This document shows positions 1 to 64,000 of a stretch of 64,000 nucleotides of DNA, in pieces. The notes below the pieces were generated by a model that was not told the origin of the DNA, made no database searches, and saw only the letters and a list, made by a program, of their open reading frames with translations. The stretch is from the NCBI RefSeq assembly GCF_022899935.1, contig NZ_JALJCJ010000001.1, forward strand, positions 518,053 to 582,052, read 5' to 3'. The stretch is from Shinella curvata (lineage in GTDB: Bacteria > Pseudomonadota > Alphaproteobacteria > Rhizobiales > Rhizobiaceae). The translations under genes and the position numbers were made by a program. The stretch's first letter is position 1. Each line of letters opens with the position of its first letter.

Positions 1-462
1 GTCGGGCAAAAACGCCCCTGCTGCCGGTCCGAACAGGGCGAGAGCCTGCTCCCGCGCCTGGGCCAGCACCAGCGTGTTCTCTGCATCGCCGGCCGGCTCC
101 GGCACGTCCCCCTGCTCGAATGCGTCCCGCAACCATTCGCCATAGAGAAACTCGACCCGCGCCGGAAATGGCAGGTCGGCAAGATCGCTCGCGAGGAACA
201 CCATCAGTTCCAGGCAGCGCGGCCCTGCGGGAAGCGCCGGATGGCGCCCCGAAATCCGCAGCAGCGCCGCCAGAAGGCTTATGCGCTCAAGGTCCGTCAT
301 CGCGCGTTTCACGACTGCGATCAGATCGATGTCGCTGTGCGGCCGCAGCCCGCCCGAGACTGCCGAACCGTGCAGATAGACGGCAAGCAGATCCTCGCGG
401 AAGAGATCGCGCAGGATCGCGACGACGGCCTCCGCCTGCCCTGCGCCGGCTACAGGCTGCAA
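1..462 (-). CDS. Aminoglycoside 3''-nucleotidyltransferase-like protein (partial)
   Basis: The 3' end of this gene lies beyond the left edge. The visible 154 residues resemble the ANT(3'') (AadA) family, which adenylylates streptomycin and spectinomycin. Near residues 35-50 they carry the nucleotidyltransferase signature HGSAVSGGLRPHSDIDL (GS followed by a D-x-D pair), then R-LE-MV and GEWLRD and GPAA segments typical of the C-terminal helical domain. No ATG is available: the frame opens at 522 and the only good start is TTG at 462, which overlaps the 3' end of the extensin-like gene by 13 bases. Chromosomal relatives in rhizobia are often of unproven resistance function, so drug resistance is an inference. 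Confidence 0.75.
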   Translation of the reverse strand, partial: MQPVAGAGQAEAVVAILRDLFREDLLAVYLHGSAVSGGLRPHSDIDLIAVVKRAMTDLERISLLAALLRISGRHPALPAGPRCLELMVFLASDLADLPFPARVEFLYGEWLRDAFEQGDVPEPAGDAENTLVLAQAREQALALFGPAAGAFLPD

Positions 463-1688
463 TGCCGGTAGCCGGATTTGCGGGCGCGCAGGTCGAAGTG
501 GAAGTGATCCTTGTGGTAGCGGTCACTGCCGGGACCGAGCACGGTGGAAAAGTACTTGCAGCTGTCGCTCCGCACGGACTTCAGCAGACCTTTTTCACGG
601 AAGGCGAAGAACCCCTTCTTCTCGATGGCGATCGCCTTGCCGTTCTTCAGCACGATCTTGCCGACGTCGATTGCGTTGCCCTTGGCGTGTTCCGACATCG
701 CCGCACCCTTCCGCGAATTCATGGTCCGGCAGGAATAGGATGACATCTGGTGGATGGCCGAAACGCCGGAGAGGTAGCGCGTGCGGCTGGAAGGCACGAG
801 CTCCTGCTTGACCCAGCGCGCGAAGGCCTCGGTGATCTGGCAGTTCACCTGGGCCGCCGGCTTGATCTGGATACCGCCGGAAAGACCGGACAGTTCCACC
901 GGCCAGGCGATGCCGCAGGAGCGCCCGCGGGAAATGCGCGGCACGTCACGGAACTTCACACCGAGCTTCAGCAGCCGCTGGCGGCAGGCCCTCTCCGAGG
1001 CGGGCATGCCGCCCATCGTCTCGGGCGTCTGCATGGGATTGTTGAGCCGCGGCAGGAAAGCGACCTGTTCCCCCTCCACCGCCTGGCGCTTGCGCATCGT
1101 GGCCTTGTCCGGCACGCCGAGATATCCGTCGCTTTCCGCCGCAGCGCCCAGTTCCATGCTGGCATCCGACATCGGGATGCTCTCAGGCTGACCGACCTGC
1201 CGGGGCGTATCCGATCCGATGTCGGCGACGACGACCTGCGTGGCGTTGCCCTCGGCGATCTCGCTCGCCTGCGCTTCCGCCAATCCTTCGACGCGTTCGA
1301 CACCCAGCCCCTCGTCCATGTTGATGCCCCCCTCGGGGACGCTTAGCACGCCGGAAGAGGCCTGAACGGGATCGGAAATCCCCATGGCCTCGTCGCTGTC
1401 GATCATCGGCAGGCGTTTCTGTTCGGTGACCGGCGCCATCATTGCCGTATCCATGTTTTCGGCGCCGCCCGAAGGTTCCGTGACGGGATAGACGCTCACG
1501 TCCTCACCCGTGCCGCCCATATCGGACGCGGGCGCCTGCGATACCTCTTCCATCGGCCTGATGGCGCTGACACCGCTGCCATCGATATCGTCAGGCGGGG
1601 TCAGGCCGCCCGAACAGGCGGCAAGCATCGCCGGTATCAGAAGCAGCCCGAACGGCCTGCGAAGACGAGAAACGAACGCAATACCCAT
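450..1688 (-). CDS. Extensin-like C-terminal domain lipoprotein
   Basis: A 412-residue predicted lipoprotein. The start is ATG at 1688 with GGAAG eight bases upstream; the open frame continues upstream but that part has no signal features. Residues 1-23 form a lipoprotein signal ending in a lipobox (AMLAAC). About 200 residues of acidic, Ser/Met/Gly-rich linker follow, then an extensin-like C-terminal domain (PF06904) from about residue 230 to the end, with the Cys-rich, HAKGNAIDVG and KDHFHFDLR segments of that family. These His and Asp residues resemble the metal site of D-Ala-D-Ala-peptidase-like folds, suggesting a cell-envelope role, but no function is established. The gene is single, with the nucleotidyltransferase-like gene running on from its 3' end. 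Confidence 0.85.
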   Translation of the reverse strand: MGIAFVSRLRRPFGLLLIPAMLAACSGGLTPPDDIDGSGVSAIRPMEEVSQAPASDMGGTGEDVSVYPVTEPSGGAENMDTAMMAPVTEQKRLPMIDSDEAMGISDPVQASSGVLSVPEGGINMDEGLGVERVEGLAEAQASEIAEGNATQVVVADIGSDTPRQVGQPESIPMSDASMELGAAAESDGYLGVPDKATMRKRQAVEGEQVAFLPRLNNPMQTPETMGGMPASERACRQRLLKLGVKFRDVPRISRGRSCGIAWPVELSGLSGGIQIKPAAQVNCQITEAFARWVKQELVPSSRTRYLSGVSAIHQMSSYSCRTMNSRKGAAMSEHAKGNAIDVGKIVLKNGKAIAIEKKGFFAFREKGLLKSVRSDSCKYFSTVLGPGSDRYHKDHFHFDLRARKSGYRHCSL

Positions 1689-1880
1689 AATCACTTCCGC
1701 CTGGCACCCGCCCCGCCCGATGCGGGGTCCGCGATGGCACATGTCTGTCCGGCGATGGTGCAGGCCGCTTTTGTCCGCATTCGGACGGCGCCGGCACGAA
1801 ACCGGGGCGCGGGACCATCCTCCCGCAATTCCACCGGATTTTCTCGCAACAGGGTAAAGGAACCGTTGTGTCATGAAACG

Positions 1881-1909
1881 AAAAACCCCGGCGCCGAGGG
1901 CGCCGGGGT
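1881..1909 (-). terminator. Rho-independent terminator of the chemoreceptor gene
   Basis: A perfect 11-bp stem (1885-1895 with 1899-1909) and 3-base loop lie 27 bases past the stop of the chemoreceptor gene and are followed on the minus strand by TTTTT. Confidence 0.9.
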
Positions 1910-1935
1910 GAGCTCTTCCGGAGATCGTCTTTTGT

Positions 1936-3756
1936 TTATGCAGCGCGGCGCCGGTGATCCGCCGCTCCGGCTGGCGAGAGCCGGAAGTTCCCGAGCAACG
2001 TTTTCAGCTGCTCGCTTTCCTGGGTCAGCGTCTGGCCGGCGGCGTTGGTTTCCTCCACCATCGCGGCATTCTGCTGGGTCATCTGGTCCATCTGGTTGAC
2101 GGCGGTGTTCACCTCGGCAAGCCCGGTCGCCTGCTCGCGGGCGGAGGTAGCGATCGACGTCACCTGATCGTTCACCTTGTTGACGAGCAGTTCGATCTCG
2201 GTGAGAGCATCGCCCGTCGAACGCACCAGCGCCACGCCGGTGCCAACTTCGGTGGCCGAATTGCTGATCAGCCCCTTGATCTCCTTCGCCGCATTGGCCG
2301 AACGCTGCGCCAGTTCGCGCACTTCCTGCGCCACGACCGCGAAGCCACGGCCCGCCTCGCCGGCGCGTGCGGCCTCGACGCCGGCATTGAGCGCCAGAAG
2401 GTTCGTCTGGAAGGCGATCTCGTCGATCACGCCGATGATCTGGCTGATACGGCTCGACGCATCCTCGATGCGGCTCATCGCGGCGACGGCATCGCGCACG
2501 ATCGTCCCGGAACGGCCGGTCGACTGCTTGGTCTCGGCCACCATGCGGCTCGCCTCGGCCGCCCGCTCGGAGGCATTGCGCACCGTCGCGGTGATCTCGT
2601 CGAGTGCGGCCGCGGTCTCCTCGAGCGAGGCCGCCTGCTGTTCCGTGCGGTGCGAAAGGTTGTTGGCTGCTTCCGCGATGCCGCCGGCGCTGCCGTGCAC
2701 GATCTCGGTCGAATGGGCGATGGCGTTGATGACGCTGGAAAGCGCATCGACGGCCCGGTTGAAATCATCGCGCAGCTTGGCATATTCCGGGGCGATCGAA
2801 CCGATGGAGACCGTGAGGTCGCCGTTGGCGAGGCGCTCCAGCGCACTGCCGACGACATGCATGGCGTCCGCCTGGCTTTCGCTGACCTGGCGCTGGCGGC
2901 GCTCGCCTTCCGAGCGCTCCTCATCGAGGCGCATCTGCTGTTCGCCTTCGCGCACCCGCAACTGGGCCCGCTCGGCCACGGACTGGCGCAGCACCGAAAC
3001 GACCTTCGCCATTTCGCCGATCTCATCCTTGCGCTCGGTCTCGGGCACGTCGCGTGATACATCCTCGTCGGCGATCGCCTGCATGGAGCCCTTGAGGCGC
3101 AGGATCGGACCGGTGACGCTCTTCACGATGCCATAGGCGGCAAGAATAATGGCGAGACCGCCGATGGCGAGGATGATCGCCATCTCGATGGCGTTGCTGC
3201 GGAACATCGCCGCAAGATCGTCGGCATAGACGCCCGTGCCGACGATCCAGCCCCAGGGCTCGAAACCGGCGACATGCGAATATTTCAGCACCGGCTCCTC
3301 GAAGCCCGGCTTCGGCCAGAGATAGTCCACGAATGCCTGCCCCGTCGGGCTGCCCTTCACCGCCTTCACGAATTCCGTGAAGATGTGCTTGCCGGTCGGA
3401 TCCGCCATGCCGGACTGGTCGGTACCGTCCAGCGCCGGCTTGATCGGATGCATCACGATCACGGCGTTCATGTCGTTGATCCAGAAGTAGCCGCTATCCT
3501 CGTAGCGCAATGCGCGCACGGCATCCTTGGCGCGGGTCTGCGCCTCTTCACGCGTCAGCGTGCCGGCCGTTTCCAGCGCATGATAATGCTTGAAAAGCGT
3601 CAGCATGCTCTCGTCCATCGCCGCAAGCTTCGACTTGCGCTCGGTAACCATCGCGTCCTGATAGTGATAAAGGCTGTAGACGAGCGCGGCCGCGAAAATG
3701 GTCAGGGCAAGACCGACAAGCAACGACAGACGCGTGGATATCCTGAAATTCTTCAC
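1936..3756 (-). CDS. Methyl-accepting chemotaxis protein with a Cache sensor
   Basis: A 606-residue chemoreceptor of the inner membrane. It starts at GTG (3756), six bases after AGGAG. Transmembrane segment 1 spans about residues 10-30 and a single periplasmic Cache-type domain about 35-185, including a GYFWINDM segment and a WGWIVGTGVYADD end typical of this sensor. Transmembrane segment 2 is at about 190-212, followed by HAMP. The cytoplasmic signalling domain covers about 390-590 and has the conserved hairpin tip EIAFQTNLLALNAGVEAARA. The C-terminus (RRRAA) lacks an NWETF-like CheR tether. No che genes are nearby, so it is an orphan receptor. The ligand is unknown; single Cache domains of this type often bind small organic acids. 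Confidence 0.95.
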   Translation of the reverse strand: MKNFRISTRLSLLVGLALTIFAAALVYSLYHYQDAMVTERKSKLAAMDESMLTLFKHYHALETAGTLTREEAQTRAKDAVRALRYEDSGYFWINDMNAVIVMHPIKPALDGTDQSGMADPTGKHIFTEFVKAVKGSPTGQAFVDYLWPKPGFEEPVLKYSHVAGFEPWGWIVGTGVYADDLAAMFRSNAIEMAIILAIGGLAIILAAYGIVKSVTGPILRLKGSMQAIADEDVSRDVPETERKDEIGEMAKVVSVLRQSVAERAQLRVREGEQQMRLDEERSEGERRQRQVSESQADAMHVVGSALERLANGDLTVSIGSIAPEYAKLRDDFNRAVDALSSVINAIAHSTEIVHGSAGGIAEAANNLSHRTEQQAASLEETAAALDEITATVRNASERAAEASRMVAETKQSTGRSGTIVRDAVAAMSRIEDASSRISQIIGVIDEIAFQTNLLALNAGVEAARAGEAGRGFAVVAQEVRELAQRSANAAKEIKGLISNSATEVGTGVALVRSTGDALTEIELLVNKVNDQVTSIATSAREQATGLAEVNTAVNQMDQMTQQNAAMVEETNAAGQTLTQESEQLKTLLGNFRLSPAGAADHRRRAA

Positions 3757-3950
3757 CTGGCTCTCCTCAGCTCGGACGCACTGCGTCCAATGCCCGAAGG
3801 TCCGGGAAACCCCTTAAAATCGTCTAAAATTGCAATCATCAATTTTTAGAGCGTGTGCATGTTCGAAAATGCCGATCGCCTGCGCTGCGCCTCCCTCTTT
3901 CTCCCTCGCCCGCATTGGGCTAGACCGAAAGAAAGATGGAGAGGACCCGC

Positions 3951-4337
3951 ATGACCGACACCAGGATGCCGAACGGCCAGCTCACCCTTCGCACGCTCGC
4001 CATGCCGGGTGACGCCAATGCCGCCGGGGATATCTTCGGCGGCTGGGTCATGGCGCAGATGGACTTGGCCTCCGGCATTCGCGCCGCCGAGCGCGCCCGT
4101 GGCCGTGTGGTGACGGCAGCCGTCAAGGAGATGGCCTTCGAACTGCCGGTGAAGATCGGCGACACGCTCAGCATCTATACGGACATCGCGCGCGTTGGGC
4201 GTACCTCGATCACGCTCAGCGTCGAAGCCTGGGCGCAACGCTATCTCACGACGACGCTGGAAAAGGTGACGGGCGCCACATTCATCATGGTCGCGCTCGA
4301 TCAGAGCGGCCAGCCCACACCCGTCCCGGTGGACTGA
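3951..4337 (+). CDS. yciA: YciA-type acyl-CoA thioesterase
   Basis: A 128-residue cytoplasmic HotDog-fold thioesterase that hydrolyses acyl-CoA to free acid and CoA. The start at 3951 is chosen over an in-frame ATG 15 bases upstream because GGAGAGGA lies just before it. The family motif is present: GDANAAGDIFGGWVMAQMD, with the catalytic Asp in the GDIFGG turn, followed by the VVTAAVKEM strand. The length is normal. It is 17 bases upstream of a small membrane protein on the same strand, with which it may be cotranscribed. Confidence 0.92.
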   Translation: MTDTRMPNGQLTLRTLAMPGDANAAGDIFGGWVMAQMDLASGIRAAERARGRVVTAAVKEMAFELPVKIGDTLSIYTDIARVGRTSITLSVEAWAQRYLTTTLEKVTGATFIMVALDQSGQPTPVPVD

Positions 4338-4354
4338 ACGCGAGGACGCCCGCG

Positions 4355-4945
4355 ATGGAGCATGCTACTCCGGATCCAGCGCTGTTCAGCCATGTACGCG
4401 TCGTCATCGGCATGGTGGTCAGTCTCAGCATTGCCCGCATCCTGACGGGCATCGCGCTTCTCGTGCAGCATCCCGGCAAGGTGAAGCCCTACCCGGTTCA
4501 TCTGGCATGGGCAGGTTTCCTCCTGCTGTTCCTGCTGCATTTCTGGTGGTGGGAGTTCCGCCTGCAGGCGCTGACCACGATCGGCTTCGGCGTCTATCTC
4601 TTCCTGATCAGCTATTGCTGCCTGTTCTTCCTGCTCGCCGTGCTGCTCTTCCCGACGGTCCTCGACGACTATTCCGGCTACGAGGACTATTTCTATTCCC
4701 GCCGCAAATGGTTCTTCGGCGTCTTCGCGCTGGTCTTCGCCGTCGATCTGCTCGACACCGCCCTGAAGGGCGAAGCCTATTTCGGGTCCTTCGGCTACGA
4801 ATACCCCCTGCGCAATGCCGTCTTCATCGTGCTGTGCCTCACCGCCGCCTGGACAGCCAGCCGCCGCTACCACACCACCTTCGTGACATTGGGCATCCTC
4901 TACCAGCTCAGCTGGATCTTTCGCGCATTCGACATGCTGGAGTAA
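4355..4945 (+). CDS. Hypothetical multi-pass membrane protein
   Basis: A 196-residue protein that I do not recognise. It has five or six hydrophobic segments (about residues 15-37, 48-66, 72-98, 117-136, 150-166 and 172-190) rich in Trp, Tyr and Phe, including LLHFWWWEFR and a Tyr-rich loop after the third segment. It follows yciA by 17 bases and ends immediately next to the stop of the convergent DUF1501 gene. No catalytic motif is visible. It is predicted to be an inner-membrane protein. Confidence 0.7.
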   Translation: MEHATPDPALFSHVRVVIGMVVSLSIARILTGIALLVQHPGKVKPYPVHLAWAGFLLLFLLHFWWWEFRLQALTTIGFGVYLFLISYCCLFFLLAVLLFPTVLDDYSGYEDYFYSRRKWFFGVFALVFAVDLLDTALKGEAYFGSFGYEYPLRNAVFIVLCLTAAWTASRRYHTTFVTLGILYQLSWIFRAFDMLE

Positions 4946-6118
4946 TCAGCCGCGCAGATAGGCGACCCGCTTGTCGAAGCCTAGTCCCGGAAAGACAGAG
5001 GTTTCGAGGTCATGCGCCGACAAGCCGAACTGCTGGTGCAGCATCGAGGCCGCCAGTTGCCGCAGATCCGTCGTCGGACGCAGGTCGCGGCCTTCGAGCA
5101 GGTCGTTCTCGGCAAGCGAGGGCCAGTCGCGATAGATTTTTCCGCCCGCCACCGCACCGCCGGCGAGAATGGCGACGCCCCCCGTGCCATGATCGGTGCC
5201 CTCAGAGCCGTTTTCCCGTGCCGTGCGGCCGAACTCGGTAACGGCAAGTATTGCCGTCTTGCGCCAGACAGCCGGAGACAGCTTTTCCTTCAGCGTGGAA
5301 ATGGCCGTCACGAGATCCTTGACCGGTTTTGAGAAGAGTTTCGCCTGGTTGACATGCGTGTCCCATCCGTTGATGGAAAAATTCGCGATGCGGTGATCGG
5401 CGGAGAGCATGCCGGCCGCCAGTTCCGCGACAGCGCGGACGCCGGCGCTGCGCTTTTCCTCCTCCGCACGGATCCGGTCGGAAAACATATCCGTCTCCGT
5501 CGCTTCGCGGAGCGCCATCGCAAAATCGGGATCGTTCCGGTAAAGCCGGACGAAGAAAGCCTGCTCGTCCTCCGTGAAGGCGAGATCAGCGCGCGTCGAC
5601 CAGACATCGACCTGGCTTTTCCCCGAAAGGATCAACTCCGCCGTCGTGGTGACGTCGATCGCCCGCCGGTCGGCGGGCCGCGGAATGCCGGCAATCGCGC
5701 GGTTGAGCCAGCCGGTGCGCTCCGCCTTTACCCCCGCCCCGCCGCTCTCCAGCATGTCCTGCCCGTCGAAATGGCTGCGCGCGTCGCGATAGGGTGTCGA
5801 GATGGCGTGCACGAAACCGAGTTCGCCCGCCTTCCAGAGCGGCAGCAGATCCTTTGCCATCGGATGCAGGCCGAAGAAGCCGTCCAGATCGATGAGCCCG
5901 TCGTCGACCCCGAGCGCGAGTATCGGCCGCAGCAGCCGAAGCGCCGGATCACCGTAGGGCTGCACCAGCGCCAATCCATCCATCGCCCCGCGCAGGACGA
6001 TCGTCACCAGCCGGTTCTCGCCCGGCATGGCGGCGAAGCTGACGGGCGTCACCAGCGGCGACGCGGCAAGGCAGCATGCTCCGGCAAGGAAGGCTCGGCG
6101 GTTGATCTCGCTCGTCAT
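4946..6118 (-). CDS. DUF1501 protein with a Tat signal
   Basis: A 390-residue protein of the DUF1501 family, related to the alkaline phosphatase/sulfatase fold. The N-terminus has a twin-arginine signal (NRRAFLAGACCLAASP, about residues 6-21), so it is likely exported folded to the periplasm. VTIVLRGAMDGL, SHFDGQDMLE, NGWDTHVNQ and VTEFGRTARENGSEGTDHG match the conserved blocks of the family. The start at 6118 has AGGAG six bases upstream. It lies 9 bases downstream of the DUF1800 gene, the usual partner. No biochemical function is established for the pair. Confidence 0.9.
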   Translation of the reverse strand: MTSEINRRAFLAGACCLAASPLVTPVSFAAMPGENRLVTIVLRGAMDGLALVQPYGDPALRLLRPILALGVDDGLIDLDGFFGLHPMAKDLLPLWKAGELGFVHAISTPYRDARSHFDGQDMLESGGAGVKAERTGWLNRAIAGIPRPADRRAIDVTTTAELILSGKSQVDVWSTRADLAFTEDEQAFFVRLYRNDPDFAMALREATETDMFSDRIRAEEEKRSAGVRAVAELAAGMLSADHRIANFSINGWDTHVNQAKLFSKPVKDLVTAISTLKEKLSPAVWRKTAILAVTEFGRTARENGSEGTDHGTGGVAILAGGAVAGGKIYRDWPSLAENDLLEGRDLRPTTDLRQLAASMLHQQFGLSAHDLETSVFPGLGFDKRVAYLRG

Positions 6119-6127
6119 CGTCCGCTC

Positions 6128-7597
6128 CTAACGCCTGTTGAATTCCGGTGACGCCAGCACCATCGCCATCGCCACCGCACGGTTGGGCGCGCGCGCGACG
6201 GTCTCGATCGTATCGGCCCGCGCCGCATCCGCCATCGCCGTTTGCAGGAAGGCGCGCGGATCGGCATCGCCGCCGAAGCGCGCCACGAGCCGCCGCGCCC
6301 AGGCGATACGCTCGGTCAGTTGGCTGGCCGTAATCCAGGTGGAAAGGCCCTCCTCCCATCCCGCCGGGCTCGGCGCCTGCCAGATCGGCTGTCCGAGCTG
6401 AGTGATCGCGCCGACCGAAAGCGGGTTGGCGCCGAGCGCCGCATTTCCCTTCGACGTTATCATCGAAACATCCGCAAGCTCCGCGGCATCCCACACGGAT
6501 CGCCAGCCCGCCTTTTTATTGATCCCGGGCTCGAGCGCGTCAGCCGGAACATTCAGCGCACGCAGCCCCGCAACCACAAAGTCGAAGGGCTGTCGCGCCT
6601 TGCGGCCCTCCTCTTCCCAACTGCGCGGATGCTCCAGCATCGCCCTGTAGACGGCGAGGAGTTCTCCGTCATGGCGCTGCCAGGCCTCAACCATGGCATC
6701 CACCACCGGCTGCGGCGGGTCGTCGGAAATGAAATGCACCACGAGCTTGCGGCAGATGTGCCGACGTGTCTCCTCCCGCGCAGCAAGATCGTCGATCAGC
6801 GCATGGACCTGCCGGATGTTCCGCGACCGGCCGCCATACGTCCGGCCGAGCACGCGATAGACGCCGGTTTCGGAGGCCTTCGGGCGAAATTCGGTCTTGA
6901 AGGCCGGCGAGCGAAACCAGAGGCCGGTCAGGACGAAGGCCGCCTCGCGCACGTCCTGCTGGCTGTATCCGCTGCCCGCCCCCATCGTATGCAGCTCGAT
7001 GAGCTCGCGCGCCAGATTCTCGTTCACCCCACGCCCTGCCTTGAGCCCCACCGGAGACGTCGGCCCGACGGACCGGGTCTGGTCGAGGTAGTCCAGCATG
7101 GCCGGATGCAATGCGGATGCTTTCACCAGATCGGCGAAGCGGCCCGCCAGGTTCGGCCGTATCGCCTCGGCTTCATGCATCGCCGCCAGGATACGGACGG
7201 CACTGCTCTTGAGAACATTGACCGAGAAATGATCGCTCCAGAAACAGGAGAGCCGTTCGAAAAAACCATAGGGGGAGAAGACGGCCTGCTGAACCTTCAG
7301 GTGCCGGTCGCGCTGCAACGCATTGGAGAGCGTGATGGCGTACGGGTTGATCCGGCGCTCCCCCACCACCTCCAGCATGTTGCTGTCGCGCGCCTTCGTG
7401 TAGGCGCGCTGGACATCGCGATAGGCGGGAAAACGGGCGCGGCGTCCCTCGATGCCTTCGTGGGGAAAAAGACAGGGCGCGCGACTGCCCCGCTCCACCC
7501 CCGCGATCAGGGCATCGACGTTTTCGGGCGGCGTTTCGCCCGGCCGACGGCCGTAGCCGAACCGTATCGATGCCATGGTAGCGAAGGTTGTCGTCAC
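6128..7597 (-). CDS. DUF1800 family protein
   Basis: A 489-residue DUF1800 protein, mostly alpha-helical. It has the family segments near the N-terminus (RFGYGRRPGE), in the middle (FWSDHFSVN and NENLARELIELHTMG) and GSGYSQQDVREAAFVLTGLW. The start is GTG at 7597 with GAGG five bases upstream; an in-frame ATG at 7576 is an alternative. It is the first gene of a two-gene operon with the DUF1501 gene. Unlike its partner it shows no signal peptide, so it would be cytoplasmic or exported only in complex. Confidence 0.88.
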   Translation of the reverse strand: MTTTFATMASIRFGYGRRPGETPPENVDALIAGVERGSRAPCLFPHEGIEGRRARFPAYRDVQRAYTKARDSNMLEVVGERRINPYAITLSNALQRDRHLKVQQAVFSPYGFFERLSCFWSDHFSVNVLKSSAVRILAAMHEAEAIRPNLAGRFADLVKASALHPAMLDYLDQTRSVGPTSPVGLKAGRGVNENLARELIELHTMGAGSGYSQQDVREAAFVLTGLWFRSPAFKTEFRPKASETGVYRVLGRTYGGRSRNIRQVHALIDDLAAREETRRHICRKLVVHFISDDPPQPVVDAMVEAWQRHDGELLAVYRAMLEHPRSWEEEGRKARQPFDFVVAGLRALNVPADALEPGINKKAGWRSVWDAAELADVSMITSKGNAALGANPLSVGAITQLGQPIWQAPSPAGWEEGLSTWITASQLTERIAWARRLVARFGGDADPRAFLQTAMADAARADTIETVARAPNRAVAMAMVLASPEFNRR

Positions 7598-7660
7598 GCG
7601 CGCCTCATCCGTTCCCCGCCCATGCTCGTGTCCGAATGCGACTATTTTGGGAAAGCGCGA

Positions 7661-8014
7661 TCAGCCCTTGAACACGAAGGCCGCACCGGCAGCGATCAGC
7701 ATGAAGCCGATGGCGTGGTTCCAGGTGAGGCTTTCCTTCAGCCAGAAGACGGAGAAGCCGGCGAAGACCAGGAGGGTGATGACTTCCTGGATGGTCTTCA
7801 GCTGCGCTGCCGAATAGACCTCGTGGCCGATGCGATTGGCCGGCACGGCCAGGCAATATTCGAAGAAGGCGATGCCCCAGCTTGCCAGGATCGCGATAAA
7901 AAGCGGCGCCGACTTGAATTTCAGGTGCCCGTACCAGGCGAAGGTCATGAAGACGTTGGACAGGCAAAGCAGCACGATCGGCCAGACGGCCGCGGGATTG
8001 AGGCTGAAGGGCAT
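7661..8014 (-). CDS. DMT-superfamily small membrane protein (DUF486)
   Basis: A 117-residue integral membrane protein with four predicted helices, matching DUF486 (DMT_6), distant relatives of the EamA/SMR drug-metabolite transporters. TFAWYGHLKFK, the SWGIAFFEYCLAVPANRIG segment and the C-terminal AIGFMLIAAGAAFVFKG are characteristic. The ATG at 8014 is preferred because AGGA lies seven bases upstream; 21 further upstream residues are open but unlikely. The substrate is unknown. It lies 63 bases downstream of the DUF1800 start, on the same strand. Confidence 0.85.
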   Translation of the reverse strand: MPFSLNPAAVWPIVLLCLSNVFMTFAWYGHLKFKSAPLFIAILASWGIAFFEYCLAVPANRIGHEVYSAAQLKTIQEVITLLVFAGFSVFWLKESLTWNHAIGFMLIAAGAAFVFKG

Positions 8015-8185
8015 AAGCGAATCCTGATGTTTGATGGAAGGTCCGGCTCGCAATATCCGAGCTGTTGCAATCGTCAAGGCCGGCCGGCCATGGATTCTCG
8101 CGATCCCCCATTAAGACAATCTTATGCCCGCCCCCACACGATCCGCCACACGCCACAACGGCGATTCCTTCAGGCCGGGAAGAAC

Positions 8186-10162
8186 ATGACGGATGCGACC
8201 CGGCTGATGCCGGAGGATGAAGCGACAAGACGACAGATCCTCTCCGCACAGGCCCTAGCCGTGCTGGACGGTGTCGTGCTGTCGCTTGCCGCCAATTGTT
8301 TCCTCGCGGCGACCACCGCAGCGGTCCTCTGGCTCGACGAGCCCGGCGCGGGCATCCTGGCCTGGCTTGCCGCGGTCTTCGCCATCAACCTCGCCCGCTA
8401 CATCGGCGTCAGGATCGTTCGCCGCCTCAACTGCGCCGTGGAGCGGCCGAAACGCGCGCTCGGCGTTCTCTCGCTCGGCGCGCTCGGCGGAGGTCTTGCC
8501 TGGAGCCTGCCGCCCTTCATCGGAACCCTTCACGGCGCAAACGGCCTCAACCCCTATCTGATCTTCATCATCGGCGGCATCTGCGCCGGATCGCTGATGC
8601 AGAGCACCGCCTATTCCCGCACGGCCCTGCTCTTCGCCGGTCCGCCGCTCGCCGCCGCCATCCTCTCGCTGCTGATCACGGGAACGTCGGCCGCGCTTGT
8701 CATCGCCGCCGATGCGCTGCTGCTCGCGGTGATGATGCTGCGCGCCAGCCAGCTCAGCGAAGCCGGTTTCATCCGCAGCCAGATCGACCGGCTGAAAGCC
8801 GTGGCGCTCGCTGCTTCGCTTTCCGATGCCAACGGGGAAATCCGCCAGTCCTATCAACAACTCGCCTCGCTTGCGAACCGCGACGCGCTGACGGGTCTCG
8901 GCAACCGCGCGCTGTTCAACCAGCGCCTGCGCGACCTGCTCGACAAGAGCGTCCCGACCGGCGCGCTGGCGCTGCTCGTTATCGATCTCGATCGCTTCAA
9001 GGCGATCAACGACACGATGGGCCACGGCGCCGGCGATGCCGTGCTGATAGAGATCGCCGACCGTCTCGCCAGCCTCACCGGCCCGACCGACACGGTCGTG
9101 CGCCTTGGCGGCGACGAGTTCGCCGTCATCATCGAAGGACAGGCGGCGGAGGCCCGTGGCCGCGCGATCGGCGACGGCATTGTCCGCCTCGCCGGAGATC
9201 CCATCGTCATTGGCGGACGGCCCGTCACCGTCGGTGCGAGCGCAGGCCTCGCCCTGCATCCTCAGCATGGCGAGACAGCTGACGACCTCTTCGCCAGCGC
9301 CGATATTGCGCTCTATGCCGCCAAGGAAGGCGGCCGACGACGCCTCGGTCTGTTCAATCCCATCCTGAAAGCCCGCATCGAGCGCCAGCGCCTCATCGAG
9401 ACGACGCTCACGGACGCCATCGCGGATCGCGCCTTACAGGTGGTGTTTCAGCCGCAGGTGGAATTGGCCACAGGCCGCGTCACCGGGTTCGAAGCGCTGC
9501 TACGCTGGATGCACCCCGAACTCGGCGCCGTCAGCCCGCCGGACATCGTGCGCGCCGCCCATGCCCTGCACATCTCAACGGCATTGACCGGCTATGTCGC
9601 CAATTGCGCCGCCGAGTTGCTGCGCACCCTTCCGCGCCTTGGCCTGCCGGAGGCAGCCGTCGCCGTGAACGTCTCGCCGCGCGAATTTTCCGGCGATACG
9701 CTGTCGCGCCTGCTGACGGACATCACCCGCGCGCACGATATCTCCCCGGCGCTGATGGAAATCGAGATCACCGAGGAAGCGACGCTCGACACGCAGGCTG
9801 CCGGCGCGGAGCTCGCCCGGCTGGAAGCCGCCGGCTTCCGCCTCGCCGTCGACGATTTCGGCATGGGCCACTCCTCGCTGGCCTACCTCGTCAGCCTGCA
9901 CATCGACCGGCTTAAGATCGACCGCAGCTTCGTCAAGGGCATCGCCACCAGCCGCGAAAACCAGGCCCTCATCTCTGCCCTCATCGGCATAGGCCATGCG
10001 CTGTCCATCGACATCGTCGTAGAGGGCGTCGAGAACGAGGAGGAGGCCGAGGTGCTGCGCATGCTCGGCTGCCGTCACGCGCAGGGCTATTACTTCGCCC
10101 GCCCGATGCCGGCAAACGACATTCCGCGCTGGCTCGACCAGCACGCCGAGCGCATAGCGTAA
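8186..10162 (+). CDS. Membrane GGDEF-EAL cyclic-di-GMP protein
   Basis: A 658-residue bifunctional c-di-GMP turnover protein. The start is ATG at 8186 after GGGAAG. Residues 25-190 hold five or six membrane helices (MASE-like sensor). The GGDEF domain spans about 230-395, with DALTGLGN and an intact GGDEF at 308-312; the residues where an RxxD inhibitory site would sit do not match. The EAL domain spans about 405-650 with GFEALLRW, EIEITEEATLD, VDDFGMG, LKIDRSF, EGVE and QGYYFARP, so the metal and base residues for phosphodiesterase activity are present. It could therefore make or degrade c-di-GMP. It stands alone, divergent from the DUF486 gene. Confidence 0.93.
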   Translation: MTDATRLMPEDEATRRQILSAQALAVLDGVVLSLAANCFLAATTAAVLWLDEPGAGILAWLAAVFAINLARYIGVRIVRRLNCAVERPKRALGVLSLGALGGGLAWSLPPFIGTLHGANGLNPYLIFIIGGICAGSLMQSTAYSRTALLFAGPPLAAAILSLLITGTSAALVIAADALLLAVMMLRASQLSEAGFIRSQIDRLKAVALAASLSDANGEIRQSYQQLASLANRDALTGLGNRALFNQRLRDLLDKSVPTGALALLVIDLDRFKAINDTMGHGAGDAVLIEIADRLASLTGPTDTVVRLGGDEFAVIIEGQAAEARGRAIGDGIVRLAGDPIVIGGRPVTVGASAGLALHPQHGETADDLFASADIALYAAKEGGRRRLGLFNPILKARIERQRLIETTLTDAIADRALQVVFQPQVELATGRVTGFEALLRWMHPELGAVSPPDIVRAAHALHISTALTGYVANCAAELLRTLPRLGLPEAAVAVNVSPREFSGDTLSRLLTDITRAHDISPALMEIEITEEATLDTQAAGAELARLEAAGFRLAVDDFGMGHSSLAYLVSLHIDRLKIDRSFVKGIATSRENQALISALIGIGHALSIDIVVEGVENEEEAEVLRMLGCRHAQGYYFARPMPANDIPRWLDQHAERIA

Positions 10163-10184
10163 CCCGCAACCCGACCGGCTCACT

Positions 10185-10607
10185 TCAAGTCTTCGCCATC
10201 GGCGCCCGGTTGCGCTCCACCTTGGCCAGCAGAACCAGCGAGGCCGCGAGCATCAGCCCGCCGTTGAACGGATGCAACGCCTGCAAGATACCCGAGCCGC
10301 TGCTCTGCCCGACCGTGATCAGTGCGACCTGCACAGCATGGAGCATCGCCAGCAACCCCGCCCACCAGCGCAGCGGATGCATCTGGCCGCCGAACCAGCT
10401 TGCCAGTACCAGTGCGGTGATCGGCAGGAACAAGAGCATGCCGAGCCCACCGTGCCAGTCCAGGAACAGGCCGTCGTAAAAGAGCCCCAGTCCCGCCAAC
10501 AGGTACTGCACCAGAATACCCGCCGGCACGGTGCGGACCGTCAGCCGATACCATAGCGGCACAATGTGTCTCGGCTTTGCGGGGTGCGAAAATTCCCACG
10601 TCATCAT
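10185..10607 (-). CDS. Small four-helix membrane protein (possibly DUF6220)
   Basis: A 140-residue protein with four predicted membrane helices (about residues 28-46, 54-72, 80-100 and 112-130), with His and Trp in helix-proximal positions (FLDWHGGLGML, HAVQVALI and HPFNGGLML). The pattern resembles the DUF6220 family of small membrane proteins, but I hold this loosely. It begins 3 bases after the stop of the flavodoxin-fold oxidoreductase, so the two are translationally close and likely one operon. A role with a quinone or flavin partner is possible but not shown. Confidence 0.6.
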   Translation of the reverse strand: MMTWEFSHPAKPRHIVPLWYRLTVRTVPAGILVQYLLAGLGLFYDGLFLDWHGGLGMLLFLPITALVLASWFGGQMHPLRWWAGLLAMLHAVQVALITVGQSSGSGILQALHPFNGGLMLAASLVLLAKVERNRAPMAKT

Positions 10608-10610
10608 CCG

Positions 10611-11183
10611 TCAGCCCCACGCTTCCACGAGGAAACGCTTCGCGTCGTTTCGGCGCCAAGTTTCCAGAAGCGAGCAGTACGCCTTCGCCGCGCCGTGCAG
10701 CGAGAGATCGTCCAGCTTGTCCGCCCTGTACACGAGGAACGGCGTTTGCCACGGCAGGCTGCAACGGTGGGCCGTGGCCTCGAGCGGGCGCAGCAGCTCT
10801 TCCATGGTGAACTTGTTGGCGCCGCTCCGTTGATAGGCTTCCGGCACATTGCCGGCCGTCGCGACGACGAGCAGCGGCTTGCCCTCGAGATGTCGCCCCT
10901 CGGTCGAATAGGTAATGTAGAACATGCGGGTCAGCACCGCATCCTTCCATGCCTGCAGCAGCGGCGGCGTGGCATACCACTGGATCGGGAACTGCAGCAC
11001 GATCCGGTCGGGCGAGCGCAGCCGCGCCACCTCGCGATCCGCATCGATCGAGCCATCAGGGTAGAGCGCATACATATCGGCGACCTCCACGCCCGGCAGG
11101 CGGGCGGCCGTACCGGCAAGCGCCGCATTGGCGCGCGAGCGGTTGAGATCGGGGTGGAAGAGAAGGATCAAGGTCTTGCTCAT
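10611..11183 (-). CDS. NAD(P)H-dependent flavodoxin-fold oxidoreductase
   Basis: A 190-residue FMN-dependent oxidoreductase of the KefF/MdaB quinone reductase type. The N-terminus, TLILLFHPDLNRSRANAAL, is the phosphate-binding loop of the fold. FPIQWYATPPLLQAWKDAVL is the diagnostic middle motif, and VVATAGN contacts the flavin. The start at 11183 follows AGGAGATGACGCC. It is divergent from a LysR regulator across an 88-base gap with a clear inverted repeat, which suggests control by that regulator, perhaps in response to electrophiles or quinones. Confidence 0.9.
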   Translation of the reverse strand: MSKTLILLFHPDLNRSRANAALAGTAARLPGVEVADMYALYPDGSIDADREVARLRSPDRIVLQFPIQWYATPPLLQAWKDAVLTRMFYITYSTEGRHLEGKPLLVVATAGNVPEAYQRSGANKFTMEELLRPLEATAHRCSLPWQTPFLVYRADKLDDLSLHGAAKAYCSLLETWRRNDAKRFLVEAWG

Positions 11184-11228
11184 GGCGTCATCTCCTGTGT
11201 TGACGCCATCAGGATGCCGCGCATGCTG

Positions 11229-11250
11229 AAATCATTCCAATGGATGATTT
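11229..11250. promoter_or_regulatory. Candidate LysR operator
   Basis: A perfect 7-bp inverted repeat, AAATCAT and ATGATTT, separated by 8 bases in the AT-rich divergent promoter between the oxidoreductase and the LysR gene. It sits 22 bases before the regulator start, as expected for an autoregulated LysR site. Confidence 0.6.
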
Positions 11251-11271
11251 ATATATGCTATTATTGATTTT

Positions 11272-12180
11272 ATGAATTTAAGATCCATCGACCTAAACCT
11301 TCTCGTCATTCTCGACGCCCTGCTTGACGAGGCCCATGTCTCGCGTGCCGCCACAAAGCTGAACCTGTCGCAGCCCGCCACATCGAGCGCGCTCGACCGC
11401 TGCCGCCATCTCTTCGGCGATCCACTGCTGGAGCGCGGTAAGGGCGGCATGCGGCTGACTCCGAAGGCGGAGAGCCTGCGTGATCCGCTAAAAACCCTTC
11501 TCGTCGGAATCGCCGCCGTGGTGGATGCGCCGGAGGAACCGCTCGCCGAAATCCGCCAGACCGTGCGCATTCTCACCGCCGATTTCCCCGGCATCCTGAT
11601 CGCCGGTGCCCTGCACCGCGCGCTGAGCCGATCCGCGCCCGGCATCGATCTGGTCATCCAGCCGTGGCATGGCGCGCCCGAAGCGTTGGAATCCCTTGCC
11701 CGTGGCGCCAGCGACATCGCCCTCTCGGTCTTTCCGACCATCGACGCAACCGCATTCCACCGCGAGACACTGGTCGAGGAGCACTATATCGTCACCATGC
11801 GGAAGGATCATCCCGCCGCCTGGAATTTCACGCTGGACCGCTGGCTCGCCTTTCCGCACATCCTCGTCTCTGGCCGCGGCGATACGCGCACGCCCTTCGA
11901 CGACCAGCTCGCCACCCTCGGCAAGACCCGCCGCGTCGGCATCGTCGTGCCCAGCTTCCTGATGGTGCCCTCGCTTCTGGAAGACAGCGACCTCATCGCC
12001 ATGATGCCCAGCCACTGCCTGCCGCCGGAGGCCGCAGCGCGTTTCCACGTCGCCCTTCCCCCCATCCCCGTCCCCGGCTTCCCCCTCCACCTCGCCTGGC
12101 ACCGCCGGCGCGACAAGGACCGCGCGGTGCAGCACATGGCGGATGAGGTGCGGAAGCTTTTTGTCGGTTTGCCGACCTAA
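11272..12180 (+). CDS. LysR-family transcriptional regulator
   Basis: A 302-residue regulator. The N-terminal winged helix (about residues 4-62) reads LNLLVILDALLDEAHVSRAA and LSQPATSSALDRCRHLFGDPLL, the standard LysR helix-turn-helix. The effector domain runs from about 88 to 295. The start is ATG at 11272 with no obvious Shine-Dalgarno in the AT-rich leader. It is divergent from the flavodoxin-fold oxidoreductase and probably controls it. Its 3' end overlaps the convergent DUF3137 gene by four bases. Confidence 0.93.
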   Translation: MNLRSIDLNLLVILDALLDEAHVSRAATKLNLSQPATSSALDRCRHLFGDPLLERGKGGMRLTPKAESLRDPLKTLLVGIAAVVDAPEEPLAEIRQTVRILTADFPGILIAGALHRALSRSAPGIDLVIQPWHGAPEALESLARGASDIALSVFPTIDATAFHRETLVEEHYIVTMRKDHPAAWNFTLDRWLAFPHILVSGRGDTRTPFDDQLATLGKTRRVGIVVPSFLMVPSLLEDSDLIAMMPSHCLPPEAAARFHVALPPIPVPGFPLHLAWHRRRDKDRAVQHMADEVRKLFVGLPT

Positions 12181-13124
12181 GCGATCTTGCTGACCAGCTT
12201 CGCCGTCGCCAGCAGCGTAACGAGGTCGCGGATCATCGGCCTCAGGTGCCGGTCGAAATCGATCGGCGTGTGCACCGGCGGCAGCTCGAAAAAGTCCTTC
12301 TTCGAGGGCAGCAGCAGGTAACAATCCCGCCGCCGCAGCGCGAGACGCACCACGTCGTCGCGCCATTCCGTGGAGAGGTAATCGAGCGCCTTGGCGAGCG
12401 CGCCCTGCACGATGGGCGTGGCGGCATCTGGCCGGTCGGTGCGGAATTCGTGGGAAGCGTCGAGTTCCGGATTGCCGCTCGTCACCAGCAGCATGGAACT
12501 GCCGCCGAAGAGATCGCGGAAGAAAAGATGCACGCTGTTCGGCTTGCGCGCCGCCAGCAGCAGGCCGGGAAATTCCGCGTCGCGCACAAAATGGAAGATG
12601 ATGCCCTTGAAGGTCGTGCTGCGGCTCTTGCCGCTGCCGGTGATCATTTCCGTTTCCGACAGCGTGAAGGCCAGCCCCTCATGCATGCCGGCGATCATGT
12701 CTCCGTGTTCGCTGCGGTCGCGTGCCACCAGCTCCTTGCCCGGCATGGCGCCCATAAAGCGCGGCTCGGCGCCGTGCGCATACTGCACCTCGTCGATGAA
12801 GCCGAAGACCAGCGGCAGCATGCGGTCGCGCAAATCCTGCTGGAAGCGTTTCGACGGCGCCTGCGCGACGCGCCAGACGACCGTGCCACCGAAGAACAGC
12901 AGCCCCAGCACGATGCCGACGATGTTCCTCTCGATCTCGATGAAGGCGATATAGGCGAGGATGCAGGCGAAAACGACATAGCCGCCGAACATCAGCACCA
13001 TGTTGACATAGAGCGTGTTTGTCACCGTGCCACGCTCGGCATTGTAGGCCGCCACCGCCGTGTGCAGCTCCGCCAGCGCGCTTTCCTTCGGCATCAGTGC
13101 CGTCTCGTCAATCACCGTATCCAT
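12177..13124 (-). CDS. DUF3137 membrane protein
   Basis: A 315-residue protein of the DUF3137 family. Two adjacent membrane helices (about residues 42-62 and 67-86) follow a short cytoplasmic N-terminus. The rest is soluble and contains STTFKGIIFHF, NSVHLFFRDLFGG and LYLS-type strands, then a C-terminal hydrophobic helix. The function is unknown. The gene stands alone, upstream of and divergent from uvrB, with a 113-base gap. Confidence 0.8.
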   Translation of the reverse strand: MDTVIDETALMPKESALAELHTAVAAYNAERGTVTNTLYVNMVLMFGGYVVFACILAYIAFIEIERNIVGIVLGLLFFGGTVVWRVAQAPSKRFQQDLRDRMLPLVFGFIDEVQYAHGAEPRFMGAMPGKELVARDRSEHGDMIAGMHEGLAFTLSETEMITGSGKSRSTTFKGIIFHFVRDAEFPGLLLAARKPNSVHLFFRDLFGGSSMLLVTSGNPELDASHEFRTDRPDAATPIVQGALAKALDYLSTEWRDDVVRLALRRRDCYLLLPSKKDFFELPPVHTPIDFDRHLRPMIRDLVTLLATAKLVSKIA

Positions 13125-13237
13125 GATCGCCCCTCGCCCTGCCTTTTCTCATAACGGCCGGAGACGGCTGCAAATTCGTTTCCCTTTTGTACTCAAAACC
13201 CCTTTTCTTTCCGCATGACTCTCTCCATATTCCCCGC

Positions 13238-16200
13238 ATGGCCAAAGCTCCGAAAAAACCCACCGCCCCGAACTCCGGTTTCGAGGAAGCCCCGCAGTCG
13301 CCTTTCGAGGGCGCGCCCCTGTCCGGCAGCGTCTCGGATTGGGTGAAGCAGCTCGAGGCGGAAGCCGAGGCGGGAAGCGTCGAGAGCCGCCGCGAGGTCG
13401 CCTCCAAGGCCGGCAAACACCGCAAGACGGTGGAGAACGCCGCCCGCCGCCACACCGAGCAGGTCACGGTCTCCAAGACGTCGCGTGGCGTCTCGATCGG
13501 CGGCTCGTCCGACCCGAAGACCCGCGCCGCCGCCGGCCTCAACCCGGTCTCCGGCCTCGATGTCTCCCTGGAGGACGCCGCCGCGCTCAATGCCGGCACG
13601 GCCGTCACCGCCACGGTGGAGGCACTGTCCGCGCTCATCGAGAGCGGCAACCCGCTGTTCAAGGACGGCAAGCTGTGGACGCCGCACCGTCCCGCCCGGC
13701 CCGCCAAGTCCGAGGGTGGCATCGCCATCCGCATGATGAGCGAATACCAGCCCGCCGGCGACCAGCCGACCGCCATTGCCGATCTCGTCGAGGGCCTCTC
13801 CTCCGGCGAACGCAGCCAGGTGCTGCTCGGCGTCACCGGCTCGGGCAAGACCTTCACCATGGCCAAGGTGATCGAAGAGACGCAGCGCCCCGCCGTCATC
13901 CTCGCGCCGAACAAGACGCTGGCCGCCCAGCTCTACAGCGAATTCAAGAACTTCTTCCCGGAAAACGCGGTCGAATATTTCGTCTCCTACTACGACTATT
14001 ACCAGCCGGAAGCCTACGTCCCGCGCTCCGACACCTTCATCGAGAAGGAATCGTCGATCAACGAGCAAATCGACCGCATGCGCCACTCCGCGACGCGCTC
14101 GCTGCTGGAGCGCGACGATTGCATCATCGTCGCCTCGGTCTCCTGCATCTACGGTATCGGCTCGGTCGAGACCTACACCGCCATGACCTTCCAGATGGAG
14201 GTCGGCGAACGGCTCGACCAGCGCCAGCTGCTCGCCGACCTCGTCGCCCAGCAATACAAGCGCCGCGAGATGGATTTCCAGCGCGGCAGTTTTCGCGTAC
14301 GCGGCGATACGATCGAGATCTTCCCGGCCCACCTTGAAGATGCCGCCTGGCGCATCTCGATGTTCGGCGACGAGATCGACGCGATCACCGAATTCGACCC
14401 GCTGACCGGCCAGAAGACCGGCGACCTGAAATCGGTGAAGATCTACGCCAACAGCCACTATGTCACTCCACGCCCGACGCTGAACGGCGCCATCAAGGCG
14501 ATCAAGGACGAGCTGAAGCTGCGCCTCGCCGAGCTGGAAAAGGCCGGCCGCCTGCTGGAGGCGCAGCGTCTGGAGCAGCGCACGCGCTACGATATCGAGA
14601 TGCTGGAGGCCACCGGCTCTTGCGCCGGCATCGAGAACTATTCGCGCTACCTCACGGGCCGCAAGCCCGGCGAGCCGCCGCCGACCCTCTTCGAATACAT
14701 CCCCGACAACGCGCTGATCTTCATCGACGAAAGCCACGTCACGATCCCGCAGATCGGCGGCATGTATCGCGGCGACTTCCGCCGCAAGGCGACGCTGGCC
14801 GAATACGGCTTCCGCCTGCCCTCCTGCATGGACAACCGCCCGCTGCGCTTCGAGGAATGGGACGCCATGCGCCCCGACACGATCGCCGTCTCGGCCACGC
14901 CGGGCAACTGGGAAATGGAGCAGGCCGGCGGCGTCTTCGCCGAGCAGGTCATTCGCCCGACCGGCCTGATCGACCCGCCCGTCGAGGTACGCCCGGCGAA
15001 AAGCCAGGTGGACGACGTGCTGGGCGAGATCCGCGCCACCAGCGAGGCCGGCTACCGCACGCTCGTCACCGTGCTCACCAAGCGCATGGCCGAAGACCTC
15101 ACCGAATACCTGCACGAACAGGGCATTCGCGTGCGCTACATGCACTCGGACATCGACACGCTGGAGCGCATCGAGATCATCCGCGACCTGCGTCTCGGCG
15201 CCTTCGACGTGCTCGTCGGCATCAACCTGCTGCGTGAAGGCCTCGACATTCCCGAATGCGGCTTCGTCGCCATCCTCGATGCCGACAAGGAAGGCTTTTT
15301 GCGCTCGGAGACGTCCCTCGTGCAGACCATCGGTCGCGCGGCGCGCAATGTCGACGGCAAGGTCATCCTCTATGCCGACCAGATCACCGGCTCCATGCAG
15401 CGCGCCATGGACGAGACGACCCGCCGCCGCGAAAAGCAGGTCGCCTATAACGAGGCGCACGGCATCACCCCGGAATCGGTGAAGGCCAAGATTTCCGACA
15501 TCCTCGACTCGGTCTACGAGCGCGACCACGTCCGCGCCGATATTTCCGGTGTCTCCGGCAAGGGCTTTGCCGATGGCGGCAACCTCGTCGGCAACAACCT
15601 GCAGGCCCATCTCAACGCGCTGGAAAAAGCCATGCGCGACGCCGCCGCCGATCTCGACTTCGAAAAGGCCGCCCGCCTGCGCGACGAGATCAAACGCCTC
15701 AAGGCCGCCGAACTCGCCGTCATGGACGACCCGATGGCGCGGCAAGAGGCGAAAAGCGCCGAAGGCGCGACAGGGAGCATTAAAAACCCGGCGCGGAGCG
15801 CCGAAGGCGCGAATGGGAATGCAAAAGGCTCGGCGAGAAGTCAGGAAGGCGGCAAGAGCGGAAAGGCTGGCACGTCCGGCACCCCGTCGAAATCCGCCTC
15901 GGCAAAGACCGGTGGCGGCGCAGGCGCGACATCCGGCACCACCTCTCCTCCGTCATCCTCGGGCTCGACCCGAGGATCCACAACCGCAGACGCCGACGCC
16001 CCGTCAAAATCCCTCTTCCAAAAACCCTCGCTCGACGACATGGGCCCGGGCACCGACACCGAACGCCCGCTTTTCCGCAAGCCTTCGCTGGACGAAATGG
16101 GCCGCGACGTCGCCACGCCCGCGGGCAAATCGCTGTTCCGCCGCAACACGCTCGACGAAATGACCGTCGGCCGCACCGAAAAGCCCATCACCGGAGACCT

Positions 16201-16399
16201 GCCCGCCCGCCCGGAAGAAACCCTCTCCACCAAAAAACGCCACGCCCCCCTCCTCGAAGGCCAACCCGAACGTGCAGACGGTGCCGACGACGCGAAGCCG
16301 GTCCGGCGGGGGAAGATTGGCGCGGGGAGTTATGAGGACCCGGTGGAGGCGAAGCGGAAGGCTCGGACGAAGGGGAAAACGGGGCGGCCTGGACGGTAA
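13238..16399 (+). CDS. uvrB: Excinuclease ABC subunit UvrB with long terminal extensions
   Basis: The UvrB helicase of nucleotide excision repair, 1053 residues against about 670 in E. coli. The start at 13238 (MAKAPKK) matches the usual rhizobial N-terminus, although its ribosome site is weak. Residues 1-165 are a poorly conserved basic extension. The catalytic core begins at about 166 ([11 protein letters not shown]), with Walker A GVTGSGKT near 200, the beta-hairpin [22 protein letters not shown], and helicase motifs IGRAARN. The UVR domain that binds UvrC is at about 797-830. The tail, about 830-1053, is low-complexity and contains Ser/Gly/Lys repeats, an in-frame copy of a genomic palindromic repeat, and three copies of an LF..xLDEM motif. 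Confidence 0.97.
15955..15977. repeat. Palindromic repeat copy inside uvrB
   Basis: A 9-bp perfect stem (ATCCTCGGG with CCCGAGGAT) and a 5-base loop inside the coding sequence of the UvrB tail, about residues 906-914. Intergenic copies of the same element occur at 25623, 25820, 50339 and 50395. Here it is read in frame as a Ser/Gly/Thr-rich stretch. Confidence 0.9.
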
Positions 16400-16420
16400 A
16401 TTCTGCTCACGCTCGTTGCA

Positions 16421-18538
16421 CTATCTGTTAGCGGCCCCATCGAGAGGTGTTGGCAACATAATCTTTCCAAGAATTTCCCCCATACCAGCCGGCCTGTATG
16501 AGTTTGCGCGCATCTCGGCAACAATCAAATTACGAAAATTTTTATAACTAATACCATTGCCATACCTCGCGACGAACCTATTAAGTATGTTACGGCCACT
16601 GAAGTTCTTTCGCCACGCTCCAGAAAGCAGGTCACTCTCCAAACCAACACGAACTTGATCTATATATTGCGACAAGCCATCCAAGGATAGCGCGCCTACA
16701 GCAAGTGAATCAACTCTATTTCTAGCGCGCGAAACAGAATCGACCATATCACCTGTAATATTCCTAGAATTCGGATCGATTTTAACATTTAGTGCATTAA
16801 CTAATTTCCCATTCACAAAATCATGAGTTATTTGTATCAACATTGTTTGGATCGTATCTGATGCGCATTCATAGAGTTTCGCAGAAACCTCAGAAACAGA
16901 TGAATTGAACGAATTTCCGTTTATGCCCTTCAAAACGTTAGTTATATATTCATCTGAAAGTAGATAGTTCTCGATATGATAACTATCCCATTTAAATTGA
17001 TTTATAGGAGATAAGTCGCCTTGCTCATAATCTTTGTCGGTTATTGAGAAGACGCGATACTTGGGAAGCCTTCCGGCATCAGATAAGCCTTGAAGCAGAT
17101 CGTGCAAACCACGGACGCGTGCCTTATTGGTACCCGAAACTAAATTCGCCTTTTCAGCCAATTCCGGGAACAGTTCCGAAGTCATCCAAAGATCAAATTC
17201 CGAGTCCTCACCCTCAAAAATTACAACCCTCCCACCAGGGCTGTACGCAGCCAAATCACCTACAAGCTCAATCACCGCGCGCTCTAAATCCTGATCCGCC
17301 AAGACGCGCGTTGCTTGATTAAGCCCCAAATCAGTATGCGCACTGGACGTCACATGAAAGACGCTAAATCCATCTTGCCCTACACTTTCCCGCAGAATCG
17401 CATCTGAATGAGTAATAAGCCAAACTTGATTATTTAAGGCAGTAGACAGATTTCTATAATAAAATCCTGGGAGATTCTTTGTCAGCCGTGGATTTAGGTG
17501 CAGTTCCGGCTCATCCAAAAGTATTACTGAGTTTTTCCTTGCAGAACTCCTCATTCTTAGATAGCCATACAATATTTCCTTCTCTCCTGAGCTTAATTCA
17601 TCAAGGTCGTGCATTTCAGCTCCCCCGACCCTGACCGGAAATCTCAAGCGCCCCTCCTCTGAAGGCTGAGGCCCCAAAAATTCCTTATGCGGGAAAAATG
17701 TATTGAAAAGCTCCATGAGAGTTTTAGTTATATTTTCGGTTCCACCGATTTTTCCTCCAGCCTTCTCTGCCAAAGCCTCTCTTACATAAAGAGAAGCCAT
17801 TTCGCTCTTAACATTAGAGTATTTATTATTGTAGTTATACAATGCACTCTGCTTGCTTTGCTCCTCGCTAGCCTCCAAATTTACGTTAATGCTTCCAATC
17901 GCCTCCCTTCCAAAATGACGCTGAGCTCCATGATAATCAATAATTCCAATATTTTTAGGATCAAATGTACTAAAAACTATCTCAAGGACCTTTGAGTTAT
18001 TAAACATTGGCTGCTCATTCGGGTTAATAAAGACCCTAGCCTTAATTACCTCGCTCTCCATTTCTTTTTTAAATATCTTCAGATCTTCGATTGCACGCGC
18101 AATAACCTCACCTTCCCGACTGCGATATTGCGCAGCCAAAGGTGCAGCATTGAGAGATTTCCAACCATATAGCTCTGGAACTATTATTCTCCATGCCTGA
18201 GTAGTGATCAGAGCTTCAGCATTTACTTTAAGATAGTCCCTTTCATCGGGATGAAGAACAACATCAACTTCGATAATCAAAGGCTCTGAGGGATTATTAA
18301 ACAACGGAACAAAGGCTTTAGGATCATTTGAGAAATTTATTTGAAACTCACCGAACCAATGATGGTATTCATTTTGCTGGTAGCCACCATAAACAGATTT
18401 AACTAGTCTGATAGCGTCAAGTAAGCATGACTTTCCTGAGCCGTTTTGCCCAGCGATAACGACAACATCAGAGAGATTACTCAGTTCTGCATATCGCACA
18501 CCTCTGAAATTTCTAACCAGTACTCTGTGCAGTCGCAT
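16421..18538 (-). CDS. AAA ATPase with C-terminal DUF4435/Toprim-like domain (OLD or fused PARIS-like)
   Basis: A 705-residue protein. The start at 18538 has GGGGGA six bases upstream. An SMC/RecF-like ATPase domain has the N-terminal RLHRVLVRNFRG strand, Walker A GQNGSGKS at about 30-37, the signature LSSGEKE near 316 and Walker B VILLDEPELHLNP near 337-349. The C-terminal part has VVIFEGEDSEFD near 440, an ITDKDYE acid pair near 502 and YHIENYLL near 522, the pattern of DUF4435 and related Toprim nuclease domains. This order fits OLD-like nucleases and fused AriA-AriB of the PARIS anti-phage system. Codon use is very AT-rich compared with all neighbours, which indicates horizontal acquisition. 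No partner gene is adjacent. Function is inferred. Confidence 0.85.
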   Translation of the reverse strand: MRLHRVLVRNFRGVRYAELSNLSDVVVIAGQNGSGKSCLLDAIRLVKSVYGGYQQNEYHHWFGEFQINFSNDPKAFVPLFNNPSEPLIIEVDVVLHPDERDYLKVNAEALITTQAWRIIVPELYGWKSLNAAPLAAQYRSREGEVIARAIEDLKIFKKEMESEVIKARVFINPNEQPMFNNSKVLEIVFSTFDPKNIGIIDYHGAQRHFGREAIGSINVNLEASEEQSKQSALYNYNNKYSNVKSEMASLYVREALAEKAGGKIGGTENITKTLMELFNTFFPHKEFLGPQPSEEGRLRFPVRVGGAEMHDLDELSSGEKEILYGYLRMRSSARKNSVILLDEPELHLNPRLTKNLPGFYYRNLSTALNNQVWLITHSDAILRESVGQDGFSVFHVTSSAHTDLGLNQATRVLADQDLERAVIELVGDLAAYSPGGRVVIFEGEDSEFDLWMTSELFPELAEKANLVSGTNKARVRGLHDLLQGLSDAGRLPKYRVFSITDKDYEQGDLSPINQFKWDSYHIENYLLSDEYITNVLKGINGNSFNSSVSEVSAKLYECASDTIQTMLIQITHDFVNGKLVNALNVKIDPNSRNITGDMVDSVSRARNRVDSLAVGALSLDGLSQYIDQVRVGLESDLLSGAWRKNFSGRNILNRFVARYGNGISYKNFRNLIVAEMRANSYRPAGMGEILGKIMLPTPLDGAANR

Positions 18539-18786
18539 AGTGAATCCCCCAAAGTGCCACACAGAGATTAAGCGGAATTTGAGCTGTCCGTTAGTGGGAA
18601 TACCGCCAATTCACAACTGTTGGGCGCAAACCACTATGATCAATACCGACAAGAGAGAATTCACTCGTTTTACGGTGAAAGTCCGTTTTTCAGATTTACT
18701 TTTCCCCGCCCCAATCCCCCATGCCATACTCCCCCTCATCCCGCCGCGGATACACCGCAAGGCGTTGCGGCGAGGCGGGGTCGGCG

Positions 18787-18823
18787 CTTTTGGGGAGGGA
18801 CGGACGTAAGTCCTCTCCAAAAG
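18787..18823. repeat. 12-bp stem hairpin
   Basis: CTTTTGGGGAGG (18787-18798) pairs with CCTCTCCAAAAG (18812-18823) apart from one G-U pair, around a 13-base loop. Function unknown; it is not followed by a T-run on either strand. Confidence 0.7.
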
Positions 18824-19145
18824 GGTCTGCGGAAAGTGGTCTCCCTCCGGCGACATGGGGGAAGCGGCGGGGCGTCGGACCGGTCCCGTGGTTTCATCCC
18901 CTGACGGCGCGCCGGATGTGCCTGTGCGGCACACAAGGGGGCTGGGACTGGCGGATGCGTCGGCATCGTCCGCCGGAGCGGTGTTTTCCCGGGAAAGGCG
19001 ATGAGTCTTTCCGTCCGGGCCGGGCTCGATGGAGAGTTCTGCGCGGATGTCAAAACGGGTTCAAAACCCGCCCCGGAAACCGACGGCAAACACCGCCGGA
19101 CCCAGCCTTTGCAGAGAGACCGGAGTCGCAGGCAAAAACCGCTGA

Positions 19146-19204
19146 ACGGGGCGCTGAAAGGTGTCACTTCTATACTTTTGACGAGACAGCTTTGAGCGCC
19201 CCGT
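19146..19204. repeat. 20-bp imperfect inverted repeat with 19-base spacer
   Basis: The arms 19146-19165 and 19185-19204 match as inverted repeats at 18 of 20 positions. The 19-base AT-rich loop is unlike the GC-rich arms. It could be an RNA stem-loop or the remnant of a small mobile element. It lies about 190 bases before the next gene. Confidence 0.75.
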
Positions 19205-19395
19205 CCGAAGCCTGATCCAGACCCCGGCGTGGCTTTTTTTCACGCGCGGGACGGTTTTCGCGCATCCCGTCGAAAGGCAGGCCGCAAAGGCGGCGCCCGG
19301 ACGTCGATCCGGTGGGCAAGGCCCCGCGAAAACCGGACCGGATGCTGCGCGCCGGGCGCACCATCCGCCTTTCCTTCCCCAAAACAGGAGCCCCC

Positions 19396-19818
19396 ATGCC
19401 CTACGAACCGCCCCCGCTCACCTGCCACCAGCTTGCCCGCAGCGCCGAGATGCTGGCTGTGCCGGAGCGCATCTGCCGCCGTCGCGACTGCCGGCGCCGG
19501 CATCGCTGCATCTGGTTCTTCCGTGCGACGCAGCAGCCCTGCTGCCTTGCCAATCTCGACGCCGACCAGCGCCGCCTGCTCGACGAGCTGGCGCGGAGCG
19601 TGGCGGATGCCGAGCATTTCGGCTATCTGGCGAGCAAGATCACGATGAGTTCGTCCTACCGCGAGACTCGCGCCCTCCAGGACGCCGGCGTCGAGGCCGC
19701 CCGTGCGCTCGTCGCCGGCCGCAAGCGAAAAGCCTATCGCGCTTTCGAAAAGATGCGCGCCGCGCAGCCCGCGCCGAAATACGAGGGCGAGGAGCCGCCG
19801 CTGCCGAAGCACTGGTAG
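19396..19818 (+). CDS. Hypothetical protein with Cys/His/Arg-rich motif
   Basis: A 140-residue protein that I do not recognise. The start is ATG at 19396 with AGGAG six bases upstream, preferred to an in-frame start 84 bases earlier. Residues about 25-40 read RICRRRDCRRRHRCIW, a cluster of three Cys and one His among arginines that could bind a metal, followed by a second Cys pair (PCCLANL). The C-terminal half is basic and helical (ALVAGRKRKAYRAFEKM). There are no membrane segments. It converges with the J-domain gene, leaving a 6-base gap. Confidence 0.7.
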   Translation: MPYEPPPLTCHQLARSAEMLAVPERICRRRDCRRRHRCIWFFRATQQPCCLANLDADQRRLLDELARSVADAEHFGYLASKITMSSSYRETRALQDAGVEAARALVAGRKRKAYRAFEKMRAAQPAPKYEGEEPPLPKHW

Positions 19819-19824
19819 GCGGGC

Positions 19825-20424
19825 CTATTCGGCCGCCTCGCCCTTGACGAGTACGGGCTCAAGCGCGGCGGCCAGTTCGTAGGAATAGCCTTCCAGCATG
19901 GCATAGGCCTGCTCGATGGACTGGATCTGGGTCTCGGCATTGCGGATCGCCTCGGCGATCGACTGCGAGCGGGCGCGCAGCATGGAGCCGAGAAAGTCCG
20001 TGCCGGCCTTGCGGCCGAGGCGGTCGATATGCTGGCGCACGCGGTTGCGGTGGCGTTCCAGCTCCAGGATGTGGAAGCGGCTCTTGACGATGTCGTCGGA
20101 GAGTTTGCGGCGCATCGCCGCCAGCGGATCGAAACTGCCGGGCTCGCGCTCGTCGAGGATGACCTCGTTGACCAGCGGTTCCAGCAGCATCAGGCCCTTG
20201 AGATCGCGCGGATCGGCCAGCTGCGGGTCGAAGCCGGTATCGTCGAAGACTTTTCGACGCACCGGATCGCGCAGCAGGTCGTAGCAGGTTTGCAGACGGG
20301 CGAACTGGTCGGCATCGCCGCCCGAATCGGGATGCATGCCCTTGGCGGCCTTGCGATAGGCAGCCTTCACCGCGTTGTCGTCTGCATCGCGCTCCAGTCC
20401 GAGCATGGCGTAGGGATCGATCAC
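19825..20424 (-). CDS. J-domain (DnaJ-like) protein
   Basis: A 199-residue protein with an N-terminal J domain (residues 3-65) that would stimulate DnaK ATPase. The HPD tripeptide is intact at residues 31-33 after AAYRKAAKGM. The rest (about 70-199) is a helical region without zinc-finger or C-terminal DnaJ domains, so it is a type III J protein with an unknown client. The start is GTG at 20424 with AGGTGG four bases upstream; the longer frame upstream is not supported. It is followed upstream by dusA on the same strand. Confidence 0.85.
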   Translation of the reverse strand: MIDPYAMLGLERDADDNAVKAAYRKAAKGMHPDSGGDADQFARLQTCYDLLRDPVRRKVFDDTGFDPQLADPRDLKGLMLLEPLVNEVILDEREPGSFDPLAAMRRKLSDDIVKSRFHILELERHRNRVRQHIDRLGRKAGTDFLGSMLRARSQSIAEAIRNAETQIQSIEQAYAMLEGYSYELAAALEPVLVKGEAAE

Positions 20425-20581
20425 GCGGCCACCTGTTGTCTCTATCTTTCGCAAGCCCGGACGCAAAACCGCATCACACTTTTGCTGGACTTGCTTTGCA
20501 CTGCGTCGTTCGTTGTTTACGCGGTTTTCCGCCCCCGAGGGGACGAAATTGTGGTCACGCCGCGACGATGCACAGAAAGCG

Positions 20582-21670
20582 CTACTCCGCCGCCGTCGCC
20601 ACCTCGCCCCGTGCCGAGAGCACCGCGGCAAAGGCATTGGCGATCACCTCCGGCCCCGCCCCCGGCTTCGTGGCATCGGTGGAAAGGATCTGCCGGTAGC
20701 GCCGCACACCCGGAAAACCCTGGAACAGCCCGACCATATGCCGCGTGACATGCGCCACCCGCCCGCCCCGGGCGATCACCTCGGCTGCATAGGCGACCAT
20801 GGCATCGCGCACCGCCTCCCACCGCTCGACGGGCAGCGCCTGCGGATTGGAGAAAGTACCGGATGGCTGGCCGCCCGATAGGGGATGCGGAAAAAGATCA
20901 TCCACGCCGGTGAGAACACCGCTATCCTGATAGGCGGCCCTGCCAAGCATGACACCGTCAAGCCCGTCCATCTCTTCGACAGCCTGACTCAAAATATGAA
21001 GCCCGCCGTTGAGACCGATGAAAAGACCGGGGTTTTCACTTTTCAGCCGGCGCACCAGACCGTAGTCCAGCGGCGGAATATCGCGGTTCTCCTTCGGCGA
21101 CAGGCCTTGCAGCCACGCCTTGCGCGCATGGACCCAGACGGCATCCGTACCGGCGGCCTTCACGCGGGAGACGAGATCGCGCAGCGCCACTTCAGGGTCC
21201 TGATCATCGACGCCGATGCGGCATTTCACCGTGACCGGAATGGCAACCACCGCCTTCATCGCCGCCACGCAATCGGCCACCAGATCGGGCTCACGCATCA
21301 GGCAGGCGCCGAACGTGCCGGATTGCACCCGATCCGAGGGGCAGCCGACATTGAGGTTGATCTCGGCATAGCCGAATTCCGCGCCGATCCGTGCCGCCTC
21401 GGCGAGCTTCTGCGGATCGTTGCCGCCGAGCTGCAAGGCAACCGGATGCTCCACGGCATCGAAGCCGAGCAGCCGCTCGCGATTGCCGCGCAGGATGGCA
21501 TCGGCGACGATCATCTCAGTGAAGAGCAGCGCATTCCTGGTGAGCTGCCGCGCAAACACGCGGTAGTGCCGGTCACTCCAGTCGATCATCGGCGCGGTGG
21601 CGAAAATCTTCGTCCCCGCGGTCACGGCCTGGCTGTAGAATGTCGCTCTCTTGGTCATGGCCGGGCTCAT
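20582..21670 (-). CDS. dusA: tRNA-dihydrouridine synthase A
   Basis: A 362-residue flavin enzyme that reduces uridine to dihydrouridine at positions 20 and 20a of tRNA. Characteristic DusA blocks are present: TAPMIDWSDRHYR, ALQLGGNDP, INLNVGCPSDRVQSGTFGACLM with the catalytic Cys in NVGCPSDR, VKCRIGVDD, VWVHARKAWLQGLSPKENR, and LNGG...VMLGRAAY. The start is ATG at 21670 or the ATG four codons later; neither has a well-spaced ribosome site. The upstream continuation of the frame is antisense to the carbonic anhydrase gene and is not part of the protein. Confidence 0.95.
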   Translation of the reverse strand: MSPAMTKRATFYSQAVTAGTKIFATAPMIDWSDRHYRVFARQLTRNALLFTEMIVADAILRGNRERLLGFDAVEHPVALQLGGNDPQKLAEAARIGAEFGYAEINLNVGCPSDRVQSGTFGACLMREPDLVADCVAAMKAVVAIPVTVKCRIGVDDQDPEVALRDLVSRVKAAGTDAVWVHARKAWLQGLSPKENRDIPPLDYGLVRRLKSENPGLFIGLNGGLHILSQAVEEMDGLDGVMLGRAAYQDSGVLTGVDDLFPHPLSGGQPSGTFSNPQALPVERWEAVRDAMVAYAAEVIARGGRVAHVTRHMVGLFQGFPGVRRYRQILSTDATKPGAGPEVIANAFAAVLSARGEVATAAE

Positions 21671-21766
21671 ACTCCATCCCGTCTTCAAAAACCACCCTCC
21701 GCCCTTTCCCCGGCCCGGCGGGCGGGTGCTAGAGTGGGCCGAGGAATCAAACCGCCGGAGGAAACC

Positions 21767-22297
21767 ATGCCGCTTTACGCCCTCGACGACCGCGCCCCGA
21801 CGCTGCCCGCCGACGACCGCTACTGGGTGGCGCCGGATGCCAATGTCATCGGCAAGGTCATCGTCGGCGAGGATGTCGGCATCTGGTTCGGCGCCACGCT
21901 GCGCGGCGATAACGAACCGATCATCCTCGGCGCACGCTCCAATATCCAGGAGGGCGTGGTCGTGCATACGGATCCCGGCAAACCCGTCATCATCGGCGAA
22001 GGCTGCACGATCGGCCACAGCGCCATCATCCACGGCTGCACCATCGGCAACAATTCGCTTATCGGCATGGGCGCGACGGTGCTGAACGGCGCCGTCATCG
22101 GCAACAATTGCCTGGTCGGGGCCAATGCGCTGGTGACGGAAGGCAAGGTCTTTCCGGACAATTCGCTGATCGTCGGTTCGCCGGCAAAGGCCATCCGCAC
22201 CCTGGATGCGGAGGCCATCGAAGGCCTGAAGCGCTCGGCCGAGAGCTATGTGCGCAACTGGCAGCGCTTCAGGAAGGGTCTCAAGCCGATCAGCTAG
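21767..22297 (+). CDS. Gamma-class carbonic anhydrase
   Basis: A 176-residue left-handed beta-helix protein with hexapeptide repeats (IGKVIVGEDVGIWFGATLRGD and onward), of the gamma carbonic anhydrase family. The three metal-binding His are visible in VVVHTD and GHSAIIHG. It may hydrate CO2 in the cytoplasm, although many members (YrdA/PaaY group) have low or unproven activity. The start at 21767 has a strong CCGGAGGAAACC leader. It is divergent from dusA, and its end overlaps the convergent zur gene by four bases. Confidence 0.9.
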   Translation: MPLYALDDRAPTLPADDRYWVAPDANVIGKVIVGEDVGIWFGATLRGDNEPIILGARSNIQEGVVVHTDPGKPVIIGEGCTIGHSAIIHGCTIGNNSLIGMGATVLNGAVIGNNCLVGANALVTEGKVFPDNSLIVGSPAKAIRTLDAEAIEGLKRSAESYVRNWQRFRKGLKPIS

Positions 22298-22689
22298 GCA
22301 CAGCCCGCGCAAGTGCCGCGGATCTCGATCGTCGTCTTGCCGGTCTTGAAATTGCGGTCCTTCGCAAAGCTTTTCAGCCGGTCCTCGATCACATGGTCGT
22401 GGAATTCCGTCACCTTGCCGCAGGTCTCGCAGATCGTGAAGGCGGTGATGCCGTGGGCATGGCAACCCTCGTCGGGATGGGCGCAGGCGACGAAGGCGTT
22501 GATGCTTTCGAGCCGGTGCACGAGGCCGAATTCCAAGAGCTTGTCGAGCGCGCGATAGACTTGCAAAGGCGCGCGAAACCCGCTGTCGCGCAGCTTGTCG
22601 AGGATCGTATAGGCGCTGAGCGGCCCCTCGGAATGCGAGAGCACATCGAGCACGAGGCCCTGGTTGCGCGTCAAAGTCTGGGTCGTCAT
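22294..22689 (-). CDS. zur: Zinc uptake regulator Zur (Fur family)
   Basis: A 131-residue Fur-family repressor. The N-terminal winged helix (about 5-75) includes LTRNQGLVLDVLSHSEGPLSAYTILDKL. The dimerisation domain has the structural zinc cysteines in CETCGK and the C-terminal CAGC, plus HPDEGCHAHG and FHDHVIED ligands. Its start overlaps the znuB stop as ATGA with GGGAGG upstream, so it is the third gene of znuC-znuB-zur. This position, and the Zur-type palindromes at znuC/znuA, identify it as Zur rather than Fur or Irr. It should repress the transporter, and itself, when zinc is sufficient. Confidence 0.95.
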   Translation of the reverse strand: MTTQTLTRNQGLVLDVLSHSEGPLSAYTILDKLRDSGFRAPLQVYRALDKLLEFGLVHRLESINAFVACAHPDEGCHAHGITAFTICETCGKVTEFHDHVIEDRLKSFAKDRNFKTGKTTIEIRGTCAGCA

Positions 22690-23516
22690 GCCTGGCCTCC
22701 CTGGCTGGCGGTTGCGGAATCGACGCCGCTCGTCCTCGGCTTCGTCAGCAGGCTTAGAATGAACAGGCCAAGCGCTGCAACGACAATCGAGGGACCGGAG
22801 GGGGTATCGAATTTCAGGGAGCCGAACAGCCCGCCGACAACGGCAAGCGCTCCGATGACGGAGGCGAGAACCGCCATGATCTCCGGGCTCGTCGAAAAGC
22901 GCCGGGCCGTGGCGGCTGGGATGATCAGCAGCGACGTGATGAGCAGGATGCCGACGATCTTCATGGCGATGGCGATGACGAGCGCCATCAGCAGCATGAA
23001 GGCAAGCCGCGTTTTCTCCGGCTCCATGCCCTCGGCCTCCGCCAGTTCCGGATTGACCGTCGAGGCGATCAGCGGACGCCACATCCAGACGATGGCGAAG
23101 GTGACGAGAATGCCGCCGCCCCAGACGAGATCGACATCGGCGCGCGAGACGGCAAGGATATCGCCGAACAGGAAGCCGACGAGATCGATGCGCACCCAGG
23201 TCATGAAGGAGACCATGACGAGGCCGATCGCCAGCGTGGCATGCGAGAGAATGCCGAGCAGCGCATCGGTGGAGAGCGTACCGCGCTTCTGGAGGAGAAG
23301 CAGCAGGATCGAGACGGTGGCGGCGACGATGAAGACGCTGATCAGCAGGTTGAAATCCATCAACAGCGACAGCGCGACGCCGAGCAGCGCCGAATGGGCC
23401 ATCGTATCGCCGAAATACGCCATGCGCCGCCAGACGACGAAACAGCCGAGCGGCCCGGCGGTGAGCGCCAGCCCGACGCCGGCGACGAGCGCGCGCATGA
23501 AAAAGTCGTCAAGCAT
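22686..23516 (-). CDS. znuB: Zinc ABC transporter permease ZnuB
   Basis: A 276-residue ABC-3 family permease with about eight membrane helices. MAYFGDTMAHSALLGVALSL, DALLGILSHATLAIG and the EAEGMEP loop, then LLIIPAATAR, are typical of ZnuB/ZnuB-like metal permeases. It overlaps the znuC stop by 8 bases and the zur start by 4, so the three are translationally coupled. It forms the channel for zinc delivered by ZnuA. It ends in a short Ser/Thr-rich tail. Confidence 0.95.
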   Translation of the reverse strand: MLDDFFMRALVAGVGLALTAGPLGCFVVWRRMAYFGDTMAHSALLGVALSLLMDFNLLISVFIVAATVSILLLLLQKRGTLSTDALLGILSHATLAIGLVMVSFMTWVRIDLVGFLFGDILAVSRADVDLVWGGGILVTFAIVWMWRPLIASTVNPELAEAEGMEPEKTRLAFMLLMALVIAIAMKIVGILLITSLLIIPAATARRFSTSPEIMAVLASVIGALAVVGGLFGSLKFDTPSGPSIVVAALGLFILSLLTKPRTSGVDSATASQGGQA

Positions 23517-24444
23517 CGCGGCGCGCTCCCTTGCCCGTCAAGGGCCGCGGCGTGTGGTCGTGGCCGCAGCCGCAGTTCGGGCCATGCGTGTGCACGATGC
23601 GCATCGGCCCCGCCTTGCCGCCGGTCGGCAGAATTTCGACATGGTGCCCGTCATTGGGCCGGCAATCGTCGGTGATCGATCCATCGGCATGCTGGACGCG
23701 GCCATCAGGCAGATGCGTGTGGTCATGGTTGTGATTGTAGAAAGCAAGCGTCTGGCCGGCGCGGGCACCGAAGAGGCGCAGATATTCCGGGCTCTGGCTG
23801 ACGGTTTCCGGCGTGCCGCGGCAGCAGACATGGCCGTTGAGGCAGATCACGGTGTCCGTCTCGGCCATCACGACATGCAGGTCGTGCGAAATCAGCAGGA
23901 TGCCGCAGCCGGTCGTGTTGCGGATGGTCTTGATGAGATCGTAGAGCGCGATCTCGCCGGAGAAATCGACACCCTGCACCGGCTCGTCGAGCACCAGCAG
24001 GTCCGGCTTGCGGGCAATGGCGCGGGCGAGCAGCGCGCGCTGGAACTCGCCCCCGGAGAGATGCTGCACCTCAGCACGGGCGAGATGGCGGATGCCTGTC
24101 GCCTCAAGCGCGGCATCGATCTCGGCACCCTTGAGCGAAGAGGTCAGCGTCATCAGCCGATCGACGGTGAGCGGCATGGTCCAATCAACCGCCAGCTTCT
24201 GCGGCACATAACCGACCTTGAGGCCGGCCTTGCGCTCCACCCTGCCCTCGTCGGCTTTCAAAACGCCAATCGCCGTCTTGGCGGTCGTCGACTTGCCGGA
24301 ACCATTCGGGCCGATCAGCGTGACGATCTCGCCCGGTGCGATGGAAAACTCCACGCCGCGCACGAGCCAGCGGCCCTGGCGGCGCACGCCGACGCCCGCA
24401 AGCGAGACGAGCGGCTGGACGATCTGGGTTGGGGTCTGCAGCAT
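23509..24444 (-). CDS. znuC: Zinc ABC transporter ATP-binding protein ZnuC with metal-binding tail
   Basis: A 311-residue ATPase that drives zinc import. Walker A is GPNGSGKST (about 45-53), the signature LSGGEFQRALLARA, Walker B LLVLDEPVQGVD and the switch His LLISHDLH. The start is ATG at 24444; the upstream frame would run into the operator. About 70 extra residues after the ATPase domain contain HNHDHTH, DGHH and HTHGPNCGCGHDH, a His/Cys-rich cytoplasmic tail not present in E. coli ZnuC (about 250 residues). This tail may bind zinc. It is the first gene of znuC-znuB-zur. Confidence 0.95.
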   Translation of the reverse strand: MLQTPTQIVQPLVSLAGVGVRRQGRWLVRGVEFSIAPGEIVTLIGPNGSGKSTTAKTAIGVLKADEGRVERKAGLKVGYVPQKLAVDWTMPLTVDRLMTLTSSLKGAEIDAALEATGIRHLARAEVQHLSGGEFQRALLARAIARKPDLLVLDEPVQGVDFSGEIALYDLIKTIRNTTGCGILLISHDLHVVMAETDTVICLNGHVCCRGTPETVSQSPEYLRLFGARAGQTLAFYNHNHDHTHLPDGRVQHADGSITDDCRPNDGHHVEILPTGGKAGPMRIVHTHGPNCGCGHDHTPRPLTGKGARRDA

Positions 24445-24484
24445 GATTTTTCCAAAATGCCTGTTGCGTGAGGATATGGCACAC

Positions 24485-24497
24485 GTTATAGCATAAC
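24485..24497. promoter_or_regulatory. Zur-type operator half of the znuC promoter
   Basis: A perfect palindrome, GTTAT AGC ATAAC, 41 bases upstream of znuC, in the spacer to znuA. The AT-rich GTTATA core matches known alphaproteobacterial Zur sites. Confidence 0.7.
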
Positions 24498-24504
24498 GCA
24501 ATTG

Positions 24505-24521
24505 ATGTAATAACATTACAT
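24505..24521. promoter_or_regulatory. Zur-type operator facing znuA
   Basis: A perfect 17-base palindrome, ATGTAAT AAC ATTACAT, centred 31 bases before the znuA start. With the neighbouring site it gives divergent control of znuA and znuCB-zur. Confidence 0.75.
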
Positions 24522-24543
24522 TTCAATTCAAGCGGAGTATCCC

Positions 24544-25596
24544 ATGCAAAAGTCCCTGCGCACCCTCCTTCTCTCCACCGCCCTCCTTGCCGCCGGCACG
24601 CTTGCCGCACGCGCCGAAGCGCCGGATGTGGTGGTGTCGATCAAGCCGATCCACTCGCTCGTCGCCGCCGTCATGCAGGGCGTGGGCGAGCCGAAGCTGA
24701 TCGTCGAGGGCGCGGCCTCCCCGCATACCTATTCGCTGAAGCCCTCCAATGCCGCCGCCCTTCAGGATGCGGACCTCGTCTTCTGGGTCGGCCATGGACT
24801 GGAGGCCTTCCTTGAAAAGCCGCTGGAATCCCTCGGCGGCAAGGCGACCATTGTCGAACTCGATGATGCGCCCGGCATGGAGAAGCTGCAATTCCGCGAA
24901 GGCGGCCCCTTCGAGGCGCATACGCATGAAGGCGAGGAAGGGCACGATCATGCCCATGAGGGCCATTCCCACGACGAAGCCGGCCATGACCATGGCAAGG
25001 AGGCTGAGGCCAAGGAAACTGGCGAAGGCCATGATCACGCCGCGGAAGCCGGCCATCAGCACGACGAGCATGGCGAATTCGACATGCATCTGTGGCTGAG
25101 CCCGGACAATGCCCGCGCCATCGCCACCGAAGCGGCGCGCGTGCTCTCGGAGAAGGACCCGGCCAATGCCGAGACCTATAACAAGAACCTCGCGGCCCTC
25201 ACCGACAAGCTCGCCGCGCTCAACACCGAAATCACCGAGACCGTCGCCCCCGTGAAGGAAAAGCCCTTCATCGTCTTCCACGATGCCTATCAGTATTTCG
25301 AGCATCACTACGGCGTGCACGCCGCCGGCTCCATCACCGTCAGCCCGGAAACCCTGCCGGGTGCCGAGCGCCTGACCCAGATCCGCGACAAGGTCAAAAC
25401 CCTCGGCGCCACCTGCGTCTTCGCCGAACCGCAGTTCGAGCCGAAGCTGGTCAACGTGGTGATCGAGGGAACGTCTGCCAAATCCGGCGTGCTCGACCCG
25501 GAAGCCGCCACGCTGGAGCCGGGTCCGGACCTCTACTTCACGCTGATGCGCAGCATCGCCACTTCGCTGCGCGATTGCCTGGGGCAACCGAGCTGA
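24544..25596 (+). CDS. znuA: Zinc ABC transporter substrate-binding protein ZnuA
   Basis: A 350-residue periplasmic zinc-binding protein. The signal peptide ends at about residue 24 (LAARA-EA). Zinc ligands are the His in KPIHSLV, the His in FDMHLW and the His in FHDAYQYF. Between the first and second lies a His/Asp/Glu-rich loop (about 125-180) with many HDH and HTHEG units, typical of ZnuA and thought to collect zinc. A C-terminal Cys pair (TCVFAE...DCLG) may form a disulfide. The start has CGGAG five bases upstream. It is divergent from znuC, which shares its operator region. Confidence 0.97.
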   Translation: MQKSLRTLLLSTALLAAGTLAARAEAPDVVVSIKPIHSLVAAVMQGVGEPKLIVEGAASPHTYSLKPSNAAALQDADLVFWVGHGLEAFLEKPLESLGGKATIVELDDAPGMEKLQFREGGPFEAHTHEGEEGHDHAHEGHSHDEAGHDHGKEAEAKETGEGHDHAAEAGHQHDEHGEFDMHLWLSPDNARAIATEAARVLSEKDPANAETYNKNLAALTDKLAALNTEITETVAPVKEKPFIVFHDAYQYFEHHYGVHAAGSITVSPETLPGAERLTQIRDKVKTLGATCVFAEPQFEPKLVNVVIEGTSAKSGVLDPEAATLEPGPDLYFTLMRSIATSLRDCLGQPS

Positions 25597-25622
25597 TTTG
25601 AGGGGCAATGGTTGCCGCGTGG

Positions 25623-25645
25623 ATCCTCGGGTTAAGCCCGAGGAT
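25623..25645. repeat. Palindromic repeat copy
   Basis: ATCCTCGGG and CCCGAGGAT arms around TTAAG, 26 bases after the znuA stop. It may serve as a transcript 3' hairpin. It is in the opposite orientation to the copy at 25820. Confidence 0.85.
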
Positions 25646-25819
25646 GACGTGGTGGGGATGTTCAAGGCGACGCGAGAAACGTGAGCGCATGAGAATGGAA
25701 GAGCAAGGACCATCGCGCGCAAACCTTGAGGCGCACAGGCGAGAGCATCGCAAACTTGACCAACCTCCCAAGCGGTTTTTTCCATGAACTTTGCCGCGTC
25801 GCCTCCCCTCTCCTTCGTC

Positions 25820-25842
25820 ATGCTCGGGCTCGACCCGAGCAT
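25820..25842. repeat. Palindromic repeat copy (variant arms)
   Basis: ATGCTCGGG and CCCGAGCAT arms around CTCGA. Compared with the other copies both arms carry the compensating C-to-G and G-to-C changes, so the stem is kept. Confidence 0.85.
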
Positions 25843-25929
25843 CCACAACCACAAGCGCCGCATGAACTTTCTGCACACGCCTAAGCTCAAGAAAACCGGC
25901 GGGATCTTCCCGCCTTTTTCAGCCCAATC

Positions 25930-25948
25930 AATGTAATTATATAACATT
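25930..25948. promoter_or_regulatory. Zur-type operator of the COG0523 gene
   Basis: An imperfect 19-base palindrome with AATGT and ACATT ends and an AT-rich centre, 14 bases before the start of the GTPase gene. It resembles the znuA operator in sequence. Confidence 0.65.
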
Positions 25949-25962
25949 AAAGGCAAGAAACG

Positions 25963-27168
25963 ATGGACAACCGCCTCCCCGTTACCGTGCTCTCCGGCTT
26001 CCTCGGCGCCGGCAAGACGACGCTGCTCAACCATGTCCTGAACAACCGCAGCGGCCTGCGCGTGGCGGTCATCGTCAACGATATGAGCGAGGTGAATATC
26101 GACGCCGCCCTCATCCGCGAAGGCGGGGCGGATTTTTCCCGCACGGACGAACAGCTGGTGGAGATGACCAATGGCTGCATCTGTTGCACGCTGCGCGACG
26201 ACCTGCTGGCGGAGGTGCGGCGGTTGGCGGAGCTGAACCGCTTCGACTACCTGCTGATCGAATCGAGCGGCATTTCCGAGCCCCTGCCCGTCGCCACCAC
26301 CTTCGATTTCCGCGACGAAAACGGCTGGAGCCTGTCGGATGTCGCCCGGCTCGACACGATGGTGACGGTGGTGGATACCGCAAACCTCCTGAAAGACTAC
26401 GGCTCCCAGGATTTTCTTGCCCAGCGCGGCGAAACGGCGGGCGAAGGCGATACGCGCACGCTGGTGGAGCTTCTCGTCGAGCAGATCGAGTTCGCCGACG
26501 TCATCGTGCTCAACAAGACAGGTGCTGCAAGCCACGCCGATCTCCTCGCCGCGCGCCAGATCGTCGGGGGCCTCAACGCTGCCGCCCGCATCATCGAGAC
26601 GGATTTCGGCCGGTTGGCGCTCACCGATATTCTTGGCACCGGGCTGTTCGATTTCGCCAAGGCGAGCGAGCATCCGCTGTGGTTCAAGGAACTGCACGGC
26701 TTCAAGGATCATGTGCCGGAGACGGAGGAATACGGGATCCGCTCCTTCGTCTACCGCGCCCAAAGACCGTTCCACCCGGCGCGGTTCAAGGCGTTTCTCG
26801 ATGAAAGCTGGCCGGGCGTCATCCGCGCCAAGGGCTTCTTCTGGCTGGCGACGCGGCCGCACCATGTCGGTGAAATGAGCCAGGCGGGCGCGCTGGTCAG
26901 GAGCGGCCGGCTCGGGCTGTGGTGGGCCTCCGTGCCGCGCCAGCATTGGCCTCAGGACAAGGCGGCGCTCGATGCCATCGCGACCTATATCGATACCGTC
27001 TGGGGCGACCGGCGGCAGGAGCTCGTCTTCATCGGCGCGGACCCGATGGATGAAGCCGACATCCGACGCCGGCTGGATGCCTGCCTCGTCGCGGCAGAGA
27101 GCTTCGAGCCCGCCCGCTGGGCAAACCTGCCGGACCCGTTCCCCGTCTGGGTCCGGCAGGCCGGCTGA
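25963..27168 (+). CDS. COG0523 GTPase, zinc-starvation (ZigA/YciC) type
   Basis: A 401-residue G3E-family GTPase, proposed to be a zinc metallochaperone. Walker A is [10 protein letters not shown] (about 12-21), the metal-binding CxCC motif is GCICCTL (about 69-75), and [10 protein letters not shown] is the switch region. The C-terminal CobW domain spans about 255-390 and includes RPFHPARF. The guanine-specificity motif reads NKTG (184-187) instead of the usual NKxD. The Zur-type palindrome just upstream and the adjacent znu genes argue for zinc-starvation expression. Its stop abuts that of the convergent GH43 gene. Confidence 0.92.
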
Positions 27169-28779
27169 TCAGGAGAGCGCGGTGTAGCGGAAGTTCGCAA
27201 AATCCCCGCCGCGCCCGCGTCCCGTAATATCGAAGGCGAACAGGCCGATGAAGGCGCCGGTGAATGAGTTGTGCTCACCCCGTCCGCCTTCGTCCGAAAC
27301 CACGCCGGCATCCAGCACCGGGCCGATCGCCTGCCAGGCATCAGTCCCGGCCGGGCGCCAGAAGAACTGGAGATCGTTGCCGTGAACCTCCGCCGCCAGC
27401 TCCAGCGGCCCCTCGCCCACTGCGACGCCGCTGCCGGCCGGGAAGGTCAGGTTTCCGTTCGGGTAATCCCCCGGGCAGGACAGGATCGTCAGCGTGCGGC
27501 CCAGTACCTCGTGCCGGGTCAATCCGAGCGCATGGAACTTGTAGCGGTTGTAATAGTAGGTAAGGCCCGCGACCTGCTGATAGACCTCCGGCTCCGCCTC
27601 GATCACCGTCTCGGCGCGAAAATCATGATGCTCCTGCCGGCGCGCCACCAGCGCCTGCTCGAACCAGCTGCCGATGCTCTCGCGCCCGAACAGCGTGAGA
27701 TACCCCGGCTGCGCCGACAGCGAGAAGATCCGCTCCGGCTCCGGCGTGCGCAGCCACTGGAAATCCGCAGGCAACGTGCCTTCGGAAAAATCATAGAACA
27801 CGCTTGCCGGTTTTTCGTTTGCAACGGCACCGGCCGGCGCAGGCACCTCAACTTCCGGCACGGGCGAGCCGTGCTCCAGATAGAGCCAACCGTCGTCGCG
27901 CCACACGCATTTCTGCAGCGCCGTCTCGCGTCCCAGCGTGCAGCGGCGCAAAGGCGCCAACGGCCGGCCGCAGAGATGCGTGTGATAGACCTCGCCATCG
28001 GGCGTCTCGACATATTGCCCATGCCCGGCCCGCTGGAGCGGCGCTTCGGGATGATCCTTCGCGGTGATCAGATAGAGATCCGGATGCGCCTCATAAGGGC
28101 CGTCGATCGTCCGCGAGCGCGCCATGGTGACGGTGTGGTCGTAGCCCGTGCCGCCTTCCGCCGTCGTGAGATAATACCAGCCGTTGCGCCGGAAGAGATG
28201 CGGCGCCTCCACCAGGCCCTGCCTTGTGCCGGGAAAGATGTTCTTCACCGGCCCGACCAGACGCTTCGTCCCGGCATCCCATTCCTGAAGCAGGATGCCG
28301 TCGAAGGCATTGTGCGCCGCACCCGTATGGTTTTCCGGCCGGTGGTTCCACTGCATGTTGACGAACCATTTCCGCCCGTCCTCGTCATGGAACAGCGAGG
28401 GGTCGAAGCCGGAGGAATTGACGTAGACGGGATCGGACCACTCACCCTCCACCGACGACGCCGTGACGATGTAGTTGTGCGCATCCTTGAAGCTGCCGTC
28501 GAAGCGTTTGACGTCCGTATAAACAAGCCAGAACAGTCCGTCGGCATAGGACAGGCAAGGCGCCCAGACACCGCAGCTGTCCGGATTGCCGCGCATATCG
28601 AGCTGGCTCCTGCGCTCCAGCGGCCGGCGCACCAGCGTCCAGTTCACCAGATCGCGCGAATGATGGATCTGCACGCCCGGATACCATTCGAACGTCGAGG
28701 TCGCGATGTAGTAGTCCTCCCCCACGCGGCAGATCGAGGGGTCCGGGTTGAAGCCCGGCAGGATCGGGTTGCGGATCAT
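27169..28779 (-). CDS. Glycoside hydrolase family 43 (beta-xylosidase type)
   Basis: A 536-residue enzyme with an N-terminal five-bladed propeller (about 1-310) and a C-terminal beta-sandwich (about 330-536), the arrangement of XynB-like beta-1,4-xylosidases. The catalytic residues fit: Asp13 (NPDPS), Asp126 (SGFDPSLF) and Glu191 (VEAPHLF). There is no signal peptide, so it acts in the cytoplasm on imported oligosaccharides. The start at 28779 follows GGAGGAAACG. A strong terminator (28821-28850) separates it from the aldo-keto reductase gene upstream, so it depends on read-through or its own promoter in the 42-base gap. Confidence 0.93.
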   Translation of the reverse strand: MIRNPILPGFNPDPSICRVGEDYYIATSTFEWYPGVQIHHSRDLVNWTLVRRPLERRSQLDMRGNPDSCGVWAPCLSYADGLFWLVYTDVKRFDGSFKDAHNYIVTASSVEGEWSDPVYVNSSGFDPSLFHDEDGRKWFVNMQWNHRPENHTGAAHNAFDGILLQEWDAGTKRLVGPVKNIFPGTRQGLVEAPHLFRRNGWYYLTTAEGGTGYDHTVTMARSRTIDGPYEAHPDLYLITAKDHPEAPLQRAGHGQYVETPDGEVYHTHLCGRPLAPLRRCTLGRETALQKCVWRDDGWLYLEHGSPVPEVEVPAPAGAVANEKPASVFYDFSEGTLPADFQWLRTPEPERIFSLSAQPGYLTLFGRESIGSWFEQALVARRQEHHDFRAETVIEAEPEVYQQVAGLTYYYNRYKFHALGLTRHEVLGRTLTILSCPGDYPNGNLTFPAGSGVAVGEGPLELAAEVHGNDLQFFWRPAGTDAWQAIGPVLDAGVVSDEGGRGEHNSFTGAFIGLFAFDITGRGRGGDFANFRYTALS

Positions 28780-28820
28780 CGTTTCCTCCAAGATGATGCA
28801 CGTACGTCAGACTATGCTCG

Positions 28821-28850
28821 AAAAAGGCCGCCCGGTTTTGCCGGGCGGCC
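28821..28850 (-). terminator. Rho-independent terminator after the aldo-keto reductase gene
   Basis: A 10-bp perfect GC stem (28826-28835 with 28841-28850) and 5-base loop, followed on the minus strand by TTTTT. It lies 8 bases after the aldo-keto reductase stop. Confidence 0.9.
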
Positions 28851-28857
28851 CGAAAGA

Positions 28858-29889
<1,032 letters not shown>

Positions 29890-29942
29890 GGTCCATTTCC
29901 TTCATTTGAATCGGGACGTGTTTCGTACAGCCCGGACATACC

Positions 29943-29977
29943 AACCGGCAAGGGACATCCGCCCTCGCCGGCCGGTT
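29943..29977. repeat. Intercistronic hairpin
   Basis: A bulged inverted repeat (AACCGGC...AAGGG with CCCT...GCCGGTT) between the Gfo/Idh and aldo-keto reductase genes. There is no T-run, so it is more likely an mRNA processing or stability element than a terminator. Confidence 0.5.
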
Positions 29978-29986
29978 GTTCGCAAG

Positions 29987-31120
29987 CTAGCGCAGGAGTG
30001 AACGTGCTTCCTCGATGCCGAGCGCTTCCGGCTGCGTGCAGGTCGTCACGATATCGACCGCCTTGCCCTCCTCCGCCGAGCGCAGGATCGCGGTCAGCAC
30101 GTCGATCGTGTGCAGCGAGCGGTCGAGCGAGCAGCGATAGTCGCGGCCGGTCGTCACAGCCTCCATCATATCGGCAAGGCCGATACCACGGTAGTTGGCC
30201 TGTGTGCCCCAGTCGAACTGGTAGTTCTGCGCGGTCAGCGGGTGATCCCAGACCTCCACTTCCTTCGGCTCGCAGTCGTTGCCGGCCACTTCCACCTTGC
30301 CGCCGAAGAAGTTCGGATCCGGCACGAAGACAGCGCCATCTGTGCCGTAGAGCTCCATGTTCTGGTGGCGATGCGCCCAGACGTCCCAGCTCGCCATCAG
30401 CGCGATCTGCGCGCCGTTCTCGAATTCGAGGATGGCGTGGATGTTGGTGGCGACGATGACAGGAACGGCCTGGCCAAGGCGCGGGCCGTTGCCGATGATG
30501 CGCTCCTCGCGCGCCTTGTTGGCGAGCGCCACGACGCGCTTCACCGGGCCGACGAGATTGACGAGGTTGTTAACGTAGTAGGGACCGAGATCGAGGATTG
30601 GTCCACCGCCCGGCGCGAAGAAGAAGTCCGGGTTCGGATGCCAGCTCTCCATGCCGGGGCTCAGCACATGCGCCGTGCCCGACATGATCTTGCCGACCTT
30701 ACCACTGTCGATCAGATGGCGGGCGAACTGGTGCGAGCCGCCGAGATAGGTATCCGGCGCCGAACCGACCTTGAGCCCCTTGGCGTCGGCGATGCGGCGC
30801 AGGTCCTCGCCCTGTTCGATGGAGAGAACGAAGGGCTTTTCCGAATAGACGTGTTTGCCCGCCTCCAGCGCCGCCTTCGAGACGGGATAGTGCGCCTCCG
30901 GGATCGTCAGGTTGACGACGACGTCGACCGCCGAGTTGGCGAGCAGCGCGTCGATCTCCTGTGCTTCCACGCCGAACTCTTCCGAGCGCGCCTTGGCGGC
31001 TGCGGGATTGATATCGGCGCAGGCGACAAGCTTCAGGTTCCTGAACATCGGGATCAGCTTGAAGTAAGCGCCCGAAATGTTGCCGCAGCCGATGATGCCG
31101 ACTCCGTATTCCTTGCTCAT
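29987..31120 (-). CDS. Gfo/Idh/MocA family oxidoreductase
   Basis: A 377-residue NAD(P)-dependent sugar oxidoreductase. The Rossmann motif is GIIGCGNISGAY at residues 8-19, the EKPF motif is at about 94, and GGGPILDLGPYYVN is the catalytic-domain signature near 190. Such enzymes oxidise or epimerise sugar hydroxyls, often of keto-glycosides. It sits 12 bases downstream of the TIM-barrel isomerase, a common pairing in sugar degradation that proceeds through 3-keto intermediates. The substrate is not known. Confidence 0.93.
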   Translation of the reverse strand: MSKEYGVGIIGCGNISGAYFKLIPMFRNLKLVACADINPAAAKARSEEFGVEAQEIDALLANSAVDVVVNLTIPEAHYPVSKAALEAGKHVYSEKPFVLSIEQGEDLRRIADAKGLKVGSAPDTYLGGSHQFARHLIDSGKVGKIMSGTAHVLSPGMESWHPNPDFFFAPGGGPILDLGPYYVNNLVNLVGPVKRVVALANKAREERIIGNGPRLGQAVPVIVATNIHAILEFENGAQIALMASWDVWAHRHQNMELYGTDGAVFVPDPNFFGGKVEVAGNDCEPKEVEVWDHPLTAQNYQFDWGTQANYRGIGLADMMEAVTTGRDYRCSLDRSLHTIDVLTAILRSAEEGKAVDIVTTCTQPEALGIEEARSLLR

Positions 31121-31132
31121 GATGGTCAGTCC

Positions 31133-31894
31133 TCAGAATGCCTTGATGGTTGCGATCGAGCGAGTGGCAAGACGGGTGATGTCCTTGGGATTGTCATGCT
31201 CGACGATGAAGTGTTTTGCCGGCGTGCCGGCGAGCGCCTTGGCAAGATCGCCCCAGGCGACGGTGCCGTGGCCGACATCGGACCAGCCGTCCTCGTCCGT
31301 GGCCTCGCCCTTCGGCGCGATGTCCTTGACATGCACGGCGCTGATGCGGCTGCCGTATTTCTGGATCCAGGCGAAGGGATCGGCGCCGCCGCGGATGACC
31401 CAGGCGATATCCGCTTCCCAGGTGAGATCAGGACCACCGGCAAAGATGTGATCCTGCGGCACCGAGCCGTCCGGCAGCGCGAAGAACTCGAAATCGTGGT
31501 TGTGCCAGCCGAAGACGAGGCCCGCCTTGCGCAGCGGCTCGCCCGCCTTCTGCAGGCGTGCGCCAAACGCGTGCCAGCCGGCGGCATCCGTCGGGCGGTG
31601 TTCGGGCAAAAGGTAGGGGCAATAAACCGCCTCGATGCCGAGCGTGCGGCAAATCTCGATGACGCGGTCCGGCTCCCCCTCGATCATGTCGAGGCCGAAA
31701 TGGGCGGTGGGCATGGTGAGGCCGTTCTTGTCGAGATCGGCCTTCACCTGCTGGATGGCGGCATCGTCGAGCGACGCATAGAGGGCGCCGTAGCCCTCGA
31801 CTTCCTTGTAGCCGGCATCGCCGAGGATGCGGAACACTTCGGCGAAGGGCTGGAAATTACGGGCGCTGTAAAGCTGGAAACTGACGGTCTGCAT
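31133..31894 (-). CDS. Sugar phosphate isomerase/epimerase (AP_endonuc_2 family)
   Basis: A 253-residue TIM-barrel protein of the xylose-isomerase-like family. The metal-binding residues appear in KEVEGYG, TAHFGL, GWHNHDFEF, VHVKDIAP and the C-terminal FIVEHDNP. It has no signal peptide. It lies between the GH2 and Gfo/Idh genes with short gaps of 15 and 12 bases. In such pairs the enzyme usually isomerises a keto-sugar or acts as a glycoside lyase on it. The exact reaction is not predictable here. Confidence 0.9.
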   Translation of the reverse strand: MQTVSFQLYSARNFQPFAEVFRILGDAGYKEVEGYGALYASLDDAAIQQVKADLDKNGLTMPTAHFGLDMIEGEPDRVIEICRTLGIEAVYCPYLLPEHRPTDAAGWHAFGARLQKAGEPLRKAGLVFGWHNHDFEFFALPDGSVPQDHIFAGGPDLTWEADIAWVIRGGADPFAWIQKYGSRISAVHVKDIAPKGEATDEDGWSDVGHGTVAWGDLAKALAGTPAKHFIVEHDNPKDITRLATRSIATIKAF

Positions 31895-31909
31895 TGTTGT
31901 CTCCTCGTA

Positions 31910-34369
31910 TCAGTCTTGGGAAGTCTGGCAGGAATGAAGGTCGAGCCAATGGAAGCGGGGAACGGCACCGCTTTCGGCGGGCGTGAAGATCACGGTCCTG
32001 CGCTCTCCGGCGGTGAGGTCGAAAGCATTGTCCGACCAGCGGCCGGCGATGTTGGCCTCCAGCATGACATGCAGCGCAAGACCGCTTGCCGCGGCGGTGA
32101 CGGCAAAACGGCCATCGTCACCCGGCGAAACATCAAGCGTCAGGCCGGAAGCCTCGAGATCGAGCGCCTTGTAGGTGCCGGAGATATGGTGCCCCTCACC
32201 CTTCATGCCGTTCGAAGCCTCGAAGGACCAGAAGAGCAGCGTGTCCTCGGGAAGATCGGCGGCGAAGACGGAGAACAACATTTCCGCCTTGTCCGGGCCG
32301 CAGACACCCTCGGCGCTGCGATGGGGGCGCCGCTCGCCGGAGAGCGAGACCAGCCAAGTGTCGAGCTTCACCGTGACGGCTTCGGCCGTGTCGTTGACGG
32401 CGGAAAAGCCGATGGTCTCGCCGTCCTTCGACGGGATGGCGGCAACGGCGACGGGCTGGAAGAAGCGGCGCACCATATAGTGCATGGCCTTCCAGCTGCC
32501 GCCGTAATCGAGGCTCGACCAGGAGGCGACCGGCCAGGTGTCGTTGAGCTGCCAATAGAGCGTGCCCATGCAATGGGGCTTCAGCGAGCGCCAGTACTCG
32601 ACGGCGGTGCGGATGGCGAGGCCCTGCTGGATCTGGCTGAGATAGACGAAACTCGGGAAATCCTTGGGGAAGCGGAAGTAGCGGAACATGGTCCCGGCAA
32701 TGCGCTCGTTGCCGCCGGCATTCTTCTGGTGGCTTTCCATCACCGGCGAGGCGATGTTCATGTCCTTGCGCTCCGCGAAGGTCTTCATGACCGGCATGGA
32801 CGTGTAGGACTGGAAGCCGAATTCCGAGCAGAAGCGTGGGCGCACGGTGCGGTAATTGTCGAACGACTTGTTCTCGTGCCAGACGGACCAGTAGTGCATG
32901 TCGCCGGAACCGTCGGCATGCCAGGCATCGCCGAAATCGAGATAGCCGGAGGCCGGGCTCGACGGCCACCAGATCGCACCGGGCGCGGCCTTCTTCATCG
33001 CCACTTCGATGGTGCGGTTGAGGCGATCGTAGGAAACGAGGTAGCGGTCGCGGTTCTCACGGCTGACATCGAACCAGGTCAGCGCGCCGACCAACTCGTT
33101 GTCGCCGCACCACAGCACGATCGAGGGATGCGAGGCGAGACGCTTGACCTGATACTCAACCTCTGCGGCCACGTTGTCGAGGAAATCGACGGTCGAGGGG
33201 TAGAGGTTGCAGGCGAACATGAAGTCCTGCCAGACCATCAGGCCGAGCTCGTCGCAGAGATCGTAGAACCAGTCCGGCTCGTAGAAGCCGCCGCCCCAGA
33301 CGCGCAGCATGTTCATGTTGGCATCGACGGCAGATTGCAGCAGGTCGCGCACGGCGACGGGATTGATGCGCGAGGGCAGCGCGTCGGCGGGAATCCAGTT
33401 CGCACCGCGGCAGAAGATTTCGCGGCCGTTGACCTTGAGCGCAAAACGGCTGCCCGGCTCGTCCTTGTCGATCAGAAGCTCTACCTGGCGCAGGCCGGTG
33501 CGGCGCACGACGGTCTCCGTCGGCGTCTCGACACGCACGGCATAGATCGCCTGCTCGCCATGCCCCTTCGGCCACCATAGCGCAGGCCTTTCGATGCGGA
33601 ACATGTGGGTGAGCTGCGTCTCGCCGGCATTGACACCGATATCGAGCCGCACCCGTTCCTCGCCTAGCGCGAAATGCACCGGCAGGATGCCCGGCTGCTC
33701 GGCATAGAAGGTGGCGGTGACATAGAGATCGACGGCACCGTCAGCATGGTGGAACTGCCGCGTCGTGACATGTTCGATGCGCGCGGCTTCAAGCTTGCGC
33801 AGGACGATCTCGCCATAGATGCCGAGCGGCGCAATCGCGATGTTCCAGTCCCAGCCGAAATGGCATTGCGGCTTGCGCAGCATGTTGCCGTTCGGGATCG
33901 GCGAATTGCCCGTCGACCACGGAATGAAGAACGGCTGTTCCGCCTGCCGGAGCGCACCGGCCGCAACACTCGAATGGATCAGCACCTTCAGCGTGTTCTC
34001 GCCGACCTTCAGCGCATCGGTGACGTCGGGACGGTACCGGCGAAAACAATTGTCGGTGTCGAGCACCAGCACGCCGTTGACATAGACCGAGGCGACCGTG
34101 TCGATGCTGCCGATATCGAGATACCAGTCACCCTCCAGCATTTCGGGCGCGATCTCGAACGTCCGCTCGATCGCCCAGTCCTTCTCCGCCACCCACTGGA
34201 TATCGCGCTCATTGCGGCCGGCATAGGGATCGGGAATGAGGCCGGCGGCGAGAAGCGCGCTGTGCACGTCGCCGGGCACGCGCATGGGGGCGGTGTGCGC
34301 CGCGTCGATGCTGGTGACGGTCCAGAGGCCGGAAAGGTCGATGGAGGTAATGTCGGATGTGTGGGTCAT
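31910..34369 (-). CDS. Glycoside hydrolase family 2, beta-mannosidase type
   Basis: An 819-residue enzyme with the GH2 layout: sugar-binding domain (about 1-185), immunoglobulin-like domain (185-295) and a TIM barrel (295-600), then C-terminal beta domains. The likely acid/base is Glu425 in WCGDNEL and the nucleophile Glu516 in FCSEFGFQS. VWGGGFYEPDWFYDLCDELG, with WQDFMFACNLYP following, is characteristic of bacterial beta-mannosidases. No signal peptide is present, so hydrolysis is cytoplasmic. It is located after the ABC transporter genes and is likely to cut imported beta-mannosides or mixed hemicellulose oligomers. Confidence 0.95.
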   Translation of the reverse strand: MTHTSDITSIDLSGLWTVTSIDAAHTAPMRVPGDVHSALLAAGLIPDPYAGRNERDIQWVAEKDWAIERTFEIAPEMLEGDWYLDIGSIDTVASVYVNGVLVLDTDNCFRRYRPDVTDALKVGENTLKVLIHSSVAAGALRQAEQPFFIPWSTGNSPIPNGNMLRKPQCHFGWDWNIAIAPLGIYGEIVLRKLEAARIEHVTTRQFHHADGAVDLYVTATFYAEQPGILPVHFALGEERVRLDIGVNAGETQLTHMFRIERPALWWPKGHGEQAIYAVRVETPTETVVRRTGLRQVELLIDKDEPGSRFALKVNGREIFCRGANWIPADALPSRINPVAVRDLLQSAVDANMNMLRVWGGGFYEPDWFYDLCDELGLMVWQDFMFACNLYPSTVDFLDNVAAEVEYQVKRLASHPSIVLWCGDNELVGALTWFDVSRENRDRYLVSYDRLNRTIEVAMKKAAPGAIWWPSSPASGYLDFGDAWHADGSGDMHYWSVWHENKSFDNYRTVRPRFCSEFGFQSYTSMPVMKTFAERKDMNIASPVMESHQKNAGGNERIAGTMFRYFRFPKDFPSFVYLSQIQQGLAIRTAVEYWRSLKPHCMGTLYWQLNDTWPVASWSSLDYGGSWKAMHYMVRRFFQPVAVAAIPSKDGETIGFSAVNDTAEAVTVKLDTWLVSLSGERRPHRSAEGVCGPDKAEMLFSVFAADLPEDTLLFWSFEASNGMKGEGHHISGTYKALDLEASGLTLDVSPGDDGRFAVTAAASGLALHVMLEANIAGRWSDNAFDLTAGERRTVIFTPAESGAVPRFHWLDLHSCQTSQD

Positions 34370-34410
34370 GGCAGTCTCTCGGCGGTTTCTCTTGCCGCAG
34401 GAAGGTATGT

Positions 34411-34434
34411 CCCTCCGGCCGCACGGCCAGAGGG
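34411..34434. repeat. Intercistronic hairpin
   Basis: CCCTCCGGCC (34411-34420) pairs with GGCCAGAGGG (34425-34434) at 9 of 10 positions, between the ABC ATPase and GH2 genes. There is no T-run. Confidence 0.6.
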
Positions 34435-34453
34435 TTGTTCGCGAAAGGCGGGC

Positions 34454-35542
34454 TTAGATCCGCTCCTCCGTGCCCGCATCGAACAGCGAGGCCAGCCCCA
34501 TATCGAAGGAGAGCTTCACCGCCGTGCCGGGCTTGAAGCGCCGGGCGCCGGCGACGCGGACGGACATGGTGTGGCCGGCATGTTTGAGCCAGAGCAGGTT
34601 GTCGGCGCCCATCGGCTCCTCGATATCGACGGTCGCCTGATGATGATCGGCACCGGGACCGTCCTCGTTGACCTTCACATGCTCCGGACGCACGCCGAGC
34701 ACGACTTTGCGGCCAGCCTGGAGCGGTTCACCGGCGGCGTAGCCATCGAGCGCGAAATCCACACCGTTGGCGACGAAGATTGGCTTGCCGCCCTTCTCGA
34801 CGATCTCGCCGCGCAAAAAGTTCATGGACGGCGAGCCGATGAAGCCGGCGACGAACATGTTCTTGGGCGCGTTGTAGATCGTGTTGGGATCGGCCAGCTG
34901 CTGGATGACGCCGCTCTTCATGATGGCGATGCGATCGGCCAGCGTCAGGGCCTCGATCTGGTCATGCGTGACATAGACCATCGTGTTCTTCAGCGACTGG
35001 TGCAGCCGCTTGATTTCCACGCGCAGCTCCGAGCGCAGCTTGGCGTCGAGATTGGAGAGCGGTTCGTCGAACAGGAAGACATCCACGTCGCGGACCAGCG
35101 CCCGGCCGATGGCGACGCGCTGGCGCTGGCCGCCGGAGAGTTCCGAGGGCTTGCGCTTCAGGAGCGGGCCGATCTGCAGGATTTCGGCGGCGCGGGCGAC
35201 GCGCTTGTCGATCTCCGCCTTCGGCATCTTGGCGACCTGAAGGCCGAAGGAGAGGTTCTTCTCCACCGTCATCTGCGGATAAAGCGCGTAAGACTGGAAC
35301 ACCATGCCGATGCCACGGTCCTTGGGCTCCTCCCAGGTGACGTTCTTGTTCTTGATGAAGATCTGTCCGCCGGTCGGCTCGAGCAGGCCGGCGATGCAGT
35401 TGAGAAGGGTCGACTTGCCGCAGCCGGACGAGCCGAGAAGCACGAGGAACTCACCCTCCCCGATATCGAGATTGAGGTTTTCCAGCACGTTGACCGCACC
35501 GAAGCTCAACGAAAGGTCCTTGATGGAGACGGATTTCTGCAT
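34454..35542 (-). CDS. Sugar ABC transporter ATP-binding protein (UgpC/MalK type)
   Basis: A 362-residue CUT1 ATPase. Walker A is GSSGCGKSTLL (about 37-47), the Q-loop VFQSYALYP, the signature LSGGQRQRVAIGRA, Walker B VFLFDEPLSNLD and switch His YVTHDQ. The C-terminal TOBE regulatory domain begins at about 240 and contains VLGVRPEHV. It follows the permease genes with a 3-base gap and energises their complex at the inner membrane. Confidence 0.96.
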   Translation of the reverse strand: MQKSVSIKDLSLSFGAVNVLENLNLDIGEGEFLVLLGSSGCGKSTLLNCIAGLLEPTGGQIFIKNKNVTWEEPKDRGIGMVFQSYALYPQMTVEKNLSFGLQVAKMPKAEIDKRVARAAEILQIGPLLKRKPSELSGGQRQRVAIGRALVRDVDVFLFDEPLSNLDAKLRSELRVEIKRLHQSLKNTMVYVTHDQIEALTLADRIAIMKSGVIQQLADPNTIYNAPKNMFVAGFIGSPSMNFLRGEIVEKGGKPIFVANGVDFALDGYAAGEPLQAGRKVVLGVRPEHVKVNEDGPGADHHQATVDIEEPMGADNLLWLKHAGHTMSVRVAGARRFKPGTAVKLSFDMGLASLFDAGTEERI

Positions 35543-35545
35543 GGC

Positions 35546-36484
35546 TTAACCCTTGACTGCGCCGGCGGCGATGCCGCGGACGAACAGGCGTCCCGACACG
35601 AAATAGACGATGAGCGGAACCGCGCCGGTGAGCAAAGTCGCGGCCATGTTGACGTTGTATTCCTTCACCCCCTGGACGGAGTTGACGATGTTGTTGAGCT
35701 GCACGGTCATCGGGTAATATTCCGGCCGGGTGAACACGACGCCGAACAGGAAATCGTTCCAGATGCCGGTGATTTGCAGGATCATGGCGACGACGAAGAT
35801 CGGCAGCGACATGGGCAGCATGATGCGGAAATAGATCTGCCAGAAGCCGGCCCCATCGATGCGTGCCGCCTTGAACAGCTCTTCCGGCAGCGAAGAAAAA
35901 TAGTTGCGGAAGAGCAGCGTCAGGATCGGCATGCCGAAGATCGTGTGCACGATGATCAGGCCGGTCAGCGTGCCGTAAATGCCGAGTTCCCGGAGCACGA
36001 TGACGATCGGATAGATCATCACCTGATAGGGAATAAAGGCGCCGACGATGAGGATGGTGAAGAACAGGTCGGCACCCTTGAACTTCCAGTTGGCGAGCGC
36101 ATAGCCGTTGACCGAGGCGACGAGGATCGAGATCAGCGTCGAGGGCACGGTGATGCGCACCGAATTCCAGAAGCCGCGCGACAGGCCATCGCAGTTGAGG
36201 CCGGTGCAGGCGGTGGCCCAGGCCTTGGCCCAGGGCTCGAAGGTCACTTCCAGCGGCGGCGAGAAGATGTTGCCCAGCCGGATTTCCGGCATGCCCTTCA
36301 ACGAGGTCACGACCATCACGTAAAGCGGCAGCAGGTAGTAGAGTGCGGCCACGGCCAGCGTGCCGTAGAGCATGATGTTGCGGCCGGAAAGTGTGCGGCG
36401 CGGTTTGGCACCACGGGGCTCGATGCCGGCTTTGGTGGCGGCGGCCAGCGCCGGGCCGGGCTTGATGGAGACGGTCTCAGCCAC
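35546..36484 (-). CDS. Sugar ABC transporter permease (MalG type)
   Basis: A 312-residue permease with six membrane helices after a cytoplasmic N-terminus of about 35 residues. The EAA loop is EELFKAARIDGAGFWQIYFRIMLP. The C-terminus, SGRLFVRGIAAGAVKG, is the usual ending of CUT1 MalG-like subunits. It overlaps the upstream permease gene by 8 bases, which indicates translational coupling. Together they form the channel of a carbohydrate importer. Confidence 0.96.
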   Translation of the reverse strand: MAETVSIKPGPALAAATKAGIEPRGAKPRRTLSGRNIMLYGTLAVAALYYLLPLYVMVVTSLKGMPEIRLGNIFSPPLEVTFEPWAKAWATACTGLNCDGLSRGFWNSVRITVPSTLISILVASVNGYALANWKFKGADLFFTILIVGAFIPYQVMIYPIVIVLRELGIYGTLTGLIIVHTIFGMPILTLLFRNYFSSLPEELFKAARIDGAGFWQIYFRIMLPMSLPIFVVAMILQITGIWNDFLFGVVFTRPEYYPMTVQLNNIVNSVQGVKEYNVNMAATLLTGAVPLIVYFVSGRLFVRGIAAGAVKG

Positions 36485-37379
36485 GCTTGCGTCCTCCGAA
36501 TTCGAGATAGGCCCAGGGGATGATGATGATGGCGACGGTGAGAAGCATCATGGTGGAGGCGGCGAAACCCTGCCCGAGGTTCTGGGCCTGGAACATGTAG
36601 TCATAGACATATTTCGCCGGCACTTCCGACGAGATGCCCGGACCGCCGCTCGTCTGTGCCACCACGAGGTCGTAGACCTTGACGATGCCGCTCGCGATGA
36701 TGACCAGCGTCGTGATGAAGACCGGGCGCATCATGGGGATGACGATGAAGAGATAGGTCTTCCACATCGGGATACCATCGACGCGCGCCGCCTTCCAGAT
36801 GTCCTCGTCGATGCCGCGCAGACCCGCGAGCAGCAGGCACATGACGAGCCCCGTGCCCTGCCAGAGCCCGGCGATTAGCACGCCGTAGATGACGATGTCG
36901 GAATTGTAGAGCGGGTCGAAGGTGAAACTCGTCCAGCCGAGCGAACGCACCACGGACTGCACGCCGAATTCGGGGTTCAGGATCCATTGCCAGACGAGGC
37001 CCGTCACGATGAAGGACAGCGCAAAGGGATAAAGGAAGATCGTTCGAAAGGTGTTTTCGAAGCGGATCTTCTGATCCATCAGCGCGGCCAGCAGAAAGCC
37101 GACCACAAGGCTGAAAATCAGCGTGAAGATACCGTAGATCGCCAGATTCTCGATCGAGACGATCCAGCGTGGCGCGCTCCACAGGCGTTCGTACTGGTCG
37201 AAACCGACGAATTTCGCCCGCGGCAGCAGCTTGGAGTTGGTGAATGAGTAGATGACCGTCCAGACCGTACCGCCGAGAAAGATGACGACGGCGGTGAGCA
37301 TCATGGGAATGGAAGCAATCTTGGAACTGAGATTGCGCAGCAATTTACTGGGGCGACCGGTGTGTGCCTGGCCCGTCAT
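36477..37379 (-). CDS. Sugar ABC transporter permease (MalF type)
   Basis: A 300-residue permease with six membrane helices. The EAA loop reads DEDIWKAARVDGIPMWKTYLFIVIP. PFALSFIVTGLVWQWILNPEFG is a family block of CUT1 MalF-like subunits. It is preceded by two hairpins that separate it from the binding protein gene and overlaps the MalG-type gene. Confidence 0.96.
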   Translation of the reverse strand: MTGQAHTGRPSKLLRNLSSKIASIPMMLTAVVIFLGGTVWTVIYSFTNSKLLPRAKFVGFDQYERLWSAPRWIVSIENLAIYGIFTLIFSLVVGFLLAALMDQKIRFENTFRTIFLYPFALSFIVTGLVWQWILNPEFGVQSVVRSLGWTSFTFDPLYNSDIVIYGVLIAGLWQGTGLVMCLLLAGLRGIDEDIWKAARVDGIPMWKTYLFIVIPMMRPVFITTLVIIASGIVKVYDLVVAQTSGGPGISSEVPAKYVYDYMFQAQNLGQGFAASTMMLLTVAIIIIPWAYLEFGGRKRG

Positions 37380-37413
37380 GGGTCACTCCTCCTTGGTCTC
37401 GATCAGAGATGAT

Positions 37414-37468
37414 CGACGCCCCTCCTCATGGGGCGTCGCAACCGGCCGGCAGAGGGCTGCCGGCCGGT
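37414..37468. repeat. Two tandem intercistronic hairpins
   Basis: A 9-bp stem (37414-37422 with 37430-37438) and a perfect 12-bp stem (37441-37452 with 37457-37468) lie between the binding protein and the first permease. There is no T-run. Such structures commonly stabilise the upstream message so that the binding protein is made in excess. Confidence 0.75.
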
Positions 37469-37483
37469 GTCACTGAGGTCTGA

Positions 37484-38719
37484 TCACTCCGCCGAAGCGA
37501 TGATGTCGACGAAACGCTTCTGGGCGTCTTCCGGCGTCATCGAGGCATTGGCGAAGAATTCGGAGAACAGGTCCTCCTTCTGCTTCTGGCTGTCAGCCGA
37601 AAGCAGCTGGTCGGTGCCTTCGATCACATTGCCCTTGGCAAGGATGTCGAGACCCTTCTTCATGCAGTCGTTGGCGGCGGCGAGGTCGACGTCGCCACGC
37701 ACCGGCAGCGAGCCCTTCTTCAGATTGAAGGCGACCTGGGTGGCCGGCGCCAGCAGCGTCGAGGCCAGCACTTCCTGCGCCTTGGACTTCTCTTCGTCCT
37801 TGAGCAGCGGGAAGTAGAAGGCGTCGCCGCCCGTCGAGATGATCTCGTTCACGCCGAGCCCCGGAAGGCAGGTATAATCCTTGCCGGCAACCTGGCCGGC
37901 CAGTGCGAATTCGCCCTGCGCCCAGTCGCCCATGATCTGGCCGCCGGCCTTGCCGGTGATGACCATGTTGGTTGCCTGGTTCCAGTCCTGCACATTGGTG
38001 CCCTTGGACATGCGACGGGCATCGTCGGCAGCCTTGAAGACCTTGGCGATATCGGCGCCGGCGGCGACTTCCTCGTCCTTGTCCTTGAAGACCTTGTAGA
38101 AATTGTCCTTGCCGGCGATGGCGACCATCAGCACGTCAAAGGCACCGGCCGCCTGCCAGGGCTGGCCGCCGACGGCGAGCGGAACGATGCCGGCCTTTTC
38201 AAGCGCCGGAGACGCCGCAACGAACTCGTCCCAGTTCTTCGGAACCGCGACGCCCGCCTTTTCGAAGGCGGCGTTGGACAGCCACAGCCACTGCCACGAA
38301 TGGATGTTGACCGGCGCGCAATAGATCTTGCCGTCGATCGTGCAGCTGTCGAGCAGGCTCGCCGGCTTGATGATCTCCTTCCAGTTCTCCTTCGTCGCGA
38401 CATCGGTCAGGTCGCGCATCAGGCCGGCCTCGACCAGCTCCTCGGCCTGGCGGCCGTGGTTGAACTGGGTCGCGGCCATCGGGTCACCGCCGGTAATGCG
38501 GCTGACCATGATCGGACGCGCGGTGCCGCCGGAGCCGGCAATGGCGCCATCCACCCACTTGTTGCCCGTCGCGTCGAATGCCTTTGCCAACTCGGCGACC
38601 GCCGCGGCCTCCCCGCCGGACGTCCACCAATGGGTCACTTCCAGATCGGTCGCATTGGCTGCGGCGAACGGCAGGACCACGGTCGCTGCCAGGATAGCAG
38701 CCATAGAGCGAATTTTCAT
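37484..38719 (-). CDS. Sugar-binding protein of the CUT1 ABC transporter
   Basis: A 411-residue periplasmic family 1 solute-binding protein. The signal peptide ends near residue 23 (FAAANA-TD). The mature start LEVTHWWTSGGE and GDPMAATQFNHGRQAEEL resemble glucose/mannose-type binding proteins such as GtsA, which is a pattern match only. The Trp-rich SWQWLW and GGQPWQAAG segments likely stack on sugar. It is the first gene of the minus-strand transport operon, and its promoter faces the LacI regulator. Confidence 0.93.
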   Translation of the reverse strand: MKIRSMAAILAATVVLPFAAANATDLEVTHWWTSGGEAAAVAELAKAFDATGNKWVDGAIAGSGGTARPIMVSRITGGDPMAATQFNHGRQAEELVEAGLMRDLTDVATKENWKEIIKPASLLDSCTIDGKIYCAPVNIHSWQWLWLSNAAFEKAGVAVPKNWDEFVAASPALEKAGIVPLAVGGQPWQAAGAFDVLMVAIAGKDNFYKVFKDKDEEVAAGADIAKVFKAADDARRMSKGTNVQDWNQATNMVITGKAGGQIMGDWAQGEFALAGQVAGKDYTCLPGLGVNEIISTGGDAFYFPLLKDEEKSKAQEVLASTLLAPATQVAFNLKKGSLPVRGDVDLAAANDCMKKGLDILAKGNVIEGTDQLLSADSQKQKEDLFSEFFANASMTPEDAQKRFVDIIASAE

Positions 38720-39132
38720 GAGTTCTCCTCCCTCACTGAAACGTTGCCGGAAAAACCTAGTCCAATCGATTTAATCGCGCAACCGGGCGTGGACAATAAA
38801 TGCACGATTTCTTTCAAACGCTTGTTTTAAAGGCAATTTATCGCCCGAAAGCTGCTTTCCAAAAACATGGATATATGAAACTAAAATACTGAATATAAAT
38901 GATATATTCCGAAGAAAACAGACGAGTCCATGACGCAGATTTCGCGACCGCAAAAATTGCCGGTTTGCGGCGCAATACGCTACCCGAATGAGGGTATCTG
39001 CAAATTTCAGGAAATTTCACCTCGACAAAACACCTGTATCGTTACAGATTTGTAGGTAGCTTCTGGAGGGAGTAGCGGCCGGGGTTAAAAGATGTATAAC
39101 CGGCCGCTCATATGGAGAGGTGCAGGCAGGGG
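38720..39132. promoter_or_regulatory. Divergent promoter region of the sugar operon and lacI-type gene
   Basis: This 413-base gap holds no gene. It is AT-rich around 38810-38910. At 38764-38771 lies the palindrome AATCGATT, 45 bases upstream of the binding protein start; it recurs as AAATCGATTT upstream of gnd (43133-43142). It is a candidate operator for the adjacent LacI regulator. No clear -10/-35 pair could be assigned with confidence. Confidence 0.5.
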
Positions 39133-40176
39133 ATGGACAACAAGAAGAGCGAGGGCCAGGCGGCAGCGCTTCCGCCCTCCAATGAGCGGCCGACGCTGAA
39201 GACGATCGCCTTCATGACCGGCCTTGGCATCACCACCGTCTCCCGCGCCCTGAAAGATGCGTCCGACATCAGCGCCGAGACGAAGGAGCGTGTGCGGCTC
39301 GTTGCACGGCAGATCGGCTACCAGCCCAACCGCGCCGGCGTGCGTCTTCGCACCGGCAAGACCAATGTCATCAGCCTGATCCTCAGCCTCGAGGAAGAGA
39401 TCATGGGCCTGACGAGCCCGATGGTTATCGGCATCTCGGAGATACTCGCCTCGACGCAGTATCATCTGGTCGTGACACCCTACCGCACCCAGGGCAATGC
39501 ACTCGATCCCGTGCGCTACGTTCTGGAAACGGGCGCCGCCGACGGCGTCATCATCTCGCGCACCGAGCCGAAGGACCCGCGCGTCGCCATGATGATGGAG
39601 CGCAACTTTCCCTTTGTGACGCATGGCCGTACGGAGATGGGGCTCGTCCACCCTTATCACGACTTCGACAACGAGCGTTTTGCGTACGAGGCCGTGCGAA
39701 AACTCACAGAAATGGGCCGCAAGCGGCTCGTGCTGCTGCAGCCGCCGCCCTATCTGACCTTTTATCTGCACATGCATGGCGGTTTCGAACGCGGCGTTCG
39801 CGATTTCGGCGCGACGGCCATTCCGTTCAACACCGTCAATCTCGACAACAATCTCGTCGATATCCGCAAGGCCGCCGAAACACTGTTCAGCGGCCCGGAT
39901 GCCCCTGACGGTATCGTCGCGGGCAGCGGCGGCGGCGCGGTGGCGCTCATCGCGGCGCTGGAGGCAACCGGCAAAAAGCTCGGCCAGGACGTCGACATGG
40001 TGTCCAAGGAACCCCACATGTTCCTGCAATGGCTGCGCCCTGAGGTCGCGACCATGCGCGAGGACATCCGCCTTGCCGGCCGGGAGCTCGCCAAGGCCGT
40101 CATCGCCCGCATCGAGGGCATTCCCGCGGAAGAATTGCAGACGCTGAGCTATCCGATCGCGACAGACGAGATCTGA
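39133..40176 (+). CDS. LacI-family transcriptional regulator
   Basis: A 347-residue repressor. The N-terminal helix-turn-helix and hinge (about 20-75) read TLKTIAFMTGLGITTVSRALKD and YQPNRAGVRLRTGKT. The periplasmic-binding-protein-like effector domain spans about 80-340. The start is taken as ATG at 39133, directly after AGGGG, with an alternative ATG 21 bases earlier. It is divergent from the sugar transport operon and very probably controls it, the inducer being the imported sugar or a product. Confidence 0.93.
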   Translation: MDNKKSEGQAAALPPSNERPTLKTIAFMTGLGITTVSRALKDASDISAETKERVRLVARQIGYQPNRAGVRLRTGKTNVISLILSLEEEIMGLTSPMVIGISEILASTQYHLVVTPYRTQGNALDPVRYVLETGAADGVIISRTEPKDPRVAMMMERNFPFVTHGRTEMGLVHPYHDFDNERFAYEAVRKLTEMGRKRLVLLQPPPYLTFYLHMHGGFERGVRDFGATAIPFNTVNLDNNLVDIRKAAETLFSGPDAPDGIVAGSGGGAVALIAALEATGKKLGQDVDMVSKEPHMFLQWLRPEVATMREDIRLAGRELAKAVIARIEGIPAEELQTLSYPIATDEI

Positions 40177-40287
40177 TCGCATCGTTTCCGTAGCCATTAA
40201 TAGCCGTTGCGGATCGCCGGTTTTTCCGGCATCGCAAGGCCGCGGCCTGAATCGCGGAGCATTCGCGACCGGTAACTGGGGATGGCG

Positions 40288-41541
40288 ATGGAATACGAAA
40301 AGCAGAGACGGAACTATGCGTTGTTCCTCATCGCGGGCGCAGGGCTCGTGAACATCGCGCGGGCGATGACGCTTTTGTTCCTTGCCGTCAAACTTCAGCA
40401 GACCTTCGGCCTCGGGCCGGCGATGATCGGCGCGCTGCTCGGCGTCGGCCCTCTGCTGGGCGCCATCGCGGCACCGTTCGCGGGCTCCCTGTCGGACAAG
40501 GTAGGGCGCAAGACCATGCTCACCCTCACCCTGCTTTCCATGGCGCTCGCCATGATCGGCATGGGGATTGCGGAAACCGTTCTCGCCTTCTGCCTGGCGC
40601 AGATCACCGCCGCCGTCGCCGCGTCGATCAACGAGCCGATCTCACGCGCGCTGATGAGCGACGTATGCCCGGAACCGGTGCGCCTCAAATATTTTTCCTG
40701 GCGCTACGCGGCCATCAATTTCGGCTTTGCCGTCGGCCCGCTGATCGCGATTGCTGCGGGTGCCGCGTCCACGACACTCTTCATCATCGCAGGCAGCGGC
40801 TATGCGCTGTTTGCGCTCGCCGTGCATCTGCTCAAGGTTCCGCTGCCGCAGCAAGGCGGCGAGCGGGCCGCAGCACCCCGGATCTCCGTGCTCCAGAACG
40901 TCAGGACCGCCACGCGTGATCCGCGCCTTGCCTTCTTCGTCGGCGGCGGCACGCTGCTGGTCGCCGTCTATGGTCAATTGTCGGCGACGCTCGCCCCCTA
41001 CCTTTCCGCCAACATTCCCGGCGGCGTGGAAATCTTCGCCTATATCATCTCCATCAACGGGGCCGTCGTGCTGTTTGGCAGTCCGTTTTCGCACCGCTTC
41101 ATCAAGCGCATGGGCGCACTCAACGCGCTCGTGGCCGGCTGTCTGCTGTTCCTTGCCGGCGAACTCGGCTTCCTCTTCTCCAGCGGCCTGTGGGGCCTCG
41201 CGTTGTCGATGGCCGTCTTCACCATCGGCGAAATCCTGGTCGTTCCATCGGAATACATGCTGGTCGACGGCATCTCGAACGACCACAATAGGGGCGGCTA
41301 TTTCGGCGCGCACTCCTTCTCGACCGTCGGCAACTTCGTCGGCCCGACCTTCGGCGGCCTGATGCTCGGCACTTTCGGCGGTCCCGGCATGTTCCTGCTC
41401 TACGCGGGCTTTGCCGTTGGAAGCGCCATCCTCTTTACCGTCGGCACACGGATGCCGCCGCCCAAGGCACGGGTGGCGCTTGCGCCCACAGCCGTACCGG
41501 AAAGCGCGGCCGGCCCACATCTTCGCGGCCTCTACGCTTGA
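40288..41541 (+). CDS. MFS transporter
   Basis: A 417-residue major facilitator with twelve predicted helices. The loop 2-3 signature, GSLSDKVGRKTM, is present. The ATG at 40288 is preferred over the one at 40282 because GGGG then has six-base spacing. It resembles sugar or drug efflux carriers of the DHA1 type. It is downstream of the LacI regulator (111-base gap) and ends at a bidirectional terminator. The substrate is unknown; sugar efflux or import is plausible from context. Confidence 0.9.
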   Translation: MEYEKQRRNYALFLIAGAGLVNIARAMTLLFLAVKLQQTFGLGPAMIGALLGVGPLLGAIAAPFAGSLSDKVGRKTMLTLTLLSMALAMIGMGIAETVLAFCLAQITAAVAASINEPISRALMSDVCPEPVRLKYFSWRYAAINFGFAVGPLIAIAAGAASTTLFIIAGSGYALFALAVHLLKVPLPQQGGERAAAPRISVLQNVRTATRDPRLAFFVGGGTLLVAVYGQLSATLAPYLSANIPGGVEIFAYIISINGAVVLFGSPFSHRFIKRMGALNALVAGCLLFLAGELGFLFSSGLWGLALSMAVFTIGEILVVPSEYMLVDGISNDHNRGGYFGAHSFSTVGNFVGPTFGGLMLGTFGGPGMFLLYAGFAVGSAILFTVGTRMPPPKARVALAPTAVPESAAGPHLRGLYA

Positions 41542-41552
41542 TGCCTCAAAGC

Positions 41553-41582
41553 AAAAGGCCCGGTCTCTCGACCGGGCCTTTT
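41553..41582. terminator. Bidirectional terminator between the MFS gene and gnd
   Basis: A perfect 13-bp stem (41553-41565 with 41570-41582) and 4-base loop. The stem has AAAA at its left foot and TTTT at its right foot, so it can stop transcription from both convergent genes. Confidence 0.92.
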
Positions 41583-41587
41583 CATTT

Positions 41588-43018
41588 TCAAGCGTTGAGG
41601 CCGGAGCCCCACGGGCCATGGTGGCTGTCGGCGCCGTCGAGGCGATCGAAGCCGTGCGCACCGAAGAAGTCGCGCTGAGCCTGGATGATGTTCGCCGTGC
41701 CGCGGCCGCGGCGGTAGCTGTCGAAATAGCCGAGCGCGGAGGCAAGTGCCGGAACCGGCAGGCCATGCAGGGCGGCGGCGGAGACGACGCGGCGGAGCGC
41801 CGCATCCGTGTCCTTGACCATCGTTGCGAAGGCCGGGGTAACGATGAGGTTTGCCGCATCCGGCGCCTTGGTGAAGGCGCTGGTGATCTCGTCGAGGAAC
41901 TGCGAACGGATGATGCAGCCGGCGCGCCAGATTTTGGCAATCGTCGGCATCGGCAGGTTCCAGTTATATTCCTTCGAGGCGGCGGCCATCACGGCGAAAC
42001 CCTGCGCATAGGCGCCGATCTTGCCGGCGAGAAGCGCGCTTTCGAGGTCCTTGATGAAGGCGGCCTTGTCGGCGACCTGAAGCACCGGCACATCCGGCAG
42101 GCCGAGGATCTTTTCGGCCGCTTCACGCTCGCTCTTGAAAGAGGAGATGGAGCGGGCGGCAACGGCGGCTTCAATGCCGGTTGCCGGCACACCCATGTTC
42201 TGGGCCTCAATGGCGGACCACTTGCCCGTACCCTTCTGGCCGGCCTTGTCGAGGATCATGTCGACCATCGGGCCACCGGCGATCGGGTCTTTGGCGGCGA
42301 GAACCTTTTCGGTGATCTCGATCAGGTAGGATTCCAGGCGCCCCTTGTTCCACTGGCCGAAGACCTCACCGATCTCGGTGGCGCTCATCTTCAGGCCGTC
42401 GCGCAGGATGCCGTAGATTTCGGCAATCATCTGCATGTCGGCATATTCGATGCCATTGTGGATAGTCTTGACGAAATGGCCGGCACCATTTTCACCGAGC
42501 CAGGCGACGCACGGATCGTCGTTGTACTTGGCGGAAATCGAAGTCAGCACCTTCTCGACGCGCTTCCAGGAGGCTTCCGTGCCGCCGACCATGATGGACG
42601 GGCCGTGGCGCGCGCCTTCTTCACCGCCGGAAACGCCCATGCCGATGAAGGTCAGGCCCGAATCCTTCAGTGCATCGAAACGGCGCATCGTATCGCGGAA
42701 ATTGGCATTGCCGGCATCGATCATGATGTCGTTGTTTTCGAGATAGGGGCGCAGCAGTTCCATCTGCTGGTCCACGGCCGCACCGGCCTGGATCATGATG
42801 ATGATCGGACGCGGCGGGCGGATGGCGGCGACGAACTCTTCGATCGTCTCACAGGGCACGATCTGGCCCTTGAGGTCGCCGGCCTCCTCGTAGAATTCCT
42901 TGGTGCGCGCGACCGTGCGGTTGAAGACCGCGATCTTGTTGCCTTTCTCGGCAATGTTGAGCGCAAGGTTCGATCCCATAACACCGAGACCGATAAGCCC
43001 GATTTCCGCCTGTGCCAC
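41588..43018 (-). CDS. gnd: 6-phosphogluconate dehydrogenase, decarboxylating
   Basis: A 476-residue enzyme of the oxidative pentose phosphate pathway: 6-phosphogluconate + NADP to ribulose 5-phosphate + CO2. The Rossmann motif is GLIGLGVMGSNLALN. Catalytic Lys and Asn lie in HFVKTIHNGIEYADMQ, with GVSGGEEGARHGPS. RDYFGAHGFDR is the C-terminal block with the phosphate-binding residues. GTG at 43018 is chosen because GGAGG lies seven bases upstream, whereas the ATG at 43024 would leave only one base. The gene belongs to no obvious operon but shares a palindromic site with the sugar operon promoter. Confidence 0.96.
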   Translation of the reverse strand: MAQAEIGLIGLGVMGSNLALNIAEKGNKIAVFNRTVARTKEFYEEAGDLKGQIVPCETIEEFVAAIRPPRPIIIMIQAGAAVDQQMELLRPYLENNDIMIDAGNANFRDTMRRFDALKDSGLTFIGMGVSGGEEGARHGPSIMVGGTEASWKRVEKVLTSISAKYNDDPCVAWLGENGAGHFVKTIHNGIEYADMQMIAEIYGILRDGLKMSATEIGEVFGQWNKGRLESYLIEITEKVLAAKDPIAGGPMVDMILDKAGQKGTGKWSAIEAQNMGVPATGIEAAVAARSISSFKSEREAAEKILGLPDVPVLQVADKAAFIKDLESALLAGKIGAYAQGFAVMAAASKEYNWNLPMPTIAKIWRAGCIIRSQFLDEITSAFTKAPDAANLIVTPAFATMVKDTDAALRRVVSAAALHGLPVPALASALGYFDSYRRGRGTANIIQAQRDFFGAHGFDRLDGADSHHGPWGSGLNA

Positions 43019-43132
43019 GTTCATACCTCCGTAGGATGGCGCGGCGGGGGAAGTTTTCCGGCTCGCTGCCGAAAACGCCGCGCTGAAAAGAGCATTTGGG
43101 AGCTGTGCTCCAGCGCTGGTGTTTTGGCATTC

Positions 43133-43142
43133 AAATCGATTT
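43133..43142. promoter_or_regulatory. Candidate sugar-regulator operator upstream of gnd
   Basis: The palindrome AAATCGATTT lies 115 bases before the gnd start. A shorter form of it occurs in the binding protein promoter at 38764-38771. Confidence 0.4.
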
Positions 43143-43190
43143 ACGACAAGCAAATGTTTGGTGAAACAGCGTTTTTAGAATGGTTTGAAA

Positions 43191-43346
43191 TCAGCGGCCG
43201 GGCCGGTCGTCGCCGTCGTCGAGCACCCGCCAGGCCGCCCCTTCGACATCGTCATACTGGCCGCTCTTCAGCGACCAGAGGAAGGCGCCCAGGCCGAGCG
43301 CACCGAGGAAGAGCGCGATGGGGATGAGAAAAATCAGCGTGTTCAT
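43191..43346 (-). CDS. fixS: Cbb3-oxidase assembly protein CcoS/FixS
   Basis: A 51-residue membrane protein, last in fixGHIS. One helix (residues 3-22, LIFLIPIALFLGALGLGAF) is followed by FLWSLKSGQYDDVEG, the CcoS signature, then an acidic tail. Its ATG overlaps the fixI stop as ATGA. It is needed for cofactor insertion into the cbb3 oxidase. Confidence 0.95.
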   Translation of the reverse strand: MNTLIFLIPIALFLGALGLGAFLWSLKSGQYDDVEGAAWRVLDDGDDRPGR

Positions 43347-45637
43347 GCGGCTTGCACCAGAGGTTTGACCGGACGGGCTTCGTCCGCCGCGCGTGCTGCA
43401 AAGGCCGGCAGCCGTCCGCGCAGACGAAGCGAATTGACCACCACGATGATCGACGATGTGGACATGGCGACGGCCGCTATCAGCGGCGTGGCATGGCCGA
43501 GAATGGCGATCGGCACGGCGATGACATTGTAGCCGATGGCGAGTGCGAAATTCTGACGGATCAGGTTGCCGGCGCGGCGCGCGGTCTCATAGGCGAAGGG
43601 CACGGCTTCGAGGCTTTCATGCAGGAAGACGAAATCGGCGGCCTGCCGGCCGACATCGGCGGCCGTTGCCGGCGCAATCGAGACATGGGCGGCAGCGAGC
43701 GCCGGCGCATCGTTGATGCCGTCGCCGACCATCAGCACGCGGTGGCCGCTGGCCGCGCGCTCGGCGACGGCCTCGGTCTTTTCGCGTGGCGAAAGCGCAG
43801 CGCGCCAGCGGGCAATGCCGAGCGCCCCGGCGATGCGACCGACGGCTGGCGCGCGGTCGCCCGACAGGATCGCCATATCGATGCCCTCCTGCTTGAGGGC
43901 GCCGATCGCCTCGGCGGCTCCGGTGCGCACGGCATCTTCGAAACGGAAGGTTTCCAGCACCGCGCCATCGCGCGACAGCACGACTTCCGAAAGCCCATGC
44001 CCCTCCTCGCCTTCCACGGCCTTGCCGGCGGCAAAGGCGCGGTTGCCGAGGCGCAGCAGGCCCTGCGGGGTTTCCGCCTCAAGGCCGCCGCCGGCAACCT
44101 CCCTGACCGCATCGATGACCGGTGTCGGGCCATTGACGGCGCCGGCCAAGGCAAGCGAGAGCGGGTGGCGCGAATGAGCGGCAAGGGCGGCGGCGAGCGC
44201 GAGATTGGCGCGGTTGAGCTTGTCGCGATCAACGAGGCGTGGCTTGCCGAGCGTCAGCGTGCCGGTCTTGTCGAAAACAGCGGTGTCGATTTCGGCAAGG
44301 CGCTCCATGGCCGAACCATCCTTGACCATCACGCCGCCGGCAAAGAGCCGACCAGCCGCCACGACCTGCACGACGGGCACGGCAAGGCCGAGCGCGCAGG
44401 GGCAGGTGATGATAAGGACCGCGATGGCGACCAGCATGGCATGTTTCCAGTCGCCGTCATAAAAGCCCCAGCCGAGGAAGGAGACGAGCGCCAGCAGATG
44501 CACGGCCGGCGAATAGATTTGCGCGGCGCGGTCGGCGATGCGCCGGTAGCGCGCCCTGCCCCCTTCGGCGGCCTCCATCAGGCCGATGACCTCCGACAGG
44601 AAGGAATTGCGCGCGGTGGCGACCGCCTCCACCAGCAGCGAGCCGGTGAGGTTCATCGCGCCGGCCTCCAGCTGCGTACCGGGCTGCGCGGCCAGCGGAT
44701 CGCTCTCGCCATTGACGATGGAGCGGTCGACATCGCTCGCGCCCGAGAGCACACGGCAATCGACGGGAATACGCTCGCCCGCGGCGATGGAGAGGTGCTC
44801 CCCGACCGCGATATCCTCGACGGGGCGATAGTCGCGGCTGCCATCCGGGCGCACGACCATGGCGCCGCGCGGTGAAAGGCGGGCAAGGCCCGTTATGGCC
44901 GAGCGGGCGCGATCACGCATGACATGATCGAGCGTGCGGCCGATCAACAGGAAGAATAGCAGGCTGACGGTGGCATCGAACCAGGCATGTTCGGCGCTGT
45001 GCAGCGTCTCCCACAGCGAGACGGCATAGGAGAGCGTGATGGCGAGCGCGATCGGCACATCCATATTGGTGCGGCCGTGGCGCAGCGCATTCCAGGCGGA
45101 CTGGTAGAAGAAGCGGCCGGAATAGATCAGCGTCGGGCCGGCGATGAAGGCGGAAATCCAATGGAAGAGATCGCGCGTCGCATCCTCTGCGCCGGACCAT
45201 ACGGAGACCGACAGCAGCATGATGTTGGTTGCCGCAAAACCGGCGACGGCGACGGCGCGGATCAGCTGGTTGCGCAGGCGGTCGTCGCCTTCCGCGCCGA
45301 GCGCGAAGAGATGTGTGTCGTAGCCCGTCGCGGCGATGGCGGCGGCGATGGCCTGCGGATCGGTACGCCGGCCGGCGACCTCTTCCTTCCAGACCACAGA
45401 GACGCGGCGGGTCGAGAGATTAACGCGCGCGCTCGCCACTTCCGGCAAGGCCTTCACCGCACCTTCGACAGTCGTGATGCAGGTGCCGCAATGCACGCCG
45501 GGCACGCTGAGATCGCTCTGGCGCAGTCCCTCACCGAGCGGGCGGCTGGCCAGCATCAATTCCTCGGACGACGGAAGCGCGTGATTGGCGCGCTCCGCGT
45601 CCAGGATGCCTTCCGTACCGGGGGCGCAGCAACTCAT
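43343..45637 (-). CDS. fixI: Copper-translocating P-type ATPase FixI/CcoI
   Basis: A 764-residue P1B ATPase that supplies copper for assembly of the cbb3 oxidase. The N-terminus contains SCCAPG and one heavy-metal-associated domain with CGTC at residues 50-53. Eight membrane helices follow; the transport motif is CPC near residue 410 and the phosphorylation motif DKTGTLT near 455. GDGINDAPAL is the hinge motif. The start at 45637 has GGGAGG six bases upstream and overlaps the fixH stop as ATGA. It overlaps fixS at its 3' end in the same way. Confidence 0.96.
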   Translation of the reverse strand: MSCCAPGTEGILDAERANHALPSSEELMLASRPLGEGLRQSDLSVPGVHCGTCITTVEGAVKALPEVASARVNLSTRRVSVVWKEEVAGRRTDPQAIAAAIAATGYDTHLFALGAEGDDRLRNQLIRAVAVAGFAATNIMLLSVSVWSGAEDATRDLFHWISAFIAGPTLIYSGRFFYQSAWNALRHGRTNMDVPIALAITLSYAVSLWETLHSAEHAWFDATVSLLFFLLIGRTLDHVMRDRARSAITGLARLSPRGAMVVRPDGSRDYRPVEDIAVGEHLSIAAGERIPVDCRVLSGASDVDRSIVNGESDPLAAQPGTQLEAGAMNLTGSLLVEAVATARNSFLSEVIGLMEAAEGGRARYRRIADRAAQIYSPAVHLLALVSFLGWGFYDGDWKHAMLVAIAVLIITCPCALGLAVPVVQVVAAGRLFAGGVMVKDGSAMERLAEIDTAVFDKTGTLTLGKPRLVDRDKLNRANLALAAALAAHSRHPLSLALAGAVNGPTPVIDAVREVAGGGLEAETPQGLLRLGNRAFAAGKAVEGEEGHGLSEVVLSRDGAVLETFRFEDAVRTGAAEAIGALKQEGIDMAILSGDRAPAVGRIAGALGIARWRAALSPREKTEAVAERAASGHRVLMVGDGINDAPALAAAHVSIAPATAADVGRQAADFVFLHESLEAVPFAYETARRAGNLIRQNFALAIGYNVIAVPIAILGHATPLIAAVAMSTSSIIVVVNSLRLRGRLPAFAARAADEARPVKPLVQAA

Positions 45638-46137
45638 TTCACGCCTCCCGCGACAACGGTGCGCACCGTCTGGTGAAAGACCTTCGTGCCGTCGCGCTTC
45701 GTGCTGATATCGACGATCCACTGGCCGGGCATGATATCGCGCTCGGCCACGAACAGCCCCGGCGCCTTCGCGGTGAGCGCCAGCGTAAAGTCCTCGCGCT
45801 CATCGACCGGGCGCTTGAAAGTCGCGACGATGTCGTCGGCGATGAGGGGTTCACCCTTGGCATCGACGACGTGGTAGGTAACGCGCCCACCCTCGATCAC
45901 TAGGTCGCCCTCGATACCACTTGCGGCTAAAGCCTTGGCCTCGGCCACCTTGCCGTTGAACTGCTGGCTGGCGACATAGGTGTTCTGCACGACGAGCCCG
46001 CTCCAGCTGTGCGAGGCGTTCCAGGCCATGATGAGATTGACGGTGATGATCGTTCCGAAGAACAGCACCATGATGGCGAGCATGTGCCAGCCGGTGAAGA
46101 CGAAGCCCTGCTGTTGCTTGTTATTGGTGGCCATCAT
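45634..46137 (-). CDS. fixH: FixH/CcoH cbb3-oxidase assembly protein
   Basis: A 167-residue protein with one N-terminal membrane helix (about 17-38) and a periplasmic domain. NLIMAWNASHSWSGLVVQNTYVASQQFN is the conserved FixH segment, here at about 30-58. It helps assemble or stabilise the cbb3 oxidase. It overlaps both fixG and fixI with 4-base ATGA junctions. Confidence 0.95.
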   Translation of the reverse strand: MMATNNKQQQGFVFTGWHMLAIMVLFFGTIITVNLIMAWNASHSWSGLVVQNTYVASQQFNGKVAEAKALAASGIEGDLVIEGGRVTYHVVDAKGEPLIADDIVATFKRPVDEREDFTLALTAKAPGLFVAERDIMPGQWIVDISTKRDGTKVFHQTVRTVVAGGVK

Positions 46138-47705
46138 TTTGCTCCCGGCGTGTTGAAATTGGCGGAATAGAGGTCGCGCTCGTGGCCCTGTCGGTCCTCG
46201 GCGATGATCTGGAAACCTTCGCCGGCCTCGGCGAGTTTTTCCTTCGGCAGGGTGACGAAGACGCGCAGCGCCGTCACCTTGTCCGGATCGACGGGCACAT
46301 CGACGCTGCGGCTGTCGGCGCCGTCATGCCCTGATATCTTCATGGTCGCGCCCGGCATGCCTTCGATCGAGACGGTGATGACACGCGGTTCGGGGATCAT
46401 GTTGAGCAGCTTCACGGCGTAACCGTTGCGGATCGAACCATCCGATTCGACGACGAATTGCGGATTGCGGTCGTGGATGACGTTGAGATCCAGTCGATCT
46501 CGCGAAAGCAGTGCGAAAACGAGACCGAGGCCCGCCAGCGACCAGATGCCGAAATACAGCAGCGTGCGAGGGCGGAAGATGATGCGCCAGTCGAAGTGCC
46601 GGATCTTGTCATCGAATTTGCCTTCGGCATCGCGCACGCGCTTGGGATCGATTGCCACGCTACCGCCTGCTGTCGCCAGCGCCATGTTGGCCGCGTAGTC
46701 CGATAGGGTCGCATAGGCGATCAGGCCACGCTCCTTGCCGATCTTGTCCATGACATTGTCACAGGCATCGATGCAGAGCGCGCAGGTGATGCATTCCATC
46801 TGTTGGCCGTCGCGGATGTCGATGCCCATGGGACAGACGACGACGCAGGCGTTGCAATCCACGCAATCGCCGACGCTTTCGCCAGCCGCCACCGCCTTCT
46901 TGGCATGGCGGGTGCGCGGTTCGCCGCGCCAGTCGTTGTAGGTGACGACGAGCGAGCTTTCATCCAGCATCGCCGCCTGGATACGCGGCCAGGGGCACAT
47001 ATAGGTGCAGACCTGCTCGCGCATCAGGCCACCGAGCACATAGGTCGTCGCGGTCAGGATGGCGACCGTGATATAGGCGACGGGCGGCGCCTTGAGCGTC
47101 ACGAAATCGACAAGCAGCGTCGGAGCATCGGCAAAATAGAAAATCCACGCGCCGCCGGTCGCCACTGCGATCACCAGCCAGGTGGCGTGTTTGCTGACCC
47201 GCTTCCAGACCTTGTCGAGGGTCCAGGGGCCGGTATCGAGCTTGATGCGGGCATTGCGGTCACCCTCGATGGCGCGCTCGACGACGAGGAAGAGATCGAC
47301 CCAGACGGTCTGCGGACAGGCATAACCGCACCAGGCCCGGCCGACCGCCGAGGTGACGAGAAAGAGACCGAACCCAGCCATGACGAGCAGGCCCGCGACG
47401 AAGAAGAATTCCTGCGGCCATATCTCGATGAAGAAAAAATAAAAGCGCCGGCCGGCGAGATCGACGAGCACGGCCTGATCCGGCGCATGCGGGCCGCGAT
47501 CCCAGCGGATCCAGGGGGTCAGGTAGTAGATACCGAGCGTGATCAGCATCACCAGCCACTTGAACTGCCGAAAACGGCCCTCCGCGCGCTTGGGAAAGAT
47601 CTTCTTGCGCTTCTCGTAAAGCGGCTTGCGCACCTTTGCCGAGTTGACGGGCTCCGCGTCGTGGCGTTCGATGGAATTGTAGATCGTGGTGGTATTTTTC
47701 TGCAT
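46134..47705 (-). CDS. fixG: FixG/CcoG polyferredoxin
   Basis: A 523-residue membrane iron-sulfur protein involved in cbb3-oxidase maturation, where CcoG-type proteins reduce Cu(II). Four or five membrane helices occur in the first 220 residues, with WCGYACPQTVW. Two [4Fe-4S] sites are formed by CVDCNACVVVCP and CITCALCIDAC. A C-terminal immunoglobulin-like domain lies in the periplasm. The start is ATG at 47705; upstream codons are open but not supported. An FNR/FixK box lies 60 bases upstream. It is the first gene of fixGHIS. Confidence 0.96.
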   Translation of the reverse strand: MQKNTTTIYNSIERHDAEPVNSAKVRKPLYEKRKKIFPKRAEGRFRQFKWLVMLITLGIYYLTPWIRWDRGPHAPDQAVLVDLAGRRFYFFFIEIWPQEFFFVAGLLVMAGFGLFLVTSAVGRAWCGYACPQTVWVDLFLVVERAIEGDRNARIKLDTGPWTLDKVWKRVSKHATWLVIAVATGGAWIFYFADAPTLLVDFVTLKAPPVAYITVAILTATTYVLGGLMREQVCTYMCPWPRIQAAMLDESSLVVTYNDWRGEPRTRHAKKAVAAGESVGDCVDCNACVVVCPMGIDIRDGQQMECITCALCIDACDNVMDKIGKERGLIAYATLSDYAANMALATAGGSVAIDPKRVRDAEGKFDDKIRHFDWRIIFRPRTLLYFGIWSLAGLGLVFALLSRDRLDLNVIHDRNPQFVVESDGSIRNGYAVKLLNMIPEPRVITVSIEGMPGATMKISGHDGADSRSVDVPVDPDKVTALRVFVTLPKEKLAEAGEGFQIIAEDRQGHERDLYSANFNTPGAK

Positions 47706-47764
47706 GGGACTCGGCCGCACCTGTCGTTGTGCCACCACAATGACGCCAACGGTCGGCGCTATCG

Positions 47765-47778
47765 TTGATCTACGTCAA
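47765..47778. promoter_or_regulatory. FNR/FixK-type box of fixG
   Basis: TTGATCTACGTCAA differs from the TTGAT-N4-ATCAA consensus at one base and sits 60 bases before the fixG start. It overlaps the leader of the divergent AraC-type gene, which starts 49 bases away. Confidence 0.85.
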
Positions 47779-47826
47779 GTTTTGAGCAGGGAACGGCGTG
47801 GCGGGTTGCCGCACGGAAGGACGCGA

Positions 47827-48582
47827 ATGACGGGCACGATCCTGGCCAAACGCTATGGCTTTTACCGCGAATTCACGGTCGCCGGTGCCCTTGCCGGCAC
47901 CGTTCGCTGCGCCTGGCTGCACAGCGCGCCGGCTGAAAACGATGCCACGCGCGTCGCCGTGGTGCCGGATGGCTGCGTCGATCTGCTGTGGACGGAAGCG
48001 GGCTTCATGATCGCCGGACCTGACCGCACGGCTGCGTTTCCACCCATGCGCCCCGGCGCGACCATCCTTGGCCTGCGCTTCAAGCCAGGCATTGCGCGCC
48101 ATCTGCTGCGCTGTGATCTCGATGCCCTCACCGGCAAGGTCGTCGCCTTCGACGATCTGCGGCCGGGTGGTTTCAACGTTCATCATGATCGCCTGCTGGC
48201 CGCTGACGGTTCGATGAACAGGCTCCAGCTGCTACAAGGGGTTTTCGCAGCGGAGATGCACGATCTACCGGCGATGCACCACAATGCCGCTGCGTTAGAG
48301 GCGATGTGCAAGCGCCCGCCGGCGGAGGGTATTGCCGCCGCTCTTGGCGTAACGGAACGCACCCTGCGGCGCATCAGCACCGCCGAATTCGGCTATGGCC
48401 CAAAAACGCTCGCGCGCATCCTGCGGCTTCAAAAGCTGCTCGGGCGGATTGGTGAGCGCGATAGCGTACTTGCCGAACTCGCGGCCGAAACCGGTTTTGC
48501 CGACCAGGCCCACATGGGTCGCGACGTGCTTTCCCTGACCAGCCTGACGCCCGGTGAAATTCTGCGGCAGATGCGCAGCTGA
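47827..48582 (+). CDS. AraC-family transcriptional regulator
   Basis: A 251-residue regulator. The N-terminal part carries VVPDGCVDLLW, the signature of the DUF6597 domain often found in AraC proteins. The C-terminal AraC helix-turn-helix region covers about 150-250, with GVTERTLRRISTAEFGYGPK and ETGFADQAHMGRDV. The start has GGAAGG six bases upstream. It is first in a plus-strand series with SRPBCC and VOC genes, a common trio in which the regulator controls small-molecule binding proteins. It is divergent from fixG. Confidence 0.92.
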   Translation: MTGTILAKRYGFYREFTVAGALAGTVRCAWLHSAPAENDATRVAVVPDGCVDLLWTEAGFMIAGPDRTAAFPPMRPGATILGLRFKPGIARHLLRCDLDALTGKVVAFDDLRPGGFNVHHDRLLAADGSMNRLQLLQGVFAAEMHDLPAMHHNAAALEAMCKRPPAEGIAAALGVTERTLRRISTAEFGYGPKTLARILRLQKLLGRIGERDSVLAELAAETGFADQAHMGRDVLSLTSLTPGEILRQMRS

Positions 48583-48645
48583 TTGTCCGTTTCGTTCAAG
48601 ACTTGTGCGCACGATCGCTTAGGATCGTTTCAACAGGAGACGACA

Positions 48646-49062
48646 ATGACCACCTCGACGGCCCGCATCATCCACCGGACCATTGAGCGCGACTGGCGCG
48701 CGGTCTATGCCTTCGCCGCGCTACCGGAAAACATGCCGCTCTGGGCCTCCGGCCTCGCCGCCGGGTTAACTCGCGACGGTGAGGACTGGATTGCCGATGG
48801 CGGCCCGATCGGCGATGTGCGCGTGCGGTTTGCGCCGCCGAACAATTTCGGCGTCATCGACCACCGGGTAACGCTACCAGATGGCCTCGTGGTCGACAAC
48901 GCACTACGCGTCGTGCCGAACGGCGACGGGGCGGAAGTGATGTTCACACTGCTGCGCCAGCCGGATATGGACGATGCGGCCTTCGAGAGGGATGCGGCGC
49001 ATATCGCCCGCGACCTCGAAACGCTGAAGAGACTGATGGAAGACAAGGAGAGCCCGCGATGA
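48646..49062 (+). CDS. SRPBCC family protein
   Basis: A 138-residue START/Bet v1-like helix-grip protein, judged from the N-terminal IIHRTIERDWRAVYAFAALPENMPLWASG block and a C-terminal helix DAAHIARDLETLKRLME. These proteins bind hydrophobic ligands, and the ligand here is unknown. The start at 48646 has AGGAG upstream. Its stop overlaps the VOC gene start as ATGA, so the two are coupled. Confidence 0.85.
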   Translation: MTTSTARIIHRTIERDWRAVYAFAALPENMPLWASGLAAGLTRDGEDWIADGGPIGDVRVRFAPPNNFGVIDHRVTLPDGLVVDNALRVVPNGDGAEVMFTLLRQPDMDDAAFERDAAHIARDLETLKRLMEDKESPR

Positions 49063-49415
49063 GTGGCAAGGGTGCCGATCGCAAGATCGACTATATCGAA
49101 TTCAACGTCGCCGACATCGCGAAGAGCAAGGCCTTCTACGGCAGCGCCTTCGGCTGGACCTTCACCGACTACGGCGCGGAATACTGTGAATTCCAGGATG
49201 GTCGCCTCACCGGCGGCTTCACGACGCTGGCGCCGGTCTCCGCCAAGGGCGGGCCGCTCGTCATCCTGTTTGCCGATGATCTGGAAGACGCGCTTAGCCG
49301 CGTCGAAGAGGCCGGCGGGACGATCGAAAAGCCGATCTTCTCCTTCCCCGGCGGCCGGCGTTTCCAGTTCGCCGACCCCGATGGCTACGAACTCGCGGTC
49401 TGGTCCGACCGGTAA
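49059..49415 (+). CDS. VOC family (glyoxalase/bleomycin-resistance fold) protein
   Basis: A 118-residue single-unit VOC protein: IDYIEFNVADIAKSKAFYGSAFGW at the start and GGRRFQFADPDGYELAVWSD at the end. Most of the metal-ligand positions of glyoxalase I appear to be changed, so enzymatic function is uncertain. It is coupled to the SRPBCC gene upstream. Confidence 0.9.
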   Translation: MSGKGADRKIDYIEFNVADIAKSKAFYGSAFGWTFTDYGAEYCEFQDGRLTGGFTTLAPVSAKGGPLVILFADDLEDALSRVEEAGGTIEKPIFSFPGGRRFQFADPDGYELAVWSDR

Positions 49416-49532
49416 TTCACCTCCCCTAACGTCAATGTGAGAGCCCTGACGCCTTTTAACGAAGGAATTCAGGCTTTTTCAATCGGACACTCCTATGGCA
49501 GGCCTGCGATCAACCGAACGCGGGCCTGTTTC

Positions 49533-50270
49533 ATGTACACAATCATCGGCAAGACATTGGCGGTCGCCGTGCTCTCCATGCTGGCGTCGCTTCTCATCAG
49601 CTTCGCCTTCGTGCCCCTGATGGGCGGCAAGGTCGCCGGCGCCGGGCTCGTCATGACGATCGTCTGCCCGATCGTCATCTCCATCCCCGCCTCGCTCGCG
49701 CATTTCTATCTCGGCGGAAAACTGCGCTCGGCGAATACGGCGCTTGCGGCCGCGAAGGACGAGCTTGCCGATGCCTATGCCCGTCTGCAGCACCAGGCGC
49801 GGCGCGATGCGCTCACCGGCCTGCTCAACCGCGCGACCTTCATGGCGGAGCTGGAGGCGCTGAGCCAGACCGGCACCTATGGCGGCCTGCTGTTCCTCGA
49901 CGTCGATCACTTCAAGTCGGTCAACGACCGGTTCGGCCATGCGACGGGCGACGAGGCGCTTGGCCTTGTCGGCGCGCTGCTCTCGGATCTCGCACGGGAC
50001 GGCGATATCGTCGGGCGGCTTGGCGGCGAGGAGTTCGCGATCTTCCTGCATGCCGCATCGCCGGACCGCATGCTCGAGCACTCCCAGATGGTGCGCGAGG
50101 CGGTGAAGGCGATCGACCTGTTCTCGCCCTCCAGCCAGCGCATCCCGCTCGCCATCAGCATCGGTGCCTTCCACTGCGCGCCCCGCTTCAACCCCGCCGA
50201 GGCACTCGCGGCCTCCGACCGCAATCTCTACCGGGCGAAATCAGCGGGCAGGAACATGGTGGTTGCCTAG
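49533..50270 (+). CDS. Diguanylate cyclase with two membrane helices
   Basis: A 245-residue GGDEF protein. Two hydrophobic segments (about 8-29 and 36-60) precede a short coiled coil and the GGDEF domain (about 92-240). The active site is GGEEF at 164-168 and an RxxD inhibitory site is present at 155-158, five residues before it, so both synthesis of c-di-GMP and product inhibition are expected. The ribosome site is weak. It sits between the VOC gene and the convergent ccoP, 118 bases after the former. Confidence 0.9.
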   Translation: MYTIIGKTLAVAVLSMLASLLISFAFVPLMGGKVAGAGLVMTIVCPIVISIPASLAHFYLGGKLRSANTALAAAKDELADAYARLQHQARRDALTGLLNRATFMAELEALSQTGTYGGLLFLDVDHFKSVNDRFGHATGDEALGLVGALLSDLARDGDIVGRLGGEEFAIFLHAASPDRMLEHSQMVREAVKAIDLFSPSSQRIPLAISIGAFHCAPRFNPAEALAASDRNLYRAKSAGRNMVVA

Positions 50271-50334
50271 CGCCGATCCGGCTTTATCTCCCCTCATCAT
50301 CCTTCATTTTTCTCTACCCCCTCCACACTCTCCC

Positions 50335-50421
50335 CGTCATCCTCGGGCTTGACCCGAGGATCCACGCCACAAGCGAGACGGTGCGGATGTATGGATCCTC
50401 GGGTCAAGCCCGAGGATGACG
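50335..50421. repeat. Pair of palindromic repeats forming a 30-bp inverted repeat
   Basis: Two opposed copies of the element (stems at 50339-50361 and 50395-50417) make perfect 30-base arms, 50335-50364 and 50392-50421, around a 27-base spacer. The 303-base gap between the cyclase and ccoP otherwise holds only the terminator at 50521 and no gene. Confidence 0.9.
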
Positions 50422-50520
50422 ACGGAGAGGGTCTGCTTCCAAAAGAGGAAAGGACCTGCCCTATTGCCCTCGAAGTGAGAGACAAGAGAGCGGCAAAAAC
50501 GAACACCGCCGGAAAACGCA

Positions 50521-50546
50521 AAAGGCCGCGGTTGCCCGCGGCCTTT
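50521..50546 (-). terminator. Terminator of ccoNOQP
   Basis: An 11-bp perfect stem (50521-50531 with 50536-50546) and 4-base loop lie 28 bases past the ccoP stop, followed on the minus strand by TTTT. The plus strand has TTTCTT, so it may be bidirectional. Confidence 0.88.
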
Positions 50547-50573
50547 CTTAAACTTGCGCCTTGCGACTGCCCC

Positions 50574-51437
50574 TTACTCGCCCCCACCCAGCGAGTGGAC
50601 GAAGATGGCCAGCTGCTTGACGGCGGGATCGCCGAGGCGCGGTAGCCAGGCGGGCATGACGCCGTGTTTGGGCGAGCGGACCTGCGCGGCGATGGCCGCT
50701 TCCCCCTCGCCCTTCAGCCAGATGGCGTCGGCGAGGTTGGGAGCCCCCATCTCGCGGTTGCCTTTGGCGTCCTCGCCATGGCAGGCCGCGCAATTATCGG
50801 CGAAGATCTGCTTGCCAGGCTCGACGAGACCGACATCCGACGGGGTGCCCGTCAGGCTCACGACATAGGCGGCCACCTGCTTGACCTGGTCGGGCTCGAG
50901 GATCTCGCCATAGGCCGGCATTTCCGAGACACGGGTCTCGTCGTCGCCGGGATGGCGGATGCCGTGGGCGATGGTCTGGTAGATATCGTCCACCGTGCCA
51001 CCCCAGACCCAGTCGTCGTCATTGAGGTTGGGGAAGCCGACGAAGCCGGCTGCACCCGAGCCGTGGCACTGCGCACAGTTGACCTTGAACGCCGAGGCGC
51101 CGCCCGAGATCGCGAACTGCGAGAGCTGCGGATCGGCCATGATCTCCTGCAGCGACGACTTGGCGATGCGGTCGGTGAACGCCGACTGCGCCTGCTTGGC
51201 CTCTGCGAGTTCCGTCGCGATATTGGCACGGCTCGACCAGCCGAGCATGCCCTTGGTCGCATCCGAGATCATCGGCCAGGCCGGAAAGGCAATGGTATAG
51301 CCGATCGCCCAGAGGATCGTGGCGTAGAAGGTCCAGACCCACCAGCGGGGCATCGGGTTGTTCAGTTCGCGGATGCCGTCCCATTCGTGGCCGGTGGTTT
51401 CGACACCCGAGATTTCGTCGATATGTTTCTCGGCCAT
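50574..51437 (-). CDS. ccoP: Cbb3 cytochrome c oxidase subunit III (FixP/CcoP)
   Basis: A 287-residue dihaem cytochrome c subunit that delivers electrons to CcoN. One membrane helix is at about 33-55. Haem sites are CAQCH at 121-125 and CAACH at 216-220, with axial Met in MPAYGEIL and MPAWLPRL. ATG at 51437 follows AAGGAGGACTGATC. It is last in ccoNOQP, with a terminator downstream. Confidence 0.97.
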   Translation of the reverse strand: MAEKHIDEISGVETTGHEWDGIRELNNPMPRWWVWTFYATILWAIGYTIAFPAWPMISDATKGMLGWSSRANIATELAEAKQAQSAFTDRIAKSSLQEIMADPQLSQFAISGGASAFKVNCAQCHGSGAAGFVGFPNLNDDDWVWGGTVDDIYQTIAHGIRHPGDDETRVSEMPAYGEILEPDQVKQVAAYVVSLTGTPSDVGLVEPGKQIFADNCAACHGEDAKGNREMGAPNLADAIWLKGEGEAAIAAQVRSPKHGVMPAWLPRLGDPAVKQLAIFVHSLGGGE

Positions 51438-51439
51438 GA

Positions 51440-51592
51440 TCAGTCCTCCTTGAGAGGGATTTCAGCGGCCCGTTCGGCGGCCTTGCGGGCGCCGGGGCGG
51501 AAGACGAAGGCGACGACGGCCAGGAAGAACAGCGTCATGGCAAGAAGCCCCCAGCTGTCGGCGAAGTGGCGCATGGCGGTATAGGTTTCCAT
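51440..51592 (-). CDS. ccoQ: Cbb3 oxidase subunit IV (FixQ/CcoQ)
   Basis: A 50-residue protein with one membrane helix (about 13-31, WGLLAMTLFFLAVVAFVF) followed by a basic RPGARKAAE stretch, as in CcoQ, which stabilises the oxidase. The start at 51592 has AGGAGGCC directly upstream. It is placed between ccoO and ccoP. Confidence 0.95.
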   Translation of the reverse strand: METYTAMRHFADSWGLLAMTLFFLAVVAFVFRPGARKAAERAAEIPLKED

Positions 51593-51602
51593 GGCCTCCT
51601 CC

Positions 51603-52334
51603 TCAGCGATAGCCGGCGGCATCGTCATAGGTGGAGAAGTCCACCAGCGTGCCGAGCATCTGCAGATAGGCGACGAGCGCGTCCATTTCGGTGAGCTTCG
51701 TCGGATCGCCGTCGAAATCGCCGAGCTTGGCCTTCGGGTAGCGGGCCTCGATGCCTGATGTATCGGCATTCGGATCGGCCTGCGCCTTCATGTCGGCCTC
51801 GGCGTTTTCGAGCATCTCGTCCGTATAGGGCACGCCGACGGCGCGATTGGCCGACAGGTGCATCGAGATGTTCTTCACCTCGATGGGCGTCTCCTTGAGG
51901 AAGGCGTAGCTCGGCATCACCGATTCCGGCACGACCGAACGCGGCTCGACCAGATGCTGGACGTGCCACTCGTTCGAGTAGCGGTCGCCGACGCGGGCCA
52001 AATCCGGCCCCGTGCGCTTCGAGCCCCACTGGAACGGATGGTCGTACATCGACTCCGCCGCCAGCGAGTAGTGCCCGTAGCGCTCCACCTCGTCGCGGAA
52101 GGGGCGGATCATCTGGCTATGACAGACGTAGCAGCCTTCGCGGACATAGATATCGCGGCCGGCGAGTTCGAGCGGCGAGTAAGGCCGCATGCCCTCCACC
52201 TTCTCGATGGTGTTCTCCAGGTAGAACAGCGGGGCGATCTCGACGATGCCGCCGATGGAGACCACGAGGAGCGAGCCGACGAGAAGGAGCGTGGCGTTGC
52301 GTTCGAGGATGGCGTGTTTATCAAGAATGGACAT
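51603..52334 (-). CDS. ccoO: Cbb3 cytochrome c oxidase subunit II (FixO/CcoO)
   Basis: A 243-residue monohaem cytochrome c subunit. One N-terminal membrane helix (about 16-38) is followed by the haem site CYVCH at 68-72, with GRDIYVREG preceding it and [10 protein letters not shown] following. The axial Met is probably in [11 protein letters not shown] at 52334 has GGAGGGG upstream. It is the second gene of the operon, 11 bases after ccoN. Confidence 0.97.
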
Positions 52335-52345
52335 CGTGTCCCCTC

Positions 52346-53968
52346 CTATTCGGCCGGCTGGAGCGCGGGTGCGGCGCCCGGGATCGGGGCCTCGTCACGC
52401 TGGTAGCCGAGGATTGTCATGGTCACGTTGTAGGCCATGATGAGAGCCCCCAGGAGGAACAGCCCGCCGCCGACGGCACGCAGCACGTAGTAGGGGAACA
52501 TGGCTGCGATCGTTTCGGCGAACGAATAGACCAGGAAGCCCTGTTCGTCGTATTCGCGCCACATCAGGCCCTGCTGGATGCCGGCAACCCACATGACGGC
52601 CGCGTAGACGACGATGCCGAGGGTGGCGAGCCAGAAGTGCCAGTTGACCATGCGGATCGAATAGAGCCGCTCTCTCTTCCACAGTTTCGGAACGAGGAAA
52701 TAGACCGCGCCGAAGGTGATAAGGCCGTTCCAGCCGAGCGCACCCGAGTGAACGTGGCCGATCGTCCAGTCCGTGTAATGGCTGAGCGAGTTGACCGACT
52801 TGATCGACATCATCGGACCTTCGAAGGTCGCCATGCCGTAGAAGGCGATGGCCATGACCATCATGCGCACGATCGGGTCGGTACGGATCTTGTCCCAGGC
52901 GCCCTGGAGCGTCATCAGGCCGTTGATCATGCCGCCCCACGAGGGCATCCAGAGCATGATCGAGAAGACCATGCCGAGTGTCTGCGCCCAGTCCGGCAGC
53001 GCGGTATAGTGCAGATGGTGCGGCCCGGCCCAGATATACATGAAGATCAGGGCCCAGAAGTGGATGATCGACAGGCGGTAGGAGTAGACCGGGCGGTTCA
53101 CCTGCTTGGGCACGAAATAATACATCATGCCGAGGAAGCCGGCCGTCAGGAAGAAGCCCACAGCATTGTGGCCGTACCACCACTGGGTCAGCGCATCCTG
53201 CACGCCCGAGAAGGCCGAATAGCTCTTCACGCCAAGGAACGAGACCGGGACGGCCAGGTTGTTGACGATATGCAGCATGGCGACGGTGACGATGAAGCCG
53301 AGATAGAACCAGTTGGCCACATAGATGTGCGGTTCCTTACGGGTCATGATCGTGCCGAGGAAGGCGATCAGATAGGCGACCCAGACGACGGTCAGCCACA
53401 GGTCGACATACCATTCCGGCTCGGCATATTCCCTGCCCTGCGTGATGCCGAGCAGATAGCCGGTGGCGGCCATGACGATGAAGAGCTGATAGCCCCAAAA
53501 CACGAACCAGCCGAGATTGCCGCCGAACAGGCGCGCGCGCGAGGTACGCTGCACGACATAGAACGAGGTGGCGATCAGCGCATTGCCGCCGAAGGCGAAG
53601 ATGACGGCCGAGGTGTGCAGCGGACGTGTGCGCCCGAAGTTCAGCCAGGGTTCGATGTTGAGATCGGGGAAGGCCAGCTGGGCGGCGATGACGACGCCCA
53701 CCAGGAAGCCGACGACGCCCCAGAATACCGTCGCGATGACGCCGTACTTGATGACCTCGTCGAAATAACCGTCGCCGTCGTGCGACGGCAATACGGGCGA
53801 TGCGGGCGCGAACGTGATGTGCCGCACCATGAGAATCGTTGCCCCGAGGAGCACGAAGAAGAGAACCCACATATGGCTCTCGAAGAGCCGGTCATGGGCA
53901 AAGGCCGCACCGAGAAGCGCAAGGAACGCTCCTACAGCGAGGATAATCGTTTCGGTCAAGTATTTCAC
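52346..53968 (-). CDS. ccoN: Cbb3 cytochrome c oxidase subunit I (FixN/CcoN)
   Basis: A 540-residue catalytic subunit with about twelve membrane helices, carrying the haem b and b3-CuB centres where O2 is reduced with high affinity. Ligand His are visible in [27 protein letters not shown] and [19 protein letters not shown] at 53968 is selected because GGGGGA lies seven bases upstream and the length fits FixN; the frame is open for 65 further codons. An FNR-type box is 103 bases upstream. It is the first gene of ccoNOQP. Confidence 0.97.
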
Positions 53969-54070
53969 GTTGGCATCCCCCAACTGGTCAAGGTCCCGCA
54001 TCGACCGGCTCCCACACGGAATCGGCCTTTGCGCTCGATTGAGCCTTCGCAGATGCGTAAGGAAGCATCC

Positions 54071-54084
54071 TTGACATGGATCAA
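54071..54084. promoter_or_regulatory. FNR/FixK-type box between ccoN and the hemerythrin gene
   Basis: TTGACATGGATCAA differs at one base from TTGAT-N4-ATCAA. It is 103 bases before ccoN and 94 before the divergent hemerythrin start, so it could activate either gene or both. Confidence 0.85.
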
Positions 54085-54177
54085 GGCACGATACGGAAGC
54101 GGGCGGCATCAAAGGACAGGTTGACGCAGCCGCACGTCGGACGACGGCGCGGCCCTCCCCCAACGAGGGAACACGAG

Positions 54178-54660
54178 ATGACGGATTACAATGGTATCGC
54201 CCGGCTGCTTTCGGATCGCCCGACGGACGCCGTTTCGCTCGACTGGCTGAAGAAGGCCCATGACGCCCAGCTGACGCTCTGCACGGCGCTTGAGGAAATC
54301 GCCGACAGCCTGCCGGCCAACGTCAACCGGCAGAAGTGCATATATGCCGCCAAATCATTGATTCCGCTTGTCAATGGCGTTCATCGCTATGAAGAGGAAG
54401 CCGTCTTCCCGCTTCTCGAGCGCCAGGCATCCGGCGACGGGGAACTTGTCTCCTCCATCGCGCGGCTAAAATTCGAGCATGTCGAGGACGAGTGCTTCGC
54501 GGAGGAACTGACCGATACGCTCACACGGCTGGGGAGCGGTGACGGCACGGTCAACGCGGAAGCCGCGGGCTACATGCTCCGCGGCTTCTTCGAGTCGATC
54601 CGGCGGCATATTGCCTTCGAGCAACAGTTCATGCTGCGCGGCGACCGGTTGGCCTCCTGA
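54178..54660 (+). CDS. Hemerythrin-like (HHE) domain protein
   Basis: A 160-residue four-helix protein that may bind a di-iron centre. Candidate ligands are His in LKKAHDAQL, His and Glu in [10 protein letters not shown], His in LKFEHVEDE and His in IRRHIAFE. The start is ATG at 54178, just after GAG; upstream codons lack support. It is divergent from ccoN and shares its FNR box, which suggests expression under low O2 and a role in oxygen or nitric oxide handling. Its stop is 3 bases from that of the convergent PAS gene. Confidence 0.88.
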
Positions 54661-54663
54661 CGC

Positions 54664-55374
54664 TCAGGCGGCGATGGGCCCGCGTGCCTCCAGCACGTCC
54701 TGCAGCACGAGAATGGCGCCGAGCACATTGCCGACGGCAGACAGGCAGGGCGTCATGCGGCAGCGCGTGACGGTCGAACCCCGTCGTGGTGAGATATAGT
54801 CATATTCGACGATCTCGCCCGCAAAACAGCGATCCAGGTGTCGCTTCACGCGGCCGTCAAAACGCTGCATGCCGATGAATTCAACGATATGGCGCCCGAC
54901 GAGATCAATGGGCTTCTCGCTGAAACTCCCCGCATTCAGCGGGTTCGAATAGAGATAACGGTAATCCGTCGTTATCACCGCCACGCGGTCCGGCAGGCTG
55001 TCGAGGATCGCCTCGTTGATCAGGCCATCTTCCATCACCCGCGGTGACACCACCGGGCGGCGCGCCTCGGGAAACTCGACGCGGAAGGGGCGCGACGTCT
55101 CCTCGTTGCCGAAATAACGATCGAGCAGAAGCTTGAAATTATGCGCCTGCCGGAGCACGCAGGCCTTGTCCTCCGCTTCTTCGCGAAGCAGATCCACCAC
55201 GAACTGGAACTGGAGCTTGAGATCGGAGACGTCGGAGGCCTCCTTGTGCAGCACGGCTGCCAGAGCCGGCTCAATTTCCCTGTCCAGCATGGCAACAAGA
55301 CGTTCATTTCCAGTCTTTATTGCGTGCTGGAGTTGCGAATACTTAAACCAGAACAACTCTACAAGAGCTTTCAA
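54664..55374 (-). CDS. PAS-domain protein
   Basis: A 236-residue cytoplasmic protein. The first 120 residues are helical with no recognised domain. A PAS domain covers about 120-230 (ILDSLPDRVAVITTDYRYLYSNPLNAG, GRHIVEFIG and GAILVLQDVLE). There is no output domain, so it may act by binding another protein. It starts at TTG (55374), six bases after GGGAG. Cofactor residues cannot be judged. It lies tail-to-tail with the hemerythrin gene. Confidence 0.85.
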   Translation of the reverse strand: MKALVELFWFKYSQLQHAIKTGNERLVAMLDREIEPALAAVLHKEASDVSDLKLQFQFVVDLLREEAEDKACVLRQAHNFKLLLDRYFGNEETSRPFRVEFPEARRPVVSPRVMEDGLINEAILDSLPDRVAVITTDYRYLYSNPLNAGSFSEKPIDLVGRHIVEFIGMQRFDGRVKRHLDRCFAGEIVEYDYISPRRGSTVTRCRMTPCLSAVGNVLGAILVLQDVLEARGPIAA

Positions 55375-55613
55375 TTCATGCTCCCTGAATTGCTGAAATC
55401 TACAGCAATTTGATCACTTACATTATTTAACCTGTCCGGAAATAAGATACGGTTTTGACCGTCACCTCCCTGAATTTCGCTATCCAAAGCGCTTACATTA
55501 GCAAAATGGTAACAGCGTAGAAGAGGATGTCAAACCCATATTTGATAAAATTGCGTGTTTTCGAAATAATGAACACGTTCAAAATTGAACATGAAGGAAG
55601 AAATTATAAGTGC

Positions 55614-56549
55614 TCAAGTAATAAGGGAACGCTTGATATTCCAGCGATCGTGATACCAGAGCCATTGGCCGGGATATTCCCGCACCCACTGTTCGACCTT
55701 GTCGTTCAGCATCTGTGCCGTCGCATCGACATCGACTGCACCGTTCTCCTTGCGCGGGATGTCCATCGCCGGCTCGAGCTCCAGCCGGTAGCGATTATCA
55801 GGCAGACGGATGCAGCGCGCCGGATAGACCTCGCAATTGAACTGGCGCACCAGCTTGGCCAGAAGGGGATTGGTCTGCACGTCGCGCCCGAAGAATTTCG
55901 TCGGCAAGCCTTTGGTGAACTTCTGGTCGACGAGCACGCCGACCGGCCCGCCGGCATCGAGCTTGCGCGCCAGCGTGAAGGAAGAGCCGGCATGCGAAGG
56001 CACGAGGTGCCCCATGCGCGCACGCCGGAATTCGAACACCTTTTCGGCGACATAAGGATTGTTCGGCGGGCGGAAGAGCACCGTCACATCCAGCCCGAAA
56101 GCGGCGCCGGCGACCGGCAGCAGCTCGAAATTACCGCTATGGGCAGTAAAGACGATGAAGGGGCGCGGATTGTCGCGCAGGTCCACGAAAAGCGGAATGC
56201 CGGACACTTCGATACGACCCGGCGTCGTCTTTTCCGGGTCAAAGTCGAACAGCTTGTCGAGGAAGACATACTCCGCGGCAAGCCGGCCCATATTGCCCCA
56301 GGCGTCGAGCGCGATCGCCTGGATGTCCGCCTCGGATTTTTCCGGGAAAGCATTGCGCAGATTGGTCAGCGTCAGCTTGTGCCGGCTCGTCTTCGGCCCG
56401 ATCCAGCGCACAAGACGGTCAGCGAAATTGATCGCCCCATCCGCCGGAAACAATTTTAGAAGATTGAGCAGGCCGAAGGCGAACTGCGCCACCAGCCAGT
56501 CCTTGGTGTTGCGCAGCGCCAGGACGAGGCGTGTGACGAGCATCTTCAT
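55614..56549 (-). CDS. lpxXL: Lipid A very-long-chain acyltransferase LpxXL
   Basis: A 311-residue inner-membrane acyltransferase of the LpxL/HtrB family. The catalytic HX4E motif is His137-Glu142 in AHSGNFE. In rhizobia this member transfers 27-hydroxyoctacosanoate from AcpXL to lipid A. An amphipathic N-terminal helix (about 18-34) anchors it. It is the last gene of acpXL-fabZ-fabF2-fabF1-adh-lpxXL, 4 bases after the dehydrogenase. Confidence 0.95.
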   Translation of the reverse strand: MKMLVTRLVLALRNTKDWLVAQFAFGLLNLLKLFPADGAINFADRLVRWIGPKTSRHKLTLTNLRNAFPEKSEADIQAIALDAWGNMGRLAAEYVFLDKLFDFDPEKTTPGRIEVSGIPLFVDLRDNPRPFIVFTAHSGNFELLPVAGAAFGLDVTVLFRPPNNPYVAEKVFEFRRARMGHLVPSHAGSSFTLARKLDAGGPVGVLVDQKFTKGLPTKFFGRDVQTNPLLAKLVRQFNCEVYPARCIRLPDNRYRLELEPAMDIPRKENGAVDVDATAQMLNDKVEQWVREYPGQWLWYHDRWNIKRSLIT

Positions 56550-56553
56550 CGGA

Positions 56554-57582
56554 TCAATCCAGTCTGAGGACGATCTTGCCGAAGATCTGGCGCGATTCCA
56601 TGCGCTCCAGCGCGGTCTCGATGCCGTCGAAAGTCACTTCCGTGTCGATGACCGGATGCACGAGGCCCTGCGCCATCTTCTGCATGGCATCCGCCATGTT
56701 TTCCATGCGGCAACCGAACGAACCGAGCAGCTTGAGCTGCTGCTGGAACAGCATCATCAGGTTCATGTCGGTGGAAACGCCCGAGGTGGAGCCGCAGGTG
56801 ACGAGACGGCCGCCGCGCTTCATGCAGAGCATGGAGCCCGCCCAGGTATCCTTGCCGACATGTTCGAAGACGACATCGACGCCCTTCTTCCTGGTCAGCT
56901 TGCGCACGACGCCTTCAAAGCGATCCTCGCGATAGTTGATGACGTGGTCGGCACCGAGCGCCTTCGCCTTCTCGATCTTGTCGTTCGAGCCGACGGTGGT
57001 GATGACGGTGCAGCCGATCTTCTTGGCCAGCTGGATCGCCGCCGTGCCGATGCCGGAGCCGCCGGCATGGACAAGGATCGTTTCACCCGGCTGAAGCTTG
57101 GCATTGTCGAACAACATGTGCTCGACCGTGCCGAAGGTGACGGGCGCGAGCGCCGCGCCGACCGCATCGACGCCGGGGGGTGCTGGAACGAGCAGGCGGG
57201 CGGGAAGGTTCACCTTCTCCTGCGCGAAGCCATCGAGATGGAAACCGTGCACGCCGCCGACATGTTCGCAGAGGTTGTCGCGCTTCTCGCGGCAGGGCTT
57301 GCAGAGACCACAGGTGCGCGCACCGTAGATCGAGACGAGCTGGCCGGGCAGCACATTCGAGACGCCCGGACCGAGCGTCTCGACGACGCCGGCGGCTTCC
57401 GCCCCGATGACCAGCGGCATCTTGCGCTTGGCAAACGCCATGCCGCGCCAGCCCCAGACGTCGATATGGTTGAGCGCGACGGCTTTTACGCGCAACGTCA
57501 CCTCACCCGGGCCGGGGGCCTCGGGTTCCGGGATGTCGGTCAGTTCGAGCTTGCGGTCGTCGAGAAGCTGGAGGGCACGCAT
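56554..57582 (-). CDS. adh2XL: Zinc-type alcohol dehydrogenase/enoyl reductase of the VLCFA cluster
   Basis: A 342-residue medium-chain dehydrogenase. The structural zinc loop is CGLCKPCREKRDNLC (about 98-112), the catalytic-domain segment GAEAAGVVETLGPGV is present, and the nucleotide site is HAGGSGIGTAAIQLAKK. In this operon it is thought to serve as reductase during elongation of the C28 acyl chain, although its exact step is unproven. It lies 13 bases after fabF1XL. Confidence 0.92.
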   Translation of the reverse strand: MRALQLLDDRKLELTDIPEPEAPGPGEVTLRVKAVALNHIDVWGWRGMAFAKRKMPLVIGAEAAGVVETLGPGVSNVLPGQLVSIYGARTCGLCKPCREKRDNLCEHVGGVHGFHLDGFAQEKVNLPARLLVPAPPGVDAVGAALAPVTFGTVEHMLFDNAKLQPGETILVHAGGSGIGTAAIQLAKKIGCTVITTVGSNDKIEKAKALGADHVINYREDRFEGVVRKLTRKKGVDVVFEHVGKDTWAGSMLCMKRGGRLVTCGSTSGVSTDMNLMMLFQQQLKLLGSFGCRMENMADAMQKMAQGLVHPVIDTEVTFDGIETALERMESRQIFGKIVLRLD

Positions 57583-57595
57583 TGTCTTGTTCCTA

Positions 57596-58882
57596 TCAGG
57601 CCGGCTCGGCCGTCATCACGAGGCTGGCGTTCTGGCCGCCGAAGCCGAAGGAGTTGGAGAGAACCGCCGAAACCTGCTTGTCGCGCTTCACGTTCGGCAC
57701 GACGTCGAGCTGGATCGTCGGGTCGGGGTTCGTGTAGTTGATGGTGGGCGGAAGCGTCCCGGTCAGCATGGTCTGGATCGAGAACACCGCCTCGACCGCA
57801 CCGGCCGCCGTCAGCGTGTGGCCGATCATCGACTTGTTGGACGAAACCGCAATACCGGCAAGCTTGTCACCGAAGACGGTCGACATGGAGAGATACTCCA
57901 TCTTGTCGTTCTCCGGCGTCGAAGTGCCGTGCGCATTGATATAGCCGATGCCGCTCTCGTCGATGCCGGCATCTTCCAAGGCCGCGCGGATCGTCGCGAT
58001 GGCCGGGCCACCGTCCGGCGATGAGCGCGTGCGGTGGAAATGGTCGGCCTTCTCGCCGCAGCCCTTGAGGATGCCGAGCACCTTTGCGCCGCGAGCAATG
58101 GCCGATTCCAGCGATTCCAGCACGAGCGTCGCCGCACCTTCGGCGATGACGAAGCCGTCGCGGTCCTTGCTGAACGGCTTGGAGGCCTTGGTCGGCGGAT
58201 CGTTCTGGGTGGAAAGCGCAGAAAGCAGCGCGAAGCGGATGAGGGCTTCCGCCGTCACCGAGCCGTCGGTGCCGACGGTCAGCGCGCGGTCGGTGCGCCC
58301 CTGGCGGATCGCCTCGACGCCAAGCTGGATGGCCGTGGCACCGGAGGCACAAGCGGTCGACAGGGTCACCGGCAGGCCGCGCGTGCCATAACGGTCGGAA
58401 AGGCGCTCGGAGATAGAGCCGAAAGCCCAGGCTTCGTGCAGCGCCGGTTCCGCCTTCTCGCGCAACGCGGCAAGGAAACGGTCATAGGCGTCGCCCGGAC
58501 GCTGCGACGGCGGCGCGCGGTCGGCGAGTGCAAAACGCTCACGCCAGTCGGGCTCGATCGGCGGGGCGGCGAGGAACAGCGGACCGCCAAAATCGCCGGA
58601 GAGGCCGGCCTGCGCCAGTGCCTCGTCCGTCGTCTCGCGGGCATAAGCGTAGGAGCGCTCGACCGGATTTTCCGTGGGTACGGTGATGAAATCGACCGTG
58701 CCGGAAATGCGGGTGTTCAGCCCATCAACCGGGAAGCGGCTGATGTCGTGGATGCCCGAGACGCCGCCCGTCAGCGCGGTCCAGTTGTCCTTGAGACCTT
58801 GTCCGAGCGAGGTGACGACCCCCATGCCGGTGACGGCGACGATGGGGCGACCCAGATGATCCCTGTAAGCGGCGTTCGTCAT
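57596..58882 (-). CDS. fabF1XL: Beta-ketoacyl-ACP synthase FabF1XL (catalytic)
   Basis: A 428-residue KAS II-type enzyme that condenses malonyl units onto the growing chain on AcpXL. The Cys-His-His triad is intact: Cys178 in STACASG, His316 in NAHGTST and His353 in IGHTLTAAG, with Lys348. It overlaps no neighbour and is 9 bases from the second ketosynthase gene. Its probable partner is that inactive-looking synthase. Confidence 0.96.
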   Translation of the reverse strand: MTNAAYRDHLGRPIVAVTGMGVVTSLGQGLKDNWTALTGGVSGIHDISRFPVDGLNTRISGTVDFITVPTENPVERSYAYARETTDEALAQAGLSGDFGGPLFLAAPPIEPDWRERFALADRAPPSQRPGDAYDRFLAALREKAEPALHEAWAFGSISERLSDRYGTRGLPVTLSTACASGATAIQLGVEAIRQGRTDRALTVGTDGSVTAEALIRFALLSALSTQNDPPTKASKPFSKDRDGFVIAEGAATLVLESLESAIARGAKVLGILKGCGEKADHFHRTRSSPDGGPAIATIRAALEDAGIDESGIGYINAHGTSTPENDKMEYLSMSTVFGDKLAGIAVSSNKSMIGHTLTAAGAVEAVFSIQTMLTGTLPPTINYTNPDPTIQLDVVPNVKRDKQVSAVLSNSFGFGGQNASLVMTAEPA

Positions 58883-58891
58883 GGCCGACCC

Positions 58892-60082
58892 TCACTTCTC
58901 TGCGCTAAGAATTGCGACGCCCTCGCCGCGCGAATGGCCGACCGTCGTGACGACGGCCGTCGTGGCGGCGCCCGCCATGGCGGTCTCGGCCTTGGCATCG
59001 AATGGAGCGACCTTTACACCGGCACCAAGGGTGAGCGCGGCCAGCGCGAGACCCAGCGGGAACTGCGCTTCAAGTGCCTGCCCCGTCACGGCGCTGTAGC
59101 CGCGCACCGCGCTGCCGGCGAAGCGCTGGCCAAGCCATGCCTTTTCACGCGCCGTCGCCTCATGGGCGCCCGATGCGCCGGAGAACACGACGGCTCCCTC
59201 GGCGTCCGCGCCTTCGGCAAGACGATCGAGTCGGGCTTCGAGCCGGCCTTCGTCGCGCGAACCACGGTCGCCGCCGATGGCGTCGATCGTCGCATAGATG
59301 CGCGCGCCACGGGCTTCCGCATGTTCGCGGGATTCGAGGATGAGGAAGGCCGAGGCCGTTCCGGTGATGATGCCGCCGCCAGCCTTTTCGTCACGCGACC
59401 AAAGCGGCGTCCAGCCACCCGTCGCATGGGCGCCAATGGCTTCATAAAGCAGGATGACGTCCTGCCGCTCGGCCACCAGCGCGCTGCCGACAAGCGTATG
59501 CGTCGACTGGCCGGCACGGATCCGGTGGAAAGCCGTCTCGACGGCGCTGATGCCGGCGGCTTCCTCGCCCATGAAGGTACGCGAGGAACCGGTCACCTTG
59601 TGCACGATGGAAATATTGCCGGCGAGCAGGTTGGAGAGCTGCGCGAGGAAGAGCGTCGGGCGCAGCTCCGTCGTCAGCTTCTCGTTGAGCAGACGCTCGC
59701 GGTCGTTGCGCTTCAGGCCCTCGTCGACGATCAGCGAGTCGACCGCGATGTCGCGCTCGCCGCCGCCGGCCGCGACGATCATGTCCATGGTGCCGCAGGC
59801 TTCGGCATTGTCCTTGAAGCCCGCGTCATCGAGCGCGAGGCCGGCGGTGAAGACGCCGAGGCGCTGCCAGTTTTCCATCTGGCGCTGGTCGCCACGCTTG
59901 GCGATCTGCTGGTTCCAGTCGATTTCCGGCATAGGATGTACCGGATAAGGCGCGAAGCGTTCCGTGTCGATCTTCGTGACCGGCGCGTTCGCGGCACCGA
60001 GGATCGACACATGCGCCTCGGCCCCGACACCCTGACAGGTGACGATGCCGACGCCTGTGATCACCACATCGTTGTTGGCCAT
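58892..60082 (-). CDS. fabF2XL: Ketosynthase-fold protein FabF2XL lacking the catalytic triad
   Basis: A 396-residue thiolase-fold protein with KAS sequence (VVITGVGIVTCQG at the start and SNLLAGNISIVHK in the middle). The residue aligned with the active-site Cys is Glu174 (MGEEAAG). The NAHGT motif is replaced by a GASGAHE stretch, and GHTLTAAG aligns with GQALEAQF, so neither catalytic His is present. The start at 60082 is one base after fabZ ends. It cannot condense by the normal mechanism. It resembles chain-length-factor subunits of type II polyketide synthases and may pair with FabF1XL. Confidence 0.93.
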   Translation of the reverse strand: MANNDVVITGVGIVTCQGVGAEAHVSILGAANAPVTKIDTERFAPYPVHPMPEIDWNQQIAKRGDQRQMENWQRLGVFTAGLALDDAGFKDNAEACGTMDMIVAAGGGERDIAVDSLIVDEGLKRNDRERLLNEKLTTELRPTLFLAQLSNLLAGNISIVHKVTGSSRTFMGEEAAGISAVETAFHRIRAGQSTHTLVGSALVAERQDVILLYEAIGAHATGGWTPLWSRDEKAGGGIITGTASAFLILESREHAEARGARIYATIDAIGGDRGSRDEGRLEARLDRLAEGADAEGAVVFSGASGAHEATAREKAWLGQRFAGSAVRGYSAVTGQALEAQFPLGLALAALTLGAGVKVAPFDAKAETAMAGAATTAVVTTVGHSRGEGVAILSAEK

Positions 60083-60083
60083 C

Positions 60084-60566
60084 TTACTTTCCTTCCGCCG
60101 ACGCTGCGAGCGCCTCGAACAAACCCACCTCGCCGGCACGCTTGCGAACGATGTCCGCCAGCGGCACTTCGGCAAAGGGCATGGTGCGCAGCTTCAATTG
60201 CGCATCGCAGACCTTCTTGCCGGCCGATGTGATGCGCGTCTTGGTCACGGCATAACCCGAACCGTCATGCTCCAGCACGGCCTCGATGTCGAGCACGGCA
60301 TCCGGCTCGACGAAGGTGCGCATCTTGGCGCCGTCGACGCTCATCAGGAATGGCATGGCCGCGAAATCGGTGGCGGCGAGCACGAGGAAGCCGGAGGCCT
60401 GCGCCATCGTCTCGATGAGCAGCACGCCCGGAACGAGCGGCATGCCGGGAAAATGCCCTTCGAAAACAGGGCTCTTGGAGGGAACGACCGAGCGGGCGGT
60501 GAGCACGCGGCGCGCGCCGTCAATGGCCTCCACGCGGTCGATCATCTGGAAATATTCAAGCAACAT
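60084..60566 (-). CDS. fabZXL: FabZ-type 3-hydroxyacyl-ACP dehydratase of the VLCFA cluster
   Basis: A 160-residue HotDog dehydratase. The catalytic pair is His38 and Glu52 in EGHFPGMPLVPGVLLIETMAQ (family motif HFPG...PG...E..AQ). It removes water from 3-hydroxyacyl-AcpXL during elongation. The start is ATG at 60566; the longer frame upstream runs through a hairpin and is not supported. It follows acpXL by 121 bases. Confidence 0.94.
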   Translation of the reverse strand: MLLEYFQMIDRVEAIDGARRVLTARSVVPSKSPVFEGHFPGMPLVPGVLLIETMAQASGFLVLAATDFAAMPFLMSVDGAKMRTFVEPDAVLDIEAVLEHDGSGYAVTKTRITSAGKKVCDAQLKLRTMPFAEVPLADIVRKRAGEVGLFEALAASAEGK

Positions 60567-60602
60567 CGGATTATCGTCCCTGGCGGGGTCCGGAAATCGA
60601 AA

Positions 60603-60624
60603 GGCCTGCCGAAGACGGCAGGCC
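60603..60624. repeat. Hairpin between acpXL and fabZXL
   Basis: A perfect 9-bp stem (60603-60611 with 60616-60624) and 4-base loop, 63 bases after acpXL, followed on the minus strand by only TTT. It could attenuate or process the transcript so that the acyl carrier protein is made in excess. Confidence 0.65.
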
Positions 60625-60687
60625 ATGTGTCCTGTGCACCGGGATCGTCCGGAACAGAGCCGCTAAACGCAGCCGGGCGGTCTCGCC

Positions 60688-60966
60688 TCAGGCCTTGGCG
60701 GCCCGCAGTTCGTCGATCTTCGCGCAGAGGTTCTTCAGGACGAAATACTCTTCCGTCGCGACCTTGCCTTCGTTGACGTCCTGCGTCCACTTTTCCAGCG
60801 GAATCTTGATGCCGAATTCCTTGTCGATCGCAAAGACGATGTCGAGGAAGTCGAGGCTGTCGATGCCGAGATCGTCGATGGTGTGGCTCTCGGGCGTGAT
60901 CGTCTCGCGATCGATCTCGCTCGTCTCAGCAATGATGTCGGCAACCTTGTCGAATGTAGCAGTCAC
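60688..60966 (-). CDS. acpXL: Acyl carrier protein AcpXL
   Basis: A 92-residue specialised acyl carrier protein. Ser37 in [10 protein letters not shown] receives the 4'-phosphopantetheine arm. It carries the 27-hydroxyoctacosanoic chain until LpxXL transfers it to lipid A. The start is GTG at 60966 with GAGGT upstream. It is the first gene of the six-gene operon. Confidence 0.97.
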
Positions 60967-61095
60967 GCCCGTACCTCATGAATCTATAGTTGGGCGATCC
61001 TATAGGGAAAACAGACGCAATTGCCAATGGGTTTGATGAGGGACCAGCGTAGTGCACACGGCTGTGTTGCGCAAACAACATGGCCGCTTGCGGCC

Positions 61096-62445
61096 TCAAA
61101 CAGCGACGGAATGCCGGCCGCGACCGCTTGCCAGATGCGCGTCGAACACCGCAGCGACGGTACGGGCAAAAGGCCGGCCCGCCAGCGTCAACCGGAAGCA
61201 ATCGCCTTCAATACGGCAGAGACCGTCTTTGTCGGACGCGGCAAACACCTTCGCCTCGCCTCCGATGACGCCGGCGAATGACGGGAACCGACCGGTAACA
61301 TCCGCAAAGGAAAAGCCGAAATCGCACATGACGCGCTCAATGACATAGGCGCGGGCGCGGTCCTCGTCGGTCAGGGCATAGCCCCGCACCGCGGCAAGAC
61401 CGCCCTCCTCCGCCCGGCGCAGATATTCGCCCGTCGCCGGCATGTTCTGGATGTAGCCCTGCGGCAGCTGGCCGATCGCCGAAGCGCCGAGCCCGATGAG
61501 GGCATCGGCCTGGTCATCCGTATAGCCCTGGAAATTACGGCGCAGCGTGCCGTTGCGCGCGGCAAGCGCCAGGCGGTCGGCGGGTAAAGCGAAATGGTCG
61601 ATGCCGACGGCCTCATACCCTGCCGCAACCAGCATCTCCCCCGCCATCCGCATCTGCTCGAACCGCGCGAGAATACCCGGCAAGGCCGCCTCATCGATCA
61701 TCGTCTGGTGTTTCTTCATCCAGGGCACATGGGCGTAGCCAAACAGGGCGATGCGATCCGGCGCCAGCGAGATGACGGCGCGCACGGTTTCGGCGAGCGT
61801 CTCCATCGTCTGGAACGGCAGCCCATAGAGAATGTCGCAGTTGACCGAACGCACGCCCCGCGCCCGTGCAGCCTCCACCACGCCCCGCGTCTGCTCGAAG
61901 GTCTGGATGCGGTTGATCGCCTTCTGCACCCTGGGATCGAAATCCTGGATGCCAAGGCTGGCGCGCGTCATGCCGATCCCGGCGAGCGCGTCATGCCTTT
62001 CGTCATCGAGATCGTTCGGATCCATCTCGACGGAAATCTCGGCATCGCCGGCAAAGCTGAAATTCGTCTCGAGACAGGTTTTCAGCGCCCGCATGTCATC
62101 CGGCCGCAAGAGCGTCGGGGAGCCGCCGCCGAAATGCAACGCGGTGACGGGGGCGGCGCGGTCGACACGCGCGCCGATGGCCGTGATCTCCGCATAAAGT
62201 CCCTTGAGATAGGCCTCGACCGGCTCGTAGCGCAGCGTCTGCTTGGTATGGCAGGCACAGAACCAGCAGAGCCGGTCGCAATAGGGGATATGCGCGTAGA
62301 GCGAGAGGCGATTCGCTGCGGTCAGACCCGAAAGCCAGTCCGCATAGACTTCCGATCCGATACTTTCGTTGAAATGCGGCGCGGTCGGATAGCTTGTATA
62401 GCGCGGAACCGGCGATGAAAGGCGTTCGACGAGGGCATCCTGCAT
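61096..62445 (-). CDS. hemN: Oxygen-independent coproporphyrinogen III dehydrogenase HemN
   Basis: A 449-residue radical SAM enzyme that decarboxylates coproporphyrinogen III to protoporphyrinogen IX without O2. The cluster motif CX3CX2CXC is at Cys56, Cys60, Cys63 and Cys65 (YCDRLCWFCAC). GGGSPTLL and the HemN C-terminal domain follow. ATG at 62445 has AGGAGA five bases upstream. A perfect FNR/FixK box 51 bases upstream indicates induction at low O2. It is divergent from fnrN. Confidence 0.96.
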   Translation of the reverse strand: MQDALVERLSSPVPRYTSYPTAPHFNESIGSEVYADWLSGLTAANRLSLYAHIPYCDRLCWFCACHTKQTLRYEPVEAYLKGLYAEITAIGARVDRAAPVTALHFGGGSPTLLRPDDMRALKTCLETNFSFAGDAEISVEMDPNDLDDERHDALAGIGMTRASLGIQDFDPRVQKAINRIQTFEQTRGVVEAARARGVRSVNCDILYGLPFQTMETLAETVRAVISLAPDRIALFGYAHVPWMKKHQTMIDEAALPGILARFEQMRMAGEMLVAAGYEAVGIDHFALPADRLALAARNGTLRRNFQGYTDDQADALIGLGASAIGQLPQGYIQNMPATGEYLRRAEEGGLAAVRGYALTDEDRARAYVIERVMCDFGFSFADVTGRFPSFAGVIGGEAKVFAASDKDGLCRIEGDCFRLTLAGRPFARTVAAVFDAHLASGRGRHSVAV

Positions 62446-62495
62446 GGGTCTCTCCTTGCTTGCGCAGGAAATAACCCGAAGAACCTGCTCGCCAT

Positions 62496-62509
62496 TTGAT
62501 TTTGATCAA
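62496..62509. promoter_or_regulatory. Perfect FNR/FixK box between hemN and fnrN
   Basis: TTGATTTTGATCAA matches TTGAT-N4-ATCAA exactly, 51 bases before hemN and 147 before fnrN. It can serve both genes. Confidence 0.93.
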
Positions 62510-62537
62510 GTGCAACCGAGAATGAGTGCGCTAGGAT

Positions 62538-62551
62538 TTGACAATAGTCAG
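62538..62551. promoter_or_regulatory. Weak second FNR-like site near fnrN
   Basis: TTGACAATAGTCAG has the TTGA and TCA arms of an anaerobox with three mismatches. Paired sites are known for autoregulated fnrN genes, so it may be a low-affinity repression site. Confidence 0.4.
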
Positions 62552-62655
62552 GAAGCGCTATTTTGCCGCTAGGCGGTACGCTTTATGTTCAGGTCTGCGT
62601 GCGGTAGCTCGGCATGATGATGCCGGCCAGCCGCCGGGCGAAAAGGAAAAGCGAT

Positions 62656-63381
62656 ATGGAAGTTCGCCGCCAAGATATCCATAATTCCGATATCCCGGTC
62701 GTCTGCCGTGCCTGCGAGGCACGCCACGGCGGCGTATGCGGCGCGCTAACGTCCGAGCAGCTGACCGAACTCAACAAGCACTCCTCCCGCCACCGGCTGG
62801 AAACGGGCTCCGAAGTTATCGGTCAGGGCGAAACGGTGGTGAACTATTCCAACATCATGCGCGGCGTGGTGAAGTTGACCAAGGTGATGGCGGACGGACG
62901 CCAGCAGATCGTCGGCCTGCAATTCGCACCCGATTTCCTCGGCCGTCCGTTCCTCACGGAAAGCGCCATCACCGCGGAAGCGGCGACCGACAGCGAAGTC
63001 TGCAACTTCCCACGCACAGTACTGGACCGGCTCGTCAAGAAGACGCCGGAACTGGAACATATGCTGCACCAGCAGGCGCTGAAGGAACTCGACGAGGCGC
63101 GTGACTGGATGCTCACCCTCGGCCGCAAGACGGCGCAGGAAAAGGTCGCAAGCTTCCTCTATCTTATCGCCACCCATATCGACCCTGAAAGCGTCGACAT
63201 GTCGGCCTTCGACCTGCCGCTCTCACGCGCCGATATTGCCGATTTCCTCGGATTGACCATCGAAACGGTCAGCCGCCAGTTCACCAAGCTGCGCAAGGAA
63301 AACGTCATCCGCATCGAGAACAACCGGCATGTCACCGTTCCCGACATGGACCGCCTGATGCGCTACGCCGGCAACGACTAG
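62656..63381 (+). CDS. fnrN: FNR-type oxygen-sensing regulator FnrN
   Basis: A 241-residue Crp-Fnr activator. The N-terminal cysteines C17, C20 and C28 (CX2CX7C) together with C116 can hold an oxygen-labile [4Fe-4S] cluster. The cNMP-like fold covers about 35-150. The recognition helix contains Glu203, Ser206 and Arg207 (ETVSR), which predicts binding to TTGAT-N4-ATCAA. The start at 62656 follows AAAAGGAAAA; an ATG at 62614 is also possible. It likely controls hemN, ccoNOQP, fixGHIS and itself. Confidence 0.95.
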   Translation: MEVRRQDIHNSDIPVVCRACEARHGGVCGALTSEQLTELNKHSSRHRLETGSEVIGQGETVVNYSNIMRGVVKLTKVMADGRQQIVGLQFAPDFLGRPFLTESAITAEAATDSEVCNFPRTVLDRLVKKTPELEHMLHQQALKELDEARDWMLTLGRKTAQEKVASFLYLIATHIDPESVDMSAFDLPLSRADIADFLGLTIETVSRQFTKLRKENVIRIENNRHVTVPDMDRLMRYAGND

Positions 63382-63387
63382 GCACGA

Positions 63388-63816
63388 TTAACGCGTGATC
63401 ACGATCTTCGTGTTGGACAGCCCGTTGCGGTTTGCCATCTGGAAGAAGGTCGCGGCATTGTTCGGGTGCAGGCGCACGCAGCCATGCGAGGCAGGACGGC
63501 CAAGGCGTTTCGTCTCGTAGGTCGCATGGACGGCATACCCGCCCTTGAAGAACACCGCGAAAGGCATCGGCGCATTGTTGTATTTGCGCGAACGGTGGTT
63601 GCGCGAGACCCATTTCGCCGACCAACTGCCCGTCGGCGTGCCGTAGCCCTTGCGGCCCGTCGAGACGCGCCACCGGTATTTCACCATACCGTTCTGAGTA
63701 ACGACCATGGTTTGCGAAGAAAGGCTGACCTGGGCCACGAGATTGGCGGAAAGGGCAGCTTCGGTCTGGAATAAAACAAGAAGGAACGCGACAGCGGTCG
63801 CAAACAAGGTACGCAT
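63388..63816 (-). CDS. L,D-transpeptidase (YkuD domain)
   Basis: A 142-residue exported protein. The signal peptide ends near residue 24 (ALSA-N). The YkuD catalytic motif has His97 (VHATY) and Cys113 in SHGCVRLHP. Such enzymes form 3-3 cross-links in peptidoglycan or attach proteins to it. The start has AAGGGGAAGTC upstream. It converges with fnrN, leaving a 6-base gap. From 63817 to the window end I see no gene. Confidence 0.95.
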   Translation of the reverse strand: MRTLFATAVAFLLVLFQTEAALSANLVAQVSLSSQTMVVTQNGMVKYRWRVSTGRKGYGTPTGSWSAKWVSRNHRSRKYNNAPMPFAVFFKGGYAVHATYETKRLGRPASHGCVRLHPNNAATFFQMANRNGLSNTKIVITR

Positions 63817-64000
63817 GACTTCCCCTTAAAACGTTTCTGCATGGCTTGCACGCCATGTCTCACGACGAGACAGAATATAGACGTTTCAACCTTCCGCAAT
63901 ATTGGCGGATCAGCGAAAATAAAACGAAGTTAAGACGTAAAATTTTATTGATGTCCGGCAGCGACGTTCAAAGCAAAACCGCCAGAAGTGCTGCAAGCAG

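What the first reader, a model, noticed from the sequence alone, without database searches (positions are those of the whole stretch)
58892..60082. FabF2XL is a catalytically dead ketosynthase resembling a chain-length factor
The sequence shows Glu174 in place of the active-site Cys, and both catalytic His motifs are altered (NAHGT lost; GH changed to GQ), while adjacent FabF1XL has the full triad. In type II polyketide synthases an inactive KS-beta pairs with KS-alpha and sets chain length. Inference: FabF1XL-FabF2XL may be a heterodimer that determines the C28 length of the lipid A acyl chain.
Basis: partly seen in the sequence, partly recalled or inferred. Interest (0 to 1): 0.75.

Follow-up and report, generated by a model that had tools for sequence, protein, structure and literature searches.

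The report
Dead ketosynthase partner for lipid A
Next to the enzyme that builds the extra-long fatty acid of many soil bacteria's outer membrane sits a look-alike that has lost its active site in every relative examined, and it probably works as that enzyme's obligatory partner rather than as an enzyme, much as in polyketide factories.

Summary
FabF2XL (58892-60082, minus strand) has Glu174 in place of the ketosynthase Cys and Gly302 in place of the first His. Gln335, in place of the second His, is a local feature: 122 of 134 orthologues keep that His. Glu replaces Cys in 134 of 134, and the gene is under purifying selection (dN/dS 0.10-0.22). In 133 of 134 orthologues FabF1XL follows directly (the 134th lies at a contig end), with Cys and first His in all 133. 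In 150 genomes of the order both families occur in the same 38. AlphaFold2 packs FabF2XL and FabF1XL confidently (pTM 0.92) in an arrangement that Foldseek matches across both halves to the PfaC ketosynthase-chain length factor (CLF) didomain. FabF2XL shares with 7 of 7 Streptomyces CLF rows an acidic residue just before the missing Cys. In Agrobacterium a fabF2XL insertion abolishes the very-long-chain acid and a fabF2XL plasmid partly restores it (published). Best reading: a non-catalytic CLF-like subunit, so FabF1XL works only as a heterodimer. That it sets the C28 length is plausible but untested. The public name 'beta-ketoacyl-ACP synthase' is misleading. Descent from polyketide CLFs is unresolved. 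I found no statement of this in the open literature searched.

The parts
58892..60082 (-). fabF2XL, KS-beta/CLF-like dead ketosynthase, 396 aa; NCBIfam NF005084 (named there beta-ketoacyl-ACP synthase)
   Evidence: (595 bits, cut-off 320)
59561..59584 (-). SRTFMGEE motif, codons of residues 167-174; Glu173 and Glu174 stand where FabF has Ala162 and Cys163
   Evidence: Glu at both columns in 134 of 134 orthologues
59177..59179 (-). Gly302 in place of catalytic His303 (FabF numbering)
59078..59080 (-). Gln335 in place of catalytic His340; lineage-specific, His in 122 of 134 orthologues
59759..59767 (-). Gly106-Gly108, at the FabF 107-109 acyl-pocket gate (the Ile108 column is Gly in 129 of 134)
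57596..58882 (-). fabF1XL, active partner ketosynthase, Cys178/His318/His355; NCBIfam NF005076; starts 9 bases after the fabF2XL stop codon
58349..58351 (-). codon of the FabF1XL nucleophile Cys178
58559..58564 (-). FabF1XL Pro107-Pro108 at the same gate (Pro at the Ile108 column in 133 of 133 partners)
58025..58045 (-). FabF1XL loop 2 (D280-R286), kept in FabF1XL and deleted in FabF2XL
60084..60566 (-). fabZXL, hydroxyacyl-ACP dehydratase; 1 base between its stop codon and the fabF2XL start
   Evidence: best NCBIfam scores are below the curated FabZ cut-offs
60688..60966 (-). acpXL, dedicated acyl carrier protein
   Evidence: NF005079, 190 bits
56554..57582 (-). adh2XL, zinc-type dehydrogenase, candidate reductase of the cycle
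   Evidence: ADH_zinc_N, ADH_N; its role is inferred
55614..56549 (-). lpxXL, lipid A very-long-chain acyltransferase
   Evidence: NF005120, 497 bits

Best explanation
FabF2XL is a pseudo-ketosynthase: a thiolase-fold protein that can no longer make the acyl-enzyme or do the condensation. It pairs with FabF1XL to form an obligate KS-alpha/KS-beta-type heterodimer that elongates the AcpXL-bound chain to C26-C30 for lipid A. FabF1XL supplies Cys-His-His, the Lys and both gating loops. FabF2XL supplies the other half of the dimer interface and, by inference, the far end of the acyl tunnel. Shown here: loss of catalytic residues and of loop 2 in the orthologues, purifying selection, strict pairing with FabF1XL, and a predicted complex that matches a KS-CLF didomain. 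Shown in print: FabF2XL is needed for the very-long-chain acid. Inferred: that FabF1XL is inactive without FabF2XL because they are one enzyme, that the chain crosses the interface (gate residue Gly in FabF2XL, Pro in FabF1XL), and that this sets the chain length. Confidence about 0.8 for the non-catalytic obligate partner and about 0.5 for chain-length control.
For: Glu for Cys in 134 of 134; first His and Lys335 absent in the 133 rows that reach them; loop 2 deleted in 134 of 134. The neighbour keeps Cys 133 of 133, His303 133 of 133, Lys335 133 of 133, His340 132 of 133 with 1 cut. FabF1XL follows within 173 bases on the same strand in 133 of 134; the other lies at a contig end. dN/dS of FabF2XL 0.10-0.22 in 10 comparisons. 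FabF2XL (E to 1e-60) and FabF1XL (E to 1e-90) occur in the same 38 of 150 genomes of the order, on one contig side by side in 37 and separated by contig ends in 1. In the class FabF2XL in 15 of 289 and FabF1XL in 14 of those 15 and nowhere else (E to 1e-100); the odd one is the contig-end FabF2XL. Gene order acpXL-fabZXL-F2-F1-adh-lpxXL in 79 of 80 named loci, the 80th cut after F1 by the end of its contig. A Bradyrhizobium plasmid has the F2-F1 pair without the other four genes in the 11 kb fetched. F2 and F1 tree distances correlate (r 0.82, 0 of 2000 permutations as high, 21 pairs), though shared species history alone would also give this. AlphaFold2: FabF2XL alone pLDDT 92.7, pTM 0.93; F2-F1 as one chain pLDDT 91.0, pTM 0.92. 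Foldseek match of that chain to 6riw, PfaC KS-CLF (rank 22 by E-value): TMq 0.73, rmsd 6.4, 946 columns, against 0.44-0.46 for the other 49 chains listed, single ketosynthases. Acidic residue before the lost Cys in 7 of 7 CLF rows and 21 of 21 FabF2XL rows, in 0 of 43 active KS rows; one CLF has Glu at the Cys place. The actinorhodin CLF chain shows EQAGG there. Published: PMC11901934, section 2.2 and passages.
Against: No biochemistry on either protein. The joined chain used a read-through linker, and AlphaFold2 may impose the ketosynthase dimer it knows; there was no negative control (both jobs used) and the model coordinates could not be inspected. Most orthologues keep the second His, unlike all 7 CLF yardsticks (Arg), and FabF2XL lacks the Lys and loop 2 Asp that all 7 keep, so it is not simply a CLF. 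By sequence profile its nearest solved relatives are FabF, ahead of the KS-CLF chains. The conserved charged set (R110, R168, E173, E174, E387) could serve an unrecognised reaction. The published mutant shows requirement, not length control, and complementation was only partial.
Confidence: 0.8

Rival explanations
1. FabF2XL is a malonyl-ACP decarboxylase of the KSQ type that makes the starter or extender for the pathway, its Glu mimicking Gln at the Cys place.
For: Gln or Glu at the Cys place also occurs in CLFs, and KSQ decarboxylation is known for Cys-to-Gln ketosynthases (recalled). FabF2XL is required for the product.
Against: The first catalytic His and the Lys are absent in the 133 rows that reach them and the second His in at least 11 of 134; these residues are thought to drive decarboxylation (recalled). 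Loop 2, one of two loops that gate FabF (PMC7138838, passages), is deleted. The C28 acid is probably made by elongating a long acyl primer, so no starter decarboxylase is needed (recalled).
Confidence: 0.06
2. FabF2XL is an enzyme with a new active site built from the invariant Arg168, Glu173, Glu174 and Arg/Glu residues near the C-terminal GHxRGEG stretch.
For: Arg168, Glu173, Glu174 and Glu387 are invariant in alignments of 14 and 68 sequences and at 97 percent or more of 134.
Against: The FabF segment aligned to the motif (residues about 140-180) lies in the dimer interface (PMC5206705, section 9 read), which could explain the conservation without catalysis. CLFs show a similar acidic pair. 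The one His that most members keep is lost in 11 of 134.
Confidence: 0.07
3. FabF2XL is a scaffold or chaperone (for AcpXL, FabZXL or LpxXL), not a half of the ketosynthase dimer.
For: The gene sits in a tight gene cluster with these partners.
Against: It keeps the full ketosynthase fold, and one plasmid stretch carries only F2 and F1 of the six genes.
Confidence: 0.05
4. FabF1XL and FabF2XL each form homodimers, and FabF2XL is a redundant relic.
For: FabF homologues normally form homodimers (PMC5206705).
Against: Purifying selection, co-occurrence, and the mutant phenotype.
Confidence: 0.02

Closest known systems
KS-beta / chain length factor of type II polyketide synthases (actinorhodin CLF, 1tqy chain B)
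   Same: Ketosynthase homologue without the nucleophile Cys, encoded next to an active KS; acidic residue followed by Gln or Glu in place of Ala-Cys; first His lost; small residue at the Ile108 gate.
   Different: Glu rather than the usual Gln at the Cys place; second His mostly kept (Arg in 7 of 7 CLFs); Lys335 and loop 2 lost (Lys335 and Asp265 kept in 7 of 7 CLFs); product is a reduced fatty acid for lipid A; dead subunit encoded first, KS second; common origin with CLFs neither supported nor rejected (p-AU 0.504).
KS-CLF didomain of polyunsaturated fatty acid synthase (PfaC, 6riw)
   Same: Predicted arrangement of the two halves matches; a KS-CLF used for long fatty acids.
   Different: One polypeptide in a megasynthase (KS first), against two separate proteins acting with a free ACP; 14 percent identity over the alignment.
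ApeO-ApeC of aryl polyene biosynthesis
   Same: Heterodimer of active KS and degenerate partner in Gram-negative bacteria (PMC8358021, passages).
   Different: ApeC is about half size; FabF2XL is full length, although paralogous copies in one genus have a shortened or divergent C-terminal half.
FabF (KAS II)
   Same: Nearest solved structures by sequence profile and by fold.
   Different: FabF has Cys-His-His, Lys and two gating loops; FabF2XL lacks Cys, first His, Lys and loop 2, and has loop 1 rebuilt.

Membership tests
Beta-ketoacyl-ACP synthase (FabF), as named by NF005084 and in print | Nucleophile Cys with two catalytic His | tested here: not met
   Cys to Glu 134 of 134; first His absent in the 133 rows that reach it
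NF005084 / PRK06519 protein family | Score over the curated cut-off | tested here: met
   595 bits, cut-off 320
KS-beta / chain length factor | Ketosynthase fold | tested here: met
   pLDDT 92.7 model; first two Foldseek matches are a FabF and chain A (the ketosynthase) of an ishigamide KS/CLF entry
KS-beta / chain length factor | Active Cys replaced, typically by Gln, preceded by an acidic residue | tested here: met
   Glu-Glu in FabF2XL; the 7 CLF yardsticks have E/D, then Q (5), E (1) or G (1). Glu, not the typical Gln. Six of the 7 are annotated as CLF; the 7th (L174) I took as CLF from its place after the KS
KS-beta / chain length factor | Both catalytic His lost | tested here: not met
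   Second His kept in 122 of 134 FabF2XL; Arg in 7 of 7 CLFs. Met in the window itself
KS-beta / chain length factor | Encoded with an active KS-alpha | tested here: met
   Same 38 of 150 genomes, side by side in 37; 14 of 15 in the class, the 15th at a contig end
KS-beta / chain length factor | Obligate heterodimer with KS-alpha | tested here: inconclusive
   Confident predicted packing that matches 6riw; no negative control, no biochemistry
KS-beta / chain length factor | Shared descent with known CLFs | tested here: inconclusive
   Free tree puts FabF2XL with FabF1XL at 81/87, not starred; FabF2XL + CLF not rejected, p-AU 0.504
KS-beta / chain length factor | Controls product chain length | not testable with these tools
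   Needs lipid A mass spectrometry of gate mutants
KSQ decarboxylase | Gln at the Cys place with both His kept (recalled definition) | tested here: not met
   Glu in 134 of 134, and first His absent in the 133 rows that reach it

The most novel reading that the evidence does not exclude
Alphaproteobacterial lipid A synthesis uses a ketosynthase-chain length factor enzyme of its own. FabF2XL, carrying an invariant Glu-Glu pair, is a structural half whose opened gate (Gly at FabF Ile108), opposite a Pro-Pro gate in FabF1XL, lets the acyl chain run across the dimer interface and measures it to C26-C30. The Glu-Glu pair is the same acid-Gln/Glu solution as in polyketide CLFs, reached either independently or by an unrecognised common descent.
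Probability: 0.42. Interest if true: 0.8.

Novelty: new variant of a known kind. Interest (0 to 1): 0.62.

Why it matters
The very-long-chain acid of lipid A is a signature of rhizobia and their relatives, and how its unusual length is reached is, as far as I know, an open question. If FabF2XL is a KS-beta, the two 'FabF' proteins of the cluster are one enzyme and not two, the databases name the gene wrongly, single-protein assays of FabF1XL would fail for a simple reason, and chain length becomes testable by point mutations in a dead subunit. It would also extend the KS-CLF principle from polyketides and polyunsaturated fatty acids to a structural membrane lipid.

Tried and rejected
Pseudogene or sequencing error: rejected (purifying selection, 134 orthologues). 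Alternative alignment register with a Cys-His-His triad: none; the sequence at the Cys column is GEE throughout. Recent duplication of FabF1XL: not supported; the two form separate clades on long branches with 100/100 support, and whether they are sisters is not settled. Claim that FabF2XL belongs to the polyketide CLF clade: neither shown nor rejected. KSQ decarboxylase, and hot-dog malonyl-ACP decarboxylase (MadA/MadB, PMC8666670, abstract and passages): considered; different residues or a different fold. The first script alignment of orthologues used the wrong strand for minus-strand loci; it was discarded and redone. Loop 1: the alignment is uncertain by one residue there (and one search place different window residues on Phe400), so I claim only that it is rebuilt; Phe is at that column in 2 of 134.

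Literature: searches and 75 of the open-licence PMC library (8 of 10 searches). What I saw: PMC11901934 (passages and section 2.2), PMC5206705 (passages and section 9), PMC8666670 (outline with abstract, and passages); passages only of PMC5613085, PMC7663294, PMC9386255, PMC5539429, PMC8358021, PMC7138838, PMC7949117, PMC12664062, PMC13311796. No paper was read whole. None of the passages that I saw says that FabF2XL lacks the catalytic residues or acts as a chain length factor; this does not exclude it elsewhere. The original cluster papers in subscription journals did not appear in these searches and are only recalled.

Full report
1. What is there. The window belongs to a Shinella-like genome (nearest named relative listed, Shinella zoogloeoides, FabF2XL 91 percent identical). 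The minus strand carries acpXL, fabZXL, fabF2XL, fabF1XL, adh2XL and lpxXL in that order. There is 1 base between the fabZXL stop and the fabF2XL start, and 9 bases between the fabF2XL stop and the fabF1XL start. This is the known cluster for the very-long-chain acid of lipid A. NCBIfam, and the one paper seen that gives a function in a table, name FabF2XL a beta-ketoacyl-ACP synthase.

2. The active site. Aligned with E. coli FabF (fetched), FabF2XL has Glu at Cys163, Glu at Ala162, Gly at His303, Ser at Lys335, Gln at His340, and no residues at 265, 268 and 270 (loop 2). Over 134 orthologues other than the window (134 distinct sequences, 80 clusters at 90 percent): Cys column Glu 134; Ala162 column Glu 134; loop 2 columns deleted 134; His303 column never His and Lys335 column never Lys in the 133 rows that reach them; His340 column His 122, Gln 7, Asn 2, Thr 2, 1 cut. 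The 54 rows found by a profile all have Glu; the other 80 were found with patterns that include the motif and are weaker evidence on this point. The partner FabF1XL keeps Cys 133 of 133, His303 133 of 133, Lys 133 of 133, His340 132 of 133 with 1 cut. In FabF, loops 1 and 2 gate entry of acyl-ACP (PMC7138838, passages). FabF1XL keeps both; FabF2XL has lost loop 2, and loop 1 is rebuilt (flanking Gly mostly kept, Phe400 column Phe in 2 of 134, Asn404 column Gly in 127).

3. Selection and pairing. dN/dS of FabF2XL in 10 comparisons of the window with relatives is 0.10-0.22 and of FabF1XL 0.05-0.11. FabF1XL lies within 173 bases downstream on the same strand in 133 of 134; the other FabF2XL (L014) is at a contig end. 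In 150 genomes of the order FabF2XL occurs in 38 and FabF1XL in the same 38, side by side in 37 and split by contig ends in one (G413). In 289 genomes of the class FabF2XL occurs in 15 and FabF1XL in 14 of those 15 and in no other at E 1e-100. In a sample of 299 genomes of the phylum 28 have FabF2XL, all in the same class. Gene order is conserved in 79 of 80 named loci and cut by the contig end in the last. A Bradyrhizobium plasmid has the F2-F1 pair with none of the other four cluster genes detected in the 11 kb fetched; the rest of that plasmid was not searched for them.

4. Structure. FabF2XL alone folds with pLDDT 92.7 and pTM 0.93; the first PDB matches are a FabF and the ketosynthase chain of an ishigamide KS/CLF entry. 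Read as one chain with FabF1XL (the genes happen to be in frame), AlphaFold2 gives pLDDT 91.0 and pTM 0.92 for 828 residues; 11 residues are below 50, and the only such segment of 3 or more is the linker, 396-404. The joined model matches 6riw, PfaC KS-CLF, at TMq 0.73 (rmsd 6.4, 946 columns, rank 22 by E-value), whereas the other 49 chains in the list, single ketosynthases, reach 0.44-0.46. A match limited to one half could not reach 0.73, so both halves and roughly their packing are matched. PfaC KS-CLF has been proposed to be an intramolecular dimer (PMC13311796, passage). Limits: the order of KS and dead half is reversed between the two, there was no negative control, and there were no coordinates to inspect.

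5. Comparison with chain length factors. In seven Streptomyces KS/CLF pairs (six annotated as CLF, one taken as such from its place) the CLF has Glu or Asp at the Ala162 column (7 of 7) and Gln (5), Glu (1) or Gly (1) at the Cys column. The 43 active KS rows (15 FabF/FabB, 7 KS-alpha, 21 FabF1XL) have Ala or Gly, then Cys; 21 FabF2XL rows have Glu-Glu. The actinorhodin CLF chain shows EQAGG. The FabF Ile108 gate is Ser, Thr or Ala in the CLFs, Gly in 19 of 21 FabF2XL rows, Pro in 21 of 21 FabF1XL rows. Ile108 is described as one of two residues that control access to the FabF pocket, and Ile108Phe mutants elongate long chains less well, though its role is called unclear (PMC5206705, passages). 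Differences: the CLFs keep Lys335 and Asp265 and have Arg at His340. A maximum-likelihood tree makes FabF2XL one clade (100/100), puts it next to FabF1XL without firm support (81/87), and does not reject a FabF2XL + CLF clade (p-AU 0.504).

6. Function. In A. fabrum C58 an insertion in fabF2XL removes the very-long-chain acid from lipid A, and a plasmid with a fragment containing fabF2XL partly restores it (PMC11901934, section 2.2 and passages). Restoration by fabF2XL alone argues that FabF1XL was present and not sufficient. In Bradyrhizobium ORS278 mutants in acpXL, fabZXL, fabF1XL or fabF2XL could not be obtained (PMC5613085, passages). The simplest account is one heterodimeric enzyme. In FabF the segment about 140-180, which contains the Cys, packs in the dimer interface against loops about 260-270 and 398-402 of the other subunit (PMC5206705, section 9). 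A highly conserved stretch of FabF2XL (141-177) aligns to that segment, so its invariant charged residues may contact the gating loops of FabF1XL; this is inference.

7. What stays open. Length control, the role of Glu173/Glu174, descent, and the meaning of the mostly kept second His.

Noticed in passing
The second F2 keeps the GEE motif in all 4 copies seen, but its C-terminal half is divergent or shortened (392, 329 and 255 aa in L160-L162), reminiscent of the half-size ApeC.
   Followed up: partly
L169 4965-7486 (NZ_CP100605.1): A Bradyrhizobium plasmid typed as conjugative carries a fabF2XL-fabF1XL pair next to a methyltransferase gene, without acpXL, fabZXL, adh2XL or lpxXL in the 11 kb fetched.
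   Followed up: partly
57596-58882: FabF1XL itself is unusual: the FabF gate GSGxGG is replaced by APPxE, the stretch up to about residue 150 is unlike FabF, and loop 2 has two Arg (FHRTRS) that E. coli FabF lacks.
   Followed up: partly
59078-59080: The second catalytic His, kept in 122 of 134 FabF2XL, is Gln in Shinella and in one distant row (L144), Asn or Thr in four others: apparently separate late losses of a residue that the family otherwise keeps.
   Followed up: partly
52346-54163: Large minus-strand ORF that looks like a haem-copper oxidase or NO reductase large subunit, and a haemerythrin-like ORF at 54076-54660 on the other strand (both recalled resemblances, not searched).
   Followed up: no
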